Assembly (NCBI GenBank): GCA_003560975.1
Contig: PWJA01000271.1
Coordinates: 1-37,942, forward strand
Source: Gammaproteobacteria bacterium
GTDB lineage: Bacteria; Pseudomonadota; Gammaproteobacteria; Xanthomonadales; Wenzhouxiangellaceae
Length of the DNA: 37,942 nucleotides
Direction: 5' to 3'
Shown here: piece by piece, positions 1 to 37,942 of the stretch
Layout of the letters: every line of letters begins with the position of its first letter
Numbering within the stretch: position 1 is the first letter of the stretch
Position numbers and translations under genes: made by a program
Notes under the pieces: generated by a model
Told to the model about the DNA's origin: nothing
The model's database searches: none
The model's input: the letters and a program-made list of their open reading frames with translations, nothing else

Positions 1-120
1 AGCCAGTGCGTAGTTGTCGTCGTTGGCAACTAACTTTGGTACAGCAGGTTTTACGAGGATTGCTGTCTCCTCGGCATGCCCCAGGGTACGTCCGATCCAC
101 GTCGAAGCCAGAACGCCCCC
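1..120 (-). ncRNA. ssrA: tmRNA (SsrA), 5' part, cut by window start
   Basis: Transfer-messenger RNA rescues stalled ribosomes together with SmpB. Read on the minus strand from 120, the sequence opens GGGGGCG-TTCTGG-TTCGACG, the usual tmRNA 5' end (tRNA-like domain with TTCGACG), and continues through a GGGGCATGCCGAGG segment like the E. coli one. At 27 down to 1 lies the tag frame GCC AAC GAC GAC AAC TAC GCA CTG GCT, giving ANDDNYALA; the last codon(s) and stop fall outside the window. The tag is almost identical to known gammaproteobacterial tags. It lies 61 bases downstream of smpB on the same strand, the expected partner. The exact mature 5' base is inferred from homology. I did not find a convincing promoter of its own. 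Confidence 0.93.
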
Positions 121-181
121 GAAGTACTACCTAAGACTATCAGGATGCGCCCAAGTTCCGCAAGGACGTGTGCGACTCGCG

Positions 182-643
182 TCAGATGTTTTTCATCAGG
201 CGATTTTTCTGACGTTCCCAGTCGCGGTCTTTCTGCGCTCGGCGCTTGTCGTGGGTCTGCTTGCCGCGGGCGATGGCCAGCTCGACCTTGACCTTGCCGC
301 TTTTCCAGTACATGGCCGTTGGCACCACGGTTTGCCCCTTGCGCTCGACCACGCCGATGAGGCGGTCGATTTCGCGGCGGTGGAGCAGCAGCCTCCGATT
401 GCGCATGGGGTCGGCCCTGACGTGGGTCGATGCCGAGGTCAGAGGGGTGATCAGGCATCCGAACAGGAAGGCTTCGCCGTTTTTCAACAGGACGTAACTC
501 TCGCCGAACTGCACTTTGCCGGCTCGCAACGCCTTGACTTCCCAGCCTTCGAGTGCAATGCCCGCCTCGAAGCGCTCGTCGAGGTGATACTCGAAGCGGG
601 CGCGCTTGTTCAGGGCGATGGTGCTGGAGGAAGGCTTGCTCAT
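182..643 (-). CDS. smpB: SsrA-binding protein SmpB
   Basis: Small basic protein (153 aa) that binds tmRNA and delivers it to stalled ribosomes. The core reads [20 protein letters not shown], then [14 protein letters not shown] and [15 protein letters not shown], and it ends in the family's basic tail with [18 protein letters not shown]. The length is normal for the family. I chose the ATG at 643: the frame can be extended to a GTG at 682, but that codon overlaps a TATAGT -10-like hexamer (681-686) and the extra 13 residues are not family-like. The gene is followed on the same strand by tmRNA, so the two rescue partners are adjacent. Confidence 0.96.
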
Positions 644-680
644 GCGCTGCGGCGAGACGGCTCGGTGAGAACGGTTGATC

Positions 681-711
681 ACTATAACGCAAGCTTTCCG
701 CGGCCTGACAT
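681..711 (-). promoter_or_regulatory. possible smpB promoter
   Basis: On the minus strand a TATAGT hexamer (681-686) is preceded, 19 bases upstream, by ATGTCA (706-711), a 4/6 match to the -35 consensus. Transcription would begin near 674, between the GTG at 682 and the ATG at 643, which supports the ATG start. The spacing is longer than ideal, so this is tentative. Confidence 0.3.
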
Positions 712-780
712 ATGATGGCCGAATGACGGAGACTCGCAGTTTCTCGCCGGGCCCAGGTTTTCCCTATTCCCCTGGAGTGG

Positions 781-1095
781 TTGACCGGGCCCGTGAATGA
801 TAGAGCGCTGAAGGTGGAAGTGGCCGCCGGCCTGCCGGATCGGCAACTGGTGATTGCCCTGCGATTGCCCGCCGGTGCGACGGTCAAAGATGCGCTGGCC
901 GCGGCGGCGTTGCCGAGCCGCCTGCCCGACCTGGACCTCCGTCTCGATCGCGTTGGGGTGTTCGGTCGGCGTTGTGGTCCCGATCAGCCGTTGGCCGACG
1001 GCGATCGCGTCGAAGTGTATCGACCGCTCAAGGCCGATCCCAGGGAGGTGCGCCGAAAGCTGGCCGAGCTGGAGCGGTCGGCGAAGAAGACGTGA
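781..1095 (+). CDS. rnfH: RnfH/RatB-family ubiquitin-like protein
   Basis: Small (about 104 aa) beta-grasp protein of the RnfH family (UPF0125), molecular role unclear. Family motifs are visible: ALKVEVAAGLPD at the N-terminus, a central GATVKDAL, DRVGVFGRRC, and the diagnostic GDRVEVYRPLKADPREVRRK near the C-terminus. The start is uncertain: TTG at 781 has a GGAG just upstream (774-777, tight spacing), while GTG at 793 in the same frame also fits the family N-terminus. In many relatives ratA lies directly upstream as the first gene of the pair; here the space between smpB and this gene is too small for it. Convergent with bamE. Confidence 0.88.
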   Translation: MTGPVNDRALKVEVAAGLPDRQLVIALRLPAGATVKDALAAAALPSRLPDLDLRLDRVGVFGRRCGPDQPLADGDRVEVYRPLKADPREVRRKLAELERSAKKT

Positions 1096-1124
1096 GCCGC
1101 TGCGGCCAGAACTCGGTCGCCGGC

Positions 1125-1520
1125 TCAGTTGTCCCGGCGGATGGTCTCCAGATCCTGAATCGGAGCATCATCGGGTGCCTGCATGTCGCGCAAAGCCTGC
1201 GCGGCGATGCTGTCCTGCTCCAGGTAGCTGCCCTCGAGCGAGACCAGGCGGTCTTGTTCGAAATGCAGCGTCAGCACCCGTTTGACCGGATCCCCGCCGC
1301 GCCGGGCATAGGTGTTGACGTAATCCCAGCGGTCGGCATGAAAGGGACTCTGAACCGACGGCGTTCCCAGCAGCACCAGCACTTGACGCTTGGTCATGTC
1401 GAGTTCGATCTGGGAGACGCTGTCCTCATCGAGGACGTTTCCTTGCTGAATGTCCTGCTTGTAGACCAGGTTGCAGCCGCTCATGGCGAAGAGGGCGAAA
1501 ACGCACAGGAAGTGGCGCAT
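1125..1520 (-). CDS. bamE: outer membrane assembly lipoprotein BamE
   Basis: Lipoprotein subunit of the BAM complex that inserts beta-barrel proteins into the outer membrane. The 131-aa product has a short lipoprotein signal peptide ending in lipobox AMSGC (Cys16), then YKQDIQQGNVL, the BamE core MTKRQVLVLLGTPSVQSPF and DRWDYVNTY, and a later LTLHFEQDRL strand. The ATG at 1520 was chosen; a TTG two codons upstream is possible. It is divergent from fur, the conserved neighbour in many gammaproteobacteria. As a lipoprotein it would be a substrate of whatever N-acyltransferase the cell uses (see the Lnb-like gene at 31015). Confidence 0.95.
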   Translation of the reverse strand: MRHFLCVFALFAMSGCNLVYKQDIQQGNVLDEDSVSQIELDMTKRQVLVLLGTPSVQSPFHADRWDYVNTYARRGGDPVKRVLTLHFEQDRLVSLEGSYLEQDSIAAQALRDMQAPDDAPIQDLETIRRDN

Positions 1521-1557
1521 GAACAAATCAATCCTAGGGGGCGGTCAAGGGACTCAA

Positions 1558-1566
1558 TGATACAAT
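1558..1566 (+). promoter_or_regulatory. possible extended -10 promoter of fur
   Basis: TGA-TACAAT (1558-1566) is an extended -10 element 44 bases upstream of the fur ATG, in the bamE-fur divergent region. No good -35 is visible, as is common with extended -10 promoters. I see no clear Fur box, so autoregulation cannot be claimed. Confidence 0.4.
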
Positions 1567-1609
1567 ACCCGTGCGGTTCAGAAACGGTTCGGCTTCGATC
1601 GGGGTTGTG

Positions 1610-2035
1610 ATGTCAGAAAAAACGATGGAATTGCGCAAGGTCGGACTCAAGGTCACCCATCCGCGACTGCAGATTCTGCGCCTGCTCGAGTCCACCGAGC
1701 GGAAACACCTGACTGCGGACGAAATCTATCGGCAGCTCAACGAGCAGGGCGATGAGATTGGTCTGGCGACGGTGTACCGGGTCCTGAGCCAGTTCGAGCA
1801 GGCCTGCCTGGTGCGCAAGCACATGTTCGACGATGGCAGTGGCCGCCCGCTCCAGGCATGCTATGAGCTCCATGACGGAGAACACCACGATCACATGGTC
1901 TGCATCGAAACCGGGGATGTCGTGGAATTCGTCGATCCCGAAATCGAGAAGCGGCAAAAGGAAATTGCCCACAAGCACGGCTACGAGATCGTCGAGCACT
2001 CGCTGGTGATTTACGTCAAGCCCCTGAAAAAATAA
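1610..2035 (+). CDS. fur: ferric uptake regulator Fur
   Basis: Iron-responsive repressor, 141 aa. Its N-terminal winged helix reads LRKVGLKVTHPRLQILRLLE and DEIGLATVYRVLSQFEQACL (the DNA-recognition helix region). The C-terminal dimerisation and metal-binding half contains ELHDGEHHDHMVC with the His cluster, then DVVEFVDPEIEKRQKEIA. The usual CxxC zinc pair is reduced to a single Cys (MVCIETG), as in Pseudomonas-type Fur, so this is not a defect. The ATG at 1610 was chosen over upstream in-frame codons because MSEKTMELRKVG matches the family start. Divergent from bamE, convergent with recN. Confidence 0.97.
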   Translation: MSEKTMELRKVGLKVTHPRLQILRLLESTERKHLTADEIYRQLNEQGDEIGLATVYRVLSQFEQACLVRKHMFDDGSGRPLQACYELHDGEHHDHMVCIETGDVVEFVDPEIEKRQKEIAHKHGYEIVEHSLVIYVKPLKK

Positions 2036-2042
2036 GGTTTTC

Positions 2043-2085
2043 CGGCACCGAGCGACCCGTTCGCGGGGCCGTTCATCGGGTGCCG
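2043..2085. other. two-level hairpin between convergent fur and recN
   Basis: CGGCACC (2043-2049) pairs with GGTGCCG (2079-2085), enclosing an inner CCCG-TTCG-CGGG hairpin (2056-2067) with a UUCG loop. It fills most of the 70-base gap between two convergent stop codons. There is no T-tract on either strand, so it is not a standard intrinsic terminator; it may still protect or end both transcripts. Confidence 0.45.
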
Positions 2086-2105
2086 CGCCGCCGATCCAGT
2101 GCCTC

Positions 2106-3764
2106 TCAGGTGGCCGCGAGCAATTCCTTCGCGTGCGCCAGGCTGCTGGCCGAATCGCGATCACCCAGCATTCTCGCAACTTCCTGTTCCCGTTCCGTAT
2201 CGCTCAGACGCTTGATCGAGATTGTGGTCTGCCCCGAAGCGGTGCTTTTTTCGACACGAAAATGGTGATCCGCGCGCGCCGCGACCTGGGCCAGGTGGGT
2301 CACGCAGAACGCCTGCCCCCCTGCGGCCGCTTCACGCAGGAACTGGCCGACGGCGTGGGCCGTCTCGCCGCCGATCCCGGCGTCGACTTCGTCGAACACG
2401 CGCGCCGCGGCGTGGAGGCGCCCGCGTGCGCTGACCATCAGGGCCAGGCTGACCCTCGACAGCTCACCGCCCGAGGCCACTCTCTGCAGCGCCTGCGGCG
2501 GCTGGCCGGGGTTGGCGCTGAACCGGATGGCGATGTCGTCCCGCCCGGATGGCGACGGGGCTGCGTCCGGGCGCGGCTCGACGTCGATGACCATGCTCGA
2601 CTCGGCCATGCCCAGTTTCGAAAGTCGTTCGGACACGCGTTCGACCAGCAGTTCGGCCGCTTTTCGACGCTGCGTGGTAAGACGCGCGGCGGCACCTTGC
2701 CAGGCGACAACGGCGCGTTCCAGATCGTCGCGCAGAATTTCCCGGCGCTCGTCCTGGTCGGCGAGTCGCTCCAGCCGCTGGCCCAGGTCGGCCGTCAGCG
2801 CGGGCAGCTGCTCGGGTCGAATCCGATGCTTGCGAGCCAGGTCCAGGCACTTTTCCAGGCGCCGATTGGTCCGCTCCAGAGCCCGGGCATCATCGGGCTC
2901 GTTGGGCTCGGCGCGTTCGAGTCCGCGAATCGCCTCATCGACGTTGATCCGGGCTTCACCCAGCAATTTGGCCAGTTCGGCCAGCCCCGGATCCAGATCG
3001 GCCACCCGGTCCAGCGCCGCGTGCGCCTCCAGCAGGAGTCCGCGCGCGTTGGGCGCGGCTTCGTCGTCGAGGGCTGTTCGGGCCCGCGCCAGGCAGTCGC
3101 GAACTTCATCGCTTCGCGCCAGGCGCTCCTGGTCTTGTTCCAGCGACTCGTATTCTCCGGGTTCCAGCGCCAGTGCTTCGAGTTCACGATGCTGAAAAGC
3201 CAGCAGTTCCAGCTGGGCCGGGTCGCCGCAGTCGCGTTCGAAATCGTCGATGGCCGCTCTGGCGTCGTGCCACCGCTGATGCGCCAGGCGAACCTCGGCG
3301 ACCACCTCCGGGTCTACCTGGCGGTCGAGAATCTCGCGCTGAAAAGCCGGGCGCGAGAGCAGTTGATGCTCGTGCTGGCCGTGGATTTCGGCGAGCTGCT
3401 CGCCCAGCTCGGCGAGCTGTCGGATGGTCGCGCTGCGTCCGTTGATCCAGGCGCGGGACCCGCCCTCGGTCGAGAGGATCCGCCGCACGATCAAGCCCTC
3501 GTCCTCGTCGAGGGCCTGCGCCTGCAGCCAGTCCCGGGCGCCGGGTTGATGGCCAAGATCGAATTCGGCGCTCAGTTCTGCCTGGGTCTGGCCGGCTGCA
3601 ACCTGTCCGGCGCTGGCGCGGTCGCCCAACAGCAGGCCGAGCGCGTCGATCAGGATGGACTTGCCGGCTCCGGTTTCGCCGCTGATGACCGAAAAGCCTG
3701 GCTGAAACTCCAGTTCGGCTGCCTCGATGATGGCGAAATGTCGTATGGAGAGGGCCCGCAGCAT
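2106..3764 (-). CDS. recN: DNA repair protein RecN
   Basis: SMC-like ATPase acting in double-strand break repair. The 552-aa protein has an N-terminal half-ATPase with Walker A GETGAGKS (residues 29-36), a long coiled-coil-rich middle with many Glu/Arg/Leu repeats (about 150-380), and a C-terminal half with the ABC signature ASGGELSRVSLALM, Walker B RVFDEVDAGIGG and the H-loop CVTHLAQVAARADHHF. The length matches the family. Starts with ATG at 3764, divergent from grpE, a common arrangement. RecN is SOS-induced in many bacteria, but I see no clear E. coli-type LexA box (CTG-N10-CAG) upstream. Confidence 0.97.
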   Translation of the reverse strand: MLRALSIRHFAIIEAAELEFQPGFSVISGETGAGKSILIDALGLLLGDRASAGQVAAGQTQAELSAEFDLGHQPGARDWLQAQALDEDEGLIVRRILSTEGGSRAWINGRSATIRQLAELGEQLAEIHGQHEHQLLSRPAFQREILDRQVDPEVVAEVRLAHQRWHDARAAIDDFERDCGDPAQLELLAFQHRELEALALEPGEYESLEQDQERLARSDEVRDCLARARTALDDEAAPNARGLLLEAHAALDRVADLDPGLAELAKLLGEARINVDEAIRGLERAEPNEPDDARALERTNRRLEKCLDLARKHRIRPEQLPALTADLGQRLERLADQDERREILRDDLERAVVAWQGAAARLTTQRRKAAELLVERVSERLSKLGMAESSMVIDVEPRPDAAPSPSGRDDIAIRFSANPGQPPQALQRVASGGELSRVSLALMVSARGRLHAAARVFDEVDAGIGGETAHAVGQFLREAAAGGQAFCVTHLAQVAARADHHFRVEKSTASGQTTISIKRLSDTEREQEVARMLGDRDSASSLAHAKELLAAT

Positions 3765-3837
3765 GGTGGATATGGTAAACGCAAAAAGACCGCGAAATCC
3801 CTGTCACCGGGATCGCCGCAGCCCGCGCCTGCTTGCG

Positions 3838-3864
3838 GTTGTAATCGCGCCGGCCGAACCCCAT
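3838..3864 (+). promoter_or_regulatory. sigma-32-like heat-shock promoter of grpE
   Basis: A -10 CCCCAT followed by TTA (3859-3867) is an excellent sigma-32 match. It is preceded at 15 bases by GTTGTA (3838-3843), a 4/6 match to CTTGAA. It lies 35 bases upstream of the grpE ATG, consistent with heat-shock control of the chaperone block. Confidence 0.6.
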
Positions 3865-3899
3865 TTAGCCGTCGAGCGAAGACAACCAGGATGGTCCAG

Positions 3900-4457
3900 A
3901 TGTCAGAGTCAAACGATCGCGAGGACGAGCTTCGGGCGGACGAGCAGGCACCGGAGCCGGATGCTGAATCCGACCCTGTCGAGCCGGCGTCAGAGGGTCT
4001 GGCGGAGGGCGAGGTCAGCGCCGCCGAAGAGATCGGCCGCTTGCGCGATGCGCTGCTCCGAACCCGCGCGGAGATGGACAATCTCCAGAAGCGCACCGAT
4101 CGGGAGCTGGACAAGGCGCGGCGCTTCATCAACGAGGCGCTGATGAAAGACCTGGTGCCGGTTCTCGATACGCTCGATCAGGCACTGGAAAATGCCGGAG
4201 CCGACGAGCAGCGCCTGGACGAAGGGCTGCGCTTGATCAAGAAGCAGCTTCTGCAGAGTCTGGAGCGGCATGGTCTGGTGGTGCTCGACCCGATCGGTGA
4301 ACCCTTCGACCCCGAATGGCACGAAGCGATGAGCATGCAGCCCAGCCAGGAGCATGCCCCCGATACGGTGATGCTGGTGTTGCAGCGCGGCTACAAGCTG
4401 CATGGGCGTTTGCTGCGTCCGGCCAGAGTCATCGTGTCGCGCGGCGCCGACGGGTAA
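3900..4457 (+). CDS. grpE: nucleotide exchange factor GrpE
   Basis: Releases ADP from DnaK during the chaperone cycle. The 185-aa protein has an acidic disordered N-terminus (residues 1-45), a coiled coil with IGRLRDALLRTRAEMDNLQK and FINEALMKDLVPVLDTLDQA, and a beta-domain with GEPFDPEWHEAMSM and VLQRGYKLHGRLLRPARVIV, all hallmark GrpE segments. I chose the ATG at 3900 because AGGA at 3888-3891 sits 8 bases upstream; an in-frame ATG at 3891 lacks usable spacing. First gene of grpE-dnaK-dnaJ, with a sigma-32-like promoter in front. Confidence 0.97.
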   Translation: MSESNDREDELRADEQAPEPDAESDPVEPASEGLAEGEVSAAEEIGRLRDALLRTRAEMDNLQKRTDRELDKARRFINEALMKDLVPVLDTLDQALENAGADEQRLDEGLRLIKKQLLQSLERHGLVVLDPIGEPFDPEWHEAMSMQPSQEHAPDTVMLVLQRGYKLHGRLLRPARVIVSRGADG

Positions 4458-4484
4458 AAAAACCGACCGCAACGCCCGGTCTGA

Positions 4485-4511
4485 ATTGAAATTTCGGCTC
4501 GCCAGCCCCAC
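4485..4511 (+). promoter_or_regulatory. sigma-32-like heat-shock promoter of dnaK
   Basis: ATTGAA (4485-4490), 15 bases, then CCCCAC followed by TA (4506-4513): one mismatch to CTTGAA and one to CCCCAT. It sits in the 131-base grpE-dnaK gap, 78 bases before the dnaK ATG. It suggests dnaK-dnaJ has its own heat-shock promoter in addition to the one before grpE. Confidence 0.6.
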
Positions 4512-4588
4512 TACTTTGGCAACGCAGCCGCAAGGCTTGAACAACGACGAGTCATCGAATTCCTTAGCAAAGGACGGAATGTAGAGCA

Positions 4589-6514
4589 ATGAGCAAGATA
4601 ATCGGTATCGACTTGGGAACAACCAACTCCTGCGTGGCCCTGATGGAGGGCGGCAAGACGCGAGTGATCGAAAACGCCGAAGGCGATCGAACCACTCCGT
4701 CCACGGTGGCTTTTACCAAGGACGGCGAAGTGCTGGTCGGTCAGCCGGCCAAGCGCCAGGCGGTAACTAATCCGGATCGCACCCTGTACGCGGTCAAGCG
4801 CCTGATCGGACGCAAGTTCAGCGAGGACGTGGTTCAGAAGGACAAGGGTCTGGTGCCGTTTCGGATCATCGAGGCCGACAACGGCGATGCCTGGGTCCAG
4901 GTCGACGACAAGAAGATGGCGCCGCCGGAAATCTCGGCCCGGGTGCTGATGAAAATGAAAAAGACCGCCGAGGACTATCTTGGCGAGGAAGTCACCGAGG
5001 CGGTGATCACCGTTCCGGCCTATTTCAACGACTCCCAACGTCAGGCGACCAAGGATGCCGGCAAGATCGCCGGGCTGACGGTTCGCCGGATCATCAACGA
5101 GCCGACCGCCGCCGCCCTGGCCTACGGGCTGGACAAGAAGGGTGCTGACCGGAAGGTCGCGGTCTACGACCTGGGCGGTGGCACCTTTGATATTTCCATC
5201 ATCGAGATTGCCGATGTCGACGGCGAGAAGCAGTTCGAGGTGCTGGCGACCAACGGCGACACGTTCCTGGGTGGTGAGGATTTCGACCTGCGCCTGATCA
5301 ACTATCTGGCCAGCGAATTCAAGAAGGATCAGGGCGTGAATCTGCACAATGACCCGTTGGCGCTGCAGCGCCTGCGAGAGGCGGCCGAACGGGCCAAGAT
5401 CGAGCTGTCGTCGGCGGAGCAGACCGAGGTGAACCTGCCCTACATCACGGCCGATGCCTCGGGTCCGAAACACCTGAACATCAAGGTGACGCGCTCGAAG
5501 CTCGAGTCGCTGGTCGATGACCTGATCAAGCGCTCGATCGAGCCCTGCCGCACCGCCCTCAACGACGCCGGCCTGAAGGTCGGTGAAGTGGATGAAGTCA
5601 TCCTGGTTGGTGGCCAGACGCGCATGCCGCAGGTGCAGAAATCCGTTGCCGAATTCTTCGGCCGCGAACCGCGTCGTGACGTCAATCCCGACGAAGCCGT
5701 CGCGGTGGGAGCGGCCATTCAGGGGGGCGTGCTGGCCGGTGACGTCAAGGACGTGCTGTTGCTCGACGTCACGCCGCTTTCGCTGGGTATCGAAACCCTG
5801 GGCGGCGTATTCACCAAGCTGATCGAAAAGAACACCACGATCCCGACCAAGGCCTCGCAGGTGTTCTCAACCGCCGAAGACAACCAGAGTGCGGTTACCG
5901 TCCACGTGCTCCAGGGCGAGCGCGAGATGGCCTCGGCCAACAAGTCGCTGGCGCGCTTTGATCTGACCGGCATCCCGGCCGCTCCGCGCGGCATGCCGCA
6001 AATCGAGGTGACCTTCGATATCGACGCCAACGGCATCCTCCACGTTTCGGCCAAGGACCAGGCGACCGGACGCGAGCAGCGCATCGAAATCAAGGCGGGC
6101 TCGGGTCTGAGCGAAGACGAGATCGAGAAAATGGTTCAGGACGCCGAGACGCATCGCGAGGAAGACAAGCGGTTCCACGAACTGGTCAGTGCGCGCAATG
6201 CCGCAGACGGTGTCGCGCACGCCACGCGAACCAGCCTGGAAGAAAACGCCGAGGCCATCGACGAGGCCACGCGCAAGAAGATCGAGGACGCGCTTGCCAA
6301 GGTCGATGAAGCGGTCAAGGGCGACGACAAGGCCGCCATCGATACCGCCGTCAACGAGCTGCAGCAGGCCGGTGCCGAGCTGTATCAGAAGGCCGCTGAA
6401 AAAGCGCAGGCCGAAGCCGGGCAGGGCGGTTCCGAAGGGCAGTCCGGAGAAGCGGCCGGCGACGAAGTGGTTGATGCCGAGTTCACCGAGGTCGACGACG
6501 ACGACAAGAAGTGA
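4589..6514 (+). CDS. dnaK: chaperone DnaK (Hsp70)
   Basis: ATP-dependent Hsp70 chaperone, 641 aa, full length. The nucleotide-binding domain begins [19 protein letters not shown], with [32 protein letters not shown] and [13 protein letters not shown]. The interdomain linker [18 protein letters not shown] and the substrate-binding domain ([17 protein letters not shown]) follow, then a helical lid and a Gly/Ala/Glu-rich tail ending in an acidic DDDDKK instead of a strict EEVD-like end. Lies between grpE and dnaJ on the same strand, its cochaperones. Confidence 0.99.
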
Positions 6515-6562
6515 TGACGGATTGGTCCAACCGGGATCGGCTGCTGCCGCCAAGGATTTGCC

Positions 6563-7687
6563 ATGCCCGCTGATTACTACGAGACGCTGGGCGTGGGCCG
6601 CAGCGCCAGCGCCGATGAGCTGAAAAAGGCCTATCGGCGGCTGGCGCGCAAATACCATCCGGATGTCAGTTCCGAGCCCGACGCCGAAAACCGCTTCAAG
6701 GAAGTCCAGAAAGCCTACGAAGTGCTCAAGGATGACCAGAAGCGCGCCGCCTATGACCGTTTTGGTCATGCCGGGGTCAACGGAGGCGCTGGCGGAGGGC
6801 CGGCCGGCGGTGCCGGCTTCGGCGACATCAACGATATCTTCGGGGATATCTTCGGCGATATTTTCGGCGGCGGTCGGGGCCGGCGCAGGCAGCAGTCCCG
6901 ACGCGGCCAGGATTTGCGCTACGAGCTCGAGCTGGAGCTGGAAGACGCGGTGCAGGGCTGCAACAAGGAAATCCGCATTCCCACGCTGGGCAAGTGCACC
7001 AGCTGCGACGGCACCGGATCCAAAAGCGGCAAGCTCGACGTGTGCTCGACCTGCGGTGGCCAGGGTCAGGTCCGCATGCAGCAGGGGATCTTCTCGGTGC
7101 AGCAGACCTGCCCGAGCTGCGGCGGCAGCGGTCGGGTCATCAAGGACCCCTGTGATTCCTGTGGCGGCAGCGGCCAGGTCCGCGAGACTCGAACGCTGCA
7201 GGTCAAGATCCCGCCCGGCGTGGACGAAGGCGACCGAATTCGTCTGGGGGGCGAAGGCGCCTCCGGTGCCCAGGGGGGGCAGGCCGGGGATTTGTACGTG
7301 GACATCCACGTCCGTCCCCACCCCCTGTTTCGGCGCGACGGCGATGACCTGTTCTGCGAAGTGCCGATTCCGATCACGACCGCGGCCCTGGGTGGCCAAC
7401 TGAAGGTTCCGACCCTGAACGGCTCGGTGATGCTCAGGATACCGGCCGAAACCCAGCCCGGAAAGCTGTTCCGCCTGCGCGGGAAAGGGGTTCAGTCGGT
7501 ACGCAGCCGCTCCACCGGAGATCTGCTGTGCCAGGTGTCGGTCGAGACGCCGGTCAACCTGACCCGCGAGCAGAAGGCGATGTTGCGGGAGTTTCAGGAG
7601 TCGTTCGAAGACAACTCGCATCACAACCCGCAGTCGAGCAGCTGGACCGACCGAGTCAAGAGTTTTTTCGATCGCATGGGCCTGTAG
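6563..7687 (+). CDS. dnaJ: chaperone DnaJ (Hsp40)
   Basis: Type I J-protein (374 aa) that stimulates DnaK ATP hydrolysis and hands over substrates. The J domain contains the essential HPD (residues 32-34) in [16 protein letters not shown] Gly/Phe-rich stretch with repeated DIFGDIFGG follows. Four zinc-binding repeats are intact: [24 protein letters not shown] and CDSCGGSG. The C-terminal substrate domain contains [19 protein letters not shown]. Only 48 bases separate it from dnaK, so the two are probably cotranscribed; dapB starts 6 bases after its stop. Confidence 0.98.
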
Positions 7688-7693
7688 ACCGCA

Positions 7694-8425
7694 ATGCGCG
7701 TTCTCGTCAGCGGCAGCAGCGGGGTCATCGGCCGCCATCTGATTGAACTCATTGACGGTGATCCGACTCTGGAGCTGGCCGGAACGGCCAGCTCCGAGCA
7801 GTTCTTCGCCGCCGACGCCGACGGCGACGTCCTGATTGATTTTTCCCATCCCGAACTGACCGCGCGCAGTCTCGATCTGGCCTGCCGGCTCGGCATCCCG
7901 GCGGTGATCGGGACCACGGGTCTGGACGAAGCCTGCGCGGCCAGACTGGATGCGGCTGGAGAACGGATTGCCCTGTGCGTTGCCGCCAACTTCAGCCTGG
8001 GGATCAATTTGATGCTGGCGCTGGTCGCGCGGGCTGCCGCCGCGCTCGACGCGTCGTTTGACATCGAGATCACCGAAACCCATCACCGACGAAAACTCGA
8101 CGCCCCTTCGGGCACCGCCCTTGCCCTGGGCGAGGCGGCCGCCGCCGCCCGCGGTCTGGATCTGGCGGCCTGTCGGGACGATGAGCGCCAGTCGCGCAGA
8201 GCCGCCCGGCCCGCAGATGAAATCGGTTTCCAGACCATCCGGGGGGGAGACGTGGCCGGTGAGCACACGGTCCATTTCCTGGGCAACGGTGAACGCCTGG
8301 AGTTGACCCACCGTGCGAGCGAGCGAAGGGTTTTTGCTTCCGGAGCCTTGTTTGCGGCCAGAAAACTCATCGGCCGTCGGCCCGGTCGAGTAGAATTCGG
8401 GTCGCTGCTTGTGCCCGGTGACTGA
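7694..8425 (+). CDS. dapB: 4-hydroxy-tetrahydrodipicolinate reductase
   Basis: NAD(P)H-dependent reductase of the lysine/diaminopimelate pathway, which supplies peptidoglycan precursors. The Rossmann motif GSSGVIG (residues 7-13) is at the N-terminus, VIGTTG marks the dinucleotide/substrate cleft, and the catalytic signature ETHHRRKLDAPSGTAL (128-143) contains the conserved His pair, Lys134 and the substrate-binding DAPSGTA. At 243 aa it is shorter than the E. coli enzyme (about 273 aa), with a trimmed middle, but all motifs are present. In many relatives carAB follows dapB; here a tRNA pair does. Confidence 0.96.
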   Translation: MRVLVSGSSGVIGRHLIELIDGDPTLELAGTASSEQFFAADADGDVLIDFSHPELTARSLDLACRLGIPAVIGTTGLDEACAARLDAAGERIALCVAANFSLGINLMLALVARAAAALDASFDIEITETHHRRKLDAPSGTALALGEAAAAARGLDLAACRDDERQSRRAARPADEIGFQTIRGGDVAGEHTVHFLGNGERLELTHRASERRVFASGALFAARKLIGRRPGRVEFGSLLVPGD

Positions 8426-8439
8426 TCGCCTCGGCCCTC

Positions 8440-8454
8440 GGTTCCTGGGGAACC
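8440..8454 (+). other. small hairpin after dapB
   Basis: GGTTCC-TGG-GGAACC (8440-8454), 15 bases after the dapB stop and before the tRNA promoter. It has no T-tract, so terminator function is uncertain. Confidence 0.3.
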
Positions 8455-8462
8455 CAAAGTCG

Positions 8463-8490
8463 TTGACAAGCGGTGCCAAATTGCTACAAT
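8463..8490 (+). promoter_or_regulatory. strong sigma-70 promoter of the tRNA pair
   Basis: A perfect -35 TTGACA (8463-8468), a 16-base spacer and -10 TACAAT (8485-8490), 14 bases before the tRNA-Ala start. The bases after the -10 are GC-rich (GCACGGC), resembling a stringent-control discriminator as is usual for stable RNA promoters. Confidence 0.85.
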
Positions 8491-8504
8491 GCACGGCTTG
8501 ATCT

Positions 8505-8580
<76 letters not shown>

Positions 8581-8612
8581 GAATTGACCTAGGCACGATG
8601 TTTTACGGTTTA

Positions 8613-8688
8613 GTCCCCATCGTCTAGAGGCCTAGGACACCGCCCTTTCACGGCGGCGACCGGGGTTCGAATCCCCGTGGGGACGCCA
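8613..8688 (+). tRNA. tRNA-Glu (anticodon TTC)
   Basis: A complete 76-base cloverleaf. The acceptor GTCCCCA pairs with TGGGGAC, the anticodon stem is CCGCC/GGCGG around loop CTTTCAC with anticodon TTC, and the T arm is CGGGG-TTCGAAT-CCCCG. CCA is encoded and the discriminator base is G. It lies 32 bases after tRNA-Ala and is immediately followed by an intrinsic terminator. Confidence 0.97.
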
Positions 8689-8726
8689 AAACAAAAAAGC
8701 CCGCCCTGTGCGGGCTTTTTTGTTTT
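8689..8726 (+). terminator. intrinsic terminator after tRNA-Glu
   Basis: GCCCGC (8699-8704), loop CCTGT, GCGGGC (8710-8715), then TTTTTTGTTTT. The A-rich bases before the stem pair with the T-rich bases after it, extending the helix. The right half of this terminator is also the start of the 142-bp tandem repeat unit. Confidence 0.92.
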
Positions 8727-9009
8727 GACTTCCCCAATGCGGGATCGAGCCCCATGGTTCGACTCGGAGGGCGCGTAGCGCCCGGAGAGCGCTGATGCGC
8801 AGCATCAGCAATCCCTGGGCACCGTACACACGAAAACCAGCTATGTCCTGTGCGGGCTTTTTTGTTTTGACTTCCCCAATGCGGGATCGAACCCCATGGT
8901 TCGACTCGGAGGGCGCGTAGCGCCCGGAGAGCGCTGATGCGCAGCATCAGCAATCCCTGGGCACCGTACTCACGAACGCCAGCTATGTCCTGTGCGGGCT
9001 TTTTTGTTT
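8705..9009 (+). repeat. 142-bp tandem direct repeat, two full copies and a third interrupted
   Basis: Copies begin with CCTGTGCGGGC at 8705, 8847 and 8989, exactly 142 bases apart. Copies 1 and 2 differ at four positions. Copy 3 runs only to about 9009, where a palindromic element is inserted; its continuation is recognisable after 9287 (TTGTTTTGACC, then CCAATGCGGGATCGA up to about 9317), after which similarity fades. Each unit holds the right half of the tRNA terminator plus two hairpins: GGGCGC-GTA-GCGCCC (8769-8783 in copy 1) and GCTGATGC-GCA-GCATCAGC (8791-8809). Open frames through the unit have no gene-like features; I treat it as noncoding. Confidence 0.93.
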
Positions 9010-9287
9010 CCTGATTACGCATCTGTCTCAGCTATTACTGGAAATGCGGGGGTCGGCCAGAGCGTCTTGTGCTTCAGGCCGACGGTTTGTCGTCCGCCCT
9101 CCGGGCGGCCGATCCCCTGCAGTACTCGGTCCAGGCGGGGGCCGCCGAACTCGCTCCACGCCCTCCGGGCGCTCCGCTCAAACATGCGGCGGCCCTTGAT
9201 CCGCCTGGCCCTGCGCGCTTCGGCTGCACCTAAGGGCCTGAAACACAAGACGCTCTGGCCGATGGCTGGGTTTGCTGCGTAATCAGG
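9010..9287. mobile_element. 278-bp palindromic MITE-like element without a transposase
   Basis: Outer 12-bp perfect inverted repeats CCTGATTACGCA (9010-9021) and its complement (9276-9287), plus inner 26-bp inverted repeats 9055-9080 and 9235-9260 with a single mismatch. The centre carries two short hairpins built on CCCTCCGGG (9094-9108 and 9159-9171). It interrupts the third copy of the 142-bp repeat; TTGTTT occurs on both sides (9004-9009 and 9290-9295), consistent with a target-site duplication. It holds no credible ORF. Non-autonomous mobile or dispersed-repeat behaviour is inferred. Confidence 0.7.
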
Positions 9288-9375
9288 TCTTGTTTTGACC
9301 TCTCCAATGCGGGATCGACCTCCGGGGCCCTGAACCAGCGAAGTTTTTCCCTGGCTCTCCGGTCTGGCGCACACT

Positions 9376-10098
9376 ATGCGCATGAAACGCAAACTGCCGC
9401 CATGCACCGACTTGCCGATCGAGCGCCAGCCCGATACCACCACCTGCGGTCCGACCTGCCTGCACGCCCTGTACCGGCATTTCGGAATCGATATTCCTCT
9501 ACATCGGATCATCAAGGAAATCGAGCGCCTGGATCACGGCGGCACCCTCGACGTGTTTCTGGCCAACCACGCTTTGGCCCGCCGCTTTGAGGCCACCATG
9601 TATACCTACAATCTGGAAGTGTTCGATCCGACCTGGTTTGCCGGTCGGCGGACCGATCTGTCGGCCAAGCTGGCGGCCCAGGCGCGTTTCAAGCGGCGTG
9701 GGAAACTGCGCAAGGCAACCGCTGGATACCTGGACTATCTTGCCGCCGGCGGCGAGATTCGCTACGCCGACCTGAACCGGGCGCTGCTGCGCCGGCTGCT
9801 CCGGCGGGGCGATCCGATCCTGACCGGCCTGAGCGCTACCTACCTGTTTCGCAGCGCGCGCGAATGGGGTCCGCACGACGCAGACGATGATATTCGTGGC
9901 GAGCCGGTCGGGCATTTCGTGCTGCTGACCGGCTACGACCGAAAGACCCGCGAGGTGCTGATCGCCGATCCCATGCATCCCAATCCGCAGGGTAGCCAGA
10001 ACTATCGAGTCCACATTGACCGCGTCATCGGCGCCGTCTTGCTGGGAGCGCTGACCTACGACGCCAACCTGCTGGTGATGCACCCGTGCGCCAGCTGA
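9376..10098 (+). CDS. C39-like cysteine peptidase, first gene of amidoligase cluster
   Basis: Predicted papain-fold cysteine peptidase of the C39-like type, 240 aa, with no signal peptide or membrane segment, so probably cytoplasmic. The motif RQPDTTTCGPTCLHALYRHFG places an oxyanion Gln18 and catalytic Cys24; GEPVGHFVLLTGYD gives His180 and VLIADP gives Asp198, completing the expected triad. The middle (about 85-145) is Arg/Lys-rich. In similar clusters elsewhere a C39-like domain sits next to RimK-type ligases, sometimes fused to an acetyltransferase; none is fused here. The stop overlaps the next gene's GTG start by 13 bases. ATG 9376 or 9382 are both possible. The substrate is unknown; it might trim a peptide or act as an acyl/peptidyl transferase. 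Confidence 0.8.
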   Translation: MRMKRKLPPCTDLPIERQPDTTTCGPTCLHALYRHFGIDIPLHRIIKEIERLDHGGTLDVFLANHALARRFEATMYTYNLEVFDPTWFAGRRTDLSAKLAAQARFKRRGKLRKATAGYLDYLAAGGEIRYADLNRALLRRLLRRGDPILTGLSATYLFRSAREWGPHDADDDIRGEPVGHFVLLTGYDRKTREVLIADPMHPNPQGSQNYRVHIDRVIGAVLLGALTYDANLLVMHPCAS

Positions 10099-11570
10099 TC
10101 ATCGTGACTCGCCTGGAGGACTGGCCGCTGGATCTACCCGGCGTCGAAAAGCTGACGGCACGCGAGTACCTGACCCAGCCGGCATGGTCGGCGCTGCGCT
10201 CGGCCCGGGTCTACAACCTGTGCCGCAGCTATCGCTACCAGACCAACGGCTATTACGTCTCGCTGCTGGCCGCCGCCCGTGGCCACAAGCCGCTGCCGGC
10301 CATCAATACCATCCAGGACTTCAAGTCGCGCAGCGTCGTGCGCCTGGCCCTGGCCGAACTCGGTCGCCTGGTCGAGCAAAGCCTCAAACCCCTGCATTCC
10401 AATGAATTCGTGCTCAGCATCTATTTCGGGCGCAACCTGGCCCGTCGCCATGACCGGCTCTCGCGCGCCTTGTTCGGGCTGTTCCCGGCTCCCCTGCTGA
10501 AAGCCGAGTTCATCCGGCTTGACGAGGGTTGGGCCCTGCGGCGACTGGCGCCCATGGCCTGGAGCGACATCCCGGAGACCCATCGTGATTTTGTCGTCGA
10601 GGCAGCCCAGAGCTATTTCGCCGGCTATCGACCCAAGCGGCGGACCCGGCGTGCGTCGCGCTTCGACCTGGCCCTGCTGGTCAACCCCGCCGAGGCTGCA
10701 CCCCCTTCCGACGAGCGCGCGTTGCGGCGCTTCGAGCGGGCCGGGGAGGAGGTCGGTTTCAGCGTGGAACGGCTCGAGCCGCAGGACATCGGCCGCCTGG
10801 CCGAATTCGACGGCTTGCTGATCCGCGAGACCACTTCGGTCAATCACCATACTTTCCAGTTTGCCCGCCGTGCCCAGGCAGAAGGCCTGGAGGTGATCGA
10901 CGATCCGGACTCGATCTTGAAGTGCACCAACAAGGTCTACCTGGCCGAACTGCTGCAGCGCCACCAGATCGCGGCACCCAAGACCCTGCTGGTTCACCGC
11001 GACAACGTCGCCGAGATTGAACAAAAGCTGGGTTTCCCGGTGGTCCTGAAGCAGCCCGACAGCGCCTTTTCGGTCGGCGTTGTCAAGGTCGCCTCGGCGG
11101 CCGAACTCGAGACCACGCTGCCGGGCTTGTTGAAGCATTCCGAACTGATCGTGGCGCAGGCCTTTGTTCCGACCGCTTTCGACTGGCGCGTCGGCATCAT
11201 CGACGGTCGGCCGCTGTATGTCTGCCGGTACCACATGGCGCGGGGGCACTGGCAGATCATTCATCATCAGGGTGAGAATACGCGCCAGGGGAACGCTGAT
11301 GCAGTACCCGTGGCGGACGCTCCCGAGGCCGTCGTCAAAGCTGCCGTGCGGGCTGCGGCCCTGATCGGCAAGGGCCTGTATGGCGTGGATCTGAAGGAGA
11401 TCGACGGCAAGATCATGGTGATCGAGATCAACGACAACCCGTCCATCGACAGCGGGGTCGAAGACGGGATTCTCAAGGATGGCCTGTACCGGCAGATCAT
11501 GCAGGTGATGTTTGACCGCGTCACCGCCCGCAAGCTGGGCGGCGGAGGGCTGGGCCATGCCGACGCTTGA
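10086..11570 (+). CDS. RimK-type ATP-grasp ligase with RLAN N-terminal domain
   Basis: ATP-grasp carboxylate-amine ligase, 494 aa, predicted to form amide or peptide bonds using ATP. Residues 1 to about 190 match the RimK-like ATP-grasp N-terminal (RLAN) type, with SYRYQTNGYYVSLLAAARGH and a NEFVLSIYFGRN segment. A pre-ATP-grasp region follows (LLIRETTSVNHHTFQFARRA), then the ATP-grasp fold from about 275: CTNKVYLAELLQRHQI, FPVVLKQPDSAFSVGVVKV, and the Mg-binding end GVDLKEIDGKIMVIEINDNP. It starts with GTG at 10086, overlapping the C39 gene, and overlaps the next gene by 14 bases. It is much longer than RimK of E. coli (300 aa), which glutamylates S6, and should not be called rimK. The substrate is unknown. 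Confidence 0.85.
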   Translation: MRQLIIVTRLEDWPLDLPGVEKLTAREYLTQPAWSALRSARVYNLCRSYRYQTNGYYVSLLAAARGHKPLPAINTIQDFKSRSVVRLALAELGRLVEQSLKPLHSNEFVLSIYFGRNLARRHDRLSRALFGLFPAPLLKAEFIRLDEGWALRRLAPMAWSDIPETHRDFVVEAAQSYFAGYRPKRRTRRASRFDLALLVNPAEAAPPSDERALRRFERAGEEVGFSVERLEPQDIGRLAEFDGLLIRETTSVNHHTFQFARRAQAEGLEVIDDPDSILKCTNKVYLAELLQRHQIAAPKTLLVHRDNVAEIEQKLGFPVVLKQPDSAFSVGVVKVASAAELETTLPGLLKHSELIVAQAFVPTAFDWRVGIIDGRPLYVCRYHMARGHWQIIHHQGENTRQGNADAVPVADAPEAVVKAAVRAAALIGKGLYGVDLKEIDGKIMVIEINDNPSIDSGVEDGILKDGLYRQIMQVMFDRVTARKLGGGGLGHADA

Positions 11571-12801
11571 GCCGCTGACGGAAACGGTGCCCCTGCATGC
11601 CTTCGCCGGCTACGGCATCGAGCTGGAATACATGATCGTCGACCGCCACGACCTGTCAGCCCGGCCGTTGGCCGATCGCTTGCTGCGGGACGTGGACGGG
11701 CAGATCGCCAACGAAGTCGAACACGGCGCCCTGGCCTGGTCCAACGAGCTGGTCATGCACGTGGTCGAGCTCAAGACCAACGGCCCGGCCGCGGGGCTTG
11801 ACGGGCTCGATGGTCTTTTTCACGCCAGCGTGGTGGAGATCAACCGTCGCCTGCATGAGCATGGGGCGCAGCTGCTGCCCACGGCCATGCATCCGCTGTT
11901 TGATCCTGACCGCGCGACGCGCCTGTGGCCGCATGGCCAGAACGAGATCTACGCCGCCTATGACCGCATCTTCGGCTGCCGCGGCCACGGCTGGTCGAAT
12001 CTGCAGTCCATGCACATCAACCTGCCGTTCCATGACGACGAGGAATTTCGCCGCCTGCACGCCGCCATCCGCGTGGTGCTGCCGCTGATTCCGGCGCTGG
12101 CGGCTTCCTCGCCGCTGGAGCAGGGTCGTCCAGCGGCCTGGCTGGACAATCGCCTGCGCTACTACCGCGACAACCAGCGCTTGATTCCGGAGATTTCCGG
12201 TCGCGGGATCCCGGAGGCTGTGGCCGGCATTGACGAGTACCGTCGGTGCATCCTCGAGCCGATGTACCGCGCGATTGCGCCGCATGATCGTGACCGGATT
12301 CTGGCCGATGACTGGCTGAATTCGCGTGCGGCCATCGCTCGCTTCGAGCGCCAGACCATCGAGATCCGGATCGTCGATCTGCAGGAATCTCCGCGTGCGG
12401 ATCTTGCGATTGCCGAGGCGGTGGTCGGCCTGGTTCGACTGCTGTACGACGAATCTCTGGCCGGCTACGAACAACAGCAGGCCATCGACACCTCGATCCT
12501 GGCCGAGCAACTGTGGCGCACGGCCGAATTCGGTGGCGAAGCATTGTGCGATAACCCGGCGTACCTGCGCCTGCTGGGCCAGACCGGAGCGCGGTCAGGG
12601 CAAGCCTTGTGGCGAGCACTGCTCGGTCGCGTTGCCTTGAGTCAGGGGGCCAGTCGAACGCTGAACGAGATGCTCGGGCGCGGGACATTGGCCGAAGCCA
12701 TCGTTCGGCGGGTTGGCAAGGAGCCGGCGCAGGAAAGCATCATTGACTGCTACCGGGAGATCGCCCAATGCCTGGTCGATCAGCGCCTGTTTCAGTCCTG
12801 A
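11557..12801 (+). CDS. GCS2-family glutamate-cysteine ligase-like amidoligase
   Basis: A carboxylate-amine ligase of the glutamine-synthetase fold, GCS2/YbdK type, 414 aa. The N-terminus has the metal-binding strand GYGIELEYMIVD (Glu22, Glu24), followed by ELVMHVVELKTNGP, LLPTAMHPLFDPD, the substrate region SNLQSMHINLPFHDDEEF and TIEIRIVDLQESPRADLAIAEA. The start at 11557 is strongly supported: GGAGGG lies 7 bases upstream, inside the end of the ATP-grasp gene. Its role in this operon is probably a second ligation step on a small molecule or peptide; true glutathione synthesis is possible but less likely, because the neighbours are RLAN-ligase, peptidase and deformylase-like genes. Confidence 0.85.
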   Translation: MPTLEPLTETVPLHAFAGYGIELEYMIVDRHDLSARPLADRLLRDVDGQIANEVEHGALAWSNELVMHVVELKTNGPAAGLDGLDGLFHASVVEINRRLHEHGAQLLPTAMHPLFDPDRATRLWPHGQNEIYAAYDRIFGCRGHGWSNLQSMHINLPFHDDEEFRRLHAAIRVVLPLIPALAASSPLEQGRPAAWLDNRLRYYRDNQRLIPEISGRGIPEAVAGIDEYRRCILEPMYRAIAPHDRDRILADDWLNSRAAIARFERQTIEIRIVDLQESPRADLAIAEAVVGLVRLLYDESLAGYEQQQAIDTSILAEQLWRTAEFGGEALCDNPAYLRLLGQTGARSGQALWRALLGRVALSQGASRTLNEMLGRGTLAEAIVRRVGKEPAQESIIDCYREIAQCLVDQRLFQS

Positions 12802-13472
12802 TTACCGCCGAGCACGCCAGCCCCGGGATACCGGCGGAGTGGGCTGCACTGTTTCAGGGCCAGGAAGCGACGGTCTGTTCGCACCGCGGCTGGGATCCCG
12901 GGTCCCTGGAGCTGGCGACGAAGCTGGCCCATGCGTTCAATGCACCACTGCTGGCTGGTAAGGCTTCCCGGCTTCTGGTTGATCTGAATCGATCCGTGGG
13001 GCATCCGCAGCATTTCAGTGAGTTTACCCGGCCGCTTCCCCCTGAAAGCCGGTCCCGAATCTTGGAGGATTTCTGGCGTCCCCACTGGGAAGGCTATCGC
13101 CAGCGCATCGACCAGGCTCATGGAGGCCTGGTGCATATTGCCTGTCACAGTTTTTCCCCGATCCTTGAGGGTCTGCCCCGCCGGGCCGATGTCGGATTGC
13201 TGTACGATCCTTCCCGTCCGCGGGAACGCGCTTTTTGTCGCACGCTGGGGCAACATCTCCAGCGGGCATGGGCGGGCTTGCGCGTGCGCATGAACTACCC
13301 GTATCGAGGCACGGCCAACGGCCTTGGTCAGCAACATCGTCGACTGTATTCGGGGGCGCGTTTGCTGACCGTGGAGCTCGAGGTCAACAGCGGTTTGAGG
13401 GATCAGCCCTGGTGGACGGATTTTCTCGACCTGCTGGTGCAGGGCTGTCTGGTGTCTCTGGACCGGGTCTGA
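12768..13472 (+). CDS. N-formylglutamate amidohydrolase-family enzyme
   Basis: A 234-aa hydrolase of the FGase family, a zinc-dependent amidase fold related to aminopeptidases. Family motifs are LITAEHASPGIPAEW at the N-terminus, HRGWDPGSLELATKLAHAF, SRLLVDLNRS and VHIACHSFSPIL. The ATG at 12768 overlaps the GCS2 gene by 34 bases and has GGGAGA 8 bases upstream. No histidine-utilisation genes are nearby, so formylglutamate is unlikely to be the substrate; it more likely hydrolyses an amide made by the two ligases. Its stop lies only 3 bases from the stop of the convergent Mrp-like operon. Confidence 0.82.
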   Translation: MPGRSAPVSVLITAEHASPGIPAEWAALFQGQEATVCSHRGWDPGSLELATKLAHAFNAPLLAGKASRLLVDLNRSVGHPQHFSEFTRPLPPESRSRILEDFWRPHWEGYRQRIDQAHGGLVHIACHSFSPILEGLPRRADVGLLYDPSRPRERAFCRTLGQHLQRAWAGLRVRMNYPYRGTANGLGQQHRRLYSGARLLTVELEVNSGLRDQPWWTDFLDLLVQGCLVSLDRV

Positions 13473-13475
13473 GCA

Positions 13476-15107
13476 TCAGAGCCAGAACAGCAGCCAGATC
13501 AGACCAATCAGCAACAATGAGGCCAGACCCGTCGCCTGGATCGTGCGCTGTTGCTTCTCATACCAGCCCTGGTATCGCCGCCAGCGCCGGAGAACATCGC
13601 TGGGCTTGCGCCGGGCCTCATCGGCCGGCACGGTCAGCCCAGGTAACCGCCCGGCAAAACGTTCGAGCCAGACGACGAGATCCCCTTCCGGGATTTCGAT
13701 GGCCGCTTGCCAGCCGCGTTGATGCCGGATGGTGATCAGCAGCAGGGCCAGAAGCAGGGGCCAGGTCGCCGACCACAGCAGATAACTTTTTGGCCATGAG
13801 GCCAGATCGTGGGCGAGCGCCCATCCCCATGGGACGAGCAGGCTCGCCGCGACCACCAGCAGCCAGGCCGGCTGCAGGGTGGGGTTGCGGGTCTTGATGC
13901 CGGCGGCGAGATGCCAGGCCCGCCACATCAGCAGTGCGGTAGCGGTCGAGGTCAGGGCCAGAACGAAGCTCATCAGGGGCTCATGAACCGCGCCTGGCAG
14001 GGCGTCTTTCAGCGCGTTCTTGGCCAGGTAGCCGGAGCTCAACGGGAAGGCAGCGAGCGAAAGCGCCGGAAGCGCAAACAGCACACGCGCGACGCGGCCG
14101 ATGGTCAGGGCACTTCCACAGGCCAGAAACAAGGCGGTCTTGTTCAAGCCGTGATGCAGTGCCATCAGGCCGATGATGACCAGGAGGGCCGGGCGTGCAT
14201 CCGGAGCCAGAAACGTCAGCCCGAATGCGGTCAGGATCAGCCCCATCTGGCTGATGGTGGAATAGGCCAGAAGGGTCTTGATGCGTTGCTGAAACAGGCC
14301 GAAGAAAACGCCCAGAAAGGCCGTGGAGAGACCGAATCCCATCAGCAGCCAGGCAACCCAGGCGGGATCCTCCTGGAATGCAGGCACGAAGCGCAACCAG
14401 CCCAGCAGGCCGGCCTTGACGATGACCCCGGAGAGGATGGCGCTGGCCGGGACTGGCGCGACCGGATGGGCCAGCGGTAGCCACATATGCAAAGGCATGA
14501 TGCCCATCTTGACGGCGAAGCCGGCCAGCAGGAACCAGCGCGCCGGTGAATCCAGCAGAACCGATGCGTGATCGCCGAGATGGCTGAACTCGACGTTTCC
14601 GATACTGCCTGCCAGCAGCAGAATGCCGGTCAGGATGGCGGCCTCGCCGGCGAACGCCATGATCAGGTACATGCGCGCCGCCCGCCAGGCCTGGGCATTG
14701 TGTTCGTGGGTAATGAGCAGATAGGCGGACAAACTGAGCAGAGCGTAGCCAACGTAGAAGCTGGCGATGTCACCGGCCAGCAGCAGCAGGCTCATCCCGG
14801 CCAGCGCACCCAGCCAGCCGCTCCAGAACCAGCGCCGGTCGCGTTCGATGGTGTTCCAGGCAAACCAGGCGCTCAAGTTCCAGGCCAGGGCGGTCAGCAG
14901 GATCAGCGGGCGGTTGATCGAGTCCACGCCAAGCGTGACCCCCACCAGAGGCCAGGAGAAGGTCACCGAGGGTTGATCCACCAGCGGCCAGAAGAGCAGG
15001 ACGCCAGACCACGGCGTCAACCCGATGGCGATTCTCCGGAACCGGTCCGGCGCCGGGAACAGGAGCATCAGGGTCAGCGGCAGCAGGATGGCGGCAACCG
15101 CGCTCAC
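13476..15107 (-). CDS. Mrp/complex I-like antiporter subunit (third copy, atypical)
   Basis: Polytopic membrane protein (543 aa, about 14 predicted helices) of the NuoL/M/N-MrpA/D family. The TM7-8 region is clear: FAVKMGIMPLHMWLPLAHPV and PASAILSGVIVKAG keep both lysines, and TLLAYSTISQMGLILTAFG and LMALHHGLNKTALFLACG follow. The TM5 motif, normally FxxWELM/YELL, reads FYVGYALLSLSAY: Ala122 replaces the conserved glutamate. A cytoplasmic Arg/Lys-rich stretch near 490-515 precedes a last helix. GTG start at 15107 overlaps the stop of the upstream subunit (GTGA). Last gene of the operon. It may be structural or transport with a different proton path. Confidence 0.85.
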   Translation of the reverse strand: MSAVAAILLPLTLMLLFPAPDRFRRIAIGLTPWSGVLLFWPLVDQPSVTFSWPLVGVTLGVDSINRPLILLTALAWNLSAWFAWNTIERDRRWFWSGWLGALAGMSLLLLAGDIASFYVGYALLSLSAYLLITHEHNAQAWRAARMYLIMAFAGEAAILTGILLLAGSIGNVEFSHLGDHASVLLDSPARWFLLAGFAVKMGIMPLHMWLPLAHPVAPVPASAILSGVIVKAGLLGWLRFVPAFQEDPAWVAWLLMGFGLSTAFLGVFFGLFQQRIKTLLAYSTISQMGLILTAFGLTFLAPDARPALLVIIGLMALHHGLNKTALFLACGSALTIGRVARVLFALPALSLAAFPLSSGYLAKNALKDALPGAVHEPLMSFVLALTSTATALLMWRAWHLAAGIKTRNPTLQPAWLLVVAASLLVPWGWALAHDLASWPKSYLLWSATWPLLLALLLITIRHQRGWQAAIEIPEGDLVVWLERFAGRLPGLTVPADEARRKPSDVLRRWRRYQGWYEKQQRTIQATGLASLLLIGLIWLLFWL

Positions 15108-16600
15108 GGGAAATACCCCGTCACGATCCCGGCCACCCAGTTCAGGGGGCTCAAGGGGTGGCCGGCAAGAATCCCGACGCCCAGGGCCAGCACGGCGGCC
15201 GCGATGGCCGGGCCGACCAGGGAGGCGACTTCAATGCGGCTGACGTGAACCTCGCTGGGCCATTGGTCCGGGGGCGGATTCAGCCAGATGCGCTTGATCA
15301 CGGGCAGAAAGTAGCTGGCGTTGAGAAGGGTGCTGGTCACCAGCACGCCGACCACCCAGGCCCGGTCAACCGCCACCGCCCCGGCGCCCAGGTACCACTT
15401 GCTGATGAAGCCCGCGACCGGCGGCAGACCGATCATGCCGAGGGCGCCGACGGTAAAACAGGCGCTCGTCCACGGCATGCGCCGCCCCACACCGTCGAGC
15501 TGGTGGATGTACTTGATGCCGAGCAGATTGCCGAAAATGCCGGCGCAGAAAAACAGGATGACTTTCATCAGGCCCTGATGAACCAGGTGTACGACGCCTC
15601 CGGTGGTCGCGATGGGGCCGCCGATGGCCACCCCAAGAATGATGTAGGAGACCTGGCTGACGGTCGAGAAGGCCAGGCGCTTTTTCAGATCAATCTGGCG
15701 TAGCGCCTGGAAGGAGCCGTACAGGATGGTGATCGCGGCGGCCAGCAAGAGGGGCAGATCCAGGCCGAGCTCGGCGACCAGTTGCGGACCATACACATCT
15801 TCGACCAGCCGGACCAGTCCGAACGCCCCGGCCTTGACCACCGCGACCGCGTGCAGCAGGGCGCTGACCGGGGCCGGGGCCACCATGGCTTCGGGGAGCC
15901 AGCGGTGGAGCGGTACCAGCGCGGCCTTGACGCCCATGCCGATGGTCAGCAGAACGAAGATGATCTGCAGGCTGAAGCGGGCATCGACCCCGTAGGCCCC
16001 GAGCGTGCCGCCGGCGATGAAGTCCTGCGGCCCGCTCAGCCCGTACAGCCAGATCAGACCGATCAGGAACAGTACGCCGCCGGACAGCGTGTAGCGCAGG
16101 TAGGTGCGTCCGCTGCGGATGGCCGCGGCCGTGCCGGTATGCACGACCAGCGGCCAGGTCGTCAGGGTCAGCAGTTCGTAGAAGATGAAAAAGGTCAGCA
16201 GGTTGCCGGCCAGGCTGATGCCCATCGTGGCGGCCACGCACAGGCTGAAAAAACCAAAGAATCGGGCCCGGTTGGGCGAGCGCTCCAGGTAGGCGATGGC
16301 GTACACCGTGGTGACGATCCAGAGCACCGCCGACAGCGAGGCGAACAGCAGACTCAGCGCATCCGCGCGCAAGACCAGGTCGAGATTGGGAACCAGCGCA
16401 ACCCGGAATTCCGGCGTATGGCCGTTGAGGACCAGGATGCCGATCAGGATCACCAGCAGCAGCTTGATCACGGCGGCAGCCAGGTTCAGGATCGTGCGCA
16501 GCAGCCAGCGGCGCTCGCCGGCCACGAAGATGATGGCTCCGGCCAGCGCCGAGACCAGCACCAGCACCAGCGGAGTCCAATAGAGCAGCAAGGCCATCAT
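15104..16600 (-). CDS. Mrp/complex I-like antiporter subunit (second copy)
   Basis: Proton-conducting antiporter-like membrane subunit, 498 aa, about 14 helices. TM5 carries the conserved glutamate (FFIFYELLTLTTW), TM7-8 read GVKAALVPLHRWLPEAM and PVSALLHAVAVVKAGAFG with both lysines, followed by KRLAFSTVSQVSYIILG and VHLVHQGLMKVILFFCAG. It therefore has the full set of residues expected for proton transfer. ATG overlaps the upstream gene's stop (ATGA), so it is translationally coupled to its neighbours. Closest assignment is MrpD/NuoM-like; subunit naming by letter is uncertain. Confidence 0.88.
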   Translation of the reverse strand: MMALLLYWTPLVLVLVSALAGAIIFVAGERRWLLRTILNLAAAVIKLLLVILIGILVLNGHTPEFRVALVPNLDLVLRADALSLLFASLSAVLWIVTTVYAIAYLERSPNRARFFGFFSLCVAATMGISLAGNLLTFFIFYELLTLTTWPLVVHTGTAAAIRSGRTYLRYTLSGGVLFLIGLIWLYGLSGPQDFIAGGTLGAYGVDARFSLQIIFVLLTIGMGVKAALVPLHRWLPEAMVAPAPVSALLHAVAVVKAGAFGLVRLVEDVYGPQLVAELGLDLPLLLAAAITILYGSFQALRQIDLKKRLAFSTVSQVSYIILGVAIGGPIATTGGVVHLVHQGLMKVILFFCAGIFGNLLGIKYIHQLDGVGRRMPWTSACFTVGALGMIGLPPVAGFISKWYLGAGAVAVDRAWVVGVLVTSTLLNASYFLPVIKRIWLNPPPDQWPSEVHVSRIEVASLVGPAIAAAVLALGVGILAGHPLSPLNWVAGIVTGYFP

Positions 16601-18051
16601 GGCGTCATGCCCGGCGGTAAACCGGCGCTGACCAGGTCAAGCACGGGCGCTGAAAAGAAGCCCGCGGCGATGGCGCCTACGGCAAGAATCAGGGCCGCGA
16701 CGCTGGCCAGATCGGGGTTTTCGCGTCGCGGCCGCTTATCGAGGCGTTTGCGCGGGTGCAGGCAAATCACGCCCAGCACGCGGAACAGGTAGGCGGCCGC
16801 CAGCAGGCCGCCACCGGCGACCAGGATCAGCCAGCCCCAGGCCTGCTGTTGCCAGGCTGCCTCAAGGAAAAGCCACTTGGCCACGAATCCCCCGCTGGGC
16901 GGCAGGCCGAGGATGCTCACGCCGCCCAGGGCCAGGGCAAAGACGTCCAGCGGCAGGCGCTGGTCGACGCCGGCGAGGCGCTGCAGACGGTCGGTGCCGA
17001 CGCTGTTCAGGATGTTGGCCGCGGCCAGGAACATCGCGGCCTTGGCCAGGCCGTGGGAGAGCAGGTGGTAGCTTGCCGCCTGAAAGGCCAGAGCGCTGGC
17101 CAGTGGAAACAGGAGCATCAGATAACCGAGTTGGGCCACCGTCGAGTAGGCCACGATCATCTTGAGCCGGTCCTGGACCAGGGCGGCCAGCGAGCCGTAG
17201 ACGATGGCTGCGGCGCCGAGCAGTCCCATGAGGTTCGCCGCCGTGGTCAGATCCCAGCCGGCTGCGCCCCAGAACCAGAGCCGCCAGATCATGTAGATCG
17301 ACACCTTGACCACCATTGCCGAAAGAATGGCGCTGACCGGTCCGGGTGCATTGCCGTGTGCCGCCGGCAGCCAGGCGTGCAGCGGGAAAACGGCCGACTT
17401 GATCAGCAAGCCGACGATCATCAAGGTCAGGGCAGTGACCGGCAGCCAGCCCGGTTCGATCTGCTCGGCAATCAGATACAGATCGAGCGTGCCGGCCTGG
17501 CCGTAGATCAAGCCGACGCCGAGCAGGTAAAGCAGGGAGGCCATCAGCGCCAGCAGCAGATAGCGCATGCCGGCGCGCAGTGCGGCCGGCTTGCTTTCCA
17601 CCGCGATCAAGCCGATGGCGGCCAGGGTCACGAGTTCCAGCGTGACGTACAGGTTGAACAGGTCGGCCGACAGAACCAGGGCATTCATGCTGGCGAACAG
17701 GATCAGCCACAGCGGCCAGAATCGACGTCCGCGGTCGCTGTCGGGACGAAAGGTGAACCCGGCGTGCAGACTGATCAACACGGTAATCCCGACGTTCAGC
17801 CACAGCATCAGAAGACTGAGCGAGTCGAGTCGCCACTCGATGCCCAGCGGGCTTGCATGGCCGGCCAGGGCCAGGTGGACAACGTTCTGGTCCAGAACCG
17901 CAGCGGTCGGAACCAGCATCAGCAGGGGCAAGGGCAGCAGGCCCGTGCGCACGATCAGACCAACCCAGCGGCCGGGAAAGGCGACCGTCGCACAGGCGGC
18001 CAGCAGGGGCAGGAACACGATCAGGGCAAGGGCGCTAGCCGTCATCGCCAT
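16597..18051 (-). CDS. Mrp antiporter subunit D-like (first copy)
   Basis: Proton-conducting antiporter subunit, 484 aa, about 14 helices. The gene directly follows the MrpC-like gene, which is the position of mrpD. TM5 has the glutamate (LFNLYVTLELVTLAAIG), TM7-8 read IKSAVFPLHAWLPAAHGNAP and PVSAILSAMVVKVSIYM, and KMIVAYSTVAQLGYLMLLF and YHLLSHGLAKAAMFLAAANI follow. GLPPSGGFVAKWL is the family's loop near TM11-12. The start at 18051 overlaps the mrpC-like stop by 17 bases; a second in-frame ATG lies two codons later. Confidence 0.9.
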   Translation of the reverse strand: MAMTASALALIVFLPLLAACATVAFPGRWVGLIVRTGLLPLPLLMLVPTAAVLDQNVVHLALAGHASPLGIEWRLDSLSLLMLWLNVGITVLISLHAGFTFRPDSDRGRRFWPLWLILFASMNALVLSADLFNLYVTLELVTLAAIGLIAVESKPAALRAGMRYLLLALMASLLYLLGVGLIYGQAGTLDLYLIAEQIEPGWLPVTALTLMIVGLLIKSAVFPLHAWLPAAHGNAPGPVSAILSAMVVKVSIYMIWRLWFWGAAGWDLTTAANLMGLLGAAAIVYGSLAALVQDRLKMIVAYSTVAQLGYLMLLFPLASALAFQAASYHLLSHGLAKAAMFLAAANILNSVGTDRLQRLAGVDQRLPLDVFALALGGVSILGLPPSGGFVAKWLFLEAAWQQQAWGWLILVAGGGLLAAAYLFRVLGVICLHPRKRLDKRPRRENPDLASVAALILAVGAIAAGFFSAPVLDLVSAGLPPGMTP

Positions 18052-18349
18052 CGTCTCGGGAAGAGAGCGTGGCCTGGCCGGTCTCCTGGTAGAGGCGGAC
18101 CATGAGAGCCAGTGCGAAAGCCGTGGCCGAAACCGCGATGACGATGCCGGTCAGGACCAGGGCCTGGGGAACCGGGTCCGGCGAGCCCTGGATCGGACCG
18201 GAAGCGGCCACCAGAAGGATGAAGATGGCATTGCCCATGATGTTGATCGCAAACAGTTTGCGCATCAGGTGCTCGGCCACGATCAGGCCGTAGACGCCGA
18301 CCCCGAACAGCACGGCCGCGGCCAGCACGTAGAGACCGAGGCTATCCAT
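18035..18349 (-). CDS. Mrp antiporter subunit C-like (NuoK family)
   Basis: Three-helix membrane protein, 104 aa, homologous to NuoK/MnhC. It carries GVGVYGLIVAEHLMRKLFAI with the TM2 residues of the family, INIMGNAIFILLVAA, and VPQALVLTGIVIAVSATAFA, the near-invariant PQALVLTGIVI of MnhC. The tail is acidic (DDGDDG). Overlaps the preceding B-like gene by 8 bases and the D-like gene by 17, so it belongs to one tightly coupled operon. Confidence 0.93.
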   Translation of the reverse strand: MDSLGLYVLAAAVLFGVGVYGLIVAEHLMRKLFAINIMGNAIFILLVAASGPIQGSPDPVPQALVLTGIVIAVSATAFALALMVRLYQETGQATLSSRDDGDDG

Positions 18350-19283
18350 TCCGGCCTCGTTTCAGCCCGCCGCCCCCGGCAAACAGCAGAATCAGGGTGA
18401 TCGCGATCGACAGCATCATCGCGGTTTCGATGAAATAGACGGCCCAGAGTCCGGGCAGGGCAAGCAGCGGGCTGCCCTTAAGCAGCGGCACAAGGCCGAT
18501 CAGCATGAAGCTGACCAGTCCGGCCAGCAATCCCATCCGGATCAGCGGCCCGGCGACGGGTGTGGCCGCGATCCGTCCCGACAGGATCAACAGCACGCCG
18601 GCGCCTGCCAGCACCGCCCCGCCCTGAAAAGCGCCCCCGGGCTCGTACGACCCGGCCCGCAGGAGATGGATTGCCACCAGCACGGTCAGCGGAATCACGA
18701 CCGCCAGCAGGGCACCGACCATCGGTGTTTCCGGCGCCGGTGTCGTTGCCGACCCCTCTCCGCCGTCGGCACCGGCCACCGCACGCGCCGCGAGGAACGC
18801 GGTCAGCAGCACGGCCACTTCGAGCAGCGTATCGAGGCCCCGGTAGAGCAGCAGAACCGCGGTGATGGGGTTGCCGAGGTCAACTTGCTGAAGCTCGGAG
18901 AGGACAGCCTGGCCGGCCTGGGCGGGTTCGACCTCGCTGAACAGGGCCGACAGTCCGATGACGCCGACCAGCAGACCGGAGCCGATTGCGATGGGCAATG
19001 CGAGGCGCGATTGGGCGGGTGCGGGATCGGCCGGGCTATCGCTCCGACCCTCGACCAGACGTCGATAGGCGACCAGCATCAGGGCGCCGGTCAGTCCGGC
19101 CCCGATGGCGGCCTCGGCCATGGCGAGGTCGGGGGCGCCGACCCGGGCCCAGGCCAGCGCCATGGTCAACCCGAACACGACGAAGTGGATGATGCCCCGA
19201 AACAGGGAGCGGCTGGACACTGCCTGGTAGGCCAGGGTGACCAGCCCGACGACGATCAATCCATCAAGCAGAAAGAGGGTCAT
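18342..19283 (-). CDS. fused MrpA-C-terminal (DUF4040/MbhD-E-like) and MrpB-like subunit
   Basis: A membrane protein of 313 aa that looks like a fusion. Residues 1 to about 80 resemble DUF4040/MbhD (SSRSLFRGIIHFVVFGLTMA, GAPDLAMAEAAIGAGLTGAL). About 100-165 resemble MbhE (NPITAVLLLYRGLDTLLEVA). From about 185 the MnhB domain follows (IHLLRAGSYEPGGAFQGGAV). In standard Mrp systems the first two parts are the C-terminal domains of the large MrpA; here they are attached to B while the MrpA antiporter domain is absent or replaced by a separate gene. The ATG at 19283 overlaps the G-like gene's stop (ATGA). Confidence 0.85.
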   Translation of the reverse strand: MTLFLLDGLIVVGLVTLAYQAVSSRSLFRGIIHFVVFGLTMALAWARVGAPDLAMAEAAIGAGLTGALMLVAYRRLVEGRSDSPADPAPAQSRLALPIAIGSGLLVGVIGLSALFSEVEPAQAGQAVLSELQQVDLGNPITAVLLLYRGLDTLLEVAVLLTAFLAARAVAGADGGEGSATTPAPETPMVGALLAVVIPLTVLVAIHLLRAGSYEPGGAFQGGAVLAGAGVLLILSGRIAATPVAGPLIRMGLLAGLVSFMLIGLVPLLKGSPLLALPGLWAVYFIETAMMLSIAITLILLFAGGGGLKRGRNG

Positions 19284-19594
19284 CGCTGTTCGTTGCTGTC
19301 CTCTGGACTGGTGGCCAGGTGCTGGTGCGCATGGCGTGCAATGAGGTGGGCCGACACCGTGGCCGCGAGCAGGCCGACCAGCCAGATCAACAGCAACAGA
19401 GAAACGACCCGCGCCTCGCCGCTGTGGACAGCCAGCCCCGAGCAGACCAGGAACAGCCCCAGGTTGTCGGCCTTGGTCAGCGCGTGCAGCCGGCAGAACA
19501 CATCCGGGAAACGCAGCAGCCCGACGGTTCCGGCCAGGTAAAAGCCGCAGCCGGCCAGGAGCAGGGCCAGGGTGACGTCGTCGGTGAGCGTCAT
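19280..19594 (-). CDS. Mrp antiporter subunit G-like
   Basis: A 104-aa protein with three hydrophobic helices. The core GCGFYLAGTVGLLRFPDVFC followed by RLHALTKADNLGLFLVCSG is the MnhG/PhaG signature. The tail is hydrophilic and His/Glu-containing. The start codon ATG at 19594 overlaps the F-like stop (ATGA). Accessory subunit of the antiporter complex in the cytoplasmic membrane. Confidence 0.92.
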   Translation of the reverse strand: MTLTDDVTLALLLAGCGFYLAGTVGLLRFPDVFCRLHALTKADNLGLFLVCSGLAVHSGEARVVSLLLLIWLVGLLAATVSAHLIARHAHQHLATSPEDSNEQR

Positions 19595-19869
19595 TGCCGG
19601 TCGTCCTCGAGCTCTTCCCGCCCCGGCAGGCCGACGAACGCCAGAGAGATGATGCTCGCCAGCATGACGAACAGCAGGGCAACGTTGCGCAGCGCGGGCT
19701 GTTCCATCCATTCGGCCAGAATGAGCAGAACGGCCACCGTGGTGGTACTGAACAGCAGGGCTGCGAGCATGCGGTCGGCCAGGGTCGGGCCGCGATAGAC
19801 CCGCAGCATGCCGGCAAGCAGGTTCAGGAGCAAAAACAGGACCATGCCGGGCATCGCCAGATCAACCAT
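19591..19869 (-). CDS. Mrp antiporter subunit F-like
   Basis: A 92-aa protein with three predicted helices. LLAGMLRVYRGPTLADRMLA is the MnhF/MrpF signature (RxxxGPTxxDR), followed by ALRNVALLFVMLASIISLAF. I chose the ATG at 19869 (MVDLAMPG), which overlaps the E-like stop by 8 bases; the frame extends upstream but without family similarity. Confidence 0.92.
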   Translation of the reverse strand: MVDLAMPGMVLFLLLNLLAGMLRVYRGPTLADRMLAALLFSTTTVAVLLILAEWMEQPALRNVALLFVMLASIISLAFVGLPGREELEDDRQ

Positions 19870-20380
19870 CCGCACGCTCCGCGTCGAAGATCCAGGCCAG
19901 AACACGCTCGAGTCGGGTCACGGATGCCATCGAGCCGGGCGTCAGCGCGTGCACGATCAGTTCGTGGTCGCGCTCTCGCAGACGTACCGACAGCGTACCC
20001 GGAAGCAGACTGATGAAGCTGGTCAGAAGGGTGGTCGGCAGACCGGGCGGGATCGTGATCGGGTGCGGCTCGAAGAGGGGATCGATTCTAAGGGTCGGGC
20101 GCAGGGCGCGGGCGGCAACGTCGACGCCGCCGCGGACCGATTCGATGACGAAAAAGACGGTGAAGGCCAGCCATTTCAGCGGCCGCCAGGGATAGGGCTG
20201 ACCGCGGGCGAAATACGTGCCCACGGTGGCCCCGGCCGCGGCTGCCGCCAGTCCCGCCCGGAAACCGGATAATCCGTTCAGCGCAACCCAGATCAGCATC
20301 AGCACCACGAAGGCCTGAACAAACCAGGCCAGGCTTGTTCGGATCGCTGCCCGGTCGCGTTGATTCGGTTGGGCGGTCAT
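19862..20380 (-). CDS. Mrp antiporter subunit E-like, first gene of operon
   Basis: A 172-aa membrane protein. The N-terminus has two or three helices (FVQAFVVLMLIWVALNG, LAAAAAGATVGTYFA, LKWLAFTVFFVIESVRGGVD), followed by the MnhE soluble region with TTLLTSFISLLPGTLSV, the conserved segment of the family, and ELIVHALTPG. The operon starts here and runs E-F-G-(A'B)-C-D-D-D. The promoter should lie in 20381-20484, divergent from the AEC carrier. Confidence 0.9.
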   Translation of the reverse strand: MTAQPNQRDRAAIRTSLAWFVQAFVVLMLIWVALNGLSGFRAGLAAAAAGATVGTYFARGQPYPWRPLKWLAFTVFFVIESVRGGVDVAARALRPTLRIDPLFEPHPITIPPGLPTTLLTSFISLLPGTLSVRLRERDHELIVHALTPGSMASVTRLERVLAWIFDAERADG

Positions 20381-20451
20381 CGAGGGACGACGTCGACTCG
20401 AGCCAGAATCCCGTCCATGTAGCGCCTCGACTCCCTCCCTGTGTCTTCGTC

Positions 20452-20458
20452 TATCATA
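20452..20458. promoter_or_regulatory. overlapping -10-like elements of divergent promoters
   Basis: TATCAT on the plus strand (20452-20457) and TATGAT on the minus strand (20453-20458) overlap almost completely in the 104-base region between the Mrp-like operon and the AEC carrier gene. No good -35 is visible for either. Divergent, mutually exclusive promoters are possible. Confidence 0.3.
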
Positions 20459-20484
20459 CCAAGGCTGTCGAAGCCGTCCTGCCT

Positions 20485-21393
20485 TTGAGTTCCTACATCC
20501 TCATCCTGATCATGATCGCGCTGGGCTGGACGCTGGCCCGGTTTCGGGTGTTGCCCGGCGCGACTGCGGACGTGCTCAACCGGGTCGTGATCACGCTGTG
20601 CCTGCCGGCGCTGATCCTGATTCACCTGCCCGAGCTGGAGCCGGCCTGGTCGCTGTTGCCGCTGATTCTCATCCCGTGGCTGCTGCTGGGCGCGACCGTA
20701 CTCGTGATCCTTCCTCTGGCGCGCTGGCTGGGCCTGTCGCGCGAGTCCACGGCGGCCTTGCTGGTGCTGATTCCCCTGGGCAATACCTCGTTTCTCGGTT
20801 TTCCCTTGGTCGAAGCGTTGCTCGGGGCTCAATACCTGTCGCTGGCCGTGGTCTACGATCAGTTCGGTTCGTTTCTCATCGTGTGCACGCACGTGCTGTT
20901 CGTGGTCGGTTGGTACGGAGCCGATGCGCGGCCGAACCTGGCCTCCATGGCCCGGAAGGTGATTTCCTTTCCGCCGTTCCTGGCATTGCTGTTTGCCCTG
21001 GTCTTCGGAAACGCCTGGTTTCCCGAATGGCTGGATGAAATCACCCGTCGGTTTGCCGACATGTTGCTGCCGCTGGTCACGCTGGCCATCGGCATGAGTC
21101 TGAAACTGCGCCTGCTTCGGGAGGATCGAGTGCCGCTGATGATCGGATTGGGCGGAAAACTGGTGGTCCTGCCGGCGCTGGCCATGGGCCTGGCGCTGGC
21201 CATGGGGGCGAACCGCGAGGTGGCCATGGTGGGGGTACTGGAATCGGCCATGCCGCCGATGATCACGGCCGCGGCGCTGTTGACCGGAGCCGGCCTGGCT
21301 GTGCGTCTGGCCCCGGCGCTGGTGGCCTGGGGCGTTCTGCTGTCGGCGGTGACGGTGCCGTTCTGGTTTGCCTTGAGCGAGCGGGTGTTCTGA
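20485..21393 (+). CDS. AEC (auxin efflux carrier) family transporter
   Basis: Membrane carrier of about 302 aa with roughly ten helices in two similar halves. LGNTSFLGFPLVEALLG and VLESAMPPMITAAALLTGAG are the conserved half-repeat motifs of the AEC/PIN-like family, whose members export or import organic anions; the substrate cannot be read from sequence. The start is unclear. No ATG lies near the family N-terminus except 20512, which would cut into helix 1, so I take TTG at 20485 (SSYILILIMIALGW). Convergent with asnS, 24 bases between stops. Confidence 0.82.
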   Translation: MSSYILILIMIALGWTLARFRVLPGATADVLNRVVITLCLPALILIHLPELEPAWSLLPLILIPWLLLGATVLVILPLARWLGLSRESTAALLVLIPLGNTSFLGFPLVEALLGAQYLSLAVVYDQFGSFLIVCTHVLFVVGWYGADARPNLASMARKVISFPPFLALLFALVFGNAWFPEWLDEITRRFADMLLPLVTLAIGMSLKLRLLREDRVPLMIGLGGKLVVLPALAMGLALAMGANREVAMVGVLESAMPPMITAAALLTGAGLAVRLAPALVAWGVLLSAVTVPFWFALSERVF

Positions 21394-21417
21394 TTCGGCC
21401 GGCGCGGAAGGGTCTGC

Positions 21418-22818
21418 TCAGAACGACGCGTTGCCCGGCGTTCGCGGGTAGGGAATGACGTCGCGAATGTTGCTCAAGCCGGTGATGTAGTTCAACAGGC
21501 GCTCGAAGCCCAGGCCGAAGCCGGCGTGCGGGACCGTGCCGTAGCGGCGCAGGTCGACGAACCAGCCGTAGGTCGCCTCGTCGAGGCCGTGCTGGGCCAT
21601 CCGCTTGCGCAACACGTCCAGTCGCTCCTCGCGCTGCGAGCCGCCGATGATTTCACCGATTCCGGGGGCGAGAACGTCCATCGCCGCCACGGTCTTGCCG
21701 TCGTCGTTCAGGCGCATGTAAAACGCCTTGATTTCATCCGGGTAGTTCATCACCACCACCGGCGCCTTGCAGTGCTGCTCGGTCAGGAAGCGTTCGTGTT
21801 CGGTTTGCAGATCGATGCCCCAGTCGGGCTTGAACTCGAAACCGTGCCCGGACGCCTTGAGGATGTCGATGGCTTCGGAGTAGTCCATGCGCACGAAACG
21901 GGTGTCGATCAGGTTTTCCAGGCGGACGATGGCGTCCGGTTCGATTCGTTCGGCAAAGAACGCCATGTCGTCCGGGCAGCGCTCGAGCACCTGCTCGAAA
22001 ACGAACTTCAGAAACTCCTCGGCCAGGGTGGCCAGATCGTCGAGGTCGGCGAACGCAAGCTCCGGCTCCACCATCCAGAATTCGGCGAGATGACGGGCCG
22101 TGTTGGAGTTTTCCGCGCGGAAAGTGGGGCCAAAGGTATAGACCTTGCTCATGGCCAGGCAAAAGGCCTCGACGTTGAGCTGGCCGGAGACGGTGAGGAA
22201 GGTTTCGCGGCCGAAAAAGTCCTCGCTGAAGTCGACCTTTCCCTGATCGGTGCGCGGCAGGTTCATCAAGTCCAGCGTACTGACCCGAAACATCTGGCCC
22301 GCCCCCTCGGCATCCGATGCGGTGATGATCGGGGTGTTGACCCAGAAGTAGCCGTTGCGGTCGAAAAAGTCGTGAATGGCCCGGGCGGCGGCATGCCGGA
22401 TCCGGGTCACGGCGCCGAAGGTGTTGGTGCGCGGGCGCAGATGCGCGACCGTGCGGAGAAACTCGAACGAATGGTGTTTGGGCTGGATCGGATAATGGTC
22501 GGGATCGTCGACCAGGCCGGGAATGTCCAATTCGGTGGCCTGAATCTCGATGCTCTGGCCGCGCCCCTTGGACTCGACCACGGTCCCGCGACAGCTGACC
22601 GACGCGCCGCTGGTCAGGCGCAGGATGCCGTGCTCGTAATTGGGCAGGTTCTTGTCGGCTACCAGCTGCAGATTGGCAAAGCAGGAGCCGTCGTTGATGT
22701 GGATGAACGAGAAACCGGCCTTGGAGTCGCGCCGGGTTCGTACCCAACCCTGGACCGTGACTTCGCTGCCGGTGGGGATTTCGCCGCCGAGGATCTGGCG
22801 CACGCTGACGATCTGCAT
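21418..22818 (-). CDS. asnS: asparagine--tRNA ligase
   Basis: Class IIb aminoacyl-tRNA synthetase, 466 aa. The N-terminal OB-fold anticodon domain contains [20 protein letters not shown]. The catalytic core has motif 2 ([20 protein letters not shown]), a [10 protein letters not shown] segment typical of AsnRS, and motif 3 ([19 protein letters not shown]), ending [14 protein letters not shown] as in bacterial AsnRS. The ATG at 22818 ([10 protein letters not shown]) was chosen; the open frame continues upstream without similarity. Divergent from the IscA-family gene. Confidence 0.98.
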
Positions 22819-22843
22819 GATGATGAGGACAGTCCCTTGAGTG

Positions 22844-22872
22844 TTGAATGTAAAAGCCTGATCCCCAATAAT
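22844..22872 (+). promoter_or_regulatory. possible promoter of the IscA-family gene
   Basis: TTGAAT (22844-22849), a 17-base spacer and AATAAT (22867-22872), 32 bases upstream of the ATG at 22905, in the asnS divergent gap. A ribosome-binding AAGGA lies at 22892-22896. Confidence 0.5.
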
Positions 22873-22904
22873 ACTGGAGGAAGCACACCGCAAGGACGGC
22901 ATTG

Positions 22905-23237
22905 ATGAGCGACGGCAATATTTCGTTAACCGAGGCGGCGGCAGACCGCATTCGCGAGTTCATGGCCCGCGAGGGCGGAATCGGCCTGCGCGTGGATGTT
23001 CGGCGGACCGGTTGTTCGGGCTGGGCCTACGATGTGGGCATCGCCAAGGCCGCCGGCGCCGACGACAACGTCTTCGAGGATCGCGGCCTGAAGGTGGTCG
23101 TCTCCGAAAAAGCCCTGCCCATGGTGTCGGGCACGACGGTGGACTTCGTCCACGATGGCCTGGTGCGGGAATTCCGCTTCCGCAACCCGAACGTCACCGG
23201 CGAGTGCGGCTGCGGAGAGAGCTTTACCGTCGGCTGA
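22905..23237 (+). CDS. IscA/SufA-family iron-sulfur cluster carrier
   Basis: A-type Fe-S carrier of 110 aa. The three conserved cysteines are present: Cys37 in [12 protein letters not shown] and Cys101/Cys103 in GECGCGESF. The fold marker [13 protein letters not shown] is at the N-terminus. The ATG at 22905 has AAGGA 8 bases upstream; the TTG directly before it is unlikely. It stands alone, away from any isc or suf operon in this window, so whether it acts as IscA, ErpA or a SufA-like protein cannot be decided. Confidence 0.92.
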
Positions 23238-23291
23238 GGCTGCATCGGCACCTCGCTTCCTGCTCCAGTTCCTTCCCGGGTCGCGCAGCGC

Positions 23292-23321
23292 TTGCTCTGC
23301 CGGGCCCGGAAAGGCTATACT
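23292..23321 (+). promoter_or_regulatory. probable promoter of the rpsF operon
   Basis: TTGCTC (23292-23297), an 18-base spacer and TATACT (23316-23321). It would produce a leader of about 130 bases before rpsF. Confidence 0.6.
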
Positions 23322-23458
23322 TCCGCTCTTGTCCGGGTGCATCCCGTGCTCGGACCCCCTTGCTCCACGGCCGATTTCGACCCAATCGGATCGGGGGCTT
23401 TTGTTTCTCTTCACCTGGCATCGGCCGGTGGGGCGAAAAAAACCGTAAGGAGAACGAC
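23322..23458 (+). promoter_or_regulatory. structured 5' leader of rpsF, possible attenuator
   Basis: The leader contains GTCCG/CGGAC (23331-23335 with 23351-23355) and, competing with it, CCCCC (23355-23359) facing GGGGG (23393-23397), which encloses CCGAT/ATCGG (23371-23375 with 23385-23389) and is followed by CTTTTGTTTCTC. The second fold looks terminator-like. S6:S18 autoregulates this operon in several bacteria through a leader with a CCG-containing bulge; I cannot confirm that motif by eye. Confidence 0.4.
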
Positions 23459-23926
23459 GTGAGACATTACGAAATCGTGCTGCTGGTCCATCCGGACCAG
23501 AGCGAGCAGGTGCCGGGTATGCTGGACCGCTACCGCTCCCTGGTAGAAACCAACGGCGGTAGCGTGCATCGCAGCGAGGACTGGGGCCGGCTTCAGTTGG
23601 CCTACACCATCGCCAAGCTGCACAAGGCCCATTACCTGATGATGAACATCGAGTGCGACGCGGCCACGCTGGAGGAGCTTGAAGGCGTTTTCCGCTTCAA
23701 CGACGCCATCCTGCGCCACCTGACCGTGCGCAAGGATGAGGCCGAGACCGAGCCTTCGGTCATGCTCAAGCGCAAGGAAAACAAGGACGAGCGCGAGCAG
23801 CGCCGGCGCGGTGTCGACCAGGATGATGACGGTGACAGCGACGACGGTGACGATGACAATGACGACGCGGAAGACAGCGCCGAAGCCAACGACGACACAG
23901 ACCAGACCGACAAGGTGGAGAAATAG
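23459..23926 (+). CDS. rpsF: 30S ribosomal protein S6, with long acidic tail
   Basis: Ribosomal protein of the small-subunit platform, partner of S18. The core (about 1-105) is typical: [55 protein letters not shown]. The GTG start at 23459 is supported by AAGGAG 6 bases upstream. The 155-aa product is longer than E. coli S6 (about 131-135 aa) because of a C-terminal tail of some 35 mostly Asp/Glu residues (for example [18 protein letters not shown]), ending DKVEK. In E. coli the tail is extended by RimK-added glutamates; here acidity is largely genome-encoded. No priB lies between it and rpsR. Confidence 0.97.
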
Positions 23927-23928
23927 CC

Positions 23929-24153
23929 ATGGCTCGTTTCATGAGAAGACGCAAATACTGCCGTTTCACCGCCGAGGGCATCGAGCAGGTCGACTACAAG
24001 GATGTCGAGCTGCTCAAGGACTTCATCGGCGAGACCGGCAAGATCGTGCCGAGCCGGATCACCGGCACCAAGGCCAAGTATCAGCGCCAGCTCGGGACCG
24101 CGATCAAGCGGGCTCGCTACCTGGCGCTGCTGCCGTACTCGGACAACCATTGA
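23929..24153 (+). CDS. rpsR: 30S ribosomal protein S18
   Basis: A 74-aa ribosomal protein that binds S6 on the platform. It has the family signature [20 protein letters not shown], then [18 protein letters not shown] and [16 protein letters not shown] at the C-terminus. Starts 2 bases after the rpsF stop, so translation is probably coupled. Confidence 0.98.
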
Positions 24154-24168
24154 GGCTAGGGTGCTGTC

Positions 24169-24624
24169 ATGAAATTGATTCTGCTTGAAAATGTCTACAA
24201 CCTCGGCGATCTGGGCGACACCGTGACCGTGCGCCCGGGCTACGGGCGCAATTTCCTCCTGCCGCGCGGCAAGGCGGTCCCGGCAACGCCGGAAAACGTC
24301 GAGAAATTCGAAGCGCGCAAGGACGAACTCCTTCGCCAGGCCAACGAGAAACTGGCCGCGGCCGAAGCTCGACGTGAAGCCATCGACGGTCTCGAGACGG
24401 TCGTGTTCACCGCCTCGATCAGCCCGGAAGGGCGCCTGTACGGCTCGATCAATCCGAGCGAAATCGCCGCCAAGCTGACCGAAATGGGGTACGCGGTGGA
24501 AAAGTCGGAGGTCGACATGCCGGAAGGGCCGATCCGCGAGCCGGGCGAATACACCGTGGGCCTGATTCTTCATGCCGATGTTCAGACCGAGCTGCAGGTG
24601 ACCGTGGTTGGCGAAGAGTCCTGA
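24169..24624 (+). CDS. rplI: 50S ribosomal protein L9
   Basis: A 151-aa two-domain ribosomal protein. The N-terminal domain carries the L9 signature MKLILLENVYNLGDLGD and VRPGYGRNFLLPRGKAVPAT, then a long connecting helix and a C-terminal domain with EGRLYGSINPSEIAAKL. Third gene of the rpsF operon, followed by an intrinsic terminator. Confidence 0.98.
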   Translation: MKLILLENVYNLGDLGDTVTVRPGYGRNFLLPRGKAVPATPENVEKFEARKDELLRQANEKLAAAEARREAIDGLETVVFTASISPEGRLYGSINPSEIAAKLTEMGYAVEKSEVDMPEGPIREPGEYTVGLILHADVQTELQVTVVGEES

Positions 24625-24640
24625 GACCATTCGCGTATCT

Positions 24641-24691
24641 CCTGCCTTCCGGCAGGACGACAAGGGCAGCGTCTTCGGCGCTGCCCTTTTT
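24641..24691 (+). terminator. intrinsic terminator of the rpsF-rpsR-rplI operon
   Basis: GGGCAGCG (24664-24671), loop TCTTCGG, CGCTGCCC (24679-24686) and TTTTT. A second hairpin, CCTGCC-TTCC-GGCAGG (24641-24656), precedes it without its own T-tract. Confidence 0.9.
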
Positions 24692-24791
24692 CGTGCCGGC
24701 CGGGCCGAGGGGTCATCGCGTTCGCGCCCGGTTCGCCCTATACTGGATTTTGATTTCTGGTCGCCAAGCGCCTCTGTTTTGAGTTCTTCCC

Positions 24792-26165
24792 GTGGCTGAA
24801 CCCCGTATTTCGACTCTGAGCAACGTCAAGGCTCCCCCGCATTCCAACGAAGCGGAGCAGTCGTTGCTGGGCGCGCTGATGCTCTCGGCCAACGCCTGGG
24901 ACAAGATTGCCGATCAGGTGGACGAAAGTGATTTCTACCGCGAAAATCACCGCCTGATCTACCGGGCCATGGCAGAGCTGTTTCAGCACGGCCAGCCGGT
25001 GGATGCGATCACCGTGACCGACTGGTTTCAGCGCCACGACAAGCTCGATCGGATCGATGCCGGCGCCTACATCACGATGCTGGCCAACGAGACGCCCGGG
25101 CCGGCCAACATTCTCGGTTATGCCCGAATCGTTCGCGAAAAATCCATTCTTCGCCAGCTCATCGACATCGGGTCGGGGATTGCCGAAGATGCCCTGGGCA
25201 GTGGTGGGCGGGACAGCAAGGAACTGCTCGAGCAGGCGGAACAGCGCATTTACGCCATCGCCGACCGGGGCGCCCATCGTTCGTCGGGCTATGTGAGCGT
25301 GCAAACCGTCATGGCCCAGGCCATGGACATTCTCAACGAACTCCAGGAAAACGAAGGCGAGCTCACCGGTGTTCCGACCGGGTTCAGCGAGCTCGATGCG
25401 CGCACCGCGGGCCTGCAGCCGACCGATCTGATCATTGTTGCCGCCCGGCCATCCATGGGCAAGACGACGCTGGCGATGAACATCGCCGAGCGCGCCTCGA
25501 TCCGCTACAAGGTGCCGGTGGCGGTGTTTTCCATGGAGATGTCCGATACCCAGCTGGTCATGCGTCTGTTTTCCTCGCTCGGACAGATTGGGCAGGAAAA
25601 GCTGCGCACCGGCCGCCTCGACAACCACGACTGGGTCAACCTGCGCTCGGCCATGACCATGCTCAAGGGCGCGCAGATGTTCATCGACCAGACCCCGTCG
25701 CTGTCGCCGATTGATCTGCGCGCCCGGGCGCGCCGGATGAAGCGCGAGCACGATATCGGCTTGATCGTGATTGACTACCTGCAGCTGATGAAAGTCTCCG
25801 GTTTCTCGGAAAACAGGACGAACGAAATCAGTGAGATATCGAGAAGTCTGAAAGCACTGGCGAAGGAGTTGAACGTGCCGGTGATTGCCCTGTCGCAGCT
25901 CAACCGGGCGCTCGAGCAGCGCCCGGACAAGCGCCCCAAGATGGCCGATCTGCGCGAATCCGGCGCGATCGAGCAGGATGCCGATCTGATCCTGTTCATC
26001 TACCGGGACGAGGTCTACAACGAGGATTCGCCCGACAAGGGCAAGGCCGAGATCATCATCGGCAAGCACCGCAACGGCGCCACCGGCAGTTTCCCGCTGA
26101 GTTTTCAGGGGGAGTTCTTGCGCTTTCGCGACTTCACCTACGATCACTACGGCCAGGACGGCTGA
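24792..26165 (+). CDS. dnaB: replicative DNA helicase DnaB
   Basis: Hexameric 5'-3' helicase of the replication fork, 457 aa. The N-terminal domain has PPHSNEAEQSLLGALML. The RecA-like C-terminal domain has Walker A ARPSMGKTT (residues 218-226), VAVFSMEMSDTQLVMRL, Walker B LIVIDYLQLM and the ALSQLNRALEQRPDKRP and DLRESGAIEQDADLILFIYR segments. No intein is present. The start is GTG at 24792, with a weak ribosome-binding site; a TATACT -10-like hexamer at 24739-24744 could be its promoter. Followed by alr, a common order. Confidence 0.98.
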   Translation: MAEPRISTLSNVKAPPHSNEAEQSLLGALMLSANAWDKIADQVDESDFYRENHRLIYRAMAELFQHGQPVDAITVTDWFQRHDKLDRIDAGAYITMLANETPGPANILGYARIVREKSILRQLIDIGSGIAEDALGSGGRDSKELLEQAEQRIYAIADRGAHRSSGYVSVQTVMAQAMDILNELQENEGELTGVPTGFSELDARTAGLQPTDLIIVAARPSMGKTTLAMNIAERASIRYKVPVAVFSMEMSDTQLVMRLFSSLGQIGQEKLRTGRLDNHDWVNLRSAMTMLKGAQMFIDQTPSLSPIDLRARARRMKREHDIGLIVIDYLQLMKVSGFSENRTNEISEISRSLKALAKELNVPVIALSQLNRALEQRPDKRPKMADLRESGAIEQDADLILFIYRDEVYNEDSPDKGKAEIIIGKHRNGATGSFPLSFQGEFLRFRDFTYDHYGQDG

Positions 26166-26186
26166 CCCCTTACCCATCGCTCCAGC

Positions 26187-27314
26187 ATGGCTCGCAACAC
26201 CATCGCCCGCATCGACCCCGACGCCGTAGCCCACAACCTCGGCCTGGTCCGCCAATGGGCGCCGCACAGCCGGATCATGGCCGTGGTCAAGGCCGACGCC
26301 TATGGTCATCGGCTGGATCTATGCCTGCCGGCCCTGGAAAATGCCGACATGCTGGCGGTCGCGACCATCGACGAGGCGCGGGCGATTCGCCGCCTGGGCA
26401 ACCGCCAGGCGGTTCTGCTGCTCGAAGGCGTGCTGCACGCCTCGGACCTGGCCGTGGTCGAGGCCCTGGGCCTGGAGCTGACCCTGCATCATCCCGAGCA
26501 GGTGGCCATGCTGGAGAATCTGGGCCACGCGCCGACTCCCCGCCTGTGGCTGAAAGTGGAGTCGGGCATGCACCGTCTCGGCGTGGAGCCCGAGCAGGTG
26601 CCGGCCCTGCATGCCCGACTGCTGGCCCTGCCGGGCGCCGAGCAAGTCAACCTGGTCAGTCATTTTGCCAGCGCCGAGTCGGTCGACGAGGCGTCGGTTC
26701 GACGGCAGCTGCGGCGCTTCGATGCGGCCACCCGGGGTTTGAGCGGGGAGCGCTGTCTGGCCAATTCCGGCGCCATCCTGAATCATCCCGACAGCCATCG
26801 CGACTGGGTCCGGGCCGGTATCGTGTTGTACGGCATTTCGCCGCTGGCGGGCCGATCCGGACCCGAGCTGGGACTGAAGCCGGTCATGACCCTGGAAGCC
26901 GAAATCATGGCCATCAACCGGGTTCCGGCCGGCGAATCCGTTGGCTACGGCGCCCGCTTCACGGCCGATCGCGAACTCAGGGTCGGCGTGGTGGGGGTCG
27001 GCTACGGTGACGGCTATCCACGCAGCATGGTCGACGGAACCCCGGTGCTGGTTCATGGCCGGCGCTGCCCGCTGGTCGGGCGCGTTTCCATGGACATGCT
27101 GACGGTCGACCTCAGCGCCTGTCCGGAAGCGGCGATCGGTACCAGAGCGGTCCTGTGGGGCAAGGACTTGCCGATCGAAGAGATCGCCGCGGCGGCCGGG
27201 ACCATCCCGTATGAGTTGAGCTGCCGGATTACGCGGCGGGTGCGCTACCGGGAAAGCCATGCCGCCGGTCCGGCCGGGGGTCGGATCCTGCGGGAATTCA
27301 GGCTGGTGCGCTAG
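26187..27314 (+). CDS. alr: alanine racemase
   Basis: PLP enzyme making D-alanine for peptidoglycan, 375 aa. The PLP lysine is Lys35 in [11 protein letters not shown] and the second catalytic residue is Tyr254 in [31 protein letters not shown] and [13 protein letters not shown] are further family motifs. After KADAYGH the usual Gly is Arg, a tolerated variation as far as I can judge. Lies 21 bases after dnaB. Confidence 0.96.
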
Positions 27315-27348
27315 AATGAGTCCCGTTTCGAGAAAGCAGACGTCAGCA

Positions 27349-28692
27349 ATGACCGGAAAGCTCTACATCAAGACCCACGGCTGCCAGATGAACGAGTACG
27401 ACTCGGAGAAGATGGCCGACGTGCTCGCCGTCTCGCACGGACTGGAATTGACCGACCAGGTCGACGAGGCCGACGTGATTCTGATCAACACCTGTTCGAT
27501 CCGTGAGAAAGCGCAGGAAAAGGTCTTTTCCCAGCTCGGCCAGTGGCGCGCTCTCAAGCAGCGACGTCCCGAGCTGATCATCGGCGTGGGCGGGTGCGTG
27601 GCCAGCCAGGAAGGAGAGGGCATCCGCCGCCGGGCACCGTTCGTTGATCTGGTTTTCGGACCGCAGACCATCCATCGGCTGCCGCAGATGGTCGATCAGG
27701 TGCGCAGCCAGGGTCGAGCGGCCATCGACATCAGTTTCCCCGAAATCGAGAAATTCGATCATCTGCCCGCGCCGGGTGCGCGCGGCGCGAGCGCCTTCGT
27801 TTCGGTCATGGAAGGCTGCAGCAAGTATTGCTCGTTTTGCGTGGTTCCCTATACTCGCGGCGAAGAGGTCAGTCGACCATTGGACGACGTCATCGCCGAG
27901 GTCGCCGACCTGGCCGCGCTGGGCGTGTGCGAGATCAACCTGCTGGGGCAAAACGTCAACGCCTACCGTGGGCCGATGCACGATGGCGGCAGCGCCGATC
28001 TGGCCTTGCTGATCCGCTATGTCGCCCATGTCGAGGGCGTGGAAAGAATTCGCTTCACGACGTCGCATCCGGTGGAGTTTACCGACAGCCTGATCGAGGC
28101 CTACGCCGACGTGCCGAAACTGGCCAATTACCTGCATCTGCCGGTACAGTCCGGCTCCGACCGCATCCTCGCCCTGATGAAGCGGGGCCATACCCGGCTG
28201 GAGTACAAGCAGAAGATCCGGCGTCTGCGCAGGGTCCGGCCCGACATCGGTCTTTCGTCGGATTTCATCGTCGGCTTCCCGGGTGAAACCGAGCAGGATT
28301 TTGCCCAGACCCTGGCCCTGGTCGAGGAGTTGAATTTCGATCAGAGCTTCAGCTTCGTGTATTCGGCCCGTCCCGGCACCCCGGCCGCTTCGTTTCCGGA
28401 CCTCGTACCGCTGGAGGAAAAAAAGCAGCGCCTCAAGCGCCTGCAGAACCAGCTCAACGCCCAGGCCCGGGCCTATTCCGGGCAGATGGTCGACAGCGTG
28501 CAGCGGGTCGTGGTCGAGGGCACGAGCAAGAAGGACGCAGCCGAGCTGGCCGGGCGCACCGAGAACAACCGGGTCGTGAACTTTCCCGGTCCGGCGGAGC
28601 TGGTTGGACGAATGGTCGATGTGCGAATCACCGGCGCAATGGCCAATTCCCTGCGTGGTCGTCTGGAACAAGCCAGGACCGCAGCGGCCTGA
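27349..28692 (+). CDS. miaB: tRNA-2-methylthio-N6-dimethylallyladenosine synthase MiaB
   Basis: Radical-SAM methylthiotransferase that modifies A37 of tRNAs reading UNN codons. The 447-aa protein has the MTTase domain cysteines Cys12 ([14 protein letters not shown]), Cys49 ([13 protein letters not shown]) and Cys83 ([11 protein letters not shown]). The SAM-binding cluster motif is [17 protein letters not shown] (Cys157, 161, 164), and a C-terminal TRAM domain follows. I chose the ATG at 27349 because [12 protein letters not shown] matches the family; an in-frame ATG at 27316 would add 11 residues. The stop overlaps the phoH start (TGATG). First gene of miaB-phoH-ybeY-corC. Confidence 0.97.
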
Positions 28693-29669
28693 TGAGTGCT
28701 CCCGACCCTGCGGCGACCGTTCTGACCCTGGAACTCGAGCCGCCCGACAACGAGCGCTTGGCCAACCTCTGCGGCCAGCTTGACGACCATCTGCGCCTGA
28801 TCGAGAAACGCCTGGGGATTTCGATTGCCGCGCGCGGCAACCTCTTCCAGATCGAGGGAGAAAGCGATGCCGCCCGGGCCGGACGGCGTGTGCTGCGAAA
28901 ACTGTACCGCCAGGCCGAGCGCGAAATCCTGACCCCGGCCCTGGTCAACCTTCAGCTGCAGCAGTCGGGCCTCGATGAAGAGGAAACGGCGGTCGAGGTC
29001 GGCATACAGACCCGGCGCGGGATGATTCGCGGCCGTGGTCCGAACCAGAAACGCTATCTGGAGCGCATCGCCGCGCACGACGTGAATTTCGGTGTCGGGC
29101 CGGCCGGCACGGGCAAGACGTTTCTGGCCGTCGCCTGCGCGGTGGACGCGCTGGAAAAGGACCGCGTCCAGCGCATCGTGCTGGTGCGGCCGGCGGTCGA
29201 GGCGGGCGAGCGCCTCGGGTTCCTGCCCGGCGACCTGGCCCAGAAGGTCGACCCGTACCTGCGCCCGCTCTACGACGCCCTGTACGAGATGCTGGGCTTC
29301 GAGCGCGCCGCCCGTCTGACCGAGCGCAACGTGATCGAGGTGGCGCCGCTGGCCTACATGCGCGGTCGGACCCTGAACGACGCCTTTGTGATCCTGGACG
29401 AGGCCCAGAACACGACTTCCGAGCAGATGAAGATGTTCCTGACCCGGATCGGGTTTGGCTCGAAGGCGGTGATCACGGGCGATCTGACCCAGATCGACCT
29501 GCCGCCCAAGGTCTCGTCGGGTCTGCGCCAGGCCGTGCATCTGCTCAAGGATGTCGAAGGCGTCAGTCAGACGATCTTCGACGCCCGTGACGTGGTCCGC
29601 CACCCCATCGTGCGACGCATTGTGGAGGCATATGAAGCAGCCGATGCCGCTGTCGGGGGAACGTCTTGA
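28692..29669 (+). CDS. ybeZ: PhoH-family ATPase (YbeZ)
   Basis: Cytoplasmic ATPase of 325 aa, linked to the RNase YbeY and RNA metabolism. An N-terminal KH-like region precedes Walker A GPAGTGKT (136-143), RIVLVRPAVEAGERLGFLPG, Walker B FVILDEAQNTTSEQMKMFL, and TGDLTQIDLP. Overlaps miaB by one base and ybeY by one base (ATGA-type coupling), preserving the order found across gammaproteobacteria. Confidence 0.96.
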   Translation: MSAPDPAATVLTLELEPPDNERLANLCGQLDDHLRLIEKRLGISIAARGNLFQIEGESDAARAGRRVLRKLYRQAEREILTPALVNLQLQQSGLDEEETAVEVGIQTRRGMIRGRGPNQKRYLERIAAHDVNFGVGPAGTGKTFLAVACAVDALEKDRVQRIVLVRPAVEAGERLGFLPGDLAQKVDPYLRPLYDALYEMLGFERAARLTERNVIEVAPLAYMRGRTLNDAFVILDEAQNTTSEQMKMFLTRIGFGSKAVITGDLTQIDLPPKVSSGLRQAVHLLKDVEGVSQTIFDARDVVRHPIVRRIVEAYEAADAAVGGTS

Positions 29670-30124
29670 TGGAGCTGGAAATCCAGCGAGAACTGGTCGA
29701 TTCCACCGTGCCGGCAGACGCTGATATCGAGGACTGGGTCGGGCGCGCCCTGGGCGGAGAAACCTCGGTGATGCTGAATATCCGCATCGTTGATCTGGCC
29801 GAAGGCTGGGCCCTGAATCGACAATGGCGGGGCAAGGATTCTGCAACCAACGTGCTGAGCTTTCCGGCCGATGCGCCGCCGATCGACGGGCTGCGCATTC
29901 TCGGAGACATCGTCTTGTGCGCGCCCGTCATCGCGCGCGAGGCGACCGAGCAGGGCAAGCCGCTGGCCGCGCATTGGGCCCACCTGATCGTGCACGGAAT
30001 CTTGCATTTGCTGGGCTTTGACCATACTGAGAGTGCTCGGGCGCAGCGCATGGAAGAGCGTGAAATCGAAATCCTGGCCTCGCTCGGTTTTCCCAATCCT
30101 TACGAAGGCAACCATGACAGTTGA
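29669..30124 (+). CDS. ybeY: endoribonuclease YbeY
   Basis: Zinc-dependent endoribonuclease for 16S rRNA 3'-end maturation and ribosome quality control, 151 aa. The metal-binding signature HGILHLLGFDH (His109, His113, His119) is intact, as are KDSATNVLSFP and LGDIVLCAPVI. The ATG at 29669 overlaps the phoH stop; a TTG directly upstream is unlikely. Confidence 0.97.
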   Translation: MELEIQRELVDSTVPADADIEDWVGRALGGETSVMLNIRIVDLAEGWALNRQWRGKDSATNVLSFPADAPPIDGLRILGDIVLCAPVIAREATEQGKPLAAHWAHLIVHGILHLLGFDHTESARAQRMEEREIEILASLGFPNPYEGNHDS

Positions 30125-30175
30125 TCGAGATCTACCCCAGTTCCTCGGACCCCGTTTATCCGGCCGCAAGACGGC

Positions 30176-31015
30176 ATGAACGAAGAGGGTTCTGGCAGTA
30201 ACAACACGGGCTCGCGCAGCTGGCTGGAAAAACTGGGGCGGGCCTTTGGCGGCGAGCCCAAGAGCCGGGACGATTTGCTCGAGCTGCTGCGCGACGTGGC
30301 CGAACAGGGCCTGATCGAGAGCGATACCCTGGCCATGCTCGAAGGCGCGCTGGAGGTCGATGAGCTGCAGGTGCGCGACGTCATGGTGCCGCGTTCGCAC
30401 ATGGTGGTGATCAGCGAAACAGCTTCGGTGAAGGAGGTCATGCCGCTGATCATCGAGTCGGGCCATTCCCGCTTTCCGGTCGTCGGCGAGGATCGGGACG
30501 AAGTCCGCGGGATCTTGCTGGCCAAGGACCTGCTGCAGCTGTTCGCGGTCGAGGGCGAGCTGGCATTGACCGAGCTGATGCGGCCGGCCGTCATCATTCC
30601 CGAATCCAAACGTCTCAACGTGCTGTTGCGCGAGTTCCGGGTCAGCAAGAACCACATGGCCATCGTCGTCGATGAGTACGGCGGCGTGTCGGGTCTGGTC
30701 ACGATCGAGGACGTCCTGGAGGAAATCGTCGGTGATATCGACGACGAACACGATGCCGATGCCGTGCGCGAAATCGAACGGATCGAGGACGGAATCTACC
30801 GGGTCCAGGCACTGACCCCGATTGACGATTTCAACGACACGCTGGGCACGGAGTTCAGCGACGACGAATACGACACCATCGGCGGGTTGGTCGTGGCCGA
30901 GTTCGGGCGCCTGCCCGAGGCCGGCGAAACGGTCACCATCGGCGATTGGGTGTTCGAGGTCGAAAGCGCCGATGATCGGCGCCTGCACGCCGTGGTGGTC
31001 CGTCGCGACGCCTGA
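30176..31015 (+). CDS. corC: CorC/YbeX-type CBS-domain protein
   Basis: A 279-aa cytoplasmic protein of the HlyC/CorC family, implicated in magnesium/cobalt handling and, in E. coli, in ribosome metabolism. Two CBS domains span about residues 65-195 (VRDVMVPRSHMVVISE, GHSRFPVVGEDRDEVRGIL, MAIVVDEYGGVSGLVTIEDV), followed by the CorC_HlyC domain with FSDDEYDTIGGLVVAEFGRL. Its stop overlaps the next gene's ATG by one base. In most relatives the next gene is lnt; here it is a different protein. Confidence 0.95.
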   Translation: MNEEGSGSNNTGSRSWLEKLGRAFGGEPKSRDDLLELLRDVAEQGLIESDTLAMLEGALEVDELQVRDVMVPRSHMVVISETASVKEVMPLIIESGHSRFPVVGEDRDEVRGILLAKDLLQLFAVEGELALTELMRPAVIIPESKRLNVLLREFRVSKNHMAIVVDEYGGVSGLVTIEDVLEEIVGDIDDEHDADAVREIERIEDGIYRVQALTPIDDFNDTLGTEFSDDEYDTIGGLVVAEFGRLPEAGETVTIGDWVFEVESADDRRLHAVVVRRDA

Positions 31016-32184
31016 TGGTGCGGCTGGCACAGCGGGCCTGGCTGCGAGGGCTGGCAATCCTGCTGGTGCTGGCTGCGGTCGACGAAGCCAGGTCCCAGGA
31101 GGCCTGGCTGGTCACCTACGGGCCGGGTGCGGAGGTCTGGGAATTGTTCGGCCACAACGCACTGTGGCTGCGCGATCCGGAACGCGGGCTCGACCACACC
31201 TTCAGTTTCGGCTATTTCGAGATCGACCGGCCGGGCTTTCACCTCGATTTTGCCCGCGGCATCATGCTGTACTACGGCGCGGCCAGTCCGGCCGAGCGGG
31301 AATTCGCCTTTTACCGGGCTCGGGAGCGGTCGATCGGGGTTCAGCGCCTGGCCTTGTCGCCCGCGCAGGTCCGCCGCCTTCATGGTCTGATCGACGAGGC
31401 CATTCATCCCCATCCTCAGTACTACGCCTACGACTACTTTCGAGCCAACTGCTCCACCTGGCTGCGCGACTTGATCGATACGGTGGTCGACGGTCAGCTC
31501 TACCGGGCCCTGGCCGACGAGCCCGCGCGTCTGAACTTCCGAGACCACACCCGGCGCATGACCGTGGATCGGCCCTGGATCCATACCGGCATCATGCTGC
31601 TCATGGGTCCGGGCATCGATGCCCGGATCTCGGCCTGGGATGAAACCTTTCTGCCGGCCGCGCTGGCCGACTGGCTGGATACGGTCGAGTTTGACGGTGA
31701 GCCGCTGGTGGTCGAGCGGCGCGTGCTCCATGATCCACGGGTCTTTCAGCCGCCCGAACAGCCCCGCGGCCCCTGGCCGCTGTTGCTGGCGGTCGGCCTG
31801 CTGGCGGCGCTGGTCATCGTTGCAGGTGCCTGGCGGGGCGGGACCTGGGGCCTTTTGCCCTGGCGACTGGGGGTCGGCCTGGCCGGCGCGGCCGGCGCGA
31901 TCGTCCTGGGCATGTGGGTGTTCACCGGTCATCGCGATACCTGGCAGAATCTGACCCTGCTGCTGCTCCACCCGCTGTGGTGGCTGCTGCTGGCACCCTT
32001 GTCGGGCTGGCCCGGCCGAGCCGTTGTCGCCGGCCTGTCCGGGGGGCTGGCCATCGGCAGCCTGATTCTGGCCTGGCCCGGCCTGCTCCAGGATCGCCTC
32101 GATTTACTCGCCCTGTTGTTGCCGCCCCTGCTGGCGGTGCTGGCCGTGGCCCTTTATCGACAAATGGGACGCGCCGGAAACTGA
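31015..32184 (+). CDS. DUF4105/Lnb-like membrane protein, candidate lipoprotein N-acyltransferase
   Basis: A 389-aa inner-membrane protein with a periplasmic N-terminal domain. A signal or anchor segment (about 8-24) is followed by the DUF4105/Lnb N-terminal domain: WELFGHNALWLRD (His47 candidate catalytic), SFGYFEIDRPGFHLDFARGI, then YAYDYFRANCSTWLRDLID with Cys146, a Cys/His pair as in permuted papain-like enzymes. From about 250 roughly five helices follow. DUF4105 proteins include Lnb, a lipoprotein N-acyltransferase described in Bacteroides. The gene starts on the last base of corC, exactly the position of lnt in gammaproteobacteria, so it may replace Lnt. The family call is by eye; the function is inferred from family and position. 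Confidence 0.78.
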   Translation: MVRLAQRAWLRGLAILLVLAAVDEARSQEAWLVTYGPGAEVWELFGHNALWLRDPERGLDHTFSFGYFEIDRPGFHLDFARGIMLYYGAASPAEREFAFYRARERSIGVQRLALSPAQVRRLHGLIDEAIHPHPQYYAYDYFRANCSTWLRDLIDTVVDGQLYRALADEPARLNFRDHTRRMTVDRPWIHTGIMLLMGPGIDARISAWDETFLPAALADWLDTVEFDGEPLVVERRVLHDPRVFQPPEQPRGPWPLLLAVGLLAALVIVAGAWRGGTWGLLPWRLGVGLAGAAGAIVLGMWVFTGHRDTWQNLTLLLLHPLWWLLLAPLSGWPGRAVVAGLSGGLAIGSLILAWPGLLQDRLDLLALLLPPLLAVLAVALYRQMGRAGN

Positions 32185-32259
32185 TTCTGCTCCGAGCGCG
32201 TTTCGCGGCGAAGGGCGGTGTCCTTGCCAGGAAACGCAGGGTCGGGTTGCGGTCAGGGT

Positions 32260-33903
32260 TCAGCGCAGGTGGACCAGCCGATCGAATCGGGGCAGGGTGT
32301 CCGGGTCATGGGTAATCATGATCGTGGTGCGCGGTCCGAGCCACTGGTCCACCGTGGCGCTGAGCGCCAGAGCGGTTTCCGCATCCAGCCCGGTCGTGGG
32401 TTCATCGAGAATGACGATCGGCGAGTCGGTCAGGATCAGGCGGGCCAGGGCCAGTCTGCGCGCCTCGCCGCCGGAGACGTTGCCGCCGGCTTCGTCGATC
32501 CAGGTGTCCAGTCCGTCGGGCAGACCGTCCATGAACTCCCCCAGGCCAGCCAGGGCCAGGGCGCGCCCCAGCTCGCGGTCGCTGGCCTCGGGACGGGCCA
32601 GGCGAAGATTTTCGGCGACGGTGTCGCGAAACAGCATGGGCTGCTGCGACAGCAGACCCACGTGGCGTCGATACGCGCCGGGATCGAGCGTTCTCAGGTC
32701 GCGGTCTTCCAGCAGGATTCGTCCGGCGACCGGATCGATCTGACGCATGATGAGCTGGGCCAGCGTGGTCTTGCCGCATCCGCTGGGGCCGACCAGCGCG
32801 ATCCGCTCGCCGCTGGCGATGGAGAGGTCGAAGTCGGTGAAAATCCACGGGCGGTCCGGCGCATACCGAAAGCTCAGGCCTTTGATCCGGATGCGGTCGC
32901 CGCGCGGCGGCAAGGGTTGCTCGGGCACCACCAGCCGGGGCTCGGCAGCGGTCATTGCGCGAACCCGGTGATGGGCGCCGCGACATTGCTCCAGGCGGCG
33001 CCAGGCGGCCGGCAGCGGCTGCCAGGCCTCGCCCAGACCGAGCAGGGCCAGCACGACCAGGCCGAGAATCGGCCCGTTGATCGCGCCGGATTCGAACAGT
33101 GAGATGCCGATCACCAGGACCAGCCAGACGGCCAGGAAACCGGCCATGGTGACCAGGCCCTGGCTGAGCGCGTCGAGTCGAGCCAGGCGTTCCTGCAGGC
33201 CGATGACCCGGTCGGAGAGCTCGGCGAAGCGGCGGCGCTGCTGGTCGACGGAGTCGAAGGCGATCAGGTCGGCCAGACCCTCGAGGCTGTCGCCGGCTTC
33301 CCTGCGCAGCGCGGGGATGCCTTCGACCAGCGCTCGACTGGCCGTCAGACCGCGTCGCCGGGTGTATTCGGTAACGACGGGGTTGACCAGCAGCAGGAAT
33401 GCCGCGGCCAGCCCCAGCCACGGATCGACGAACAGACCGAGCAGGACGGCGAGCGAAGCGGTCAGGACCAGGGCGGCGCTGGTCGGGCCGAGCACACCCA
33501 GGAACAGGTGGTCGAGGGTGTCGATGTCGGCGGTCAGGCGGTTCAGCGTATCGCCCCGTCTCAGCCCGCGCAGCTGGAATTCATCCAGCTGCAAGAGTCG
33601 GGAAAAGACGCGCGAGCGAAAGTCCGAAAGCAGGCGGAACGTGGCTTCGTGGGTGACCAGGCGTTCCAGGTAGCGAGAGACCGTACGGACGACCGCGGCC
33701 AGGCGAATGCCGGCGCCCGGCGTGAAGATATCCAGGCCGACGAGCAGTCCGAGCCCGGCCAGGGCGCTTGCGGTGATGAACCAGCCGGAAAGGGCGAGCA
33801 GGGTCACGCCGGCGGCCAGGCTGAGCAGGATCAGGGCCGCTCCCGCCAACAGCCACCAGCGTCGATGGCCGAGGATTCGTCGTAGCTGTACGGGCTCAGG
33901 CAC
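32260..33903 (-). CDS. cydC: ABC exporter subunit CydC for cytochrome bd assembly
   Basis: Half of the CydDC exporter, which moves glutathione/cysteine (and is linked to heme) to the periplasm and is needed for cytochrome bd assembly. The 547-aa protein has six N-terminal helices with GVTLLALSGWFITASALAG, typical of CydC, then an ATPase with Walker A VGPSGCGKTT, Q-loop LLSQQPMLF, signature NVSGGEARRLALARL and Walker B IVILDEPTTGLD. I chose GTG at 33903: GGAGGAG lies 7 bases upstream and the codon overlaps the cydD stop (GTGCCTGA). A TTG two codons upstream is less likely. Confidence 0.93.
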   Translation of the reverse strand: MPEPVQLRRILGHRRWWLLAGAALILLSLAAGVTLLALSGWFITASALAGLGLLVGLDIFTPGAGIRLAAVVRTVSRYLERLVTHEATFRLLSDFRSRVFSRLLQLDEFQLRGLRRGDTLNRLTADIDTLDHLFLGVLGPTSAALVLTASLAVLLGLFVDPWLGLAAAFLLLVNPVVTEYTRRRGLTASRALVEGIPALRREAGDSLEGLADLIAFDSVDQQRRRFAELSDRVIGLQERLARLDALSQGLVTMAGFLAVWLVLVIGISLFESGAINGPILGLVVLALLGLGEAWQPLPAAWRRLEQCRGAHHRVRAMTAAEPRLVVPEQPLPPRGDRIRIKGLSFRYAPDRPWIFTDFDLSIASGERIALVGPSGCGKTTLAQLIMRQIDPVAGRILLEDRDLRTLDPGAYRRHVGLLSQQPMLFRDTVAENLRLARPEASDRELGRALALAGLGEFMDGLPDGLDTWIDEAGGNVSGGEARRLALARLILTDSPIVILDEPTTGLDAETALALSATVDQWLGPRTTIMITHDPDTLPRFDRLVHLR

Positions 33904-35566
33904 GCGCAATCTCCTCCAGGCGACCGTTGCGCAGTTCCAGCACCCGATCGGCCCACTGGGCGGCCAGTGCGCTGTGGCTGGCGCAGACCACGGTCATCGG
34001 CTGCTCGCTCAGGGCCGAGTCCAGGCCCTGCCACAGCCGCTCCTCGGTGTCGGCGTCGAGGCTGGCGGTGGGCTCGTCCAGAAACAGCACGGGCCGTGGA
34101 CTGAGCAGCACCCGCGCCAGCGCGATCCGGCGGGCCTGCCCGCCGGACACTCCGAGTCCGTCCTGGCCGAGCAGGGTGGCCAGGCCATCGGGCAGTCGCG
34201 AAATCATCCCGTCGAGACCGCTGAGGCGCACCGCGCGGGCCAGGGATTGATCGTCGGCCGAGGGCTCTGCGAAGCGGATGTTGGCGGCGATATCGGCCGG
34301 AAACAGCAGTGGGCGCTGGCCGAGATACGCCCGAATCGAAGCCAGCTGGGAGCGGGTAAAGCGAGCAAGGTCGATCCCATCGATCAGGATTTCGCCGCGG
34401 TCGGGTTCGCCGAAGCCGGCCAGCAGGGCCAGCAGGGTGGACTTCCCGCAGCCGCTGGGCCCGCTGATCACGACCTTTTCTCCCGGCGCCACCTGCAGAT
34501 CCAGCCCCCGGATCACGGCGGCCCGGTCCGGGAAGCGCTTGTGCAGGTCGCAAACCCGGATCTCGCAAGGTCCGCGCGGAAGTCGCGCCGCCGGCCGCTC
34601 GGGTTCGGTGCGTGCCGGGGGTGCCTTGAGCAGTTCGCGCAGCGCCTGGGTGGCGGCCAGGGCACCGGCCCGATCGTGCCAGTGCACGGCCAGGGTGCGC
34701 AGGGGGGTAAAGAATTCCGGGGCGAGGATCAGAATGAACAGCCCCTTGAACAGGGTCAGGTCCGGCGCGCCGGCAAATTCGATCATGCCCAGCAGCCCCA
34801 GACCGATGTAGATTGCCAGGGTGGCGATGGCTACGGCGGAAAAGAATTCCAGCACCGCCGAGGACAGGAAAGCGACCCGCAGCACCTGCATGGTGCGTTC
34901 GCGGAACTGTTCGGAGAAGCGCGCCATGCGGCCGATTTCGCGCTCTTCGGCGCCGAATCGACGCAAGGTGTCCAGACCCTGCAGGCGGTCATGGAACAGG
35001 CCACTGAGCCGTCCGAGGGCGTCTTGCTGGCGACGGCTGATCTGCTCGGCGCCCATGCCGATGATGATCATGAATCCGGGGATCAGCGGCGCGGCGAGCA
35101 GAAGCAGGGCGCCGGCCAGCCAGTCGGTCAGAAAGGCCGCGACCAGGATCGCCCCTGGAACCAGCAGGGCCGTGGCCGATTGGGGCAGATAGCGTGAGTA
35201 GAACGGGTCGAGCAGGTCAACTTGCTCGATCAGCCCGGTGCCCAGCTGGCCGGTGCCGCGGGGGCCGCGGTACAGGGGGCCGGCGGCGGTGAGCGCCACG
35301 AACAGCTCGTCGCGGAGCGTTCGCCGGACCTGGCTGGAGGCGGTCGCGGTCAGGCGACTCCGGTAGCTGACCACGGCGGCCCGCAGCAGCCAGGTCGCCA
35401 GAAGCGCGCCAAGTGCCGGAGAAAGCGAGTCGAGCGGAACGGAATCGACGATCACCCCGGCCAGAATCCAAGCCAGCAGCGCGGCCTGGGTCACAACGGT
35501 CAGCGCTTCCAGCGCGGCCAGAACAAAAGACGAGGGCACCAGCCAGGCTGGTGCCCTCTGTTTCAA
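33896..35566 (-). CDS. cydD: ABC exporter subunit CydD for cytochrome bd assembly
   Basis: Partner of CydC, 556 aa. Six helices with RDELFVALTAAGPLYRGPRG and GTGQLGTGLIEQVDLLDPFY, then an ATPase with Walker A SGPSGCGKSTLLALL, Q-loop YLGQRPLLFP, signature GVSGGQARRIALARV and Walker B VLFLDEPTASLDAD. The start is uncertain: TTG at 35566 with AGGAG 3 bases upstream, or GTG at 35539. Both lie in or before a strong hairpin (35532-35558), which may control expression. Upstream lies cydB (19 bases). Confidence 0.92.
   Translation of the reverse strand: MKQRAPAWLVPSSFVLAALEALTVVTQAALLAWILAGVIVDSVPLDSLSPALGALLATWLLRAAVVSYRSRLTATASSQVRRTLRDELFVALTAAGPLYRGPRGTGQLGTGLIEQVDLLDPFYSRYLPQSATALLVPGAILVAAFLTDWLAGALLLLAAPLIPGFMIIIGMGAEQISRRQQDALGRLSGLFHDRLQGLDTLRRFGAEEREIGRMARFSEQFRERTMQVLRVAFLSSAVLEFFSAVAIATLAIYIGLGLLGMIEFAGAPDLTLFKGLFILILAPEFFTPLRTLAVHWHDRAGALAATQALRELLKAPPARTEPERPAARLPRGPCEIRVCDLHKRFPDRAAVIRGLDLQVAPGEKVVISGPSGCGKSTLLALLAGFGEPDRGEILIDGIDLARFTRSQLASIRAYLGQRPLLFPADIAANIRFAEPSADDQSLARAVRLSGLDGMISRLPDGLATLLGQDGLGVSGGQARRIALARVLLSPRPVLFLDEPTASLDADTEERLWQGLDSALSEQPMTVVCASHSALAAQWADRVLELRNGRLEEIARA
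35521..35558 (-). terminator. terminator-like hairpin over the start of cydD
   Basis: On the minus strand GAGGGCACCAGC (35558-35547), loop CTG, and the perfect complement GCTGGTGCCCTC (35543-35532) are followed by GTCTTTTGTT. This 12-bp perfect GC-rich stem with a T-rich tail lies within codons 3-12 of cydD, downstream of cydAB. It could attenuate transcription from cydAB into cydDC or limit translation of cydD. Confidence 0.55.
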
Positions 35567-35585
35567 CCACTCCTGATCGCGGCGA

Positions 35586-36593
35586 TCAGTGGCCAGAGTA
35601 ACCGGCCCCGGCCTGGACCTTCCCGCGGAAGATCCAGTACGTCCAGGCGGTGTAGCCGAGTACGATCGGAATCAGGAACAAAAAGCCGATCAGCAGAAAC
35701 AGCTGGCTGCCCGGGTCGGATGACGCATCCCAGAACGTATGGTCCGGCGGAACCGCGTACGGCCACATGCTGATCAGAATGCCGAGATAGAACATCGCGA
35801 ACAGGGTCATCGAGCCGACAAACGGCGAACCCTCGGCGCGGCGACGCAGGCGCTGGAAGATCCAGGCGGCCAGGCCCACGGTCGCGGCCGGGAAGATCCA
35901 CAGCCAGCCGATGTTCTCGAACCAGCGGCTCATCACGCGCTCGTTGGCAAGCGGAGTCCACAGGCTGACCGCGATGAAGAAAAACATCACCGCACCGAGC
36001 AGCCAGGGAGCGAGCTTGTAGGCCCAGTCCTGCGTCCTGCCTTCGGTCTTCATGATGGTCCAGGTCACCCCGAGGAGCGCGTAGCCGGCGACCACGCCGA
36101 GTCCGGTCATGAGGGTGAACGGGGTCAGCCAGTCAAAAGCACCGCCGACGTAGCGGAAGTTTTCGGTCTGGAAACCCTGCACATACGCGCCGATCACCGC
36201 GCCCTGGGCGAACGAAGCCACGGTCGAGCCGCCGAAGAACGAGTAATCCCACAGATGCTTGTGCTTCGTCGCCTTGAAGCGGAACTCGAAGGCAATGCCC
36301 CGGAAGATCAGTCCGGCCAGCAGAAGGAAAACACCGATGTAGAGTGCCGGCAGGAACACGCTGTAGATCAGCGGAAACGCGGCCAGCAGGCCGGCGCCGC
36401 CGAGAATCAGCCAGGTTTCGTTGCCGTCCCACACGGGAGCCACCGAGTTCATCATCTGGTCCCGGGCCTCATCGTCCGGAGCGAAGGGGAACAGGATCCC
36501 CACCCCCAGATCGAAGCCGTCCATCAGGACGTACATGAACACCGCGATGCCGATGATAACAACCCAGATCAGAGTCAGATCAATCAGGTCCAT
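35586..36593 (-). CDS. cydB: cytochrome bd ubiquinol oxidase subunit II
   Basis: Membrane subunit of the bd-type quinol oxidase, 335 aa, about 8-9 helices. The N-terminus DLTLIWVVIIGIAVFMYVLM-DGFDLGVG is the family signature, followed by APVWDGNETWLILGGAGLLA and FRGIAFEFRF. The sequence is of the CydB type with no heme ligands of its own. The ATG lies 2 bases after the cydA stop, so the two are cotranslated. Confidence 0.96.
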   Translation of the reverse strand: MDLIDLTLIWVVIIGIAVFMYVLMDGFDLGVGILFPFAPDDEARDQMMNSVAPVWDGNETWLILGGAGLLAAFPLIYSVFLPALYIGVFLLLAGLIFRGIAFEFRFKATKHKHLWDYSFFGGSTVASFAQGAVIGAYVQGFQTENFRYVGGAFDWLTPFTLMTGLGVVAGYALLGVTWTIMKTEGRTQDWAYKLAPWLLGAVMFFFIAVSLWTPLANERVMSRWFENIGWLWIFPAATVGLAAWIFQRLRRRAEGSPFVGSMTLFAMFYLGILISMWPYAVPPDHTFWDASSDPGSQLFLLIGFLFLIPIVLGYTAWTYWIFRGKVQAGAGYSGH

Positions 36594-36595
36594 GT

Positions 36596-37942
36596 TCAGC
36601 TCCCTGCCGCGCTCGGCGATTCGTCAAAAGTGGAGGAAGATACCGCAGACCACGGACGTTTTGGGCGAGCACTGTCGGATTCTTCGGCCTCATCGATCGG
36701 CTCGGGCCCGCTTTCAATGACCTTCTTCAGGTAAAACACCCCGGCGAACAGGACCACAGCGTACACCGCGATGTAACCGATCAGGGTCACCAGGGCCATC
36801 CAGCCGGAAATCGACGGTGTGATCGCCTCGTCGAGCCGCATCATGTTCTGAATCATCCACGGCTGGCGGCCCACTTCGGTCACGAACCAGCCGGTCAGCA
36901 CGGCGACGAAGGGCGCCGGGATCAGCCAGGTGAAAGCCCGGAGTATCCGCGGTGACTCGTACAGACGCCCCTTGTACAGCTGCCAGGCGGCCAGCAGCGA
37001 GACGGCAATGAAGATCAGGCCGAGACCGACCATGATCCGAAAGCTCCAGAACACGATGCCGACCGGTGGACGCTCGTCGGCCGGCACTTCGAGCAGCCCC
37101 GGCACTTCGCCGCTGGGGCTGTGTGTCAGCACGATGCTGGCCAGGTACGGAATCTTGATCTCGAAGTGGTTGGTCTCGTTGGCCGCGTCGGGAATGGCGA
37201 ACAGGATCAGCGGCGCTGCGGTTTTGGTTTCCCAGGCGCCTTCCATGGCGGCCACTTTCATCGGCTGGTTTTCAAAGGTGTTCAAGCCATGTTCGTGACC
37301 GACGAACAGCTGCAGCGGCGTGGCGAAGGCCAGCATGATCACGCACATCTTGAGCGCTTTCTTGCTGGTTTCGAGATTGCGCCCGTGCAGCAGGTACCAG
37401 GAACTCACCCCGGCAACCACGATGCCGCCGGTGATGAACGAGGCCAGGGCCATGTGGGCGAAGCGGTACGGGAACGACGAGTTGAAGATGGCCTGCGTCC
37501 AGGAGGTCATCTGCACCATGCCGTCGACCATTTCCACCCCGGCCGGGGTATGCATCCAGCTGTTGGCCGACAGAATCCAGAACGAAGAGATGAACGTGCC
37601 GATGGCGACCATGCAGGCGGAAAACAGATGGACGCCCTTGGGAACCTTGTCGCGACCGAACAGAAGCACCCCGAGGAAGGTTGCTTCAAGGAAAAAGGCG
37701 GTGACCACCTCGTAGCTGAGGACCGGCCCCAGGAAGTTGGAGGCCGAGTAGGCGAAATTGCTCCAGTTGGTACCGAACTGGAAGGCCATCACGATGCCTG
37801 ATACCACGCCCATTCCGAAGACCACGGCAAACACCTTGATCCAGAACTTCGACAGTTTCAGATAGCGTGGGTCATCGGTTCGAAAATGAAGGGCTTCCAG
37901 CACCGCCACGTACGCCGCCAGGCCGATCGTGAAGACCGGGAA
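36596..37942 (-). CDS. cydA: cytochrome bd ubiquinol oxidase subunit I (5' end outside window)
   Basis: Heme-bearing subunit; 448 residues are visible and the frame is open to the window edge (FPVFTIGLAAY precedes the GTG at 37909), so the true start and the first heme-ligand histidine lie outside. Visible motifs are LSYEVVTAFFLEATFLGVLL (the glutamates of TM3), SFPYRFAHMALASF with the heme b558 His, FWSFRIMVGLG with the Met ligand, and TEVGRQPW. The segment between NHFEIKIPYLASIVLTHSP and FWSFRIM is short, lacking the long C-terminal half of the E. coli Q-loop, so this is the short-Q-loop (CIO-like) type. Arrangement cydA-cydB-cydD-cydC. Confidence 0.95.
   Translation of the reverse strand, partial: FPVFTIGLAAYVAVLEALHFRTDDPRYLKLSKFWIKVFAVVFGMGVVSGIVMAFQFGTNWSNFAYSASNFLGPVLSYEVVTAFFLEATFLGVLLFGRDKVPKGVHLFSACMVAIGTFISSFWILSANSWMHTPAGVEMVDGMVQMTSWTQAIFNSSFPYRFAHMALASFITGGIVVAGVSSWYLLHGRNLETSKKALKMCVIMLAFATPLQLFVGHEHGLNTFENQPMKVAAMEGAWETKTAAPLILFAIPDAANETNHFEIKIPYLASIVLTHSPSGEVPGLLEVPADERPPVGIVFWSFRIMVGLGLIFIAVSLLAAWQLYKGRLYESPRILRAFTWLIPAPFVAVLTGWFVTEVGRQPWMIQNMMRLDEAITPSISGWMALVTLIGYIAVYAVVLFAGVFYLKKVIESGPEPIDEAEESDSARPKRPWSAVSSSTFDESPSAAGS

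Follow-up and report, generated by a model that had tools for sequence, protein, structure and literature searches.

The gene directly behind corC in the window (the whole 37,942-nucleotide stretch of DNA that was analysed) is probably that of an Lnb-type lipoprotein N-acyltransferase, which would stand in for Lnt in Lnt's own operon position, the outcome of an ancestral replacement of lnt by lnb in which canonical Lnt was lost. In Gammaproteobacteria, the maturation of lipoproteins is usually considered to end with Lnt. In Bacteroides, lipoproteins are N-acylated by Lnb (Armbruster et al. 2024, PNAS, as reported in the available text of PMC12994826 and PMC13103446). This DUF4105-type kind of enzyme is known, and the addition made here is a large, order-wide proteobacterial group of such proteins that sits in the slot of Lnt itself.

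The original prediction placed a reading frame at 31015–32184 behind an intact miaB–phoH–ybeY–corC series, and both are found. The reading frame, of 389 residues, lies on the + strand with an ATG start codon (31015–31017), and NCBIfam and Pfam models identify the four upstream genes in their usual order (Table 1). The true start of miaB is probably further in because the TIGR01574 match begins at residue 34. The gene had also been described as fused to corC by one base; the overlap of one base is real, but there is no fusion, the shared base belonging to both the corC stop codon TGA (31013–31015) and the lnb ATG.

Table 1. Features of the corC–lnb region of the window
Feature	Position	Strand	Basis
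miaB	27259..28692	+	TIGR01574 601.4 bits (cut-off 355.3)
phoH	28692..29669	+	PF02562 318.6 bits (cut-off 27)
ybeY	29666..30124	+	TIGR00043 135.1 bits (cut-off 45); PF02130
corC	30176..31015	+	PF03471 and CBS over cut-off; NF011675 302.5 bits (cut-off 379); one-base overlap with lnb
lnb, candidate Lnb-type lipoprotein N-acyltransferase, 389 aa	31015..32184	+	PF13387 and PF25221 over cut-off
N-terminal hydrophobic helix, residues 2–25 (signal peptide or anchor)	31018..31089	+	model helix; hydropathy peak near residue 13
Predicted periplasmic permuted NlpC/P60-like catalytic domain, residues 29–239	31099..31731	+	model pLDDT 95; TseH match
Codon of His47 (predicted catalytic)	31153..31155	+	invariant in 43/43, 13/13 and 126/126
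Codon of Cys146 (predicted nucleophile)	31450..31452	+	invariant in 43/43, 13/13 and 126/126
C-terminal helical membrane part, residues 254–388 (5TMH_Lnb)	31774..32178	+	PF25221 257–328; model helices
His306–Asn312 loop between membrane helices	31930..31950	+	both residues invariant in 126/126 segments and 13/13 rows

The gene behind corC is not lnt, in agreement with the original prediction. None of the Lnt (TIGR00546), LNT_N and CN_hydrolase models of NCBIfam and Pfam matches the window protein at E ≤ 1, and the protein exceeds the Pfam gathering scores for both Lnb_N (PF13387; 55.6 bits, gathering score 22.2) and 5TMH_Lnb (PF25221; 27.7 bits over residues 257–328, gathering score 25.2). A plasmid collection yielded five Bacteroidota records with a match. 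Residues 21–379 of the window protein align to residues 18–381 of the Lnb of B. finegoldii with 28% identity (BLASTP, E = 2e-32). On NF051878, the NCBI equivalog model for Lnb sensu stricto, the window protein scores 127.9 bits over residues 22–326, below the cut-off of 550. The B. finegoldii protein reaches 667.4 bits on this model, and the Parabacteroides (398.1 bits) and Hymenobacter (219.9 bits) proteins also fall below 550, which suggests that this threshold was tuned to the near kin of Bacteroides; the shortfall was rejected as an argument against Lnb because proteins of Bacteroidota fail it too.

The two-domain architecture recurs in nearly all the corC-linked proteins examined. In set A1, which holds 43 of 51 such proteins after exclusion of eight duplicates or cut ones (L027, with no corC in its stretch, was left unused), all 43 have Lnb_N and 41 have 5TMH_Lnb when matches are taken at E ≤ 0.001. 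The idea that any DUF4105 protein would serve was rejected because eight other DUF4105 reading frames, of about 300–410 or 630–700 residues, have no C-terminal membrane bundle by hydropathy. They come from 11 loci, of which L007, L058 and L074 were excluded from this comparison because a wrong strand or frame had been taken.

An AlphaFold2 model built from the 43-row alignment (mean pLDDT 95.0, pTM 0.89) has the layout that had been anticipated from the sequence: a helix at residues 2–25 for the signal or anchor segment, a mixed alpha/beta domain at 29–239 that holds the Cys/His pair, and C-terminal helices from residue 254 on (254–274, 278–303, 313–316, 320–326, 331–353 and 362–388). As modelled, the helices after 254 would fit five membrane passes if 313–326 is one pass broken at Pro320. 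The anticipated pair, His47 and Cys146, is invariant in all 43 rows and, together with His306, Asn312 and Pro320, across a 13-row alignment that spans phyla and has members from Bacteroidota, Gemmatimonadota, Planctomycetota and Nitrospirota. The 126 segments cited in Table 1 are those longer than 330 residues from the fetched loci, with the window's own segment and same-genome repeats included. The loop that carries His306 and Asn312 is predicted to lie at the periplasmic face, toward the catalytic domain.

A histidine that precedes the cysteine marks the permuted NlpC/P60 group, and His47 lies N-terminal to Cys146 in this order, as in the permuted NlpC/P60 superfamily. The soluble domain matches the folds of TseH (6v98; Z 12.9, 152 residues aligned, rmsd 3.2), YiiX (2if6; Z 11.3) and a Bacillus cereus cysteine peptidase (3kw0; Z 11.2), with the next rows at 7.8, and Foldseek also finds TseH (E 6.1e-4). 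A search of the PDB by sequence profile found no relative, giving one chance match at E 0.59. TseH, YiiX and DUF4105 have been placed together among the permuted NlpC/P60 proteins in the part of PMC12994826 available to us.

The genome to which the window belongs (3.08 Mb in 286 contigs, 99.16% complete) has both Lgt (253 bits) and LspA (149.4 bits) and can therefore be expected to produce diacylated apolipoproteins. The search of this genome for Lnt that the original prediction proposed turned out in its favour, as no stretch exceeds the TIGR00546 cut-off (132.9), with one caveat: a divergent, sub-threshold fragment of 52 bits on contig C159. An Lnt hidden elsewhere in the genome was considered and rejected: the five TIGR00546 matches, all below cut-off, lie on contigs C31, C43, C204 and C159. 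Judged by size, the 527-residue reading frame on C31 probably encodes an enzyme with a nitrilase domain, for instance NAD synthase; two matches on C43 fall in an N-carbamoylputrescine-amidase-like protein, and that on C204 is a 572-residue amidohydrolase-like protein. The Lnt-like fragment at the start of C159 is 326 residues long, is cut by the contig edge and covers profile positions 129–394; Glu, Lys and Cys motifs were recognised in it by eye.

Within the order, Lnb and canonical Lnt exclude each other. Lnb_N was found in 56 of 61 near relatives, and the other five are three genomes with Lnt (G042, G052 and G054) and two incomplete genomes of the window's genus (G001, 65%; G029, 85%), in which no corC match was found at E ≤ 1e-40 either. 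Across the 249 genomes of the order that are at least 90% complete, the search found Lnb_N in 245; in G110, corC stands at a contig end with the first part of Lnb readable directly behind it before the contig breaks off, which brings the genomes with Lnb to 246. The remaining three are again G042, G052 and G054, where canonical Lnt (about 300 bits) lies directly after corC and there is no Lnb. Canonical Lnt of this score occurs in all three order genomes without Lnb and in none of the 246 with it (Fisher p = 3.9e-7, in a test that treats related genomes as independent). Because the genomes of the order are related, these counts overstate independence, and lnt may have been replaced only once or twice. 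The split of 246 against 3 among 249 genomes, the three having corC followed by canonical Lnt, supports the earlier proposal that Lnb stands in place of Lnt in this lineage.

Elsewhere in the class, Lnb_N and Lnt coexist. In a sample of 309 genomes at least 95% complete, Lnb_N occurs in 78, mostly within long reading frames of about 580–740 residues, and of the 73 Lnb_N genomes outside the order all but G300 and G550, 71 in number, match TIGR00546 as well at E ≤ 1e-20. A profile made from full-length corC-linked Lnb, with at most six candidates scored per genome, finds six of the 309 genomes, namely five of the order and G550. Lnt is over cut-off in 289 of the 309: in one of the six with full-length Lnb (G047, 188 bits) versus 288 of the 303 others.

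These distributions bear on the suggestion that the order makes only diacylated lipoproteins, Lnt having simply been lost and the corC-linked DUF4105 protein being something else, such as a phospholipase or a peptidase. This is improbable in our judgement, even though the solved structures closest in fold belong to an effector (TseH), to YiiX and to a cysteine peptidase, and even though DUF4105 proteins of another architecture occur beside Lnt in the class. Against it, the corC-linked protein carries the membrane domain of Lnb (PF25221, in 41 of 43) that the eight other DUF4105 proteins are without by hydropathy, the window protein aligns end to end with Bacteroides Lnb, and lnb both occupies the site of Lnt and excludes canonical Lnt. 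For Xanthomonas campestris B100, no Lnt was found and diacyl anchors were modelled (PMC10368991, 2023); in the text available from that source the inference is based on the absence of Lnt alone, and it is earlier than the 2024 Lnb paper. On the evidence of gene content, the corC–lnb arrangement in Xanthomonas and other genera opposes this published inference of diacyl lipoproteins for X. campestris.

Less probable still, we think, is that a divergent Lnt-like protein elsewhere performs N-acylation and Lnb is accessory. The C159 fragment of the window's own genome, its full-length relative of 536 residues in G022 (80.3 bits), and Lnt-like genes over cut-off beside Lnb in G012, G015 and G019 of the genus and in 23 further order genomes all point in this direction. 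Among the 246 Lnb genomes, 25 have an extra Lnt-like gene over cut-off (138–209 bits; a reading frame of 820–940 residues in 20 of the 25), and there the function could be shared. The other 221, however, have no Lnt over cut-off, and these include all 34 single-contig genomes of the order, each with Lnb (G116 among them has a sub-cut-off Lnt-like match). The C159 type scores below cut-off and was recognised by eye in at least 2 of 30 genomes of the genus among the matches listed, and the second Lnt-like type is at least 95 bits under canonical Lnt. No corC was found near the Lnt-like genes that were read (those of G012, G015, G019, G022 and G081 and the C159 fragment itself). That the protein is an acyltransferase of this fold with another substrate, such as an aminolipid or one particular group of surface lipoproteins, is the least credible alternative and a highly improbable one, for although related permuted NlpC/P60 enzymes work on varied lipids (PMC12994826, in the text available) and H-REV107 is a fold match (Z 6.8, a level that unrelated folds reach as well), the presence of Lnb in 246 of 249 order genomes and its exclusion of canonical Lnt suggest a core, not a niche, function.

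The link to corC reaches well beyond the window. A scan of genome contigs for named relatives covered the best 80 of 576 loci, and 56 of these bear Pseudomonadota names of some rank, including Wenzhouxiangella, Dyella, Xanthomonas, Stenotrophomonas, Rhodanobacter, Arenimonas, Dokdonella, Nevskia, Lysobacterales and others; the closest relative among the matches listed is from a Wenzhouxiangella sp. (85%). All 56 of these loci have lnb on the strand of corC and downstream of it; the matched parts are 8–305 bases apart in 50 loci and 881–1317 in six. The other 24 of the best 80 loci are from Gemmatimonadota, Planctomycetota, Nitrospirota and Myxococcota, and in these no corC was found in the stretch around lnb.

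Trees of Lnb and of its operon neighbours suggest how the slot changed hands. In a tree of 86 Lnb proteins (91 rows picked, five short ones dropped), the 62 corC-linked proteins fall on one side of a branch with SH-aLRT support of 95, which would be in keeping with a single entry into the corC slot. A concatenated tree of MiaB, PhoH, YbeY and CorC was built from 40 of 46 loci, with L162 (of G054) omitted as alien and five residue-poor rows dropped, L279 of family f7 among them. It sets all 31 lnb rows apart from 9 lnt rows, amounting to one change, on a dividing branch that is the root split and is weak (52/31), in a tree from which the order's own Lnt-bearing genomes are absent. Family f7 was not placed by a tree of CorC alone.

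Nevskia and G550, the latter probably a member of Nevskiales that carries a corC-linked lnb like that of Nevskia sp., lie inside the Lnb tree of the order and outside the order by their operon neighbours (98/96). Holding the order's Lnb rows together without Nevskia and G550 is rejected (AU p 0.018), a result that is suggestive only because the test was picked after a tree had been seen. A Nevskiales lnb inside the order with an operon outside it suggests that unrelated enzymes were exchanged gene for gene at a single locus. The operon neighbours of the Lnt-bearing G054 are far from those of the order, with a CorC 27.6% identical to the window's and a PhoH of 459 bits versus 519–579 in the order's uncut copies, so the G054 operon may be of foreign origin. 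In family f7, Lnt may have returned by an exchange in the reverse direction. The full history, in which the order (Xanthomonas and Stenotrophomonas included) gave up canonical Lnt, lnb entered the corC slot of lnt in an ancestor and the slot was later swapped again, strikes us as an evenly balanced proposition.

If the window gene is an Lnb that replaced Lnt, the pathway would run as follows. Lgt and then LspA would make the diacylated apolipoprotein substrate. The permuted NlpC/P60 domain, in the periplasm, would load Cys146 with an acyl chain drawn from a phospholipid of the membrane, forming a thioester with His47 as activator, and would then pass the chain to the alpha-amino group of the first cysteine of the lipoprotein. 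The C-terminal helices may keep the two substrates at the surface of the membrane, and the invariant loop of His306 and Asn312 would lie near the active site. In the ancestor of most of the order (Xanthomonadales/Lysobacterales), the lnt gene behind corC would have been replaced by lnb, and canonical Lnt lost. The reaction, its acyl donor, the thioester intermediate and the succession of events are inferred; the proposed mechanism draws on the predicted fold, the invariant His/Cys pair, the bundle of membrane helices, the precedent of Bacteroides Lnb and the exclusion of Lnt.

Exchange between DUF4105 and Lnt is in general already published: the available text of PMC12994826 (2026), a paper on a T6SS effector, describes three genomic contexts in which Lnt has repeatedly taken the place of DUF4105, there equated with Lnb. 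CorC, YbeY, PhoH, Xanthomon- and Gammaproteobacteria are absent from the main text of that paper, and neither the corC slot nor the order-wide scale was found in the literature searched. Nothing joining Lnb with this order was found in that literature, most subscription papers and all preprints lying outside the search. A table in the available part of PMC7828034 names an orthologue group of Xylella fastidiosa apolipoprotein N-acyltransferase, which may count against reading Lnb as the substitute for Lnt. If Lnb does carry out the last step in nearly the whole order, triacyl lipoproteins are made there by an unrelated cysteine enzyme. The inference of a diacyl anchor in X. campestris, and the lipid models of its LolA and LolB, would then need revision (PMC10368991, in the text available), inhibitors of Lnt would not be expected to work on these bacteria, and aerobic proteobacteria would become available for the study of Lnb.

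Among known systems, the closest is the Lnb of Bacteroides, which shares with the window protein the order of Lnb_N and 5TMH_Lnb, the length, the invariant His and Cys, and the His306/Asn312 pair. The two differ in sequence, at 28% identity and with the window protein below the NCBI equivalog cut-off, and in setting: lnb of the window follows corC, whereas in Bacteroides (B. finegoldii) and Parabacteroides it lies upstream of an alkaline-phosphatase-family gene and secA. The host differs as well, as the window comes from a gammaproteobacterium, unlike Bacteroides a member of a class with Lnt over cut-off in nearly all sampled genomes. Lnt, of the nitrilase family, is alike in its gene site after corC and in its predicted place and reaction; it is different in its predicted fold, and the window protein has no match to its models. 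Staphylococcus aureus N-acylates lipoproteins with the two-component system LnsAB. As described in the available text of PMC7387801, this is likewise a triacyl route independent of Lnt, but it uses two non-contiguous genes in a Gram-positive host, compared with the one lnb here. TseH and YiiX resemble the window protein in the fold of the soluble domain; their aligned chains are only 180–183 residues long and correspond to that domain alone. Tox-Act1 places its histidine before its cysteine (H43, C151), as do His47 and Cys146 of the window protein, and both TseH and Tox-Act1 are effectors (PMC12994826, in the part available), unlike the role in lipoprotein maturation predicted for Lnb of the window.

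In some Wenzhouxiangella-type genomes, inspection by eye reveals an opposite-strand reading frame resembling an alpha/beta-hydrolase between corC and lnb, and because this frame intervenes, lnb cannot depend there on an overlap with corC. The miaB–phoH–ybeY–corC–lnt operon of G054 (L162) differs from the rest of the order; its CorC is ∼28% identical to that of the window, and the operon looks to have been imported as one block.

The genome that contains the window carries a 326-residue Lnt-like fragment (contig C159:3-980, read as L154:3-980) that is truncated by the contig start and scores 52 bits against a cut-off of 132.9. Compared by eye, it resembles a 536-residue protein of G022 (L155:5085-6692), and may be an Lnt relative of the accessory or mobile-element kind. 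A second Lnt-like family is present in genomes bearing Lnb, with reading frames mostly of 820-940 residues and an additional C-terminal membrane part. In G015 and G019, both of the window's genus, a similar membrane part seems by eye to form its own reading frame beside the Lnt-like gene. Secreted-looking proteins adjoining Lnt-like genes (L155 and L163) have similar tails (FRSNFQ..., FADRFQSY and IFRNNFE), which are perhaps a sorting signal. The same genome as the window also contains a partial second Lgt-family match (G000:C276:11189-11497; 33.9 bits, cut-off 24.9) within a 387-residue reading frame.

Other DUF4105 architectures were also encountered (L104, L106 and L120; L009-L011, L057 and L082). 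One type, of 628-696 residues, is without the C-terminal membrane bundle, and a shorter type consists of reading frames of 301-407 residues with hydrophobic peaks confined to the N-terminal part. G300 (family f48), sampled from the class outside the order, encodes two Lnb_N proteins in long reading frames of 588 and 630 residues; a search of this genome gave no Lnt at E<=1e-20, and the region surrounding its best corC match (L180) revealed no lnb. Within the window, the two ABC transporter reading frames that converge on lnb resemble, on visual inspection, a CydC/CydD pair.

Coordinates of features in the window and at comparison loci
Feature	Location	Strand	Basis or remark
Two adjacent ABC transporter ORFs (549 + 556 aa)	window 32260-35566	minus	convergent with lnb
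Truncated tmRNA at window edge	window 1-120	minus	Rfam
Two tRNA genes	window 8505-8577, 8613-8685	plus	Rfam
Alpha/beta-hydrolase-like frames between corC and lnb	L160:2108-2960, L161:2963-3710	minus	by eye
Second Lnt-like family	L040, L041, L044, L046-L048, L085-L098; L042/L156, L043/L157, L045/L158		
Separate neighbouring ORFs resembling the additional part	L157:2158-3036 (G015), L158:6352-7296 (G019)		by eye

In a Gemmatimonas phototrophica record (L224:3977-6654), an Lnt-like stretch (108 bits with the Lnt profile built here) comes immediately after lnb, so that the two enzymes are apparently encoded next to each other.
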